In this document: one piece after another, positions 1-52,803 of the stretch | Layout of the letters: each line of letters begins with the position of its first letter | Numbering within the stretch: the stretch's first letter is position 1 | Assembly: GCF_025602895.1 (NCBI RefSeq) | Contig: NW_026516412.1 | Span: 1 to 52,803, forward strand | Direction of reading: 5' to 3' | From: Polychytrium aggregatum | Lineage: Eukaryota > Chytridiomycota > Chytridiomycetes > Polychytriales | Length of the DNA stretch: 52,803 nt | The notes under the pieces: model-generated | What the model was told of the DNA's origin: nothing | The model's database searches: none | What the model saw: the letters and a program-made list of their open reading frames with translations, nothing else | Position numbers and translations under genes: made by a program

Positions 1-239
1 AGAGAGAGTTTATGGAGATCGGCAAAGGCAGGATCAATGAGGGCAAGAGCGGAACATCCATCATCAATGAAAACAGAAAGGGAGATGGAGACCGGGCCAG
101 AAAGACTCATGACGATAAGAGTGGCCGGAAGAAGAAGCTTATCGTCCGATAATGACGAGTCAAAGGGGGAAGATGTTCGTATCGCCGAACAGACCACCTC
201 GCTTACTTGCGAGGTGCTGCTCGGCTGTGGGCATTTCCC
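1..239 (-). CDS. pol: Pol of D3, N-terminal fragment (off the left edge)
   Basis: From the GGGAAAT heptamer (239-233, minus strand) the -1 frame stays open to the window edge. It encodes the start of Pol as in D1 and D2, up to just beyond the protease-like motif FIDDGCSALALID. The fragment is truncated only by the window. Confidence 0.8.
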
Positions 240-1156
240 GAGTTCCGTTTGACCAGAACCGGGCACTGCTGAACATCGCGACTGCCGGGACAAGACTTTT
301 CCCCGCAGTACAAACAGAGACCCTGCTCACGACGTCGCTTTTTCTCGACGTCGGAGAGCTTAGCAGGGCGGACCGAGACAGAGTCAAGGTCCATGGGAGT
401 GGGCGCAGAAGAGGAGGAAGAAGAAACATGCGCGGGAGAATGGTGGTGATGGGGAGCAGAGCGAGAAGAAGGAGGAGGAGGTTGGGAACGGGAAGAGACC
501 TTGAGACGATGGAGGGCATCGTCGTACTCGACCGCTGCCTTGATCAACTCGGGCAAGGAAGCGGGAGCGGGGCGGAGACCGATCAAATGGAACTTGACTT
601 CAGACTTCAAACCCTCCTTGAAGAAGTGCATCTTGGTGGGTTCGTCAGTCTGGACGCGGGCGGGGAGCTGGACGAAGCGGGTGGCGAAGGCTTGGCAGGA
701 CTTGAGCTGGACCAGGCGCTTGAGGTCGTTCAAGGCCTTATCTTGCGAGGAGGCCGTATCCTCACCGAAGGTCGACTTGAGGGCAACTTCAAAATCCGCG
801 AAGGAAGCCGGGAAGCGGTTGGCCATATAAAAGGCGGCCTCGTACCACTTGAAGGCTTCGCCGCGGAGGAAGGAGGTGGCATAAAGGACCTTCTGGCGCT
901 CGGGCGCGAAGAAGGCGGGATCGGCGAGGAAAACGAGGTGGCACTGGGCGAGGAAGGCCGTCGTTTCGTCACGGGAACCTAGGAACTCCTTGGGCTTGTT
1001 CACCTGGTAGACCTGGCGGGGAGCGGCGGCGGGAGCTTGCAGGTCCTGGATCTGACGATGGAGAGCAGCGTTCTGGGTCATGAGGGCGCTCATACGCTCC
1101 TCCATGCGCGCCAGATACGCGTTGAGGTCTGCAGGGGGTGCAGCAGGCTCAGCCAT
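203..1156 (-). CDS. gag: Gag of D3
   Basis: This is the structural capsid/nucleocapsid polyprotein of a D-family element. The ATG at 1156 (MAEPAAPPADLNAYL) is preferred because codons further upstream in frame have no ATG. The product is about 317 residues, near-identical to the D1 and D2 copies: an N-terminal coiled-coil-like stretch, the retrotransposon Gag core (FLRGEAFKWYEAAFYMANRF) and a Ser/Pro/His-rich linker. Near the C terminus is an unusual cysteine cluster (CLYCGEKSCPG..QQC) that lacks the CCHC histidine. The stop (205-203) sits in the loop of a hairpin, and pol continues in the -1 frame from the slippery heptamer at 239-233. Confidence 0.9.
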   Translation of the reverse strand: MAEPAAPPADLNAYLARMEERMSALMTQNAALHRQIQDLQAPAAAPRQVYQVNKPKEFLGSRDETTAFLAQCHLVFLADPAFFAPERQKVLYATSFLRGEAFKWYEAAFYMANRFPASFADFEVALKSTFGEDTASSQDKALNDLKRLVQLKSCQAFATRFVQLPARVQTDEPTKMHFFKEGLKSEVKFHLIGLRPAPASLPELIKAAVEYDDALHRLKVSSRSQPPPPSSRSAPHHHHSPAHVSSSSSSAPTPMDLDSVSVRPAKLSDVEKKRRREQGLCLYCGEKSCPGSRDVQQCPVLVKRNSGNAHSRAAPRK

Positions 1157-1227
1157 CGGATCGACGAGGGAAAGAGAGGCGAAAGAAGAAGAAAGGCCGG
1201 GAAGCCAAGAGGGAGCGTTCAAAATGA

Positions 1228-2018
1228 TGTTAGAGTCCGAAGGGGACTCAACGGCAAAAGAAGAGGTGAGCTCGAAGTGAGCTCAGGGAAAGCAAGGGTA
1301 AAGTCCGAAGTGGACTCGGAGAGGGAGCGAGGGAAGCAAAGATCCGTTCAAGATAAGACTAGTCTCGAAATGAGACGTGAGGAACACTCAGAGAATAAAG
1401 TAGAAGGCACTTTATTTAGTCCTATTTTGAACGCTGAGGTTCGACTACACATCGCGGGGGTCAGGCTATTTATAGACAAGTCCGGACTTGGCAGCGAAGG
1501 GCGGCCAAGGGAGGGAAAAGTGGGCGATCGAGCAGGGCGAAGGGGGCGATGCACGAACGAGGGCCGAGAAGGACCACCGAGACAGGCAGAGAACCAAAGC
1601 GAGAGAGGCGCAAGCAAAAGCGAAGCACCTGGCAGGAAAAACGTGCAAAGGCGAAGCAATGTGACTCAGCGTCAAGCAAGCGGATTGGTCAAAGAACAGA
1701 TTGGGGCGAACGCATGCAAGATAGGCGAGGGTTTGGGGTGGTCAGGCAGGTCATGAGTCACCGGTGGGGGGACACATGACCGGCAGCCGAATTGCAACCA
1801 ATCGCAGCAAGGCGCGTGCACAAACAAACCGGCGCGTGCGAAGAAGACAAAGGAAGCGGAGCAGCGCGGGAAAACGGAAGTGCGGAATGGGCGGAAATGG
1901 CAGGCAAAAAGGCGGAAAATCGGAGGGGAAGTGCAAAGCTACACACAAACAAACAGAAAGGCAAAGAACAGCCAAGTGGGCAGTCAAAGTGGGGAGCAGG
2001 CAGGAGCTATCCCTAACA
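1228..2018 (-). repeat. 5' LTR of D3 (D-family LTR, 791 bp)
   Basis: Read on the minus strand it starts TGTTAGGGATAGC at 2018 and ends GACTCTAACA at 1228, the same ends as the LTRs of D1 and D2. It carries the D-family TATAAATAG promoter and downstream AATAAA. TG..CA termini are present. Confidence 0.95.
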
Positions 2019-2019
2019 T

Positions 2020-2976
2020 CGCCCCTACTTCGGCGTTCCTGACGACGTCGATGATCTTGCCCAAGACCCCGAGGACCACTCTGCTGGTCGCAACTCTGCC
2101 ACCAGGCAGATAGGTCCTCCCGACCGCTTCTCTGGTAAGGACCCGAGCCGCTGCAATGCCTTCCTTTCGCATTGCAGACTGGCCTTCGTGTCCAACCCTC
2201 CCCTCTTCCAGACTGAAAGGGATAAGGTGTTTTACGCCTTATCCTATCTCGATGGTACTGCTGCAGACTACATGCAGCCGTACATCGATCAGTTGGAGAG
2301 AGACCCCGAGTGCTCCCCCCCTGCCATCCGTGACTTTGCCGGTTTCTCCGAGTGGCTCCGTGCTGCCTTTGGCCAGGTCCAGCCCACCATCGCCGCTGCT
2401 CGCGAGATGGTCAGGCTTTACCAAGTCACCTCCGCCGCCGCCTATGCCGCCGAGTACCGCCGCCAAGCCGTCCACCTCGTCACTTGGTCCCAAGACCCTC
2501 TCATGTTCCACTTCGAGAGTGGACTCAAGCCCTCGGTTCAAGACGAACTCTCCCGCCGCTCCTTCGACAACCTCGAAGATCTCATGCAAGCGGCGATCGC
2601 CATCGACAACCGCCAGGAGGACCAACGCTCCCGCCGTCCCAACCACCGCTCCGCTCCTGCTCCTGCTCCTGCTCGTCCGGCTCCTCTCCCTTTCCGTCCG
2701 GCTCCTCGTCCCTTCGCTCCTGCTCCTCCTCCTCGCCCCGCTCAAGCATTCAACGTTCCCCAGCCCATGGACCTCAGCCAGGCTTCCGCTCGCAGGCTGA
2801 CCGCCGAGGACAAGGCCGCCCTCCGTGCTGCCAACCGTTGCTTTTATTGCAAGCAGGAAGGGCACATTGCCCTTCGCTGCCCCAATAAGACCTCCTCCCG
2901 CTTGGCTGTCATCGATGCTTCTTTGGCTGCTGTTGAGGTGAATAAACTTGACGACCAGGAAAACTTCTCTGCCTAG
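2020..2976 (+). CDS. gag: Gag of element B, 5'-truncated
   Basis: The reading frame is already open at the D3 junction, so the start codon is beyond D3. Visible parts are the Gag core (from PPDRFSGKDPSRCNAFLSHC near 2120 to YLDGTAADYMQPYI near 2275), a Pro/Ala-rich linker (2640-2750) and a standard CCHC zinc knuckle, CFYCKQEGHIALRC (near 2840-2880). The stop TAG is 2974-2976. Gag packages element RNA into cytoplasmic particles. Pol overlaps in the -1 frame. Confidence 0.88.
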   Translation, partial: RPYFGVPDDVDDLAQDPEDHSAGRNSATRQIGPPDRFSGKDPSRCNAFLSHCRLAFVSNPPLFQTERDKVFYALSYLDGTAADYMQPYIDQLERDPECSPPAIRDFAGFSEWLRAAFGQVQPTIAAAREMVRLYQVTSAAAYAAEYRRQAVHLVTWSQDPLMFHFESGLKPSVQDELSRRSFDNLEDLMQAAIAIDNRQEDQRSRRPNHRSAPAPAPARPAPLPFRPAPRPFAPAPPPRPAQAFNVPQPMDLSQASARRLTAEDKAALRAANRCFYCKQEGHIALRCPNKTSSRLAVIDASLAAVEVNKLDDQENFSA

Positions 2977-5885
2977 AAAAGGTCGGAGGAGCTTTCCTAG
3001 GCGTCAATCATGTCATAAATCTTCCTCCTGTAAATGTCTCCACGGTAAATCACTCTCCTACCTTTTGCCATCTTGCCCCCGTCACCATTGCCACCGCTTC
3101 CACCGCTCTTGCTTCTTCGTCTTCGCCTCCCGAGCCTGACATCCAACGTCAGCCCTCCCTCGCTGTGACTCTGCTGTGCGGTCCAGAGTCCATACGGGCA
3201 ACCGCCATGATCGATACCGGCGCGGTTACTTCGTTTATGGACACTGGATTCGCCGCAACCCACGCTCTCCCCACCTTTGCAACTTCTTTCGTCATCACTC
3301 TTGCCGATGGTTCTTCGATGGAGTCTAGTCTTGGAGTTTGTGTTTCTATGATCACAGGCATCAGCCACTATGAACAAATCTCGTTCGCGCTGATTCCCTT
3401 GGCTTCATACCCGATCATCTTGGGTATGGATTGGATCAAGAAACACAAACCCTACTTTGACTGGCACCATGACTCTATTTTCTTGCCTTGCACCTCTATC
3501 CACAGTTTGGCCTCCCCGTTCTCTCCCGAGCCACAGTCCTCTAGGTCCAGCCCTGCCGAGTCCCCTGCTGAGGTCCCCGCCGAGCCTGCCGTGTCCCTGC
3601 CCGAGTCCAAGATTGTTCCTGCCAAGTCCCCAGCCGAGTCCCCAGCCGAGCCCGAGATCCTCCCTGCCTTGCCTCCTGCCGTGCCCAAGCCCAGTCCTGC
3701 CTTGCCTCCTGCCGTCCCAAAGACCAAGACCAAAACCCAGTCCCTGCCCAGCGTCAGCCTGATCGGCAGCATCCCCTTCCAGCACGCCGTCCAGAAGGAA
3801 GGCCTGGAAGTGTTCCTCTTGGATGCTGCCCGAGTCCTGTCCCTCTGCTCCGTCGACGCTGGAGCCAAGCCCAAGGCCGAGCCCTCTGTCCCCTCCAAGT
3901 ACTCGTCCTTTGCCAAGGTGTTTTCCAAGTCCGAGGCCGACAAGCTCCCCCAGCACCGCCCTTACGACCACACGATCCCGTTGGTCGAAGGTGCGTCTCC
4001 GTCGTTTGGGCCCGTCTACAACCTCTCCAAGCCGGAGATGGACGCCCTCCACACCTACATCCAAGAGAACTTGTCCAAGGGTTTCATCCGCCGCTCCGAG
4101 TCCCCTGCCGGTGCCCCAGTCCTGTTCGTCAAGAAGAAGGATGGCTCCCTCCGTCTCTGCGTCGACTACCGGGCCCTGAACAAGATCACCGTGCCGAACC
4201 GCTGCCCCTTGCCCCTGATTGCCGAGACGTTCGACAACCTCGGCAAGGCCAAGATCTTCACCAAGCTCGACATGCGAGGCGCATACAACCTTTTGCGCAT
4301 CGCTGAAGGTGAAGAATGGAAGACGGCTTTCCGCTGTCGCTACGGCCACTTCGAGTACAACGTCATGCCGTTCGGCTTGACCAACGCTCCTGCCTCGTTC
4401 CAAGCCTTCGTCAACGATGTCCTTCGTGAATACCTTGACCAGTTCGTGGTCGTCTACCTGGACGACATCCTCATCTACTCCTCCGATCCTACCGAGCACG
4501 ACGCTCATGTCAAGAAAGTCCTGACCAAGCTCCAAGACGCCGGACTCTCACTCAAGCTTGAAAAGTGTGAGTTCGATCAGTCCTCCGTCGCCTTCCTCGG
4601 GTTCATCATCTCGCCCGATGGAATCTCCATGGATCCCGACAAGGTCAAGGCCATCCAGGAGTGGGAGATCCCCCGATCTGCCCACGACATCCAAGTCTTC
4701 CTCGGCCTGGCGAACTTCTACCGTCGGTTCGTCAAGGACTACTCCAAGATCGCCACCCCGCTGACGGACCTCCTGAAGAAGGACATCAAGCTCTCCTGGT
4801 CTCCCTCGGCTCAAACGTCATTCCTGAAGCTTAAGGAATGCCTGAGCACCGGTCCTGTCCTTCGCCACTTCGACCCCGAGCGTCAGTGCGTCATCGAAGC
4901 CGACGCATCTGACTATGCTCTTGGCGCTGTTCTCAGTCAGCGCGACGACGAAGGCCTCCTCCACCCCGTCGCCTTCTACTCCCGGAAGCTGCTCGATGCA
5001 GAAATGAATTATCAAATCTATGATAAGGAACTTCTCGCCATCGTCGCAGCCTTCAAGCAATGGAGACACTACCTCGAGTTCTCCTCCCAAGCCACCGAGG
5101 TCGTCACCGACCACAAGAACCTCGAATACTTCCAGACCTCCCGCAACCTCAGCCGTCGCCAAGTCCGTTGGTCCGAGATCCTTGGCGATTACAACTTCGT
5201 CATCAGGTATCGACCCGGAACCCTCAACAATGCCGCCGACGCCCTCTCCCGCAAGGACAAGTTCCCTAAGGAGGGGGGTGACTCTCGTAGCTCCCCGAAC
5301 ACCCAGACCCTGCTGCCACCAAAACTCTTCGTTTCCGCCCTCCGAGCTGTTCCCGTTGCCCCCGAGTCCGAGGATATCGCCGTCCTCCTCAAGTCAAGCC
5401 TCAAGAAGGACTCTACCTTTGGTCCGATCCTGTCCCAAGTCCTCAAGAACCCTGCCTCCTGTCCCGGCTACTCCGTCGACAACGACCTTCTGCTCTTTGA
5501 AGGTCTCGTCTGCGTCCCCGATGTCCCCGAGCTCAAGCGCAAGATTCTCGTCGAGTGCCACGACTCGCCGACTGCCGGCCACTTCGGCGTCGCCAAGACC
5601 TTCGAGCTCGTCTCCCGGACCTTCCACTGGCCGACCATGCGTCGTTACATCAAGGAGTATGTCTCCGGATGCGACACCTGCCAGCGGAACAAGCACTCCC
5701 GTCACAAGCCCTACGGACTCCTTGCCTCGCTCCCTGTTCCCGATCGCCCTTGGTCCTCAGTCTCGGTCGACTTCATCACCCAGCTTCCCGAGTCCTCTGG
5801 ACACACAGCCATCTGTGTGTTTGTCGACCGCTTCACCAAGATGGCCCACTTCGTCCCGTCAAGCAACGAGGCCAACGCCGAGGAC
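2952..5885 (+). CDS. pol: Pol of element B, N-terminal part, interrupted by D1
   Basis: The polyprotein is made by -1 shifting from gag. Domains in order: aspartic protease with DTG (3213-3221, MIDTGAVTSF); a Pro/Glu/Ser-rich linker (3530-3760); reverse transcriptase ([24 protein letters not shown] at 4455-4466); RNase H (EADASDYALGAVLSQ near 4900); integrase zinc finger (HFGVAKTFELVSRTFHW..CDTCQ, 5580-5690); and the start of the DDE core (SVDFITQLPE near 5765). The frame is severed at 5885 by D1 and resumes at 30753. No other stop or frameshift was seen. Confidence 0.92.
2958..3002 (+). promoter_or_regulatory. Candidate -1 ribosomal frameshift signal, element B
   Basis: The heptamer GGAAAAC (2958-2964) is read as G GAA AAC in the gag frame. 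A 6-nt spacer follows, then a stem GCCTAG (2971-2976) with CTAGGC (2997-3002). After one A/C mismatch the stem extends inward as AAAG/CTTT. The gag stop lies inside the 5' arm. The -1 frame is open from 2952 into pol. The heptamer is of the GGA-type (compare GGAUUUA at the MMTV pro-pol site) rather than the XXXYYYZ ideal. Confidence 0.6.
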
Positions 5886-6677
5886 TGTTAGGGATAGCTC
5901 CTGCTTGTTCTCCACTTTGACTGCACACTTGGTTGTTCTTTTGCCTTTCTGTTTGTTTGTGTGTAGCTTTGCAGTTCCCCTCCAATTTTCCGCCTTTTGC
6001 CTGCCATTTCCGCTCCTTCCGCACTTCCGTTTTCCCGCGCTGCTCCGCTTCCTTTGTCTTCTTCGCACGCGCCGGTTTGTTTGTGCACGCGCTTCGCTGC
6101 GATTGGTTGCAATTCGGCTGCCGGTCATGTGTCCCCCCACCGGTGACTCATGACCTGCCTGACCGCCCCGATCTCTTGTTCATCTCGCATGCATTTGCCC
6201 CAACCTTATACTTGACCAATCCGCTTCTTGGATGTTGAGTCACATTGCTTCGCCTTTGCACGTTTCTCCTGCCTGGTGCTTCGCTTTTGCTTGCGCCTCT
6301 CTCGCTTTGGTTCTCTGCCTGTCTCGGTGGTCCTTCTCGGCCCTCGTTCGTGCATCGCCCCCTTCACCCTGCTCGATCGCCCACTTTTCCCTCCCTTGGC
6401 CGCCCTTCGCTGCCAAGTCCGGACTTGTCTATAAATAGCCTGACCCCCGCGATGTGTAGTCGAACCTCAGCGTTCAAAATAGGACTAAATAAAGTGCCTT
6501 CTACTTTATTCTCTGAGTGTTCCTCACGTCTCATTTCGAGACTAGTCTTATCTTGAACGGATCTTTGCTTTCCTCGCTCCCTCTCCGAGTCCACTTCGGA
6601 CTTTACCCTTGCCTTCCCTGAGCTCACTTCGAGCTCACCTTCTTCTTTTGCCGTTGAGTCCCCTTCGGACTCTAACA
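5886..6677 (+). repeat. 5' LTR of D1
   Basis: TGTTAGGGATAGC..GACTCTAACA, 792 bp. It contains TATAAATAG (from 6430) and AATAAA near 6490. Four short stem-loops lie near its 3' end at 6528-6542, 6587-6602, 6620-6636 and 6656-6672. Confidence 0.95.
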
Positions 6678-6691
6678 TCATTTTGAACGCT
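6430..6691 (+). promoter_or_regulatory. TATA box and self-priming pair of D1
   Basis: TATAAA begins at 6430. AGCGTTCAAAAT (6469-6480), where transcripts should begin, is the exact 12-nt reverse complement of ATTTTGAACGCT (6680-6691), two bases after the LTR. No tRNA-type TGG primer site is present. This matches the arrangement known for Tf1-type elements, whose mRNA 5' end primes reverse transcription. That D1 uses it is inferred. Confidence 0.72.
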
Positions 6692-6748
6692 CCCTCTTGG
6701 CTTCCCGGCCTTTCTTCTTCTTTCGCCTCTCTTTCCCTCGTCGATCCG

Positions 6749-7702
6749 ATGGCTGAGCCTGCTGCACCCCCTGCAGACCTCAACGCGTATCTTGCGCGCA
6801 TGGAGGAGCGTATGAACGCCCTCATGACCCAGAACGCTGCTCTCCATCGTCAGATCCAAGATCTGCAAGCTCCCGCCGCCGCTTCCCGCCAGGTCTACCA
6901 GGTGAACAAGCCCAAGGAGTTCCTAGGTTCCCGCGACGAAACGACGGCCTTCCTCGCCCAGTGCCACCTCGTCTTCCTCGCCGATCCCGCCTTCTTCGCG
7001 CCCGAGCGCCAGAAGGTCCTCTACGCAACCTCCTTCCTCCGCGGCGAAGCCTTCAAGTGGTACGAGGCCGCATTCTACATGGCCAACCGCTTCCCTGCCT
7101 TCTTCGCCGATTTCGAAGTTGCCCTCAAGTCGACCTTCGGTGAGGACACGGCCTCCTCGCAAGATAAGGCCCTCAACGACCTCAAGCGCTTGGTTCAACT
7201 TAAGTCCTGCCAAGCCTTTGCCACCCGCTTCGTCCAGCTTGCCGCCCGAGTCCAGACTGATGAACCCACCAAGATGCACTTCTTCAAGGAGGGTTTGAAG
7301 TCGGAAGTCAAGTTCCACCTCATCGGTCTCCGCCCCGCTCCCGCTTCCTTGCCTGAGTTGATCAAGGCAGCGGTCGAGTACGACGATGCCCTTCATCGTC
7401 TCAAGGTCTCCTCCCGTTCCCAACCTCCTCCTCCTTCTTCTCGCTCTGCTCCCCATCACCACCATTCTCCCGCGCATGTTTCTTCTTCCTCCTCTTCTGC
7501 ACCCACTCCCATGGACCTTGACTCTGTCTCGGTCCGCCCTGCTAAGCTCTCCGACGTCGAGAAAAAGCGACGTCGTGAGCAGGGTCTCTGCTTGTACTGC
7601 GGGGAAAAGTCTTGTCCCGGCAGTCGTGATGTTCAGCAGTGCCCGGTTCTGGTCAAACGGAACTCGGGAAATGCCCACAGCCGAGCAGCACCTCGCAAGT
7701 AA
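6749..7702 (+). CDS. gag: Gag of D1
   Basis: A 317-residue Gag from the ATG at 6749. It is nearly identical to the D2 and D3 Gags: a helical N terminus (LNAYLARMEERMNALM), the Gag core (QKVLYATSFLRGEAFKWYEA), a Ser/Pro/His-rich linker and a cysteine cluster, CLYCGEKSCPG, in place of a canonical CCHC knuckle. The stop at 7700-7702 lies in the loop of the frameshift hairpin. Confidence 0.92.
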   Translation: MAEPAAPPADLNAYLARMEERMNALMTQNAALHRQIQDLQAPAAASRQVYQVNKPKEFLGSRDETTAFLAQCHLVFLADPAFFAPERQKVLYATSFLRGEAFKWYEAAFYMANRFPAFFADFEVALKSTFGEDTASSQDKALNDLKRLVQLKSCQAFATRFVQLAARVQTDEPTKMHFFKEGLKSEVKFHLIGLRPAPASLPELIKAAVEYDDALHRLKVSSRSQPPPPSSRSAPHHHHSPAHVSSSSSSAPTPMDLDSVSVRPAKLSDVEKKRRREQGLCLYCGEKSCPGSRDVQQCPVLVKRNSGNAHSRAAPRK

Positions 7703-7719
7703 GCGAGGTGGTCTGTTCG
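7666..7719 (+). promoter_or_regulatory. Candidate -1 frameshift signal of D1
   Basis: GGGAAAT (7666-7672) is read G GGA AAT in the gag frame. After a 9-nt spacer comes a stem of CGAGCAG (7682-7688) plus CACCTCGC (7689-7696). Its partners are GCGAGGTG (7703-7710) and CTGTTCG (7713-7719, one G.U pair), with a 2-nt GT bulge between them. The six-base loop holds the gag stop. The -1 frame opens directly into pol. Confidence 0.78.
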
Positions 7720-8522
7720 GCGATACGAACATCTTCCCCCCTTGACTCGTCATTATCGGACGATAAGCTTCTTCTTCCGGCCACCCTTATCGTCATGAGT
7801 CTTTCTGGCCCGGTCTCCATCTCCCTCTCTGTCTTTATTGATGATGGATGTTCCGCTCTTGCCCTCATTGATCCTGCCTTTGCGGATCTCCATAAACTCT
7901 CTCTTATCCCTCTTTCTACTCCTTACTCCGTTTCCCTTGCTGATGGTTCTTCGGCCGGTTTCATTCGTTTCCAAACCGTTCCTGTGACTCTGACCATTGG
8001 TTCCCACACCGAGTCGATTTCATTTCTTGTGACTCGACTCTCCACCACTCCCATCACTCTTGGTCTTCCCTGGATGCGCTTGCATAATCCAGTTGTCAAT
8101 TGGAAGTCCCTCTCCCTTTCTTTCTCCGATCCCTCTTGCCTTGCTGATGGACACATCCTCGCCGATGTCTCTGCTTCTTCCTTGGACACTTCGTCCACTT
8201 CCGGCACTTCGCCTCCCCCTTCGGGCACTTCGCCTTTGACTCTTCCTCCCTCCGGTCCTTCCCTTACACCGGTTCCCTCCTTTGGCACTTCGCCTTCCCT
8301 TTCTTCCCGCCTTGACTCTGCTTCGCTTTCTGAAGAGCCAACGGCTTTATCTTCGCCCGACATTGAGCTCGTTAATGCGGCGAGTCTTCTCCGTCTTGCA
8401 CGGGAAGACAAGCTCGACATTTTCGCTGCCCAAATGGATATCCGTCCTCCTTCGCCGGAGACGTATCCTACGGTGTCGATAAGGTCCGTGCTCACGACGA
8501 AGGTGTATGCCGAGTCTGGCAC
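7666..8522 (+). CDS. pol: Pol of D1, segment 1 (protease region), cut by F
   Basis: The -1 frame from the slippery site encodes the protease-like region with FIDDGCSALALID, where D-D-G stands in place of the usual D-S/T-G. A Ser/Pro/Thr-rich linker follows. It is cut by element F after GGCAC (8518-8522) and continues in frame at 14600. Confidence 0.88.
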
Positions 8523-8941
8523 TGTGATGACCAGCATCACAACGGACCAATGAGATTGTCCCGCATGCTCTCTCCCTCCGCACCAATCATGAGTCCCCAC
8601 GTGTTTGTTTGCCCCCATGCATGAGCACGCGCCGTTGCCACCCGCGTCTACTGGTTTCCTGCCTCCCCCACCGCTCGGCACATGTCCCCGGGCTGTGCCA
8701 AGCCTCTCTCGCTTGCACACCAGCCACTCTCGCACCCCCTTCTCGCTTCTCTGTGATGCTCCACCCTTCTCGCCCACTTTTGCCCCTCGACCTTCTCCCG
8801 GTCTATAAATAGCCCTGCATGTCTGAGCCTATGTTGAACACCAGTTCGAACAAAACTTGTTCTTTGGTGTTCGGGGCTAAAAGCTAATAAAGCTCATACC
8901 AAGCACTTGGTCTTCGTCCTTGCGCTTGTTCACTCCTCACA
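8523..8941 (+). repeat. 5' LTR of F
   Basis: TGTGATGACCAGC..CACTCCTCACA, 419 bp, with TATAAAT at 8804-8810 and an AATAAA near 8887. Confidence 0.95.
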
Positions 8942-8954
8942 CTTTGTTCGAACT
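8804..8954 (+). promoter_or_regulatory. TATA box and self-priming pair of F
   Basis: AGTTCGAACAAA (8843-8854) begins 39 nt after the first T of the TATA box. It is the exact reverse complement of TTTGTTCGAACT (8943-8954), one base after the LTR. The geometry is the same as in D although the 12-nt sequence is different, which argues for a functional pairing. No tRNA primer site follows the LTR. Confidence 0.75.
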
Positions 8955-9115
8955 CTCTTCTACTGATACCACCTGCTTGGTATCTTCCGCTCCTAGCCCC
9001 GCCCCTTTCCTAGTCCTGTCCGAACCTCAAGCACACTTGTGTCTGAGCCCTCTTCGCTCTCCTGTTCTTGAACCTCCTCGCTTTTTTTTTTCCCAGTCCC
9101 AGTCCCAGTCCCGCC

Positions 9116-10093
9116 ATGGATCCTGCCCTCGTGGACCGCCTCCGTGCCTTGGAGGCCGAGCTCGCCGAGCTCCGGACAGCTCGCGATGCTCCTGCCGCTG
9201 GGTACAGCGTGCAGATGCCGGACCGTTACGACGGTAACCGGCAAGGGTTCCGGGCATTCGTAAATCAGTGCAAACTGTATATACGAATGCAGCCCCACCG
9301 GTTCCCTGCTGACCCGATTAAGGTCGGATTCGTCATTAGTCTGCTCACTGGACCGGCTCTCCAGTGGGCGACTCCGATGCTTGAGATGGGTGATCCCCGA
9401 CTCAACTCTTTTGGCGATTTCCTAGAACGCTTTTCCAAAGTGTTTGACGACCCTGATCGGGCCAGGACTGCCGAGTCAGTGATCACCACACTGTCTCAGG
9501 GCAACCGCCCGTGCGCAGTCTATGCATCCGAGTTCCTTCGTATTGCCGCCGATACGACTTGGAACGACGGTGCAAAGATCTCGTTCTTCCGACTTGGCTT
9601 GTCGGATGATGTCAGAGACGAACTTTCGCGAGTTCGCCCTCTGCCACGAGATCTGGAGGAGTACATCGAGCTTTGTAACGAGCTCGATGCACGAATCCGC
9701 GAGCGCCGTCAAGAGCGCCGAAGCACGCCTGCCCGCTACCGGTCTTCCCAGTTCGCCTTTGGTTCCGCCTCCGCTGCCGTTCCCGCCATCGCTCCCGCGC
9801 CCGTCCTCGCTCCGCCGCACCCCTCCTACATTGTTTCCGAGCCCATGCAAGTGGACTCTGCCGTCTCTGGACCCCTGACCGCCGAGGAGAAACAACGCCG
9901 CCGCCGCTTTGGACTCTGCCTGTACTGTGGCAAGAAGGGCCACTTGGTACGAAACTGCCCCGTCAAGTTTGGATCTACCAGAGCTACCGGACCGCCCCCT
10001 GGACCTCCCGGCCCGAGGATCATCCGCACCATCGTTTACGAGGATGGAGAAGTGCAAGACTTCAGTTCGGGAAACGACCAGGCCCGGTTCTAA
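9116..10093 (+). CDS. gag: Gag of F
   Basis: The ATG at 9116 sits in a strong context (CCGCCATGG); the open frame upstream of it has no ATG. The 325-residue product has an N-terminal coiled-coil-like stretch (LVDRLRALEAELAELRTA), the Gag core (FVISLLTGPALQWATPMLEM), a Pro/Ala-rich linker and a regular CCHC knuckle, CLYCGKKGHLVRNC (near 9915-9960). It is the capsid/nucleocapsid protein. The stop is 10091-10093, in the loop of the frameshift hairpin. Confidence 0.93.
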   Translation: MDPALVDRLRALEAELAELRTARDAPAAGYSVQMPDRYDGNRQGFRAFVNQCKLYIRMQPHRFPADPIKVGFVISLLTGPALQWATPMLEMGDPRLNSFGDFLERFSKVFDDPDRARTAESVITTLSQGNRPCAVYASEFLRIAADTTWNDGAKISFFRLGLSDDVRDELSRVRPLPRDLEEYIELCNELDARIRERRQERRSTPARYRSSQFAFGSASAAVPAIAPAPVLAPPHPSYIVSEPMQVDSAVSGPLTAEEKQRRRRFGLCLYCGKKGHLVRNCPVKFGSTRATGPPPGPPGPRIIRTIVYEDGEVQDFSSGNDQARF

Positions 10094-10111
10094 GTGAAGG
10101 CCTTGAACCGG
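10069..10111 (+). promoter_or_regulatory. Candidate -1 frameshift signal of F
   Basis: GGGAAAC (10069-10075) is read G GGA AAC in the gag frame. An 8-nt spacer follows, then a perfect 7-bp stem CCGGTTC (10084-10090) with GAACCGG (10105-10111). The gag stop TAA is the first codon of the loop. The -1 frame is open through this site into pol. Confidence 0.8.
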
Positions 10112-13100
10112 AGCCGTGCCCACCGCCTTCCGAAAGTGAAGACATTGGTAAGGTGCCTTTGGTAAGTACTGGGGAAGCAGTGATGTGCGGACAGCTTCGC
10201 CTTGCCTCTGGACCGGCGGACACTCTCAGCTCTGGCATAGTACCCGTGGCACCTCTGGTGTCACTGGGAACTGCACCTCATCCACAGGTGCAAATACCTG
10301 AGCTGTCCTGCCAACCCTCGGCAAAGTTAACTGTCTGTGCTAGCCGCAACCCTGGTGCCGAAGCTGGTACCGAACCAAAGTCTTGTGTTTCGTCTGTTCG
10401 TCGTTGCTCGTTGGTTGTTCCCGTCGCTGTTCGTCTTCCTTCTGGTGATTCTCTGTCGTGCGAAGGACTTGTCGATTCTGGTGCCTCTGGCAACTTTATC
10501 GACGAGGACTTTGTTGCTCGACACTCTGTCCCCACCTGCTCCAAGGCTTCGCCCTTGGCAGTGGAAGGCGTGGATGGTAAGCCGCTGTCGTCTGGCCCCA
10601 TCCTCCGCGAGACTGCTCCACTCGAGGTGATTCTCGGGGACGTCTCGCAACGCCTTCGGTTCGATGTGATCAGGTCTCCACATCAACCACTTATCCTTGG
10701 CTTTCCTTGGTTGCGCACCGCCGAGCCCAAGATTGTCTGGTCTCGCGGTCTTCTTTGTCTCCCTCCTTCTGTTGATTCCGACCCCTCTCCATGCACCTCT
10801 TCCCTTTCGTCTTGTAAAATTCCTTCCAATGTCACTCCCCTTCTTGATGATTCCACTCCTTTGATTGATCTAAGCTCCTCTCCTACGCTCCCACCTTCGT
10901 CTTCCCCTTCTTGTCTTGTTCCTCCCGAACCCCTTCGCTCTTCCCAAACCCCTTCTCCTGCTGTCAGTTCTCTTTCCCTCCTTGATGTACCTCCTCCTGT
11001 TGTTTGTTCTTCGGACATTGTTCAGAATAAAGTAACCGTCGAACATTATTCTGACCTTGTCCACGCCCCTCCTCTCAGCTCGGACGCTCCTCTCCGCGTC
11101 TGCAGCATTGATTACCGCTCGATGCGCGAGTCTCTGGATGCATGCAGGCATGGAACGCAACCCCTGACCATCTTTCAGGTCCATGTCCTGCCCACTGACG
11201 AGCCGAGCACTGCGACTGTCGAAGTGCCTGCGGAGTACAAGGACTTCCTGTCTGTTTTCTCTAAACAGGAAGCTGACTCCTTGCCTCCGCATCGCCCTTA
11301 CGACTGCCCCATTGACTTGGAGCCGGGCAAGTCGCCAAAGTTCGGGCCTCTGTACTCACTGTCCGAGCCCGAACTTCACGCTCTGCGTGACTATCTCGAC
11401 GAGAATCTTGCCAAGGGATTCGTTCGTCCTTCGTCGTCCCCAGCAGGCTCGCCAATCCTCTTCGTCAAGAAGAAGGACGGCTCACTTCGTCTTTGCGTTG
11501 ACTACCGCGCACTGAACGGTATCACGGTAAAGAACCGTTACCCTTTACCGCTGATCGGCGAGCTGCTGGACCGACTTCGAGGCGCGAAGGTGTTCACTAA
11601 GCTGGACCTTCGTGGAGCCTACAATCTGCTGCGCATCCGCTCCGGGGACGAGTGGAAGACAGCTTTCCGTACTCGATATGGGCACTTCGAGTACTTGGTG
11701 ATGCCCTTTGGGCTCACCAACGCGCCAGCGACGTTCCAGCACTTCATCAACGACGTCCTGCGCACCGAGTTGGACCAGTTCGCAATTGCGTATCTTGACG
11801 ATATCTTGATCTACAGTGCTGACCCGTCGCAGCATGTAGAGCACGTCAAGCAGGTCCTCTCGAAGCTCCGAGCTGCAAAGCTGTATTGCAAGCTGGAGAA
11901 GTGCGAGTTCTCCAAAACCTCGGTCTCGTTCCTTGGTTTCATGGTCTCGCCCGAGGGCATCGGTATGGAGCGATCCAAGCTCTCTGCGATCTTGGATTGG
12001 CCCATACCGCGCAACATCTCGGATCTTCGATCCTTTGTCGGGTTTGCGAACTTCTATCGACGCTTCATCGATGGATACGCAAAGATCGCGGGGCCCATGA
12101 CTCGGCTCTTCCGGAAGACGCATGGCTTCCAGTGGTCCCGCGAAGCCGATAAAGCATTCAGATCCTTGAAGGATGCCTTCGTTTCGGAGCCCGTTCTGGT
12201 GCATCCGGACCCATCCAAGCCGTTCGTCGTAGAGTCAGATGCGTCGGACTTTGCGCTTGGATGCGTGCTCTCCCAGCGGGGTGCTGATGATCGCCTTCAT
12301 CCTTGCTCGTTCCATTCGCGGACACTCTCGAATGCTGAACGTAACTACAGCATATACGAGAAAGAGCTGTTGGCGATCAAGGAGGCTTTCGAGGCGTGGC
12401 GACACTACCTCGAAGGCGCCCAGCATCCCGTTGCCGTTCTGACCGACCACAAGAACTTGGAGTACCTGGCGACGGCTCGCATCCTAAACCAGCGCCATGC
12501 ACGGTGGTCCCAGTTCTTGTCTCGGTTCGACATCCGCATCCAGTACCGTCCTGGTGCGAGGAACGGCAAGGCCGATGCCCTGTCTCGTCGCTCGGACTAC
12601 ATCCCTTCGTCGGCCTCCGTGTCGAGGGATCCGCCTCTGCTTCTCGATCCTGCCGCGGTGATACGCGTGCTCCGAAGCAGAGACGCCCGCTCTTCGGTTG
12701 CAAGTCGCAGTGACCCTGTGGACTTGCTGCAGCTCATAGCCGAAGAGCAGGCTCGGGATCCCGGTCTAGACAAATACCGTCGTGACCCGAAGTTCGTCTG
12801 GAATGGCCAGTACCTCACCTTCCAGAACAGGATTGTGGTCCCAGAGTCGTGCCGAGTTCCGGCGCTCAAGTCGTGCCATGACCCAGTCGCTGTGGGTCAT
12901 CCAGGCATCCGACGGACTCTGGCTCTGGTATCGCGACAGTTTTGGTGGCAAACCTATCGGAAAGATGTCAAAGAGTACGTCTCGACGTGCGACACCTGTG
13001 CACGCTCGAAAGCTCCGCGACACAAGCCGTTTGGGTTCCTGTTGCCACTCCAGACAGCCGATCGACCCTGGGGGACACTGACCATGGACTTTATCACTGA

Positions 13101-14175
13101 TCTGCCAAAGTCCAAGGGTCACACCTGCATCTTTGTGGTGGTATGCAGCCTCACAAAGATGGCACACTTTATGTCCTGGCGTTCACTGCCGTCGGCGGAG
13201 GAGACTGCGTCACTGTTCCTCGACAATGTCTTTCGTCTCCATGGCCTCCCCGACACAGTGGTTTCAGACCGAGGAAGTCAGTTCACCTCTCGGTTCTGGA
13301 AGGCACTCTGCACGCAGCTCGGGATCCAAACCAGTCTGTCCACGGCCTTCCATCCCCAGACCGATGGACAGACTGAGAGGGTCAACCAGGTCATCAACCA
13401 ATACCTGCGCTGTTACACGTCGTATCAGCAAGATGACTGGGCCGAGCTGCTGCCGTTGGCCGAGTTCTCTTACAATAACCTCGAGAACTCGTCAACACAT
13501 GCCTCGCCATTCTTGGCAACCTATGGGTTCCACCCAAGGTTCGAAGTCCCCGTTATCGCTGGCGGCCCTGATGTTCCCTCTGCCACGGAGAGGGTTGAAC
13601 ATCTCCAGCGGAACCTGGCACTGTTGAAGGAGAATCTTGAGAAGGCAAAGTCTGACTACAAGCACTTCTCAGATCTCCGGAGGTCCCAGGCTCCCGACTT
13701 GCGTCCGGGCGATCAAGTCTGGGTGCTGACTCGTAACATCAGCACCACTCGCCCAAGCAAGAAGCTGGATTACCAGAGGATTGGACCATTCACCATCCTC
13801 GAGGCCGTCGGGACATTGGCTTTCCGCCTGGACTTGCCAAAGGACATAAAGGTGCACCCGGTGTTCCATGTGTCTCTTCTTGAGCCCTACAAGAAGAACT
13901 CGCTTCCGGGTCGGGTGCAAGCGCCGCCCCCTGCGGTGGTCATCGATGGGAACTTGGAGTGGGAGGTCGAAGAGATCTTAGACTCCAAGTTCGTGCGCGG
14001 AAAGCTGCACTATCTCATCGATTGGAAAGGCTACCCGGTCACCGATCGAAGTTGGGAGCCCGCCGACATTGTCTTTGCCCCAACGGTGGCCGCGGAGTAC
14101 CACCGACGCTACCCAGACAAGCCTGGCCCCAGGAGAACTCAAGATGGAACACGCCGTAGTTTAAGGAGGAGATAG
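10069..14175 (+). CDS. pol: Pol of F
   Basis: Coordinates start at the slippery heptamer; the first in-frame start-like codon after it is at 10153, but -1 shifting is the likelier route. Domains in order: protease with DSG (VDSGASGNFID, from 10471); a Ser/Pro linker; RT ([24 protein letters not shown] 11791-11802); RNase H (VESDASDFALGCVLSQ near 12230); integrase HHCC finger (12890-13010); DDE core (TMDFITDLPK, VVSDRGSQFTSRFW, HPQTDGQTERVN); a GPY/F-type module (RIGPFTILEA); and a chromodomain (WEVEEILDSKF..YLIDWKGYP). The stop TAG (14173-14175) abuts the 3' LTR, and a purine tract AAGGAGGAGATAG forms the last codons. All catalytic motifs are present. Confidence 0.95.
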   Translation, partial: GKRPGPVLSEGLEPEPCPPPSESEDIGKVPLVSTGEAVMCGQLRLASGPADTLSSGIVPVAPLVSLGTAPHPQVQIPELSCQPSAKLTVCASRNPGAEAGTEPKSCVSSVRRCSLVVPVAVRLPSGDSLSCEGLVDSGASGNFIDEDFVARHSVPTCSKASPLAVEGVDGKPLSSGPILRETAPLEVILGDVSQRLRFDVIRSPHQPLILGFPWLRTAEPKIVWSRGLLCLPPSVDSDPSPCTSSLSSCKIPSNVTPLLDDSTPLIDLSSSPTLPPSSSPSCLVPPEPLRSSQTPSPAVSSLSLLDVPPPVVCSSDIVQNKVTVEHYSDLVHAPPLSSDAPLRVCSIDYRSMRESLDACRHGTQPLTIFQVHVLPTDEPSTATVEVPAEYKDFLSVFSKQEADSLPPHRPYDCPIDLEPGKSPKFGPLYSLSEPELHALRDYLDENLAKGFVRPSSSPAGSPILFVKKKDGSLRLCVDYRALNGITVKNRYPLPLIGELLDRLRGAKVFTKLDLRGAYNLLRIRSGDEWKTAFRTRYGHFEYLVMPFGLTNAPATFQHFINDVLRTELDQFAIAYLDDILIYSADPSQHVEHVKQVLSKLRAAKLYCKLEKCEFSKTSVSFLGFMVSPEGIGMERSKLSAILDWPIPRNISDLRSFVGFANFYRRFIDGYAKIAGPMTRLFRKTHGFQWSREADKAFRSLKDAFVSEPVLVHPDPSKPFVVESDASDFALGCVLSQRGADDRLHPCSFHSRTLSNAERNYSIYEKELLAIKEAFEAWRHYLEGAQHPVAVLTDHKNLEYLATARILNQRHARWSQFLSRFDIRIQYRPGARNGKADALSRRSDYIPSSASVSRDPPLLLDPAAVIRVLRSRDARSSVASRSDPVDLLQLIAEEQARDPGLDKYRRDPKFVWNGQYLTFQNRIVVPESCRVPALKSCHDPVAVGHPGIRRTLALVSRQFWWQTYRKDVKEYVSTCDTCARSKAPRHKPFGFLLPLQTADRPWGTLTMDFITDLPKSKGHTCIFVVVCSLTKMAHFMSWRSLPSAEETASLFLDNVFRLHGLPDTVVSDRGSQFTSRFWKALCTQLGIQTSLSTAFHPQTDGQTERVNQVINQYLRCYTSYQQDDWAELLPLAEFSYNNLENSSTHASPFLATYGFHPRFEVPVIAGGPDVPSATERVEHLQRNLALLKENLEKAKSDYKHFSDLRRSQAPDLRPGDQVWVLTRNISTTRPSKKLDYQRIGPFTILEAVGTLAFRLDLPKDIKVHPVFHVSLLEPYKKNSLPGRVQAPPPAVVIDGNLEWEVEEILDSKFVRGKLHYLIDWKGYPVTDRSWEPADIVFAPTVAAEYHRRYPDKPGPRRTQDGTRRSLRRR

Positions 14176-14594
14176 TGTGATGACCAGCATCACAACGGAC
14201 CAATGAGATTGTCCCGCATGCTCTCTCCCTCCGCACCAATCATGAGTCCCCACGTGTTTGTTTGCCCCCATGCATGAGCACGCGCCGTTGCCACCCGCGT
14301 CTACTGGTTTCCTGCCTCCCCCACCGCTCGGCACATGTCCCCGGGCTGTGCCAAGCCTCTCTCGCTTGCACACCAGCCACTCTCGCACCCCCTTCTCGCT
14401 TCTCTGTGATGCTCCACCCTTCTCGCCCACTTTTGCCCCTCGACCTTCTCCCGGTCTATAAATAGCCCTGCATGTCTGAGCCTATGTTGAACACCAGTTC
14501 GAACAAAACTTGTTCTTTGGTGTTCGGGGCTAAAAGCTAATAAAGCTCATACCAAGCACTTGGTCTTCGTCCTTGCGCTTGTTCACTCCTCACA
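14176..14594 (+). repeat. 3' LTR of F
   Basis: 419 bp, with the same sequence as the 5' LTR on reading. The duplication GGCAC follows (14595-14599). Confidence 0.95.
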
Positions 14595-14599
14595 GGCAC

Positions 14600-15744
14600 C
14601 CCTGTCGACTCTCGAGGTGTCCCACTCAAATACAATGAGTTTGGCGACGTTTTCAGCCTCAAGTCTGACCCTCCTTCTTCCTTGCCTCCTCACCGTCCGT
14701 ATGACTTGTCCATTGAGTTTGTACGGACCGAGGATGGAAAGGAACCTCGTTTGCCAAAGCCGGGGAAAGTCTATCCTTTGTCCCCGGCCGAGGAATCTGC
14801 TCTTTCGGAGTATCTGACCAACGCCCTCGCACGTGGTTGGATCTCCAAATCCTCTTCTCCCGTTGGTGCTCCCTGCTTCTTCGTGAAGAAGCCCAATGGT
14901 GGTCTTCGCCTTTGCGTCGACTACCGGGGCCTCAATGCCATCACGAAGAAGAACCGTTACCCTCTTCCCCTCTTCCAGGATCTTCTTGATAAACTTTCTT
15001 CTGCCCGCGTCTTCTCACACCTTGACCTCCCTGATGCTTACCACTTGGTTCGTGTCAAGAAGGGCGATGAGTGGAAGACTGCTTTTGTTTGCAAATCTGG
15101 CTCTTTTGAGTACAATGTTATCCCCTTTGGTCTTTCAAATGCCCCCGCTGCTTTCCAGTTTTTTATGAACGACATCTTCTCGGACCTCCTTGGTGTCTGT
15201 GTTGTCATTTATCTTGACGACATCCTGATCTTCTCAAAAGATCCCCAGGAGCATGAGGAGCATGTTAAGCTTGTTCTTTCTCGCCTTCGTGAACACTCTC
15301 TTAAGGTCAATCCGGCCAAGTGTTCTTTTGACCTTTCTGAAGTTGATTTTCTCGGCATGATCATCTCTGCCGATGGCATTAAAATGGACCCTGCCAAGGT
15401 CGAGGCCGTTTCTCTTTGGCCTGTTCCCTCTTCTGCTCGCGATATCCAAGTATTTATTGGGTTCGCAAACTTTTATCGCCGCTTCGTCAAGGACTTTTCT
15501 GCACTTGCTCGTCCTTTGACTTCACTCACCACCAAATCCTCCACCTTCTCTTGGTCTCCCGAGGCCCAAGAGGCTTTTGATTCTCTTAAACGTTCTTTCA
15601 CTTCCGCACCTATTCTTCGTTACTTTGATTTCTCTAAACCCGCTGTCATCGAGCCCGATGCTTCTGACTTTGCTTTGGGTGCCGTCCTTTCCCAGTTTGA
15701 CCCTGACGGCGCTCTTCACCCCGTTGCTTTTCACTCTCGGCAAT
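14600..15744 (+). CDS. pol: Pol of D1, segment 2 (RT to RNase H), cut by E
   Basis: This continues the D1 frame after F. It contains RT (CFFVKKPNGGLRLCVDYRGL, catalytic YLDD near 15211) and the start of RNase H (IEPDASDFALGAVLSQ near 15650). Element E interrupts it after GCAAT (15740-15744); the frame resumes at 28121. Confidence 0.93.
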
Positions 15745-16045
15745 TGTGACACGATTGAGGATAATCGAGGTATAGCCGTGAGCGAGAGCTTTCTTACGAT
15801 ACCGATTTCATCCAGAACGGATGAGAACTGACTGCTGTAGCACCGTGGGAAAGATTGTAGTGTATCGAGGGAGTAGTCCTGGGTTACTGTGTGTGTGTGT
15901 GTAGCTGGGGAACGGATAAGGAAATGGTGCGCGCTCCTGTATGACTCTGGGCGCGTCAACGCGTCAGGCTGCTGGACATATAAGGCCGCCCCCTCGCCCT
16001 GCTCTGCTGGAGATCATCTGGAAAAATATAGTGGCCTTGGCTACA
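15745..16045 (+). repeat. 5' LTR of E
   Basis: TGTGACACGATTG..GGCCTTGGCTACA. It includes a GT dinucleotide run near 15888-15902 and a TATA-like ACATATAAGG near 15975. Confidence 0.94.
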
Positions 16046-16057
16046 TGGTAGCATCGG
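16046..16057 (+). other. tRNA-type primer-binding site of E
   Basis: TGGTAGCATCGG directly follows the 5' LTR. It complements a tRNA 3' end of the form CCGATGCTACCA. The same 12-mer follows the C-family LTR. The identity of the tRNA is not determinable here; an initiator-Met-like tRNA is one possibility. Confidence 0.7.
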
Positions 16058-16090
16058 CAACGACGGTTCTCCTCTCGCGTCCAGTTTTCC

Positions 16091-16435
16091 CAACGTTCCG
16101 ATCTCTCCTCCTGTCTGTCTGCCCGAGGCCCCCGCCGTCTGCCCAACGTTCCGATCTCTCCTGTGAGGCTCTGCCGTGAGCCTGTCTGTCTGCCCGAGGC
16201 CCCGCCGTCTGCCCAACGCTCCGATCTCTCCTGTGAGGCTCTGCCGTGAGCCTGTCTGTCTGCCCAAGGCCCCCGCCGTCTGCCCAACGCTCCGATCTCT
16301 CCTGTGAGGCCCTGCCGTGAGCCTGTCTGTCTGCCCAAGGCCCCCGCCGTCTGCCCAACGTTCCGATCTCTCCTGTGAGGCTCTGCCGTGAGCCTGTCTG
16401 TCTGCCCAAGGCCCCCGCCGTCTGCCCGACGCCCG
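16091..16435 (+). repeat. Tandem repeats in the E leader (70-71 bp unit)
   Basis: About four full copies plus a partial one, with repeat marks at 16145, 16215, 16286, 16357 and 16428. Each has the shape CCGATCTCTCCTGTGAGG..CTGCCGTGAGCC..CCGCCGTCTGCCC. They fill the untranslated leader between the primer site and the gag ATG. A long antisense frame here is a by-product of the repeat. Confidence 0.85.
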
Positions 16436-16464
16436 AACTTGCTGGGGAGGCCCTGCCAGTACCC

Positions 16465-19400
16465 ATGACGGAGGAGACAATTACTTTTGAAGACCTTATT
16501 GCAGGGGAGTGGAAGCAATTCTGCAGTGTGGATGGCGACCTCAATCGGCTTGCCATCTCACTCACCCCCGAACAGCAAACCCTGGTCAGAACATTTTCTG
16601 CCAATTATCGACTCCGAGGACCCGCTGCAACGGACGTTCAACACACCCAACGCCAGTGGGAGATCAAGGTTGCTTTCCTCAGAAAGCTGGAGGCTGCGGT
16701 GCCGCCTTTCAAAGGCAGCCGCGAGGCCGGCACTGTGAATGCCTTCCTTGTTTCAATGGATCAGGTTTTCTCGTATGCGGAGGACTACTATGTCGGACCA
16801 GCCCAGGTCCAGGCTGCCGCGACCCACTTCCAAGACAAAGCTCACACATGGTGGTACTCGCAGGACAACGCTGCCATGAGGTCCTCGTTAGACTCGTGGC
16901 AGAGCCTGCGGGACATCATAGTGGCAACATTCATTCCTGCGGACTCAGCCACAAAGGCTGAACAGGAACTTAAAGCCTTTTGCCAAGCAAAGAAGCTTCG
17001 AAGCCTCTCCAAGTATATCGAGCGATTCCTGGAGCTCTCCGCAGCCGCAACAAAATTGACCACCTTTTCGAAGACCGGCTACTTCGTGGGCGGCCTTCAC
17101 GACTCAGTGAGGCCGTATGTCCAGATGCTGCCTAACTACGAGACGGAGCTCCGCGAGGACATTCCAGCACTGATCCGAGAGACGCTTCGTCTCGGCAGCA
17201 TCTGGGACAAACAAGCTGCAACGGCTTATCAGCCCCCGCCTCCGCCGCCGCTCCCGCAAGTAGTCCCCATGGACATCGATGCTATCCATAGGGGACCAAG
17301 AGGTAGTGGCTCGTACCTCTCCTCACGAGAGAGAGAGTTCCTTATACGAAACAAAGGGTGTTTCTACTGCCGCAAAGCCAATGCTGGGCATGTAGCCGCC
17401 CGTTGCCCGGAGAAGGAGAGGAACAAGACCCGTCAGAGAATCCCCGTGCGACAAGTCACGGCGACCTACGACCCCTACGAGCAAACGAACGCCTCCCACA
17501 GCTACCGATTGGAACCTCCCAATGCCACCGAGCCAAGACAGTCTCATGTTGGAAGCGATGACTCCCCTCAGTACGTATTCGGACCTGCTGCTCCGGACAA
17601 TCGTGACAAGCCTGGACTAACGGGTTGCCGCTCTCCAGTCAAGGTTGAACAAGTTCAAGGAGAGCAGACCCGTGGCCAGGAAGTCACGAGAAGTCCGCAT
17701 GGGAGCGCAGATGCCGAGGTACATGAGGGTGATGTCTACGCTTGCCAAATAAAGACACTACCAAGTTCAATCGACCTGACGAGAGTGGTCGGGAAGCGAA
17801 GAGAGCCACCGCACGAAGGAGCAATGAACGCCATATCAGAGAGCGCTTGCTTCCACTTCGTGGGTGCTGCTGGGGGACCAACCGGCATTCAAAAGCGCAT
17901 CCGGTTCCTGCGAGACTCTGGAGCCAAGGGCAACGTTATCAAGCAAGCCCTAGCCCAGAGTCTAGGATGCAAGATGATCCCCTGCGATATACAGCTACGA
18001 TTTGCGGACGATCGCACTTCTGTCTCGACAACAGCCACGGTCATCAGCCTCCGATGTGGATCGTACACGAGGCTCATCAATTGTGTTGTCGCCGACATTA
18101 AAGATGACCTCATCCTGGGCAATCCATTCGATGAGGAGGTCCGCGTCCTGGATCAGAGGACCCAGGAGGGTCGGACAAGGATCACTTTCGTGGATCGGCG
18201 TAACACCCGACATGTTTGGACCAGCCTGCCAGCCGTGAAGGATCAACGAGTTAGGGCGATCCACATCGAAGCGGTATCCTTCAAGCAGCTCCAGAGAGAA
18301 CTCAAAGAAGATGAAGTGCAGGTTGGAGTCGTCTTGGTAAGCCAATCCGAGGTCACCCAGATTAACAGAAACCCGAACGATAAGTCGCTGGCGGAACAGA
18401 AGGAGGAATACCTGGCCAAGCTTCCGCCAGCCATCCGATCTGTCCTGGAGAGATACATGGACGTATTCGAGGACCCCAAAGGTCTGCCCCCGCCTCGGCC
18501 GGAAGATCAGCACATCGAGCTGATCGATTCGAGGAAGCCTCCACCGTACAGACCCATCTTCCACTTGAGTCCCGAGGAGTTGACGGTGCTGAAGGCCAAG
18601 CTGGACGAGTTGCTCGAGAAGGGGCATATCCGCCCCTCGACATCCAACTACGGTGCTCCGGTACTCTTTGTCAAAAAGGCCGACGGCACATTACGTATGT
18701 GTGTGGACTACAGGGCATTGAACGCCAACACGGTCAAGAACCGCACTCCGCTTCCGTTCATTGCGGAGATGCGGGACCGCTTGGCAAACAAAAGATTCTT
18801 CAGCGGACTCGATGTTCGCGACGGGTTCAACACGGTCCGCATGGATGAAGGCAGCATTGCGAAGACGGCCTTTCGGACAAGATATGGAACATTTGAATAC
18901 CTAGTAATGCCGATGGGGCTTACCAACTCCCCGGCCTGCTTCATGACGATGATGAACCGCATATTTCACGAGTTCTACGACAAGTTTATGGTCGCCTATG
19001 TCGACGATGTCCTTGTCTACTCGGACACTTTAGAAGAGCATGCAGCCCACCTGGAGCGAGTTCTCAAGAAGTTTAAGGAGAACGGCCTCTATGCCAAGTT
19101 GATGAAGTGCAGCTTCGCTCAGGAATCGGTCCCGTTCTGTGGACATGAGGTGTCCAGACATGGGCTGAGTATCACGAAGGACAAGGCCAACGCTGTCCTG
19201 GACTTTGGCCAGCTGTCCTCGATCACGGATGTGCAAGCCTTCCTGGGACTCACCAACTGGGTGAAGGACTTCATCCCCGGATACGCCGAGATATGTCTGC
19301 CATTGACAGGGCTACTTCCGAAGAACACCGGATGGATATGGACCGAACAGGAACAGACCGCGGTAAGGGTGCTTCAGCACCACATATCGTCATACCCGGT

Positions 19401-20303
19401 CCTGAGATTCTACGACACCCAACTGCCGGTTGAGGTCCACTCTGACGCCTCCCGCTATGCGGGGGGTGGGGTGATCTTGCAACGATTCGACGATGGGCTT
19501 CACCCCATCCTGTATTGGTCCAGGAAGTGGACGAACACTGAACGCAACTACTCGACGTACGAGCATGAACTGCTGGCATTGCATGATTTAGTCAAACATG
19601 GTCGGCCATATCTGATGGGTTGCCAGTTCCATGTGGTTACGGACCATAAGGCACTCATCTGGCTCAACACCCAAGCCAATATCAATCGACGCCAGGCCCG
19701 GTGGATCCTGGATTTTCAAGATTATGACTTCACTATTGAACATGTCCCCGGATCTCGAAACACAATCGCAGATGTACTCAGTCGAGCGCCATGCCACAGG
19801 CCCCTCTGCTCCAAGTGTAGGGGGAAGATTGACTCGGACACAGCTGCAGTCGATGTGAGGCCGGTCACGACCAGTCTCTCTGCCTCTTCCCTCCGTGACG
19901 AAGTAGGAGACGCTCTGGGGAACGATGAATTGGCAATGACACTGCAGAAGTATCTCGATGGTCAGGATGTAGATGGCCGCTCCAAGGACGCACCACTGGA
20001 GCGTCTTACAAGAGTGGATGGCCTGATCTTTTACGACCACGATCGACTCTACGTCCCGAAGGTGGAGTCGATACGAACACGGATCCTTCAAGAGCACCAC
20101 GACGTCATCACTGTGGGCCATGTTGGACAGCTACGGACGCTCGAAAAGATTTCGCGCCAGTTCTGGTGGCCCACGTTGCGAGCGGATGTGACCCGCTATG
20201 TTGCAGCATGCGAGGTGTGCCAGAAGTCCAAACCCCGCAACCACCTCCTCGACGGCCTGCTGCATCCGTTGCCCATCCCTGAGGAACGATTCAGCTCGGT
20301 GTC
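16465..20303 (+). CDS. gag-pol: Gag-Pol of E, N-terminal part, interrupted by D2
   Basis: The ATG at 16465 (MTEETITFEDLIAGEW) is the first after the leader repeats; earlier in-frame codons are repeat-derived. The frame is continuous from Gag (core near 16600-17200; knuckle CFYCRKANAGHVAARC, with six rather than four residues before His) into Pol. Pol has a protease with DSG (LRDSGAKGNVIK near 17910), RT ([24 protein letters not shown] at 18997-19008), RNase H (VHSDASRYAGGGVILQ near 19437) and an integrase HHCC finger (20095-20225). D2 cuts it at the threshold of the DDE core. It resumes at 26716. A single fused frame fits its lack of a frameshift site. Confidence 0.94.
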
Positions 20304-21094
20304 TGTTAGGGATAGCTCCTGCTTGTTCTCCACTTTGACTGCACACTTGGCTATTCTTTTGCCTTTCTGTTTGTTTGTGTGTAGCCTTGCAGTTCCCCTC
20401 CGATTTTCCGCCTTTTGCCTGTCTTTTCCGCTCCTTCCGCACTTCCGTTTTCCCGCGCTGCTCCGCTTCCTTTGTCTTCTTCGCACGCGCCGGTTTGTTT
20501 GTGCACGCGCCTTGCTGCGATTGGTTGCAATTCGGCTGCCGGTCATGTGTCCCCCCACCGGTGACTCATGACCTGCCTGACCGCCCCGATCTCTTGTTCA
20601 TCTCGCATGCATTTGCCCCAACCTTATACTTGACCAATCCGCTTCTTGGACGTTGAGTCACATTGCTTCGCCTTTGCACGTTTCTCCTGCCAGGTGCTTC
20701 GCTTTTGCTTGCGCCTCTCTCGCTTTGGTTCTCTGCCTGTCTCGGTGGTCCTTCTCGGCCCTCGTTCGTGCATCGCCCCCTTCGCCCTGCTCGATCGCCC
20801 ACTTTTCCCTCCCTTGGCCGCCCTTCGCTGCCAAGTCCGGACTTGTCTATAAATAGCCTGACCCCCGCGATGTGTAGTCGAACCTTAGCGTTCAAAATAG
20901 GACTAAATAAAGTGCCTTCTACTTTATTCTCTGAGTGTTCCTCACGTCTCATTTCGAGACAAGTCTTATCTTGAACGGATCTTTGCTTCCCTCGCTCCCT
21001 CTCCGAGTCCACTTCGGACTCTACCCTTGCTTTCCCTGAGCTCACTTCGAGCTCACTTCTTCTTTTGCCGTTGAGTCCCCTTTGGACTCTAACA
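20304..21094 (+). repeat. 5' LTR of D2
   Basis: D-family LTR with TATAAA at 20848-20853. The self-priming pair is AGCGTTCAAAAT (20887-20898) and ATTTTGAACGCT (21097-21108, just outside the LTR). Confidence 0.95.
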
Positions 21095-21165
21095 TCATTT
21101 TGAACGCTCCCTCTTGGCTTCCCGGCCTTTCTTCTTCTTTCGCCTCTCTTTCCCTCGTCGATCCG

Positions 21166-22119
21166 ATGGCTGAGCCTGCTGCACCCCCGGCAGATCTCAA
21201 TGCGTACCTGGCGCGCATGGAGGAGCGTATGAACGCCCTCATGACCCAGAACGCTGCTCTCCATCGTCAGATCCAAGATCTGCAAGCTCCCGCCGCCGCT
21301 CCCCGCCAGGTCTACCAGGTGAACAAGCCCAAGGAGTTCCTAGGTTCCCGCGACGAGACGACGGCCTTCCTCGCCCAGTGCCACCTCGTCTTCCTCGCCG
21401 ATCCTGCCTTCTTTGCGCCCGAGCGCCAGAAGGTCCTTTATGCCACCTCCTTCCTCCGCGGCGAAGCTTTCAAATGGTACGAGGCCGCCTTTTATATGGC
21501 CAACCGCTTCCCGGCTTCCTTCGCGGATTTTGAAGTTGCCCTCAAGTCGACCTTCGGTGAGGACACGGCCTCCTCGCAAGATAAGGCCTTGAACGACCTC
21601 AAACGCTTGGTCCAGCTCAAGTCCTGCCAAGCCTTCGCCACCCGCTTCGTCCAGCTCGCCGCCCGCGTCCAGACTGACGAACCCACCAAGATGCACTTCT
21701 TCAAGGAGGGTTTGAAGTCTGAGGTCAAGTTCCACCTCATCGGTCTCCGCCCCGCTCCCGCTTCCTTGCCCGAGTTGATCAAGGCAGCGGTCGAGTACGA
21801 CGATGCCCTCCATCGTCTCAAGGTCTCCTCCCGTTCCCAACCTCCTCCTCCTTCTTCTCGCTCTGCTCCCCATCACCACCATTCTCCCGCGCATGTTTCT
21901 TCTTCCTCCTCTTCTGCACCCACTCCCATGGACCTTGACTCTGTCTCGGTCCGCCCTGCTAAGCTCTCCGACGTCGAGAAAAAGCGACGTCGTGAGCAGG
22001 GTCTCTGCTTGTACTGCGGGGAAAAGTCTTGTCCCGGCAGTCGCGATGTTCAGCAGTGCCCGGTTCTGGTCAAACGGAACTCGGGAAATGCTCACAGCCG
22101 AGCAGCACCTCGCAAGTAA
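21166..22119 (+). CDS. gag: Gag of D2
   Basis: 317 residues from the ATG at 21166; the longer open frame upstream lies in the LTR and has no ATG. The layout is as in D1. The cysteine cluster CLYCGEKSCPG..QQC is retained in all three D copies although it departs from CCHC. The stop is 22117-22119, in the frameshift hairpin loop. Confidence 0.93.
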   Translation: MAEPAAPPADLNAYLARMEERMNALMTQNAALHRQIQDLQAPAAAPRQVYQVNKPKEFLGSRDETTAFLAQCHLVFLADPAFFAPERQKVLYATSFLRGEAFKWYEAAFYMANRFPASFADFEVALKSTFGEDTASSQDKALNDLKRLVQLKSCQAFATRFVQLAARVQTDEPTKMHFFKEGLKSEVKFHLIGLRPAPASLPELIKAAVEYDDALHRLKVSSRSQPPPPSSRSAPHHHHSPAHVSSSSSSAPTPMDLDSVSVRPAKLSDVEKKRRREQGLCLYCGEKSCPGSRDVQQCPVLVKRNSGNAHSRAAPRK

Positions 22120-22136
22120 GCGAGGTGGTCTGTTCG
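22083..22136 (+). promoter_or_regulatory. Candidate -1 frameshift signal of D2
   Basis: GGGAAAT (22083-22089) is followed by a 9-nt spacer. The stem is CGAGCAG+CACCTCGC (22099-22113) with GCGAGGTG (22120-22127) and CTGTTCG (22130-22136), separated by a GT bulge. The stop TAA is in the loop (22117-22119). The pol frame reads GGG AAA TGC across the site. Confidence 0.8.
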
Positions 22137-25100
22137 GCGATACGAACATCTTCCCCCTCTGACTCGTCACTATCGGACGATAAGCTTCTTCTTCCGGCCA
22201 CTCTTATCGTCATGAGTCTTTCTGGCCCGGTCTCCATCTCCCTTTCTGTTTTTATTGATGATGGATGTTCCGCTCTTGCCCTCATTGATCCTGCCTTTGC
22301 CGATCTCCATAAACTCTCTCTTATCCCTCTTTCTACTCCTTACTCCGTTTCCCTTGCTGATGGTTCTTCGGCCGGTTTCATTCGTTTCCAAACCGCGCCT
22401 TTGACTCTGACCATTGGTTCCCACACCGAGTCGATTTCTTTTCTTGTGACTCGACTCTCCACCACTCCCATCACTCTTGGTCTTCCCTGGATGCGCTTGC
22501 ATAATCCAGTTGTTAATTGGAAGTCCCTCTCCCTTTCATTCTCCGATCCCTCTTGCCTTGCTGATGGACACATCCTCGCGGATGTCTCTGCTTCTTCCTT
22601 GGACACTCCGTCCGCTTCCGGCTCCTCGCCTCCCCCTTCGGGCACTTCGCCTTTGACTCCTCCTCCCTCCGGTCCTTCCCTTACACCGGTTCCCTCCTTT
22701 GGCACTTCGCCTTCCCTTTCTTCCCGCCTTGACTCTGCTTCGCTTTCTGAAGAGCCAACGGCTTTATCTTCACCCGACATTGAGCTCGTTAATGCGGCGA
22801 GTCTTCTCCGTCTTGCACGGGAAGACAAGCTCGACATTTTCGCTGCCCAAATGGATATCCGTCCTCCTTCGCCGGAGACGTATCCTACGGTGTCGATAAG
22901 GTCCGTGCTCACGACGAAGGTGTATGCCGAGTCTGGCACCCCTGTTGACTCTCGAGGCGTCCCACTCAAATACAATGAGTTTGGCGACGTTTTCAGCCTC
23001 AAGTCTGACCCTCCTTCTTCCTTGCCTCCTCATCGTCCGTATGACTTGTCCATTGAGTTTGTACGGACCGAGGATGGAAAGGAACCTCGTTTGCCAAAGC
23101 CGGGGAAAGTCTATCCTTTGTCCCCGGCCGAGGAATCTGCTCTTTCGGAGTATCTGACCAACGCCCTCGCACGTGGTTGGATCTCCAAATCCTCTTCTCC
23201 CGTTGGTGCTCCCTGCTTCTTCGTGAAGAAGCCCAATGGTGGTCTTCGCCTTTGCGTCGACTACCGAGGCCTCAATGCCATCACGAAGAAGAACCGTTAC
23301 CCACTTCCCCTCTTCCAGGATCTTCTGGATAAACTTTCTTCTGCCCGCGTCTTCTCACACCTCGACCTTCCTGATGCTTACCACTTGGTTCGTGTCAAGA
23401 AGGGCGATGAGTGGAAGACTGCTTTTGTTTGCAAATCTGGCTCATTTGAGTACAATGTTATCCCCTTTGGTCTTTCGAATGCCCCCGCTGCTTTTCAGTT
23501 TTTTATGAACGACATCTTCTCGGACCTCCTTGGTGTCTGTGTTGTCATTTATCTTGACGACATCCTGATCTTCTCAAAAGATCCCCAGGAGCATGAGGAG
23601 CATGTTAAGCTTGTTCTCTCTCGCCTTCGTGAACACTCCCTTAAGGTCAATCCGGCCAAGTGTTCTTTTGACCTTTCTGAAGTTGACTTTCTCGGCATGA
23701 TCATTTCTGCCGATGGCATCAAAATGGACCCTGCCAAGGTCGAGGCCGTTTCCCTTTGGCCTGTTCCCTCTTCTGCTCGCGATATCCAAGTCTTTATTGG
23801 TTTCGCAAACTTTTACCGCCGCTTCGTCAAGGACTTTTCCGCACTTGCTCGTCCTTTGACTTCCCTCACTACCAAATCCTCCACCTTCTCTTGGTCTCCC
23901 GAGGCCCAAGAGGCTTTTGATTCTCTTAAACTTTCCTTCACTTCCGCACCTATTCTTCGATACTTTGATTTCTCTAAACCCGCTGTCATCGAGCCCGATG
24001 CTTCTGACTTTGCTTTGGGTGCCGTCCTTTCTCAGTTTGACCCTGACGGCGCTCTTCACCCCGTTGCTTTTCACTCTCGGCAATTCCGTCCCGCCGAGGT
24101 GAATTATGACACTCACGACAAAGAGCTCCTCGCCATTGTCGATTCCTTTACCGCCTGGCGTCATTACTTGATGGCTGCCGACCCTGATATTCCCACTCTT
24201 GTTTTCTCTGATCATCAGAACCTTACCCGGTTCACTGCCGCTTCTCAACTTTCTCGCCGCCAGTTCCGGTGGGCCCAATTCCTTTCTGACTTTGCTTTTC
24301 GCATTTACCACCGCCCTGGTCGTCTCAACACCAAAGCCGATGCTCTCAGTCGCCGTTCTGACTTTGAGATAAAGCCTGGTGACTCCCTCCACTCCACCAA
24401 CTTCCTTCAGCTGTTCGAGTCTATTTCTCTCGACAGCATCACTGTTATCGGCTCGAATCCCGACTTTCTTTCCGAGATTCGAGCTGCCACCCTTTCTTGT
24501 TCCCTCCTTTCTGACTTTAACGCCAAACGTCTTGATGGCGATTACTCCTTCCGTGACGGTCTCCTTTACTTTAAAGACCTGATCGTTGTCCCTTCCCCCG
24601 AGCTCCAGCTCAAAGTGTTTGAGCAACGTCACTGCTCCGCTGCCGCTGGTCACTTTGGTCTTGCCAAGACCGTTGAGCTCGTCTCCCGGGACTTTCACTG
24701 GCCCCGGCTTCGTAAGTCTGTGCGTCGCTTCATTGCTAATTGTGAAGCGTGCCAGCGAGCCAAGCCGTCCCGTCACTCCCCTTATGGTTTACTTCATCCT
24801 CTCCCCGTTCCTTCCGAACGTTGGTGGGACCTGTCGATGGACTTCATCACGGATCTCCCACCTTCGAACGGTTTTGACTCGATCTTCGTGGTTAAGGACC
24901 GCCTGTCCAAACAAGCACACTTTGTGCCCACCACGAAGACGGTTACAGGCGAGCAAACCGCCGAACTCTTCCTCTCCCACATCTTCCGCTTGCATGGTTG
25001 TCCCCGGTCTATTGTTTCGGACCGAGGAACTCAGTTTACTTCGGCCTTCTGGAGGCGCTTCAATGAGCTTCTGAAGACGAAGATTTCCCTTTCTTCTGCC

Positions 25101-25907
25101 TTCCACCCCGAGACCGACGGTTCGACCGAGGTTCTCAACCAGGTCATCGAGCAGTATTTGCGTATCCATTGCAATTACCTGCAAGACGACTGGACCCTTC
25201 ACCTTCCCCTTGCCGAGTTCACTTACAACAACTCGGAAAACACCTCCACTGGCATGACTCCCTTCTTTGCAGTCCATGGCCATCACCCCATTTTCGATCC
25301 CTCTATCATTCGTGATCCCTCTGTTGTGCCCTCTGCCGAAGAACGTGTCGACCGACTTCAGACCGTTCTCGAGGATCTCAAGGCCAACCTCCGGGTTGCC
25401 CAAGAGTCCTACACTGTGCAGGCCAACAAATCCCGTCTCCCCACTCCCGACATCTCCGTTGGCGACCTCGTTTTTCTGGATCGTCGCCACATTCGCACCC
25501 TTCGTCCCTCCAACAAGCTTGACCAGAAAAAGCTTGGCCCCTTTAAAGTTCTTCGCCGCATCAACCCCGTTGCCTTTGAGCTTAAACTCCCTTCCACACT
25601 TAAAGTTCACCCCGTTTTCCATGTATCCCTCCTTGAACCCCGAACGAAGGACATTGTTCCCGAGTTCACCCAACCAGAACCACCTCCCATTCTTGTTAAC
25701 TCCCAGGAAGAGTTTGAGGTCGAGACTGTTCTCGATTCTCGGCTCTTCCGTGGTCGCTTACAGTACTTGGTTCAGTGGAAGGGCTATTCCGAGACTGACC
25801 GGTCTTGGGAGCCCGCTGCCAATGTTTCCCACGCCACTGATCTTGTTGCTGACTTCCACCTTCGCTATCCCTCAAAGCCGAAGGCGACGTCCGGAGTTCG
25901 TCGCTAA
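22083..25907 (+). CDS. pol: Pol of D2
   Basis: An intact polyprotein in the -1 frame. Domains in order: protease-like region with D-D-G at 22257-22265 (FIDDGCSALALID); a Ser/Pro/Thr linker; RT (VDYRGL near 23260, YLDD 23550-23561); RNase H (EPDASDFALGAVLSQ near 23990); integrase finger (24640-24765); DDE core (SMDFITDLPP near 24835, IVSDRGTQFTSAFW, HPETDGSTEVLNQ); GPY/F-like module (KLGPFKVLRRINP); and chromodomain (EFEVETVLDSRL..YLVQWKGYSETDRSWEP, 25705-25800). The stop is at 25905-25907, with purine tract AAGGAAGGGGATGA before the 3' LTR. It is probably functional, although the DDG protease motif is atypical. Confidence 0.94.
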   Translation, partial: GKCSQPSSTSQVSEVVCSAIRTSSPSDSSLSDDKLLLPATLIVMSLSGPVSISLSVFIDDGCSALALIDPAFADLHKLSLIPLSTPYSVSLADGSSAGFIRFQTAPLTLTIGSHTESISFLVTRLSTTPITLGLPWMRLHNPVVNWKSLSLSFSDPSCLADGHILADVSASSLDTPSASGSSPPPSGTSPLTPPPSGPSLTPVPSFGTSPSLSSRLDSASLSEEPTALSSPDIELVNAASLLRLAREDKLDIFAAQMDIRPPSPETYPTVSIRSVLTTKVYAESGTPVDSRGVPLKYNEFGDVFSLKSDPPSSLPPHRPYDLSIEFVRTEDGKEPRLPKPGKVYPLSPAEESALSEYLTNALARGWISKSSSPVGAPCFFVKKPNGGLRLCVDYRGLNAITKKNRYPLPLFQDLLDKLSSARVFSHLDLPDAYHLVRVKKGDEWKTAFVCKSGSFEYNVIPFGLSNAPAAFQFFMNDIFSDLLGVCVVIYLDDILIFSKDPQEHEEHVKLVLSRLREHSLKVNPAKCSFDLSEVDFLGMIISADGIKMDPAKVEAVSLWPVPSSARDIQVFIGFANFYRRFVKDFSALARPLTSLTTKSSTFSWSPEAQEAFDSLKLSFTSAPILRYFDFSKPAVIEPDASDFALGAVLSQFDPDGALHPVAFHSRQFRPAEVNYDTHDKELLAIVDSFTAWRHYLMAADPDIPTLVFSDHQNLTRFTAASQLSRRQFRWAQFLSDFAFRIYHRPGRLNTKADALSRRSDFEIKPGDSLHSTNFLQLFESISLDSITVIGSNPDFLSEIRAATLSCSLLSDFNAKRLDGDYSFRDGLLYFKDLIVVPSPELQLKVFEQRHCSAAAGHFGLAKTVELVSRDFHWPRLRKSVRRFIANCEACQRAKPSRHSPYGLLHPLPVPSERWWDLSMDFITDLPPSNGFDSIFVVKDRLSKQAHFVPTTKTVTGEQTAELFLSHIFRLHGCPRSIVSDRGTQFTSAFWRRFNELLKTKISLSSAFHPETDGSTEVLNQVIEQYLRIHCNYLQDDWTLHLPLAEFTYNNSENTSTGMTPFFAVHGHHPIFDPSIIRDPSVVPSAEERVDRLQTVLEDLKANLRVAQESYTVQANKSRLPTPDISVGDLVFLDRRHIRTLRPSNKLDQKKLGPFKVLRRINPVAFELKLPSTLKVHPVFHVSLLEPRTKDIVPEFTQPEPPPILVNSQEEFEVETVLDSRLFRGRLQYLVQWKGYSETDRSWEPAANVSHATDLVADFHLRYPSKPKATSGVRR

Positions 25908-25919
25908 GGAAGGGGATGA

Positions 25920-26710
25920 TGTTAGGGATAGCTCCTGCTTGTTCTCCACTTTGACTGCACACTTGGCTATTCTTTTGCCTTTCTGTTTGTTTGTGTGTAG
26001 CCTTGCAGTTCCCCTCCGATTTTCCGCCTTTTGCCTGTCTTTTCCGCTCCTTCCGCACTTCCGTTTTCCCGCGCTGCTCCGCTTCCTTTGTCTTCTTCGC
26101 ACGCGCCGGTTTGTTTGTGCACGCGCCTTGCTGCGATTGGTTGCAATTCGGCTGCCGGTCATGTGTCCCCCCACCGGTGACTCATGACCTGCCTGACCGC
26201 CCCGATCTCTTGTTCATCTCGCATGCATTTGCCCCAACCTTATACTTGACCAATCCGCTTCTTGGACGTTGAGTCACATTGCTTCGCCTTTGCACGTTTC
26301 TCCTGCCAGGTGCTTCGCTTTTGCTTGCGCCTCTCTCGCTTTGGTTCTCTGCCTGTCTCGGTGGTCCTTCTCGGCCCTCGTTCGTGCATCGCCCCCTTCG
26401 CCCTGCTCGATCGCCCACTTTTCCCTCCCTTGGCCGCCCTTCGCTGCCAAGTCCGGACTTGTCTATAAATAGCCTGACCCCCGCGATGTGTAGTCGAACC
26501 TTAGCGTTCAAAATAGGACTAAATAAAGTGCCTTCTACTTTATTCTCTGAGTGTTCCTCACGTCTCATTTCGAGACAAGTCTTATCTTGAACGGATCTTT
26601 GCTTCCCTCGCTCCCTCTCCGAGTCCACTTCGGACTCTACCCTTGCTTTCCCTGAGCTCACTTCGAGCTCACTTCTTCTTTTGCCGTTGAGTCCCCTTTG
26701 GACTCTAACA
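25920..26710 (+). repeat. 3' LTR of D2
   Basis: 791 bp, the same as the 5' LTR on reading. The target duplication GTGTC follows at 26711-26715. Confidence 0.95.
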
Positions 26711-26715
26711 GTGTC

Positions 26716-27784
26716 CATGGACTTTGCCTTTATGCCACTGTCGAAGAAAGGCAACGACAAGTGTCTGATCCTGGTGGATCGACTCACCAAGCTGGCACGG
26801 TTCGTTCCGTGCACAACCAAGTCCACGGCCGAGGACGTGGCATTGTTGTTTATTCAATACTGGGTCGTCTCCTTCGGACTCCCGACGGAGCTAATCTCGG
26901 ACCGAGACTCCCTTTTCACATCGAACTTTTGGATAAAAGTCCTGACCACGCTTAAGATTTCCCAGAAGCTTACGACGGCCCGGCACCAACAGGCCAATGG
27001 CCAAGCCGAAGCAACGGTCAAGGACCTCAAGCAAAGACTGGTCCCATTCGCCAACTACAAGGGCGATAATTGGGACGAGGTGGTGCACCTGCTGGAGTTT
27101 GGACACAACGACTCGGTGCACACCTCCACCGGATTCTCCCCATTCTATTTGGCATTCGGGGTACACCCAAGGACGATGCCCGGCAACGAGCATGCCACCG
27201 ATGATCGAGTGGCAACCTGGAGTCTCCTGGAGGACCTCGAAGCCATACGAAGGATTGCAACACAACAACTCCAGGAGGCTCAGGATCATCAAACCCGGAG
27301 CGGGAACGAGAGAAGACAGGCGGGGGAGGAGCTCAAGGTTGGAGACATGGTCCTCCTTGAGCGCGAAGGTATCAACTGGGAGGCCCACAAGTTCAGGCCA
27401 GACCAAATCATCCCGCGTCGGCTGGGTCCGTTCAAGATTACGGAGATCGAAGGACTCAACCACACCCTGGAGCTACCCCCTACACTAAGCCACATACACC
27501 CGACATTCCACCGCAAACTCCTGCGGAAGTTTATTGAGACGCCGGACGACTTCGCTTCAAGAGCGACTTACACAAGACCACCTGCAATCTCGGACGTCGA
27601 ACCAATATTCAAGGTGGAGAAGTTGGTCAACGACAGAAAATACCGCAGGAAGCAACAGTACCTGGTACTGTGGGAAGGATATCCCCTTGAAGATGCCACT
27701 TGGGAATACGAAGACAACATCGCGGATGATGTGATAGGAGATTACTGGAGAGAGAAGGATGTGGGTGTAGGGAGTAGTATGTAG
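26716..27784 (+). CDS. gag-pol: Gag-Pol of E, C-terminal part (integrase core and chromodomain)
   Basis: This continues the E frame after D2. The DDE core starts at MDFAFMPLSKKGNDKC and runs through LISDRDSLFTSNFW and RHQQANGQAEATVK. The order then is a GPY/F-type module (RRLGPFKITEIEG..HPTFHRKLLRKF) and a chromodomain (FKVEKLVNDRKYRRKQQYLV..WEGYPLEDATWEY). The stop is 27782-27784. A G-rich polypurine tract (27807-27814) precedes the 3' LTR. Confidence 0.94.
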
Positions 27785-27814
27785 TTAGAAATTTGATTTC
27801 AAATTTAGGGGGGG

Positions 27815-28115
27815 TGTGACACGATTGAGGATAATCGAGGTATAGCCGTGAGCGAGAGCTTTCTTACGATACCGATTTCATCCAGAACGGATGAGAACTG
27901 ACTGCTGTAGCACCGTGGGAAAGATTGTAGTGTATCGAGGGAGTAGTCCTGGGTTACTGTGTGTGTGTGTGTAGCTGGGGAACGGATAAGGAAATGGTGC
28001 GCGCTCCTGTATGACTCTGGGCGCGTCAACGCGTCAGGCTGCTGGACATATAAGGCCGCCCCCTCGCCCTGCTCTGCTGGAGATCATCTGGAAAAATATA
28101 GTGGCCTTGGCTACA
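27815..28115 (+). repeat. 3' LTR of E
   Basis: 301 bp, TGTGACACG..TTGGCTACA, followed by the duplication GCAAT. Confidence 0.94.
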
Positions 28116-28120
28116 GCAAT

Positions 28121-29943
28121 TCCGTCCCGCCGAGGTGAATTATGACACCCACGACAAAGAGCTCCTTGCCATTGTCGATTCCTTTACTGCCTGGCGTCAT
28201 TACTTGATGGCTGCCGACCCCGATCATCCCACTCTTGTCTTCTCTGATCATCAGAACCTTACCCGGTTCACTTCCGCTTCCCAACTTTCTCGCCGCCAGT
28301 TCCGGTGGGCCCAATTCCTTTCTGATTTTGCTTTCCGCATTTACCACCGCCCTGGTCGCCTCAACACCAAAGCTGATGCTCTCAGTCGCCGTTCTGACTT
28401 TGAGATAAAGCCTGGTGACTCCCTCCACTCCACCAACTTCCTTCAGCTGTTCGAGTCTATTTCTCTCGACAGCATCACTGTTATCGGCTCGAATCCCGAC
28501 TTTCTTTCCGAGATTCGAGCTGCCACCCTTTCTTGTTCCCTTCTTTCTGACTTTAACGCCAAACGTCTTGATGGCGATTACTCCTTCCGTGACGGTCTCC
28601 TTTACTTTAAAGACCTGATCGTTGTCCCTTCCCCCGAGCTCCAGCTCAAAGTGTTTGAGCAACGTCACTGCTCCGCTGCCGCTGGTCACTTTGGTCTTGC
28701 CAAGACCGTTGAGCTCATCTCCCGGGACTTTCACTGGCCCCGGCTTCGTAAGTCTGTGCGTCGCTTCATTGCTAATTGTGAAGCGTGCCAGCGAGCCAAG
28801 CCGTCCCGTCACTCCCCTTATGGTTTACTTCACCCTCTCCCCGTTCCTTCCGAACGTTGGTGGGACCTGTCGATGGACTTCATCACGGATCTCCCACCTT
28901 CGAACGGTTTTGACTCCATCTTCGTGGTTAAGGACCGCCTGTCCAAACAAGCACACTTTGTGCCCACCACGAAGACGGTTACAGGCGAGCAAACCGCCGA
29001 ACTCTTCCTCTCCCACATCTTCCGCTTGCATGGTTGTCCCCGGTCTATTGTTTCGGACCGAGGAACTCAGTTTACTTCGGCCTTCTGGAGGCGCTTCAAT
29101 GAGCTTCTGAAGACGAAGATTTCCCTTTCTTCTGCCTTCCACCCCGAGACCGACGGTTCGACCGAGGTTCTCAACCAGGTCATCGAGCAGTATTTGCGTA
29201 TCCATTGCAATTACCTGCAAGACGACTGGACCCTTCACCTTCCCCTTGCCGAGTTCACTTACAACAACTCGGAAAACACCTCCACTGGCATGACTCCCTT
29301 CTTTGCAGTCCATGGCCATCACCCCATTTTTGATCCCTCCATCATCCGTGATCCCTCTGTTGTGCCCTCTGCCGAAGAACGTGTCGACCGACTTCAGACC
29401 GTCCTCGAGGATCTCAAGGCCAACCTCCGGGTTGCCCAAGAGTCCTACACTGTGCAGGCCAACAAATCCCGTCTCCCCACTCCCGACATCTCCGTTGGCG
29501 ACCTCGTTTTTCTTGATCGTCGCCACATCCGCACCCTTCGTCCCTCCAACAAGCTTGACCAGAAAAAGCTTGGCCCCTTTAAAGTTCTTCGCCGCATCAA
29601 CCCCGTTGCCTTTGAACTTAAACTCCCTTCCACACTCAAAGTCCATCCCGTTTTTCATGTATCCCTCCTTGAACCCCGAACGAAGGACATTGTTCCCGAG
29701 TTCACCCAACCCGAACCACCTCCCATTCTTGTCGACTCCCAGGAAGAGTTTGAGGTCGAGACTGTTCTCGATTCTCGGCTCTTCCGTGGTCGCTTACAGT
29801 ACTTGGTTCAGTGGAAGGGCTATTCCGAGACTGACCGGTCTTGGGAGCCCGCTGCCAATGTTTCCCACGCCACTGATCTTGTTGCTGATTTCCACCTTCG
29901 CTATCCCTCAAAGCCGAAGGCGACGCCCGGAGTTCGTCGCTAA
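28121..29943 (+). CDS. pol: Pol of D1, segment 3 (RNase H end, integrase, chromodomain)
   Basis: This resumes the D1 frame after E. It has the end of RNase H (NYDTHDKELLAIVDSFTAWR), the integrase HHCC finger (HFGLAKTVELISRDFHW..CEACQ), the DDE core (SMDFITDLPP, VSDRGTQFTSAFW, HPETDGSTEVLN), the GPY/F-like module and the chromodomain, matching D2 almost residue for residue. The stop TAA is 29941-29943. Confidence 0.93.
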
Positions 29944-29955
29944 GGAAGGGGATGA

Positions 29956-30747
29956 TGTTAGGGATAGCTCCTGCTTGTTCTCCACTTTGACTGCACACTT
30001 GGTTGTTCTTTTGCCTTTCTGTTTGTTTGTGTGTAGCTTTGCAGTTCCCCTCCAATTTTCCGCCTTTTGCCTGCCATTTCCGCTCCTTCCGCACTTCCGC
30101 TTTCCCGCGCTGCTCCGCTTCCTTTGTCTTCTTCGCACGCGCCGGTTTGTTTGTGCACGCGCCTTGCTGCGATTGGTTGCAATTCGGCTGCCGGTCATGT
30201 GTCCCCCCACCGGTGACTCATGACCTGCCTGACCGCCCCGATCTCTTGTTCATCTCGCATGCATTTGCCCCAACCTTATACTTGACCAATCCGCTTCTTG
30301 GATGTTGAGTCACATTGCTTCGCCTTTGCACGTTTCTCCTGCCTGGTGCTTCGCTTTTGCTTGCGCCTCTCTCGCTTTGGTTCTCTGCCTGTCTCGGTGG
30401 TCCTTCTCGGCCCTCGTTCGTGCATCGCCCCCTTCACCCTGCTCGATCGCCCACTTTTCCCTCCCTTGGCCGCCCTTCGCTGCCAAGTCCGGACTTGTCT
30501 ATAAATAGCCTGACCCCCGCGATGTGTAGTCGAACCTCAGCGTTCAAAATAGGACTAAATAAAGTGCCTTCTACTTTATTCTCTGAGTGTTCCTCACGTC
30601 TCATTTCGAGACTAGTCTTATCTTGAACGGATCTTTGCTTTCCTCGCTCCCTCTCCGAGTCCACTTCGGACTTTACCCTTGCCTTCCCTGAGCTCACTTC
30701 GAGCTCACCTTCTTCTTTTGCCGTTGAGTCCCCTTCGGACTCTAACA
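29956..30747 (+). repeat. 3' LTR of D1
   Basis: 792 bp, with about three differences from the 5' LTR (for example near 30098 and 30163). The duplication AGGAC follows at 30748-30752. Confidence 0.95.
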
Positions 30748-30752
30748 AGGAC

Positions 30753-31118
30753 ACTGCTCGGATGTTTGCCGAGCACGTCTTCACCAAGCACGGTCTTCCA
30801 GACGATATCGTCTCAGACCGAGGATCTACCTTTGCCTCCAAGTTCTTCCAAGCCGTCCTGACCCGCCTCAAGATCAAGCACAAGATGTCGACTGCCTTCC
30901 ATCCGCAGACCGACGGCCAGACCGAGCGGATCAACGCCATCCTCGAGCAGTACCTCCGCTGCTTCATCAACTTCCAGCAAGACGACTGGGCCCAGCTTCT
31001 CCCTCACGCCGAGTTCACCTACAACAACACCTCTCAAGCAACCCTCGGCTGCTCCCCCTTCTTTGCCTACACCGGCTACCACCCTCGTTTTTCCGTCGCC
31101 CTTCCCCGCACCACCTAG
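30753..31118 (+). CDS. pol: Pol of element B, C-terminal part (integrase core, truncated end)
   Basis: Integrase core motifs VSDRGSTFASKFF and AFHPQTDGQTERIN complete the DDE triad begun before D1. The frame ends at 31118 just after GYHPRFSVALPRTT. The GPY/F module and chromodomain present in C, D, E and F are absent. Either the 3' end was deleted and replaced, or this family ends short. Confidence 0.85.
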   Translation, partial: TARMFAEHVFTKHGLPDDIVSDRGSTFASKFFQAVLTRLKIKHKMSTAFHPQTDGQTERINAILEQYLRCFINFQQDDWAQLLPHAEFTYNNTSQATLGCSPFFAYTGYHPRFSVALPRTT

Positions 31119-31282
31119 AATGCCCCAGTTCGCCGAGTTCGTTTAAGGTGTCTGCATACCAGTCTGGAGGTTGCCGGTTCGAAACCGATGCTGACACTGA
31201 ATTTCGGAAAAGCCCGAGCTGGGGTGCCGTTCATGTTCCAGCCCTATCGAGCCATTATGGCTGACCTTTAAGGGGGAGATAG
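31119..31282 (+). other. Non-coding tail of B with an imperfect inverted repeat
   Basis: It follows the pol stop. GTGTCTGCAT and ATGCTGACAC (about 31149-31196) form a 10-bp stem with one mismatch around CGGTTCGAAACCG, which resembles a Pol III B box. A polypurine tract (TTAAGGGGGAGATAG) ends at 31282 next to the LTR. No further coding seen. Confidence 0.5.
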
Positions 31283-31508
31283 TGTCATGAACCGAGTTCC
31301 CTAGCCTTGCCTTGCCTAGTATTCTTGTCTTGCCTTTGATTGAAAACTTTGTATTTTTAGTATCCTAAGCCTTGGATCTAGAATAAAACTTTGGCTTTAC
31401 ACTTGACACTCTGTGTCCCAGTCCAGTCCCCGCTCATTTCCCTACGTTCGAGTCTTGCATTAGGACTCTTGCGCACTTCCCTGCTTGCCCCGTTGTCCAG
31501 TCTTGACA
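31283..31508 (+). repeat. 3' LTR of B
   Basis: 226 bp, TGTCATGAACC..GTCTTGACA, with matched ends TGTCA/TGACA and AATAAA near 31383. The 5' copy is outside the window. Confidence 0.85.
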
Positions 31509-31975
31509 ACAGCCTCCTGCACCATGACTTGACTTGGGGGAACGGGCGACATTTGGTCTTGGTTGGCTTCATCACGGCCACTCGGACATTTTGGATAGGG
31601 TTCGGCCATTGCGGGGGCCTGCGGCGTCAGCACGCCATTGCACACGACGTCCACGGCTTGCGGACACATGTCGGAAGCATCCGACACACACGACTTGACA
31701 GGGGTGAGGGCACAGGCGGTCCTGTCTCTCAAGGGTTCTTGATTTTCTCTTTTGTTTTGGTTTTCAATTTTGGTTTTCTCTTCACGTTCGTGGAGAGGCA
31801 GGCGGCTTGCGCCACCATGCACCTCTCGCACGACGCACAACACTTGGTTTGTTTCTCCTTCGGGGGAGGGGGCGAGGTGAACTTCCTCTGGAGACGCGTG
31901 GACTGCATTGAGCAATCCACGGCGTTGGCCTCCTACTAGGGCTCCAGAGCCACCTAGTAGGGTCGGCCGTTTCCC
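31509..31975 (-). CDS. pol: Pol of C1, N-terminal fragment, cut by B
   Basis: The -1 frame from GGGAAAC (31975-31969) runs [20 protein letters not shown] onward and ends at the B junction, before the protease. The continuation is beyond the left part of B and outside the window. Confidence 0.85.
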
Positions 31976-32775
31976 GACTTCATGGGGCACTCCTTGGCCT
32001 GGTGTCCCGGTCGGTGACAGAAGAAGCAGGAACCATGGCGGAGGTCCTCCTGCTTCTGTCTGTCCTTGGGGGAGACAGTGGCAGCTTGCTGGAACCGGGA
32101 GCGGGGAGGGCCACGAGCCTCCATGGCGTTGACGTCAACGTCCATGGGCTCAGGCATGGGTCTTGCGGGCGGGGCCGGGCGAGGCGGACGGGCTGGGACG
32201 TGATGAGACCGATGGCCGCCTGCCAGCTGCGGGTAGAACTGGCGGCCATGGTACTGGACGTTGTCGAGGTTCTCGGCAACGTCCATCATCACGTCCAGGG
32301 ACTTGCGGGCATCAGGGTTGCTGGCGATGTACTCTCTGATCTTGGGCTTGAGGCCCTTCTGGAAGAGGTACATCGCGTCAGCAGAGCCCAGCTCCTCAAT
32401 CTGGGAGGAGAGGTCTTCAAACTCCTCGATGTAGCGGGTTACGGAACCACGCTGCACGAGAGAGTATAGCTTGTCACGGGCAATAAGTTCAGCATTGGGG
32501 CTGCCGAAGCGGCGACGGAGGCGGTCCTTGAAGTCGTCAAACACACCTTCGCTCTGCTCGTCGAACCCTTGGCGGCGGTACCAACGGTACGCCTGGTCCT
32601 TCAAGCAGAGCTTGGCTGCGACGATGTGGTGGGTGGGGGCGACTTGGGCAGCATCGAGGTAGTCCTCGAGTTGCTGCAGCCAGTCCTCCACCGAGGAGGA
32701 GCGGCTCTTCCCAGTAAACACTGGGGCACGGAAGGTCTTGAGGAAGGCTTCCGGAAGTGGGCGGGGGTTGCTCAT
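31954..32775 (-). CDS. gag: Gag of C1
   Basis: 273 residues from the ATG at 32775 ([15 protein letters not shown]). Frame upstream of it runs into the inserted C2 LTR. It has the Gag core ([29 protein letters not shown]) and a CCHC knuckle, [14 protein letters not shown]. It is almost identical to the C2 Gag. The stop is inside the frameshift hairpin (31932-31961). Confidence 0.92.
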   Translation of the reverse strand: MSNPRPLPEAFLKTFRAPVFTGKSRSSSVEDWLQQLEDYLDAAQVAPTHHIVAAKLCLKDQAYRWYRRQGFDEQSEGVFDDFKDRLRRRFGSPNAELIARDKLYSLVQRGSVTRYIEEFEDLSSQIEELGSADAMYLFQKGLKPKIREYIASNPDARKSLDVMMDVAENLDNVQYHGRQFYPQLAGGHRSHHVPARPPRPAPPARPMPEPMDVDVNAMEARGPPRSRFQQAATVSPKDRQKQEDLRHGSCFFCHRPGHQAKECPMKSGNGRPY

Positions 32776-32828
32776 GGCAGGGGCAGGCTCCAGGGACAGA
32801 GAGGAGAGTCGGTCGGCAAGAGAGGCGG

Positions 32829-33137
32829 TGTAACGTCCACTACTGGGACGTTGGGGCAAGACGGGGAGGGAGGGGGTACAAGACAAGACAGGACGGGGCA
32901 GAACAGGGCGGTGCTAGGCTACTCTAGCGGACGGGTGAGCTCGGGGAGCACTTACGTTTATTCACGATAAAACCGAACTCCAGACAAACGGGGGGAACGG
33001 GGGCAACCCGCAGGTATACCCTGCGGTGGCCTGCCTGCGGTGCGTGAAAACGCAAAGCGCAGCACAGGTCACGACCCACTGCGCCGCGCAGTACGCGCAG
33101 TACGCGCAGCACAGCGTCGGAGATACCATCTCCTACA
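32829..33137 (-). repeat. 3' LTR of C2
   Basis: TGTA..TACA ends. Short palindromes lie just inside each end: AACGTCC..GGACGTT (32832-32852) and GGAGAT..ATCTCC (33119-33133). A purine tract of C2 (complement of 33138-33148) adjoins it. Confidence 0.93.
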
Positions 33138-33146
33138 CTCCCACAC

Positions 33147-36100
33147 TTAAGAAGGCTTCCTGCGAGGAGCCCTGCGTGTGCTCTTTATTTGGGGCTCCTC
33201 GAGGTGTTTACCGTATTTACTCAGCTCCTCGGGTGCATGGGACAAGTCCTCCAGTGTTTGCCATGTGTTGCCCGAGTGTGGGTAACCAACCCACTTGACA
33301 TAAAACCGAAGTGACCCATCAGCCACTTTCTTGTGCCTCACGATCCTTTCGACTTCATATTCTTGAGTATAGTATTGTCCGAGGTCGTCTTCCAGTGGTG
33401 CGTCGTCCGGGACACCTTCGTCGGCGTCGGGGAACTGTGCTGGACTGCGGGTCGTGTGGCGACGCAGCTTGGACACATGGAAGACAGGATGGAGCTTGCT
33501 TCCAGGTGGCAAGTCCAACAGGTAGTTGAGGGGACTGGGTCGGGCCGCTATCTTGAACGGTCCTCGGTACTTGGGCAACAACTTCTTTGACTGGGCTTCG
33601 GGGACCTTGATGTTGTCGGCGTCCAGGTAGACAAGGTCTCCAACTTCAAAGGAGACATCCTGGTGTCGGCGGTCGTAGTACTTCGCCATCACTTGTTGCG
33701 CATCCGTGAGCGCGTCGGCGATCATCTTGTGTCGGACTTGATGATCTTTGACAAAGGCACTTGGTTTGGGAGGCAATCCAGCCGTGGACTCGGTCAGTGT
33801 CAAGGAGGTGGGAACATCAGGCTGGAATCCGTAGAGCGCCTCAAAGGGGCTCAAGCCAGTTGTGCTCGACTTGGCGGTGTTGTATGCAAACTCTGCATGA
33901 CTCAGCTGTATGTCCCAGTCGTCTTGGCTGGTCGAGGCGTATGTCCTCAGGTATTGCTCGAGGGTGCGGATCGTCCGCTCGGACTGTCCATCCGTTTGTT
34001 GGTGGTGCGAGGTTGACATGTTCAGCTTGGTGCCGAGATGGTCGAACAGACTTGTCCAAAACAAGGAGGTGAATCGGGGGTCTCGATCACTGACGATGGA
34101 CTTTGGGAGGCCGTGGTGCTTGAACACATGCTTGAAGAACAGCAGTGCAAGGTCAGGCGCGGAGCATGTCGTCTGGCACGGCACAAAGTGTGCCATCTTG
34201 CTGAACCTGTCGACAAAGACAGCGATTGCATCGTGGTCCAACTTGGTCGTCGGTAGATGCGTGATGAGATCCATGGACATGCTGGTCCAGGGGCGGTCGG
34301 GAACAGGCAGGGGTTGCAGCAATCCTTGCTCTCGGGTCGTGCGTGACTTGACCATCTTGCAGGTATGGCAGGACTCGATGTACTTCTCGACGGTGCGCTT
34401 CATTCCAGGCCAGTATGCGACTTTGGCCAGTCGGTCGTATGTCTTCTCGACTCCAAAGTGTCCAGCGAGGGGCGAGTCGTGGACCTCTTGGAGCAACTTG
34501 GTCTTCAACGACGGAATGTCCGGCACACAGACACGGCTGTCCTTCTTCAGGAGGAGCAGGCCATCACGCACTGTGTACTCGGATGATTCGTCGTCCTTGG
34601 GGAGCTTAGACACCTTTCGGAACAGTTCTCCGAACTGTTTGTCGTTGGCGATGTTGTCTCGGACAACATCCAGCATCGTGTTGTCGACACTGACAGTCGA
34701 CTCGTACAGTGACGCCAATTGGTAGTCGGGGCGTCGGGACAGTGCGTCAGGCACCACATTGAGTTTGCCTTTCTGGTATACAACCTCGTAGTTGTACTCG
34801 GCGAGGAACTCCATCCATCGCGCTTGGCGTCGGCTCAGGTTCTTCTTGGTGTCGAGGTAACGCAGTGACTGGTGGTCCGTCACAATCTTGAAGGGCTTGG
34901 CGGTACCGTGGAGGTACACTCGGAACTTCTGCAGCGCGTAGATGATCGCAAGCTGCTCCTTCTCGTGCACGGGATAGTTGATCTCGTGTTGGGACAGTTT
35001 GCGCGACTCGAAGGCAACGGGCCTTCCCTCCTGCATCAAAACAGCTCCCACCGCAAAGTCGGAGGCGTCGGTGTGCACGGAGACATCCGTGTTCGGGTCG
35101 AACACAGCGAGGACAGGAGCGTTCGTCAAGGCGTGCTTGAGGGTCTCGAACGCTTGGCGTTGTGGGTGGTCCCACACGAAGGGGCACTCTTTGCGGAGTA
35201 GGTCTGTGAGTGGACCGGCAGTGCGCGCCAGATCGGGGATGAATCGGCGGTAGTAGTTGACGAGACCGAGAAACGACTGCACGTCAGAGACGCATGCGAG
35301 CGGCGGCCACTCGACCACAGACTTGACCTTGGCGGGGTCGACTTCGATTCCTCTTCCTGAGACAACGTGTCCCAGGAACGGGACTTGATTCTTGAAGAAC
35401 TCACACTTGGACAGTTTGGCATACAACTTGTGCTCGCGTAGCTTGGCCAGCACGCGGGCGACATGACCTTCATGGGTCGCTTCATCCTTGCTGTACACAA
35501 GGATATCATCCAGGTACACGATGACAGAGTTGTCGAGCTCTTGGCGGAACACATCGTTCATCAGCTGCATGAACGTGGCAGGTGCGTTCGTCAATCCGAA
35601 CGGCAGCACTAGGAACTCGTACAGTCCGTAGCGAGTCCTGAAGGCGGTCTTGTGGACATCATCCTCGTGGATGCGGATCTGATGGTAGCCTGAGCGGAGG
35701 TCTATCTTGCTAAAGACCTTTGCTCCACTCAGACGATCCATCAACTCGTCGATCCTGGGCAACGGGTAGGTGTTCTTGATGGTCTGTTTGTTTAGTGCGC
35801 GATAGTCGACGCACATCCTGAGATCACCTTCTTTCTTCTTGACAAAGAGCACTGGTGCACCATACGGTGACTGGCTCGGGCGGATGAACCCATGGGCGAG
35901 GAGGTCATCCAACTGGCGCTTGAGTTCGTCCATCTCCGTCAGCGACAGTTGGTACGTCGGTCTTGACGGAGGCGACGAGCCTGGTTCGATGTCGATGCGA
36001 TGATCGACGGTGCGTTGGGGTGGCAGGCATTGTGGCAACTGGTCGGGGAATACGTCCTTGTACTCGTCGAGCAGCTTGGTCACCACAGGCGGGGGACCGG

Positions 36101-37064
36101 GACCGGCTTGGTCGGTGTCGTCGACCTCACGCACGACACAGAGGAACGACGTGTCCTTCTTGATCAGCCTCTTGAATTGCATGGCTGAGAGGAGAGGTGG
36201 CATGTTGGGTGAGGCCATGCCCTGCAGGACAATGTCAGGGCCAACACGGACAGTGCGGCCTTTCCAGTCGACGACTGGAGTCGGCTCGGCACGAGCAAGC
36301 CAGCTCATGCCGAGGATGGCATCGAACTTGGTGTCGATCACTTGGAACAACAGGACAGGATGGTACTTGGGATGGAGGGCCACTCGCAGGACCACTTGGT
36401 GTGTGCACTGCTGCACACGATCGTCTGCAAGCGCCACACTCATCGGCGACTTCTTCTTGGTTGCATGTATGTTGAGCTCCTGGAGCAAGCGTCTGCTGAC
36501 AAAGTTGCAGCTTGCTCCAGAGTCCACCATCATTCGGACGGTGTGACCTTGGACGGTGGCAGGGAGGTACAGCAGGGACTCTTCATGGTCCTCCTGCACA
36601 GCCTCCTGCACCATGACTTGACTTGGGGGAACGGGCGACACTTGGTCTTGGTTGGCTTCATCACGGCCACTCGGACATTTTGGATAGGGTTCGGCCATTG
36701 CGGGGGCCTGCGGCGTCAGCACGCCATTGCACACGACGTCCACGGCTTGCGGACACATGTCGGAAGCATCCGACACACACGACTTGACAGGGGTGAGGGC
36801 ACAGGCGGTCCTGTCCCTCAAGGGTTCTTGATTTTCTTTTTTGTTTTGGTTTTCAATTTTGGTTTTCTCTTCACGTTCGTGGAGAGGCAGGCGGCTTGCG
36901 CCACCATGCACCTCTCGCACGACGCACAACACTTGGTTTGTTTCTCCTTCGGGGGAGGGGGCGAGGTGAACTTCCTCTGGAGACGCGTGGACTGCATTGA
37001 GCAATCCACGGCGTTGGTCTCCTACTAGGGCTCCAGAGCCACCTAGTAGGGTCGGCCGTTTCCC
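33147..37064 (-). CDS. pol: Pol of C2
   Basis: Read from the GGGAAAC heptamer in the -1 frame; the product is about 1300 residues. Domains in order: Lys/Glu-rich linker; protease with DSG ([10 protein letters not shown], about residue 185); RT ([32 protein letters not shown]); RNase H ([16 protein letters not shown]); integrase finger ([22 protein letters not shown]); DDE core ([35 protein letters not shown]); GPY/F-type module ([13 protein letters not shown]); and chromodomain ([25 protein letters not shown]). No break was seen. Confidence 0.95.
37021..37064 (-). promoter_or_regulatory. Candidate -1 frameshift signal of C2
   Basis: On the minus strand GGGAAAC (37064-37058), read G GGA AAC in the gag frame, is followed by a 7-nt spacer. 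A perfect 9-bp stem CCTACTAGG (37050-37042) with CCTAGTAGG (37029-37021) comes next, capped by an inner GCTC/GAGC. The gag stop TAG lies in the 5' arm. C1 has the same signal at 31932-31975. Confidence 0.85.
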
Positions 37065-37864
37065 GACTTCATGGGGCACTCCTTGGCCTGGTGTCCCGGT
37101 CGGTGACAGAAGAAGCAGGAACCATGGCGGAGGTCCTCCTGCTTCTGTCTGTCCTTGGGGGAGACAGTGGCAGCTTGCTGGAACCGGGAGCGGGGAGGGC
37201 CACGAGCCTCCATGGCGTTGACGTCAACGTCCATGGGCTCAGGCATGGGTCTTGCGGGCGGGGCCGGGCGAGGCGGACGGGCTGGGACGTGATGAGACCG
37301 ATGGCCGCCTGCCAGCTGCGGGTAGAACTGGCGGCCATGGTACTGGACGTTGTCGAGGTTCTCGGCAACGTCCATCATCACGTCCAGGGACTTGCGGGCA
37401 TCAGGGTTGCTGGCGATGTACTCTCTGATCTTGGGCTTGAGGCCCTTCTGGAAGAGGTACATCGCATCAGCAGAGCCCAGCTCCTCAATCTGGGAGGAGA
37501 GGTCTTCAAACTCCTCGATGTAGCGGGTCACAGAACCACGCTGCACGAGAGAGTATAGCTTGTCACGGGCAATGAGTTCAGCATTGGGGCTGCCGAAGCG
37601 GCGACGGAGGCGGTCCTTGAAGTCGTCAAACACACCTTCGCTCTGCTCGTCGAACCCTTGGCGGCGGTACCAACGGTACGCCTGGTCCTTTAAGCAGAGC
37701 TTGGCGGCGACGATGTGGTGGGTGGGGGCGACTTGGGCAGCATCGAGGTAGTCCTCGAGTTGCTGCAGCCAGTCCTCCACCGAGGAGGAGCGGCTCTTCC
37801 CAGTAAACACTGGGGCACGGAAGGTCTTGAGGAAGGCTTCCGGAAGTGGGCGGGGGTTGCTCAT
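37043..37864 (-). CDS. gag: Gag of C2
   Basis: 273 residues from the ATG at 37864, the first ATG after the primer site and a leader of about 110 nt. It has the Gag core and the CCHC knuckle [14 protein letters not shown]. The last codons overlap pol at the frameshift site. Confidence 0.94.
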
Positions 37865-37974
37865 GGCAGGGGCAGGCTCCAGGGACAGAGAGGAGAGTCG
37901 GTCGGCAAGAGAGGCGGGATCCAGCTTGAGGATCTAGAAAGAGGACAAACAGGACGAAAACAAGACGAGGATTT

Positions 37975-37986
37975 CCGATGCTACCA
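37975..37986 (-). other. tRNA-type primer-binding site of C2
   Basis: On the minus strand TGGTAGCATCGG directly follows the 5' LTR. It is the same 12-mer as in E, so both families probably use the same tRNA primer. Confidence 0.72.
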
Positions 37987-38295
37987 TGTAACGTCCACTA
38001 CTGGGACGTTGGGGCAAGACGGGGAGGGAGGGGGTACAAGACAAGACAGGACGGGGCAGAACAGGGCGGTGCTAGGCTACTCTAGCGGACGGGTGAGCTC
38101 GGGGAGCACTTACGTTTATTCACGATAAAACCGAACTCCAGACAAACGGGGGGAACGGGGGCAACCCGCAGGTATACCCTGCGGTGGCCTGCCTGCGGTG
38201 CGTGAAAACGCAAAGCGCAGCACAGGTCACGACCCACTGCGCCGCGCAGTACGCGCAGTACGCGCAGCACAGCGTCGGAGATACCATCTCCTACA
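37987..38295 (-). repeat. 5' LTR of C2
   Basis: 309 bp, the same as the 3' copy on reading. The duplication GGCGG lies at 38296-38300. Confidence 0.93.
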
Positions 38296-38300
38296 GGCGG

Positions 38301-38370
38301 GATCCAGCTTGAGGATCTAGAAAGAGGACAAACAGGACGAAAACAAGACGAGGATTTCCGATGCTACCAT
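38301..38370 (-). other. Leader fragment of C1 with its primer site
   Basis: This 70-bp piece, identical in kind to the C2 leader (37917-37986), lies between two C LTRs. It carries the TGGTAGCATCGG site (38370-38359, minus strand). It is the part of the C1 leader cut off by C2. Confidence 0.9.
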
Positions 38371-38679
38371 GTAACGTCCACTACTGGGACGTTGGGGCAA
38401 GACGGGGAGGGAGGGGGTACAAGACAAGACAGGACAGGGCAGAACAGGGCGGTGCTAGGCTACTCTAGCGGACGGGTGAGCTCGGGGAAGCACTTACGTT
38501 TATTCACGATAAAACCGAACTGCAGACAAACGGGGGGAACGGGGGCAACCCGCAGGTATACCCTGCGGTGGCCTGCCTGCGGTGCGTGAAAACGCAAAGC
38601 GCAGCACAGGTCACGACCCACTGCGCCGCGCAGTACGCGCAGTACGCGCAGCACAGCGTCGGAGATACCATCTCCTACA
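38371..38679 (-). repeat. 5' LTR of C1
   Basis: 309 bp. It differs from the C2 LTRs at several positions (for example GGGGAAGC near 38487 and CTGCAG near 38521), so it is older. It is inserted in a D-family LTR; the right-hand duplication should be TGAGC (38680-38684). Confidence 0.92.
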
Positions 38680-39430
38680 TGAGCTCGAAGTGAGCTCAGG
38701 GAAAGCAAGGGTAAAGTCCGAAGTGGACTCGGAGAGGGAGCGAGGGAAGCAAGATCCGTTCAAGATAAGACTTGTCTCGAAATGAGACGTGAGGAACACT
38801 CAGAGAATAAAGTAGAAGGCACTTTATTTAGTCCTATTTTGAACGCTGAGGTTCGACTACACATCGCGGGGGTCAGGCTATTTATAGACAAGTCCGGACT
38901 TGGCAGCGAAGGGCGGCCAAGGGAGGGAAAAGTGGGCGATCGAGCAGGGCGAAGGGGGCGATGCACGAACGAGGGCCGAGAAGGACCACCGAGACAGGCA
39001 GAGAACCAAGGCGAGAGAGGCGCAAGCAAAAGCGAAGCACCTGGCAGGAGAAACGTGCAAAGGCGAAGCAATGTGACTCAACGTCCAAGAAGCGGATTGG
39101 TCAAGTATAAGGTTGGGGCAAATGCATGCGAGATGAACAAGAGATCGGGGTGGTCAGGCAGGTCATGAGTCACCGGTGGGGGGACACATGACCGGCAGCC
39201 GAATTGCAACCAATCGCAGCGAAGCGCGTGCACAAACAAACCGGCGCGTGCGAAGAAGACAAAGGAAGCGGAGCAGCGCGGGGAAACGGAAGTGCGGAAG
39301 GAGCGGAAACGACCGGCAAAGGGCGGAAAATTGGAGGGGAACTGCAAAGCTACACACAAACAAACAGAAAGGCAAAAGAACAACCAAGTGTGCAGTCAAA
39401 GTGGAGAACAAGCAGGAGCTATCCCTAACA
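38680..39430 (-). repeat. D-family LTR, minus strand, missing about 40 bp at its inner end
   Basis: Read on the minus strand it starts TGTTAGGGATAGC at 39430 and is cut by C1 at 38680. It is either a solo LTR or the 5' LTR of an element whose body lies outside the window. It is inserted in a plus-strand D LTR; the expected right duplication is GTTCC (39431-39435). Confidence 0.9.
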
Positions 39431-39588
39431 GTTCCTCACGTCTCATTTCGAGACTAGTCTTATCTTGAACGGATCCTTGCTTCCCTCGCTCCCTCTCCGA
39501 GTCCACTTCGGACTTTACCCTTGCCTTCCCTGAGCTCACTTCGAGCTCACTTCTTCTTTTGCCGTTGAGTCCCCATTGGACTCTAACA
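39431..39588 (+). repeat. 3' end of a plus-strand D-family LTR
   Basis: The last 158 bp of a D LTR, ending GGACTCTAACA, with the hairpin cluster. The rest is beyond the minus-strand D insertion, outside the window. It is inserted in the relic G. Confidence 0.88.
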
Positions 39589-39932
39589 CCCGGCCCGTCC
39601 CAGGCGAGGGAACCTCTCCCAAACTTCTTGCCCAGTCTCCACGACCCCGTTTCTCGCTCCACGACCCCGTTTTCCCCGTTCCAGTTCCTAACTATATTCA
39701 AGGATCCAGATAACGTTTTCCCATCAAAACACACTCACACCCGGCCTCCTCCACTTGTGGGAAGCACCGATGAGTACCACGTAGAAAAACTACTGACGAC
39801 CGAAATTACAGGCGCAAACAACAATATCTTGTTCAGTGGGAAAGTTATCCAATCGAAGAAGCAACCTGGGAAAATGAGGCACACATCTCCGACGACTTGA
39901 TACAATGTTATTGGAAGGAAATAGAAGTATGA
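39589..39932 (+). pseudogene. pol: Relic G: decayed integrase end and chromodomain, E-like
   Basis: Similarity to E is recognisable: FKDPDNVFPSKHTHTRPPPL then EYHVEKLLTTE in one frame. After a frame change near 39810 comes RRKQQYLVQWESYPIEEATW (chromodomain), ending at a stop at 39930-39932. A G-run polypurine tract follows (39969-39978). The upstream part is on the other side of the nest. Confidence 0.75.
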
Positions 39933-39978
39933 GTGGGTTGTGTGTTCAAGGAAATTTAAATTGAAAGTTGGGGGGGGG

Positions 39979-40441
39979 TGAGGGACACTTCCTGGGAGCA
40001 TCATTGCCGACGATGCTCCACAGGGGCCAATGAGGCACGCTCGAGAGGAAGCCCATTAGCACTCATGAGATTATGCACGTCTGAGGAAGAGGAAAGCACG
40101 AGCAAATGTGGCTGCTTATGGAAACCGTATGAGGCACAGCGCCTCCCAACCGCGCAACCGCGTTGTCGGGCTGTCGGACATAAACCCCCTCCAGGCTCTT
40201 TCCCTCTTGTGGGGTCAGACGAAATACATTGGAATTGCCCGCTTGATGTTAGAGAAGGGGTTCAGGCCATTTATAGGCCGAGAAGGGAAAGGACTCCCGC
40301 CTTTGGCTGCACAGGACGTGACAGTGGCGGACCTCTGCCCAAATTCACACGGCTTACGGACAGTGTTCTTACAACCGATTTAATCGATTGTAATATACAT
40401 TACACTGATATTATCTTCTCAGCTAGTACCCTGCGGTAACA
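39979..40441 (+). repeat. Probable 3' LTR of relic G
   Basis: It starts TGAGGGACACTTCC right after the polypurine tract, contains a TATA-like ATTTATAGG near 40269, and probably ends CCCTGCGGTAACA at 40441. The right boundary is a judgement, as no second copy is visible. Confidence 0.55.
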
Positions 40442-40569
40442 GGATACGTCGCTTTGGATCTCGGGGGTGTTGAGGAAGATTGGTTGTGGAAGCGACGAGG
40501 TCAAAGTGGGTTAGGGATTCGAACAGCGAGTCAGCTTAACTTACCAAGATAATCTTTGTCGGAATGAAC
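40442..40569. other. Short spacer between relic G and the receptor gene
   Basis: 128 bp. On the minus strand it contains a good donor-like GTAAGT (40544-40539). With the GTATGT at 40590 in the last exon, it hints that the receptor gene once continued here. No coding was recognised. Confidence 0.5.
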
Positions 40570-43500
40570 CTACTGTTTATCACGACATACCCAGATGATC
40601 TGGTTACCAAACCAATCACCAGATTTGATTGTTGTGCCATCTGGCGAAATAGACAAGGAAAGTACAGGATTATGTTGTCCCTCGATGGTGTGCTTCATCT
40701 GGCCCGTGGTAGAGTCCCACACCTTGATGGTCCTGTCGCTTGATCCCGATGCAATCCATTTGCCATCTGGCGAGATAGCCACGGAGTACACCCAGTTGGT
40801 GTGCCCTGTCATTGTCATTTCACTCGGATCCCAGGTGGGTGCTGGACTGCAGGTGACCAGGAACGGGATCTTGTCCTCGAGTTGGGTGGCATATGTCTTG
40901 TAGATCGCCGTCTCCTTCGGTGTGAATGCAAACCCCGAATTGTACACCTGTGGTGCACTCTTGATGATCGGATCGGCAAACTCGCGGATGAATCGATACG
41001 TGTCCTTGACCAGTTCCTTCGTGGTGTCGTCGACAGTGGTGCTGGGTGCCTTGGTGATCACTCCTCGGAGCACAGCCAGTTGCCCGATGATCGGCTCGAC
41101 CACATGTGTGAGCGACCCACACTCGAGCCAGAAGAACACATGCGTCTTGACGAACCGAGTGAGCACCGCTGCCACATCGACCATCTCGGTCAACTGCCAC
41201 ACCGGACTCGACTCGGCCACTCCTTCCACACACCACACAGAGTGTGTGATCCAGTGGGCGACGCTGTATCGCTGCGACGGTGTGATCTTGGCTGCGACCC
41301 TGTCCTCGAGGTCTGGGATCTTGTCGTGAAACTCGTAGATCTCGCAGATGTTGACCACTGGCTCGTGCGAGAGGATCGCTCCGAGACATCCCTTGGCAAA
41401 CACCGTGTGGAACGAGGTCGATACATGCCACGGATGGCCAGCCGATGTGTCGCCGAGGAGATAGTCCGCCACCGACTTGTGGTTGAACTTGACCTCGGTA
41501 TTGGTGGACTGGCTGCCTCGGGGACCCAAGCTATTGGCGCCTGGATCGAGGACCAGACTGAGGCTCTTGAGACACTCGCGAACGACGCCGATCTCGAGTC
41601 CAAACACATCGGCGATGATCTGCGGGGTCAGGATCGACTGGGCCGTGGCGATGGCCGACCCCACCGTGACCAACTCGGCCGGGTGGCTCGATTGCGAGTG
41701 GATCTTGGCGAATGTCTTGTGATACAGCTGCCCGACATCGGCGGCGCTGTCGTTGATGTCCTTGATCGTGGCGAGTGTCACTGGGCCGTCCGTGGATGCT
41801 GCGTCGACGGTGTTGAGGATCAGGTTGATCCACACGAATGTCTTGGACTGGTCCAGCAGGATGGCGACTGCCTCGGTGCGGTCCGAGTCAGTGAGAGTGT
41901 CATACACTCGCAGTCGGTGATGGATGTACACCTCGAGGTCACGGACGTTCTCCTCGCTCGAGGGTTCGATCGTCTTGGTCGGGACTCCATCGAATGCTGC
42001 CTTGATGTCGTCCTCGGGTCGGGATGTCAGCAGCAGCTTGAGCCACGGACGGGTCTTGTTCAGTTCGACGAAGCGCCAGGCAAGCAGGCTGAGCAACTGG
42101 TCGCGCGGAGAGCACTCGTCGAGTGCATCCACCAGGATCATCACCGATCCCTTGGGTCTGTAGTCGCCGATGGCTTCGAGTGGATCGGCAATCACGGCCT
42201 TGAACAGGTCCGGGATGCTCATCTTGTCGAGACTGTCCTTGGTGTGGCCAGCCTCGAGCAGCTTGCGGCCAATCGGCGAGTGCCACTTGCACAGTCCATA
42301 TGCGATGGTGTTCAACACCACTCGTGGATCGCTCTTGCGGATGTCATTGTATTTGAGGAACAGCGCCGACACCAGTTGATTGCTGGCTGTGAGGATGTTG
42401 GCGATCTGGGCAGTAGCGACAGACTTGCCCACTCCAGCAACGGCATTGACCCACAGGACAGTGTCGGTGGTGTCCTGGTTGACCCAGTCGGTTGTTTGGT
42501 CGAACAGCCACTGGCGGGTGCCCTCGACATACAGATCCTCGAGTGCCCTTCTGTCGGAAGTGGAGTCGATCGGATCGAGGAGGGATCGCAGGAGCGAGTT
42601 TTGTTCGGCGGTGAGGACGACACTTCCACCTTGTGTGTACATATCGCCTTGCTTGTTTGCAATGGAAGATTTCATTATGAGTTCGCGAATATTGGGCACC
42701 AACCTATCGAACATTGATCGTGTGAGTTGGTGACAACAAGATCCCATGCGACAGCGAAATCCATACCTCCTGAGAGCGTTCCCATCGGCAGCATCGAGTG
42801 CCTGCAGCTTCAACAGCTCGGCAAAGGTTTCACGGATCGTCATTGGCTTGCCATCGAACAACGGACTCTTCTTATGGATCGGAGGGTAGTCGGGGAACTC
42901 TTTGACGGATGGGAAATACTTCATGTGGAGTGTTTCTCCATCAAACTCTCTGGTGGACCACATGAAGATGGGCTGGATGATGACAGATTGTCCATTCTTC
43001 TCACCGTCCTTCATTCTCTTCAGAGCATGCTGGATCTATAGACACAATATAGTGAGGTTCAAAGTCGATGGAATAGTGTGATGCAAGCCTGCGTACCTCG
43101 AGAAACTGGTTATCGTGCTTATGATGAGCATTGAGTGGCTCGAGTCCAGCCTCTGAGAGGATCAGGACAATCACATTCGATCGATAGAGGCCGTTGATAA
43201 AGCCTTGCGCCCAATCCATTCCATCACTGAGACAAACAGTGTCCAGATAGGGATGGATTGCTGTTTGACCACGCGGAGGGACGGCGAGGGTCCCATGCAA
43301 GGTGGTCGCATTGATTGTGTCACTTCGGACCCGATAGCTGTGGAATCACTTATTAGAATTATGAAATGGAGCAGAAACTGACGAATCACCACGTACCTGA
43401 TGAAGACATCGTGCCTCACATAATGTTTTTTGCACTTCCAATTCAGGGTCGGTTTTACCGGAGTGTACTCGCTTGGATCCAGGAGACGCTCGGACGGAAC

Positions 43501-44742
43501 AAAAGTGGGTTCTGTCAGCCTTGGTGACTCCTTTGGTATATCGAGCCTGGGTGAAACATGATTTTGTTGTGCAATCTTGAGCTTCATGGTGGCACCATCA
43601 TTCAGTCCGATCTTGGCAATCTGGTTATCATCGAGAGCAAGGAGCTGTGGAGTTCAAGAGTCAGCAACGCACTTGGTTAACATTATGAATGACAAAGCAC
43701 ACATACCACATCGACGGTGTCGTAATCGCGCTCCTCAAAACGGCCCTTGTACTTAGTTAGTACATTGTCCTCAAGAAATTTATGGAACGCATTAGAGCTA
43801 TTGCTTGGTGGACGCTCGCTCGTGGTGCTTGTTTTGATTGACTCTGTTTGAATGGTATCGTTGACACTGGCTTGATATTCGGGAGGTGGAGTTGGGAGAG
43901 TGGTATGCAGTGGCGTTTCATTTCCTGCCCTTTTGTCGTCTGATTTGAGTTCGGGAGTTGCTTCTCTACCTTCAGTCACACTCGCTTCCTGGACAATCGA
44001 AGTGGATGCTGGTGCCAGATTGGAACTGGAGGTGGAGGCAAAAGCTTGACGATGCCTTCCCTGCGCATTCTTGAGGGTTTTGACATGGCCAATCTTCAAG
44101 CTGATGTCCTTCATCTCTCCGTCATCTAGTGTAAGGAGCTGGCGCACTAATTAGCAATGCGAGTCAAAGTACCGAGGATCAAAGCCGAGGTCAAGCTTAC
44201 CAACTCGATGGTGTCCAATCCATTTGCGATGAAGAGATGCTTCATTTTATCGAGTCCACATTTCCTTATGAATTCATCAAAAGCTTTAGATCCTTCAGTC
44301 TCTTCGGTCTCTTCGTCTTCATTAGAGGTGTTTTCGATCTTGGATTGAATGTCGCTGGGTTCCTTGGTGTTAACTTTGGAGTTGTTTTCGATGTCGAATG
44401 AGTGAATATCAGGTCACATGACAAGCTGATACGAATCGAGCCAATATCACTCAAGCCAAGGTGAATCGAGTCGCACTGAACTCGTGGTTCGATCCGATAT
44501 CACCCCGGCGGCGGGAGTTCGATTCCGGACCACGTCGCCGAGAGAAAATGGCCAAGAACTCATCCTGATTCATCACAATCCATGGCCGCCGATTCGAATG
44601 AAACTATTTCACGGCTATTATTGATCAAAATCGACTCAGCAACCAACGATCTCCACTGACCTGGTACTTGCTTCTTCCGGTGCAGCCACCAGAGGGACAA
44701 TAGTCCGACGAGGGCGGATACGACGATGATCCACAGGAGCAT
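40570..44742 (-). CDS. Membrane-anchored SAM-SAM-TIR-NACHT-WD40 receptor-like protein
   Basis: Seven proposed exons: 44742-44661, 44373-44201, 44138-43707, 43644-43397, 43337-43097, 43035-42767, 42703-40570. All introns are GT..AG. Five are 59-63 bp; the first, 287 bp, is the least certain; the 63-bp one is in frame and could be retained. The sum is 3579 nt, exactly 1193 codons. Domains: N-terminal hydrophobic anchor (MLLWIIVVSALVGLLSLWWL); SAM 1 (about 52-113) and SAM 2 (about 201-260), with an intron at the same place in both; TIR (about 305-450; HDVFISYR, then GMDWAQGFINGL, candidate catalytic Glu392 in DNQFLE); NACHT (GVGKS 572-576, MILVDALDE 670-678); and two WD40 blades (1115-1192). TIRs with this Glu can be NAD hydrolases. 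A signalling or self-recognition role is inferred. The C terminus is abnormally short. Confidence 0.82.
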
Positions 44743-44796
44743 CGTGGGTGAGATCAGGACGAAGAGAAAAGGGAGGACCGGGGGTTGGGGTGGATG

Positions 44797-44804
44797 TTTT
44801 ATAT
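44797..44804 (-). promoter_or_regulatory. TATA box of the SAM-SAM-TIR-NACHT gene
   Basis: ATATAAAA on the minus strand, about 55 bp upstream of the proposed ATG at 44742. It supports that start, because transcription about 30 bp downstream would give a short 5' leader. Confidence 0.6.
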
Positions 44805-45056
44805 CGTCCTTTCTCCGGGTGAATTGGGGACCCGAGCCCCCCAAGCTCGGCCATAGCTGCGCGATGCGAAAGGGGAAGGACGGACGCCACCAACAACGCC
44901 AATATGTATAACACCTCGTCAAGTAATATACAACCGTAAGTGTCTGTGGATGCCGATAGGGTGTCAAGCCTCACGGCACGAGCCTGCTGCGCTGCCAGGC
45001 GGTTGTCACAGGCAAGACACAAATTGCGCATGAACCCGATTGATCGAATAACCGGC
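44805..45056. other. Intergenic region upstream of the receptor gene
   Basis: No gene was recognised. Frames reading across it have no domain signal. Confidence 0.5.
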
Positions 45057-45225
45057 TTGGACTCGGAGAGGGAGCGAGAGAAGGCGTTATCCTTTCAAGC
45101 TCAGCCTTGTCTCGAAGTGACCTGGGATGGACACTCAGAATATCAAGTCGAGGCACATCATCGAGTCCAAGTTTGAACCCTAGACTCGACTACACATCGC
45201 GTAGGTCGGGCTATTCATGTTCCAG
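45057..45225 (-). repeat. Old D-family LTR relic
   Basis: Diverged but collinear with the minus-strand D LTR: GGACTCGGAGAGGGAGCGAG, then TTGTCTCGAAGTGA, GGACACTCAGAATA and CGACTACACATCGCG, then GTCGGGCTATTCAT where D has GTCAGGCTATTTAT. It is an ancient insertion, much older than the nest. Confidence 0.7.
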
Positions 45226-45448
45226 TGTGTTGACGGGCGCCAATGCAGTGTCGCTTCGGCGTTGGATGCAAGGCTGGGAGAAATGAGGCGGGGACCGCGG
45301 AGTGCAGACCTGCCTCTCTTGGTTTGGCACCTCCGAGATTGCCCCCTGTTGTTGGATGAACATATCGTCTGATTATGAGGCGAAATCAACAGGAAATCTG
45401 TGGTTTCATTCAACTTGTTTCTCCGGGTATGCTTGTATCCGCTCGGCG
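45226..45448. other. Gap between the two relics
   Basis: No gene or repeat recognised. It may be further decayed transposon. Confidence 0.4.
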
Positions 45449-45572
45449 CCTTCTGTGGTGGTATCGATGGGAACTTGAAGTGGGGAGGTCGGAGATCGTA
45501 GCCACCAGGCTCATGCTCGAAAAGTTGCAGTGGCTCATCGATTGGAAAGGCTATTCAGTTACTGTTCCCTGA
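45449..45572 (+). pseudogene. pol: Chromodomain relic of an F-like element
   Basis: Near-identical stretches to F around 13930-14050: TGGTATCGATGGGAACTTG, GTGGGGAGGTCGGAGATC, then TGGCTCATCGATTGGAAAGG (F reads the same region as VIDGNLEWEVEEIL..LIDWKGYP). Small deletions break the frame. Nothing else of F is nearby. Confidence 0.72.
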
Positions 45573-45996
45573 GGAACCTGGTGAAGCTTTGGAGAGAACG
45601 GACGTTCCCTACGGACTGGGGGTGATCACGGCCTGGATGGCCTGGAGATGGGACTCAGAGAGGTCAGAGGAGGAAGACATGGACAACAGGACGGGAGCCA
45701 AATCGAGGTAAGTGGGGTTGCTGAAGGTCTTACCAAGTATCAAGACCCGATGGGGGCTGAACTGGGCACGGAGTGTCGATCTGGCATCGGTATGAGGCAA
45801 ATGGTGATGGAGGAGCAGAGATCTGCTGGGGAGTGGGGAGGGGCAAGTCCGCTGCTCCAGCAGCGGCGAGGGCAGAAACCCCCGGATATGAATATCGCGA
45901 GCAGGCGACGAGCCAAAATGCAATCCACCACGGAGCAAAACCCCTATCTCCAATCGTGGGGATCGAACCCAGGTAGCCTTTGTGTGAGCCACTGGA

Positions 45997-46245
45997 TCAG
46001 AAGAATGATGGATGATTCCAGGGTATGTGTCTGGGATGGATACAAGGGTTCGACCTGCCAGACTCCACGATGTCGGTGTCCAAACTGCTTTCTTGCCAAC
46101 ACTCTCCGGAGAAGTGGAAGCACCGCCGAACCAAGGGCAGAACTCTCCCGCCACATACCTCACACCCACGACGACAGCGATGATGATGCCCCCAGAAGAT
46201 GTTCGGGTTGGTCGAAATGTAGTCGGTAGAGTCAGAAAACGCCAT
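45997..46245 (-). pseudogene. Possible frameshifted fragment of a small membrane protein
   Basis: The ATG at 46245 gives MAFSDSTDYISTNPNIFW. A shift of one base then gives the hydrophobic run GIIIAVVVGV followed by a donor-like GTATGTGG. The combination looks like a single-pass membrane protein whose frame is broken. No family is recognised. The region to 45573 holds no clearer gene. Confidence 0.3.
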
Positions 46246-46305
46246 GCTGAGAATGTATTGACTTACAGTAAGTCAATAATAACGTTTGCAGCAACACCAC
46301 GACGC

Positions 46306-47490
46306 TCATTCCATCTGGCGCAAGGCGAGCTCTGCATCAGAATCGCCAAGTCCAGCTGCTCTGGCGTACAGTTCCTTGGCCACCACTGGGTTTCTGGTGA
46401 CACCCACAACATCGGAATATCGGCGAGCCAGGTGTCGCATCGCTGGGGAAAGCTCCTTTGGGATATCGCTGATGATGGCGTTGACCTGGTTGTCGTCAAA
46501 GCCATTGAGGTACTTGAAGCGGATCACCTCAAACGAGAACTCTGACCCAAGTGCGGCTGCTTGAGTGTGCAATTCGAACGACATGATAATGGAGCAACTG
46601 TACCACGGCCAGACTGGTAGCATGTTGCGAGTCCCGAGATGCCCTCAGCAAATGACTGATCAGCTGCCTTGGAGAAGAACTCGAATGCCTTGTCGTTGTC
46701 CTTCTCTACACCATCACCGTCAAAGTACGCACAGGTGAGGTTGTACTGTGCGCTCGAATGTCCTTGATCGACGGCTTTCTTGAACCATGATACTGCAATG
46801 TGGCTGTCTCTGACGATGCCGATACTGTCATAGTAGAGGGTGCCAATGCCATTCCGAGCACAGGCCAGACCACCATCGGCTGCGAGGACAAGCCGTTTGA
46901 GGCACCTGGTCGAGTCCTTGTCGACATAAATGCCATTGAGGTAGCCGCATTCCAACTCGAAGCAGCCAGTGAGGTTCTCCTTCGGCGCCTTTCGGAAGTT
47001 GAGAATGCTTCTTGGTGATTCTGGGGACTCCGATGCCATCTCGGTAGCATCGACCAAGACGAACCTGTGACTCGGCGTGTTTCTCGCGGCCAGGATGGAA
47101 TACACCTTGGCAGCCAAAACAGGATCTTGCTGGTCGAGGATGCTGTTGGTGAGATGGGGCCCGATCGGGATGATTGATCCATTGGGCTGCTTCTCCAGAC
47201 ACCCAGTCAGTAGCCTGGCGGCTTTCACATGGTCGATTGGGAGACCAATACCATTCTGGAAGCGAACTCCCAGTGTGTACTGCGAGGGTAGATGACCATG
47301 CTCGCAAGCCTTCATGACCACTTGGATGCGATGCCGTCGTTCTTCTCGACGCCATCTCCCTTTGCGTAGTGTACCAGTTTTGCCATGGAAGAGACGCATC
47401 CAGCATTCCCAGCATTGACCAAGGCCACGATGAAGCTCCTCTGTGGTTGTGGGCCGGGTGGTCTGGAATGCATGGATGTGGTATTCTCTT
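46306..47490 (-). pseudogene. Sel1-repeat protein, frameshifted
   Basis: Sel1-like repeats (about 36-residue helical hairpins used as protein-binding scaffolds) are clear in three different frames: NAGCVSSMAKLVHYAKGDGVEKND (47480-47340), then GHLPSQYTLGVRFQNGIGLP..SAQYNLTCAYFDGDGVEKDN..YQSGRGT (47320-46600), then LHTQAAALGSEFSF to the end (46580-46306). Frame changes fall near 47335 and near 46595. No splice sites explain them, so this is either a decayed gene or has residual base-calling indels. It is related in style to the intact gene at 50307. Confidence 0.6.
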
Positions 47491-47589
47491 GGGCATTGCC
47501 AAGTGCTCTTCTTGGCAATCTGGGAGAGTGATACGAGTGACGACTTGCATTTGGTATGATGGTGTGCGATTGAATGCGATGGAATGCGA

Positions 47590-48060
47590 TGTGGGCGGAG
47601 CAGTGGGCGTATATGGTGCTGGCCTCGTCCAAAGAGCGATGCTGGGCCAGGATGAACTCGGTGTTATACGAGTCTCTGCCCATGCGAGCACAGTCGGTGC
47701 ATTTCATCTGGCCGTCGGCTCCTCCGGACTTGCCGTTTGCCGCTGCTGCCGCTGTCGTGCCAGTGGCCCCCTGGTCTTGCACCAGCCAAGCGTCCGGACG
47801 AAGGCTCTGGTGTGTCAGGTCGTCCAGTTGGCAGGGTCTTGAATGGCACCCGAGTTGAACATGCCGACGATGGCCTCCAGGTTCGATAGCATCATGATGG
47901 CGCGGGACTTGTATGCGTCTCGGAACTGCGGGTTGATCCAGCTGCACACGCCCTTGTAAGTTGTGGTGGCATAGCGATAGATGCTCTCTTCCAAGACCTC
48001 GGCGTGGTCGGGCGTCTTTGCCTGGAGGGTCTGCAGGGCGATGCTACGCTGCGAGTCCAT
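47590..48060 (-). pseudogene. TFIIS-like protein (domain II and zinc ribbon), with one frame break
   Basis: The ATG at 48060 opens MDSQRSIALQTLQAKT. The stretch AYKSRAIMMLSNLEAIVGMF..NSGAI resembles the YKNR..SNL..NP..L..G.I signature of TFIIS domain II. After a one-base frame change near 47830 comes MKCTDCARM..TEFILAQHRSLDEASTIYAHCSAH. This matches the TFIIS zinc ribbon with its acidic DE hairpin (family form RSADE), though the last ligand would be His rather than Cys. TFIIS stimulates RNA cleavage by stalled RNA polymerase II. It is divergent from the gene at 48133, 72 bp away. Confidence 0.5.
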
Positions 48061-48132
48061 CGGGTGCTATTGCATATGCCGAGGATGAAACCCTTACTGC
48101 GTTTTTTCTGACACGCCCTTCGCAGCAGACCA

Positions 48133-48665
48133 ATGTCAAGTCAAATCTGGATCATCGTGGCCGTTATCGCTCTGTGCTGCGTCTCCTCATCGCTCCTGAC
48201 TGCAAGTGGAGGATTTGGGCTCTATCAGTACAACAAGACCCACTCGACAACACCATGGTCCTGCATCTACGTCCCGACCATCAAGATGTACACCGTTGCA
48301 CGATCAACCAGAACAACGCCGAGTGTGTACAACACGAGTAATGGCTGCTATTATTCCCAGTGAACCCGGGTGCCGCCACAGGTGATGGTAGTGTCAGTCC
48401 GATGGATGAGTGTGCTAACATGATCCAAAATGTACCCACCCCGACCACCCTGGCCTCCCAACAGACGCTGAATCTCGACATATACACCTGTGGACCCAAC
48501 TCGACCAACTACAAGCTCTGGAACCGCACAGGATACGAAGCAGCGAGCGACCCGTGTGATGTCATTTTGAACAGTGACAATCGCTCGATCACCAATTTAC
48601 TCTTTGCGCCAAGCACGATCACCATCAACTCGGCATACCCACTACATGCTGCGTCTACTTCTTGA
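48133..48665 (+). pseudogene. Small membrane protein with extracellular Cys-containing domain, one frame break
   Basis: The ATG at 48133 (ACCAATG) starts MSSQIWIIVAVIALCCVSSS, a transmembrane segment or signal anchor, followed by FGLYQYNK..WSCIYVPTIK to NGCYYSQ and a stop at 48363. A plausible continuation in another frame starts at 48360: DECANMIQN..YTCGPNSTNYKLWNRTGY..SDPCDVILNSDN, with stop at 48665. The composition is secreted-like (Asn, Thr, Cys). The family is not recognised. It overlaps the end of the next gene by 11 bp. Confidence 0.45.
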
Positions 48666-49060
48666 GTTTGCTCACGATGGATGCTGGCGATGGCATACCG
48701 CCCGGTCCGCTGCTGCCGCTCCCGGAATCGATGCTCTGGTAAGCATAATACCCGATGGCCGCAATCGACGAGATGCCGCAGCAACAACAGAGACATGCAG
48801 CAACCAGGGCAATGATCGCTGTCGAGTCGAGACCGGAAGTCGTCTGGTCAGACGAGAACTGGCTCGATGTCTTGGTTGTGTTGCCCTGGGCAATTTGAGT
48901 GATGTCTTTGTTGTCGAGCATGCACTGCTGGTATGATTTGTTGGAGTTGGACTGAATGTGCCGATTGCTGTGGCACAGGGTGCGAGCTGGTTCTCATTGA
49001 GGCTGAGGCTGAGACCGCTATCGGCCTGCTCGAGCGGTTGGGGACAATTGTGGATTCTAT
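48655..49060 (-). pseudogene. Convergent related small membrane protein, frame break near its middle
   Basis: The 3' part (48921-48655) reads MLDNKDITQIAQGNTT, then a transmembrane segment (STAIIALVAACLCCCCGIS) and a Gly/Ser/Pro tail. Upstream, in another frame, NCPQPLEQADSG..LAPCATAIGTF looks coding. The stretch CMLDNKDITQIAQGN resembles CDVILNSDNRSITNL of the facing gene, and both have a Cys-rich membrane helix followed by Gly/Tyr, so the two may be an inverted pair of one family. Confidence 0.4.
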
Positions 49061-50306
49061 GGATCGGCTAACATGTATATCCAATGACAACGATCACAGC
49101 CAAGTATCCAAGTCGGTTCACTGGAACGGGCATACTTGTGATGGAGGGTGTGTGGCTACCATCGAACGACAACAAAACGCAGTCAGTGGATCAATACACA
49201 TGTACATCATGACGCCTAGCGATGGACTGTCACTTGAGATCTGGGCGATATCGCCTCGTTCCTCGACATCCGATCGTGCTTGACACTGACGCCCTTGCCA
49301 TCGATTCCTCGCATTTCATCAACCCGCATGGGTGGATATGATCTCCCAGTGCTGCATCAACACACGCGGACGCTCTCTGATCCAAGTGGTCATGCGACCG
49401 ATCTCATTGATATGGCGTATGATAAAGCCGTATAGTGCATTGCTTTGTCGTCTCCTCATGGATCACCATCCTGTCTACCACTGCCTGGTTCATCCTTACT
49501 GATTCAACCACATGCTCCAACTTACTGCTGTCACTGGCCTCTCTGCATCGGCGCTGACCACGAATACCAGAAATAACGAAACCCCACGCGATCATCTGAT
49601 GCGATCCCTTATGAGGACCAGAGTCGCAGCATTCCAAGAGACCGAGATTACATTCACGAGCAACTTCGGTCCAAGACTGCATTTCATGCCGAGTCACTCA
49701 TCTCACTCTCATCGACCATCGACCCAGTTCTATCCCAACCTGGGACAAGGACGACCCTCCGTCGCATCTTGTCCAGTACCCCTCCTCCTCCCAGGAGTCC
49801 ATGCATTGCGCGCCCCTCCATACTTGAACCACAACACCCTGGTGGAAGCCTCGCGCAAGTGATCTTGGCCATGACCTCTGCAATCTGGATTACATCTTGT
49901 CCGACCATCAAGCTGGTGTTGGTTCTGGTGTGCTACGAGATGCAAGGGAATGAGAAAATGAGGGAACTAGGATGGACATGGTTGTGAGCACTGTGTGTGT
50001 GTTGTGGGGTTCGATTCCATGTTCGATTCATGTTCGATGAATGTGGCGGTGCCTGTGGCAGTGCAAAAACATCGATTCCAGCCATCAAACCATCGGATCG
50101 AGCCAGGTTGTGTGTGTGTTCAATGGCCAGTGTATGGCCTGCCATTGTTTGGCTTGCTTTGCCACAAATTCCCTCGCTGTCCCCTGTCCATCTCCATCAT
50201 CCACTTTCCTCCATCCCACATTCAACATGGCCAGATCGAGTCTGCTCCAACCACGGAGTCATCTCCCACTCACCAAGCTCAAGCTGAAACCAGAGCAACC
50301 TCGTCG
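49061..50306. other. Region without a supported gene
   Basis: Several frames of 60-116 codons exist on both strands, but none shows a domain, a membrane segment or a convincing start. The last 300 bp should hold the promoter of the Sel1 gene; no clear TATA box was seen. Confidence 0.45.
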
Positions 50307-51806
50307 ATGCCCGATATCACCCAATTCTCACTCGAGCACAGCCCAGATATCTTCACCATCATATGCTGCAACGACAGCTTCCAGCTTGCCCTCGATCACA
50401 GCACCATCAAGGCTCTCCTCCGAGTGTGTAGGCATGTCCAGCCTCTCCTGAGCTCCAAGGTGGCTCGCTTCCACAGCTGGTGCCAGAATGCAGGCTTGTG
50501 CAATCCAGATGGACAGATGCGAATCGGTCTCACACCGAGCGACTTGATTGCCATATCGCTGCATTGCGACGATCCGGTCACAGCCGACCGATCCTGGCTC
50601 GAAGATCAAGCCGATATGGGCAATGGTGCTGCCTCGTATCTCTTGGCTCGAATGCTGCAATCTGAGATCGACTCACAAACAGACGATGACGATGAGCCTG
50701 AAGAGTACACCAACCGTCAGCAGATATTCCACCATTTGGAGAGTGCCGCCCAAGCCCAACATCCGATGGCACAGTTTCGCCTGGCCGAATGCTATCGCAA
50801 CGGTGTCATGGTCGACAAAGATCACACCAAGGCCGTCGAGCTGTATCGCAATCTTGCAGATCGTGGAATCCCTCGGGCGCAAATTGCCCTCGGCCAATAC
50901 TTTGAGAATGGCGAGGGTGTCGAGCAAGATTATAACAACGCGATCGAATGGTATTCCAAGGCCGCCGACCAGGGCAGCGAGGATGGTCGACTCCATATCG
51001 TGTTCCTCCGAGGATGGTTCTCGTTCGTTGGCCACAATGTCGAACAGAGCGATGTCGCTGCTCTCAACCATTGGCAGGAAGTGAGCACCAAGTCGACTGA
51101 CCCAGTCATCAAACCCATCGCCACCCACATGGTCGGGTGGATGCACTACCTCGGCCGGGGCACCGTGCGCGACGAGCCAATGGGTACCAAGATCATTCGA
51201 GAGAACAAGTCGGATGAGTTCCCACTCGGGGAAGGCGAATGTCTGGCAGCGAATTGGGCCCCAATCAAGTCCGACCTACCCGCACCCCGCAAGTTCTTCG
51301 AGCTGTGCCAGCTTGGATCTGAAAGGGACTGGCTGTGCAGACATCTCATGGCTGTGTGTGTGTTCCAAGAATTCGGAGCCACAAATGACCGGGAGAAGGC
51401 AGCTGGTATCTTTGAACAGCTCGCCAACGACGGCCACAGCGACAGCCAGTTCTGGATCGGAGAGTGCTATCAATACGGCAGAGGAGTATCGCAGGACCAC
51501 AAGACGGCATTCGAGCGGTTCAGCAAGTCGGCCAACCAAGGCAACTCATATGGACAGTGGAGCGTTGGTTTTTGCTACTACTGGGGATGGGGAGTCACCG
51601 AGGACCGCACCAAGGCAGCCGAGTGGTTCCGCAAGTCGGCCGAGCAGGGCAATAGAGACGGACAAAACGCTCTCGGCGACTGCTACGATAATGGCTGGGG
51701 TGTCCCTCGAGACATCGACACCGCCGTCTTCTGGTACCGCAAGTCCGCCGAGAATGGAAATAATCCTGCCATCATCAACCTCGAGGGGCTCGGCAAATGG
51801 CCCTGA
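50307..51806 (+). CDS. Sel1-repeat protein
   Basis: 499 residues from the ATG at 50307 (MPDITQFSLEHSPDIF), the last in-frame ATG before the conserved part. The same frame is open further upstream but looks non-coding. Residues 1-100 have no recognised domain and contain an F-box-like helical region (FTIICCNDSFQLALDHSTIK). Residues about 104-495 are Sel1-like repeats, e.g. AQFRLAECYRNGVMVDKDHT, AQIALGQYFENGEGVEQDYN, SQFWIGECYQYGRGVSQDHK and GQNALGDCYDNGWGVPRDID. A divergent stretch (235-375) lies between the two repeat blocks. Such proteins are adaptors; partner and pathway are unknown. No introns are evident. Confidence 0.88.
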   Translation: MPDITQFSLEHSPDIFTIICCNDSFQLALDHSTIKALLRVCRHVQPLLSSKVARFHSWCQNAGLCNPDGQMRIGLTPSDLIAISLHCDDPVTADRSWLEDQADMGNGAASYLLARMLQSEIDSQTDDDDEPEEYTNRQQIFHHLESAAQAQHPMAQFRLAECYRNGVMVDKDHTKAVELYRNLADRGIPRAQIALGQYFENGEGVEQDYNNAIEWYSKAADQGSEDGRLHIVFLRGWFSFVGHNVEQSDVAALNHWQEVSTKSTDPVIKPIATHMVGWMHYLGRGTVRDEPMGTKIIRENKSDEFPLGEGECLAANWAPIKSDLPAPRKFFELCQLGSERDWLCRHLMAVCVFQEFGATNDREKAAGIFEQLANDGHSDSQFWIGECYQYGRGVSQDHKTAFERFSKSANQGNSYGQWSVGFCYYWGWGVTEDRTKAAEWFRKSAEQGNRDGQNALGDCYDNGWGVPRDIDTAVFWYRKSAENGNNPAIINLEGLGKWP

Positions 51807-52368
51807 TTCCCAATTTCCACTCCCAAATAACCATGTCACAGCGCGAACATGCAACCAAACTGCGCCTCCCCTACCCATCCAAGACACCATGACACCAAAG
51901 AGTGGACTTGCAAAGTGATCCCGATCAAGCGGCAATGGCCGTGTAGTGTTGTATTTGGCATTCAATACATCCAATGCATCCAATATACAACAGTGCTGTC
52001 CCATAAGAACCGCTGATGTTGATCGACCGGGAGAACCATCCGATGACTCGACAATGACCACTCTATCACCACTGTCGATACTCGTTCTGCAACCATAGAT
52101 GGCGAGCACGATCCAGACCATCCCACGCCACATGGTACCGACAAATGGATGGCAAAGGCGACGAATGGCCTGGATGGCAAAGGCGACGAATGGCCTGGAT
52201 CCAAACGGGCAGAGGTTCGCCTCTCCAGCCGCCAAGGAAAGAAAATGGCCACACTGCAGCTTTCTGGTCCACCCTCGATCCGACCCAGGGAGGCCGGGGC
52301 ACGCCAGCGTATGTGGTAAGACCATGAGAGGATGAAACCAGTCCACTGTAGTGCAGCCTGGCGACTGA
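51807..52368. other. Intergenic region with a short tandem repeat
   Basis: No supported gene. A perfect 25-bp tandem duplication (unit GGATGGCAAAGGCGACGAAT + GGCCT) occupies 52147-52171 and 52172-52196. It is long enough to create overlapping frames that are probably spurious. Confidence 0.55.
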
Positions 52369-52722
52369 GAGAGGACTCTTTGGACCACGAATGACAAGTA
52401 CCATTCCCTCTCGATCCACATCTTCTGCCAGGACACGAGCGTCGTCAAGAATGATGTCATCCGTATCTATGCCCACCTCAATACCGGTGCCCACGACCTT
52501 GCCCAGTTTACCGACAAGGCTGATGCCACCATGGGCTGCCAGTTCGAGTTCCCGATGTGGAAGGAGCTACCACTCTCAAACATCCTTGGCCGCCTCCTTC
52601 GAGACGAACACCTGGCATTCTCCAAGGCACTCAATACCGCCAAGCACTTCAGAAATGGGACACTGTCCCGTTTCATTTTCCCAGAAGGCCGCAAGGTGAA
52701 CAAGAAGCTATCGTCTTACTGA
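52369..52722 (+). CDS. Unidentified coding end (probable last exon or short gene)
   Basis: The frame is open from 52369 and ends at the stop at 52720-52722. It reads HSLSIHIFCQD, NDVIRIYAHLNTGAHDLAQF, MGCQFEFPMWKELPL and RFIFPEGRKVNKKLSSY. The amino-acid usage looks coding, and the frame is open well before its first ATG at 52531, which suggests an upstream exon or frame break. No family is recognised. Confidence 0.45.
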   Translation, partial: ERTLWTTNDKYHSLSIHIFCQDTSVVKNDVIRIYAHLNTGAHDLAQFTDKADATMGCQFEFPMWKELPLSNILGRLLRDEHLAFSKALNTAKHFRNGTLSRFIFPEGRKVNKKLSSY

Positions 52723-52803
52723 TTGCACTCCCGGCATTTTTCCAACAGCCTCGCCAATTTCATCGATCATCAGCAGCGATACTTTGTCCATCAAATTTCA
52801 AAA

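Follow-up and report, generated by a model that had tools for sequence, protein, structure and literature searches.

A Polychytrium aggregatum locus with SAM, TIR, NACHT and WD40 domains likely belongs to a large chytrid family of NLR-type receptors

In a window of 52,803 nucleotides (the whole stretch of DNA that was analysed) from the chytrid Polychytrium aggregatum, a preliminary description had placed a single seven-exon gene encoding a SAM-SAM-TIR-NACHT-WD40 protein. Is this one gene, is its product a complete receptor, and how is it related to SARM1, the enzyme that destroys nerve axons after damage? The exon model was borne out. The seven minus-strand exons join in frame to 3579 nt, encoding 1192 amino acids and a stop codon, and all six introns (287, 62, 62, 59, 61 and 63 nt) run from GT to AG. 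The same splice sites occur at identical codons in the paralogs C24, C301 and C57, and an in-frame stop lies inside intron 6 of C301 and C57, so this intron must be spliced out. The splice sites listed earlier were correct, albeit for only five of the six introns. Exon 3 matched seven genome places at full length (window copy counted) and two further loci partially. The TATAAA box is retained in six fetched sub-clade relatives (L031-L034, L039 and L040) and, among the fetched relatives compared, is absent from L045. A scan for sigma-70 promoters, a bacterial type that is uninformative for a fungal host, found none. Judging from Ka/Ks ratios against C301, the gene is under purifying selection, with the TIR (0.10) as its most constrained part, followed by SAM2 (0.13), the anchor (0.22), SAM1 (0.23) and the NACHT (0.23).

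Table 1. Features of the receptor locus and its downstream context (window coordinates)
Feature	Position	Strand	Evidence
TATAAA box, 56-61 nt 5' of ATG	44798..44803	-	read in sequence
Exon 1: start codon and predicted N-terminal membrane anchor (MLLWIIVVSALVGLLSLWWLHRKKQ)	44661..44742	-	Ka/Ks 0.22 versus C301; similar anchor in P0001
Exon 2: linker plus N-terminal half of SAM1	44201..44373	-	joined model, Pfam, paralog comparison
Exon 3: C-terminal half of SAM1, linker, N-terminal half of SAM2	43707..44138	-	Pfam, genome matches
Exon 4: C-terminal half of SAM2, linker, first TIR strand (HDVFI)	43397..43644	-	model, paralogs
Exon 5: central TIR, ending in candidate catalytic Glu392 (codon 43099-43097)	43097..43337	-	alignments
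Exon 6: C-terminal part of TIR	42767..43035	-	model, paralogs
Exon 7: NACHT, helical region, WD40 propeller remnant, stop codon	40570..42703	-	model, Pfam
SAM1, residues about 58-108, split by intron 2	44070..44284	-	Pfam SAM_2 alone 20.6 bits, cut-off 20.5
SAM2, residues about 207-255, split by intron 3	43567..43775	-	Pfam SAM_1 E 1.2e-4, 22.8 bits, cut-off 23
TIR region, residues about 305-478, exons 4-6	42778..43419	-	family profile
NACHT, NPHP3_N type, with GVGKS and ILVDALDE	42019..42522	-	PF24883 E 3.4e-27; genome search agrees
Sole canonical WD40 blade	40714..40818	-	Pfam, blade comparison
Atypical end blade, then early end versus paralogs	40573..40713	-	end-blade comparison with C24, C301, C57
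Ty3-type LTR element, downstream context	33150..38679	-	repeats, Pfam
LTR-like tandem unit	37912-38679	-	repeat search
gag frame of Ty3-type element	37046-37933	-	likeness to Pfam-confirmed gag at 31957-32913
pol frame of Ty3-type element	33150-37223	-	Pfam

Pfam recovered the NACHT that had been described from its Walker A and Walker B motifs. The window protein contains a STAND NTPase with both motifs and, as N-terminal effector or signalling domain of an NLR, a SAM-TIR half. NPHP3_N is a broad family, with matches in 9 of 14 control genomes (above the cut-off in 5), and thus a NACHT match by itself does not make an NLR. The WD40 blades proposed earlier were called by Pfam, but only one is canonical and is followed by an atypical end blade, compared to 8, 10 and 11 blades in the spliced paralogs C24, C57 and C301, respectively. 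The stop codon falls where these three run on, leaving the protein 381 codons shorter than C24, and the same early end recurs in copies C374 and C161. Tandem arrays of 126 nt were found in 10 of the 20 fetched loci (82-92% matches in 6, 68-73% in 4) and were not found in the window copy. With its propeller nearly gone, the window copy is not obviously complete, contrary to the idea of a self-contained receptor. Because the propeller is contracted and ends early while the effector half and the NACHT are kept, the locus probably encodes a sensor-poor receptor, which is either in decay or a signalling form in truncated shape.

The shortfall in blades and codons is what would be expected of a decaying pseudogene in which the repeat array collapsed, a stop arose and the sensor was lost, so that the siblings alone work, and we regard this explanation as evenly poised. 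C161, the third copy, has an extra stop within the NACHT, whereas the window copy and C374 both keep an open last frame of 821 codons. The contig is crowded with mobile elements, which also speaks for decay; yet the matched upstream exons contain no stop, and the Ka/Ks of the NACHT against C24 is 0.09, albeit on just 21 changes. Furthermore, the annotated Chytriomyces protein P0024 is likewise limited to 2-3 blades. The sensor-poor copy in the window may itself be non-functional.

The preliminary description compared the TIR with that of SARM1 and proposed Glu392 (in DNQFLE) as its catalytic residue. On its own, the window protein scored below the Pfam cut-off for TIR_2 (E 0.0047; 17.9 bits, cut-off 28), but the assignment was secure with a family profile, which matches the SARM1 TIR; TIR_2 matched 13 of the 14 members at E up to 1 (best E 3.9e-7). 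The region has a TIR fold, and the fold of a relative best matches the TIR of SARM1, an active NADase. By these profile and fold comparisons, the TIR is closest to that of SARM1, as proposed. The window TIR is divergent, and the SAM and TIR domains are both cut by introns. Compared alone with the PDB, the window TIR matched no TIR, and its three matches, all VCAM-1, were rejected as chance. Pfam TIR PF01582 gave no match in the species' own genome, and the window TIR had no listed match in either NCBIfam or PADLOC. In the Chytriomyces proteins, NCBIfam matched the WD40 part weakly and otherwise yielded only anti-phage TIR matches far below the cut-off, and PADLOC gave a weak PDC-S66 match over the TIR of P0023 (E 6.8e-5) plus matches to the WD40 part.

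The candidate Glu392 is invariant in 14 of 14 members and lines up with the Glu of DWVHKE in SARM1, and the box-1 motif FISYR and the B-strand Asp are invariant or nearly so. The Trp located four residues before the catalytic Glu in SARM1 is replaced by Asn in 13 of the 14 members and by Ser in the TIR-NB-ARC row. The available text of a 2020 TIR survey (PMC7075850) states that some TLR TIRs, too, often have the catalytic Glu and that its presence need not track activity; fold and Glu are thus insufficient to read NADase activity. We infer that the family TIR may act as an NADase and cause cell death. That the TIR is instead a non-enzymatic scaffold, with SAM and TIR assembly recruiting other, active TIR proteins, seems unlikely to us: the Asn at the Trp position would fit such a role, and the genome offers possible partners in a TIR-NB-ARC gene and the annotated protein P0003 related to it, but the retained Glu, FISYR and Asp, the lowest Ka/Ks of the gene and a best fold match that is an active NADase argue for an enzyme.

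Pfam called SAM in the joined model, as anticipated: among the best 25 of 27 families listed, SAM_2 covered two stretches and scored 23.5 bits against a cut-off of 20.5. A Pfam SAM_1 search of the species' own genome gave 7 matches, none at the window locus. The SAM pair had been taken as part of a SARM1 half, and this argument failed. The top match of the SAM family profile among PDB SAMs was a Caskin-1/EphA6 entry (E 1.5e-12), compared to a best E of 0.011 for the SARM1 SAMs; by this profile, the window SAMs are far nearer those of Caskin and Eph and are not specifically SARM1-like. Among the 20 fetched loci, 11 carry one SAM, 6 carry two and 3 carry none. In a tree of fetched sequences, window SAM1 and SAM2 were not sisters, and a separate Chytriomyces SAM group had a support of 81/75 in the rebuilt tree and 96/94 in the first tree, which was smaller by two rows. 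The trees are no more than suggestive of a second SAM gained separately in different lineages, and the pair looks convergent with that of SARM1. SAM-SAM as a mark of SARM1 orthology was rejected on the basis of the SAM counts, the Caskin/Eph likeness and the non-sister SAMs.

The predicted N-terminal membrane anchor is the most hydrophobic 19-aa stretch of the protein (KD 2.38). A similar anchor is found in the annotated P. aggregatum protein P0001, which unites anchor, SAM and the first TIR half, and sequence comparison indicates that the anchor is a feature of the window gene's sub-clade. A cytosolic orientation of the receptor body is suggested solely by the basic residues behind the anchor.

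In the preliminary description, no fungal protein with this full domain order was known. In our search, the P. aggregatum genome gave 101 NACHT loci, with alleles entered separately, and a SARM1-like TIR lies closely upstream at 79 of them; annotated Chytriomyces proteins carry SAM, TIR, NACHT and WD40 in the same order as the window gene. Because of both observations, the predicted SAM-TIR-NACHT-WD40 receptors are, as far as sequence can tell, a chytrid family and not a one-off. Residues 200-500 of the window protein alone found no homologs among 2134 candidates, and a family profile search gave 17 matches among 3779 candidates. A recent bacterial origin was without support in a narrow test with two short peptides, in which none of 54 pattern stretches in genome contigs was confirmed as a bacterial or archaeal relative. 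Misjoining of exons from neighbouring genes is highly improbable: the gene model is known from sequence alone, P0001 diverges from the family past the first TIR half, and the query with residues 200-500 returned no long annotated P. aggregatum protein with the SAM-TIR part, but the exon joints are identical at three other loci and the whole domain order occurs within single annotated Chytriomyces proteins, in agreement with one gene.

We therefore favour, with somewhat better than even confidence, the reading of the locus as a member of a large chytrid NLR-type (STAND) receptor family with a SAM-TIR effector half and a putative NAD-cleaving mechanism. The family layout comprises a sub-clade anchor, 1-2 SAMs, a SARM1-like TIR, an NPHP3_N NACHT, a further region and a variable WD40 propeller. 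A ligand would be sensed by the propeller, ATP-bound NACHTs would assemble, and the SAM domains might reinforce this assembly by analogy with SARM1; the clustered TIRs would then cleave NAD+, leading to cell death or local defence, while the anchor would hold the cytosolic receptor body on a membrane. The available text of a 2014 paper (PMC4986451) reported no NLRs in chytrids, and that of a 2025 paper (PMC12258605) gives numbers from one upward in Chytridiomycota species. Here, a single chytrid genome has roughly one hundred NACHT loci when alleles are included, and upstream of most of these lies a TIR of one and the same SARM1-like subtype; this would place a large TIR-NLR repertoire with length-variable WD40 arrays among early-branching, aquatic fungi. 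The family could serve as a non-animal system for how SAM and NACHT assembly switches on a SARM1-like TIR, and it makes the origin of the SARM1 SAM-TIR core testable. It is conceivable, though rather doubtful, that the chytrid effector half and this core descend from one opisthokont SAM-TIR module within a large chytrid TIR-NLR immune repertoire; if so, SARM1 would be an immune-receptor effector whose NACHT-WD40 sensor was swapped for ARM repeats.

SARM1 is an ARM-SAM-SAM-TIR NADase and, like the window protein with its anchor, has an N-terminal targeting segment. Two SAMs directly precede the TIR in both proteins, and the TIR is the best match in sequence and fold, with the catalytic Glu aligned. 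However, the ARM repeats are missing in the window protein, where anchor and linker in front of SAM1 amount to just 57 residues. Its TIR, a domain that is C-terminal in SARM1, is followed by NACHT and WD40. The helix C Trp of SARM1 is not retained in the chytrid family, the SAMs differ as described above, and SARM1 is typically one gene as opposed to many. In plant TIR-NB-LRR and other TIR-NACHT-WD40 proteins, a TIR effector is likewise joined to a STAND ATPase with a repeat sensor (LRR in plants), but the TIR subtypes differ; no SAM was seen in the TIR-NACHT-WD40 protein P0036.

The HNWD proteins of Podospora (HET-E, HET-D and HET-R; Ascomycota) share the NACHT and the WD40 array but have a HET domain in place of SAM-TIR and, to our knowledge, no window-type anchor. 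In the available text of two papers, HNWD proteins have an N-terminal TIR-related death domain and highly similar WD40 repeats of varying copy number (PMC4986451, PMC12881547). HET was not among the Pfam families listed for our model (best 25 of 27) or its pieces, which contain a TIR instead. TEP1, NWD1, NWD2 and NPHP3 also place a TIR-like domain beside NACHT, with WD40 in several, but their DUF4062 is a different TIR-like family and was not among the Pfam matches listed for the model (best 25 of 27) or pieces. TEP1 is described as an NADase in a preprint (PMC13174449), whose available text does not mention a SAM in front of TEP1-type proteins.

Chytriomyces P0021-P0024 (HDU78_009105, HDU77_009592, BC830DRAFT_1141173 and BC830DRAFT_1233804) are annotated merely as 'hypothetical protein'. 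A window-type anchor was not seen by eye at the start of P0021-P0023, and P0021 has an extra SAM-TIR at its C-terminal end, unlike the window protein. P0023 has two SAMs like the window protein, and all four proteins share its domain order and TIR subtype, with 46-50% identity over the NACHT region.

The seven exons at 44742-40570 (minus strand) yield 1192 codons plus a stop, in agreement with the total of 1193 codons in the preliminary description, and all six introns begin with GT and end with AG. Five of these introns had been listed there, but the sixth (42766-42704) was missing from the list, although it had been counted in the total. The exon ends fall at identical codons in the paralog on contig C24, which shares 96.9% DNA identity with the window copy over the shared part, and in the more distant paralogs on contigs C301 and C57. 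Intron 6 must be spliced, because it contains an in-frame stop in both C301 and C57. A TATAAA box lies 56-61 nt 5' of the ATG and is common to six fetched relatives (loci L031-L034, L039 and L040); it was not kept upstream of another family locus, L045 (contig C101). The annotated Polychytrium aggregatum protein P0001 resembles the exons of L045, and its anchor, SAM halves and first half of the TIR are joined at the joints predicted here, after which it diverges from the family.

Ka/Ks calculated against C301 (synonymous divergence of 0.51 over residues 1-1105) came to 0.10 in the TIR, 0.13 in SAM2, 0.22 in the anchor and 0.23 in both SAM1 and the NACHT core, with 0.46 in the region that follows this core and 0.24 to 0.76 in the linkers. 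Such values, together with the common exon ends, would not be expected from chance open reading frames. Among 20 fetched 10-kb loci, two SAM domains were found in 6, one in 11 and none detectable in 3; three of the six double-SAM loci (C24, C161 and C374) are very close to the window copy. The double-SAM exon matched at full length at 7 places in the genome and partially on contigs C46 and C334. In the SAM tree, SAM1 and SAM2 of the window copy did not cluster together: the former grouped with its C301 counterpart (98/87) and with the sole SAM of contig C20 (94/89), and the latter with SAM2 of C301 and of C46 (100/99), with weak support on the deeper branches.

The spliced paralogs C24, C57 and C301 exhibited 8, 10 and 11 canonical WD blades by pattern, respectively, besides an end blade and a tail. 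Tandem Repeats Finder detected 126-nt arrays of at most 10.8 copies in 10 of the 20 loci, with matches of 82-92% in 6 of these and 68-76% in 4, and none in the 3' part of the window copy. The WD40 blades reported earlier for this copy amount to a single canonical blade followed by the end blade, but not an array of 8-11 blades, and it ends where the three paralogs read on, as do C374 and C161. In the window copy, effector and NACHT are thus retained, with little left of the sensor. Synonymous change between this copy and C24 was ~0 in the part before the NACHT, with values of 0.12-0.15 starting at the NACHT, and the two part at 40673, within the repeats, as expected if segments had been exchanged between paralogs.

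Searches of the same genome gave 192 matches with the window TIR region and 106 with NPHP3_N, the latter all above the cut-off, including 16 with E-values weaker than 1e-15. NPHP3_N also matched in 9 of 14 control genomes (above the cut-off in 5), and therefore is no NLR mark by itself. Clustering of the matches listed gave 84 TIR loci, a count lowered by the inclusion of 150 of the 192 TIR matches, and 101 NACHT loci; a same-strand TIR match closely preceded 79 of the latter and, among the matches listed, was absent for 22 (e.g., C179:600505 and C90:280221), and 5 TIR loci were without a NACHT match. Because many matches had identical or nearly identical scores (e.g., those of the window copy, C374 and C161), the locus count is raised by alleles or haplotype contigs. 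Over 10 kb, including the retrotransposon part, C374 and the window share 99.7% identity.

A protein search with the NACHT region, scoring only the 8000 candidates that had the most words in common with it, found 21 proteins, including four from Chytriomyces (P0021-P0024) with 46-50% identity. P0023, a single annotated protein, carries two SAM_2 stretches (35.2 bits), TIR_2 (28.1 bits; cut-off 28), NACHT and WD40. P0021 has TIR_2 (29.1 bits), NACHT and WD40, with SAM_1 below the cut-off (20.4 of 23 bits); in P0024, both SAM (E 0.09) and TIR_2 (23.2 bits) were below it. In P0021 (Chytriomyces hyalinus HDU78_009105), a second SAM-TIR lies past the WD40 array (residues about 1410-1695, by eye and alignment), representing either a neighbouring gene that became fused or a fusion made in the gene model. 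The TIR-profile search also matched proteins of Rhizoclosmatium and Cladochytrium as well as unnamed proteins, and one match, P0015, has a SAM ahead of a sub-threshold TIR_2.

Earlier surveys record no PF01582 TIR among fungal proteins of 49 species (PMC2939053, 2010) and no NLRs found in chytrids (PMC4986451, 2014). TIR-NLRs in chytrids have been noted before. Among the full-text search matches listed, from a collection lacking most subscription journals, no title or opening of an abstract describes SAM-TIR-NACHT-WD40 proteins; within these searches, neither this domain order nor the scale on which it occurs here appears to have been described.

Elements neighbouring the receptor gene in the window
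Feature	Position	Strand
Ty3-type gag-pol frames, crowded	1-38700	
LTR-like unit of 383-384 nt, doubled	37912-38679	
Sel1-repeat frame, upstream of receptor	46527-47663	-
Sel1-repeat frame, upstream of receptor	49971-51803	+

At another family locus (G000:C201:281907-291906), a TIR-NB-ARC gene (about 8340 onward, plus strand; NB-ARC E 3.5e-9, TIR by similarity), with P0003 as an annotated relative, and a SAM-TIR-NACHT gene (about 7340, minus strand) are oriented head to head, an arrangement reminiscent of paired plant NLRs.

The analysis documents the parts of the receptor, their order, their conservation and the family size. Judging by the basic residues that follow the anchor, the body of the protein may lie on the cytosolic side of the ER or of the outer mitochondrial membrane. 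There, the WD40 propeller would take the ligand, nucleotide would drive NACHT assembly, the SAM domains would reinforce TIR clustering, and the clustered TIRs would cleave NAD+, leading to death or defence, a scheme that draws on the established biology of NLRs, SARM1 and HET-E.
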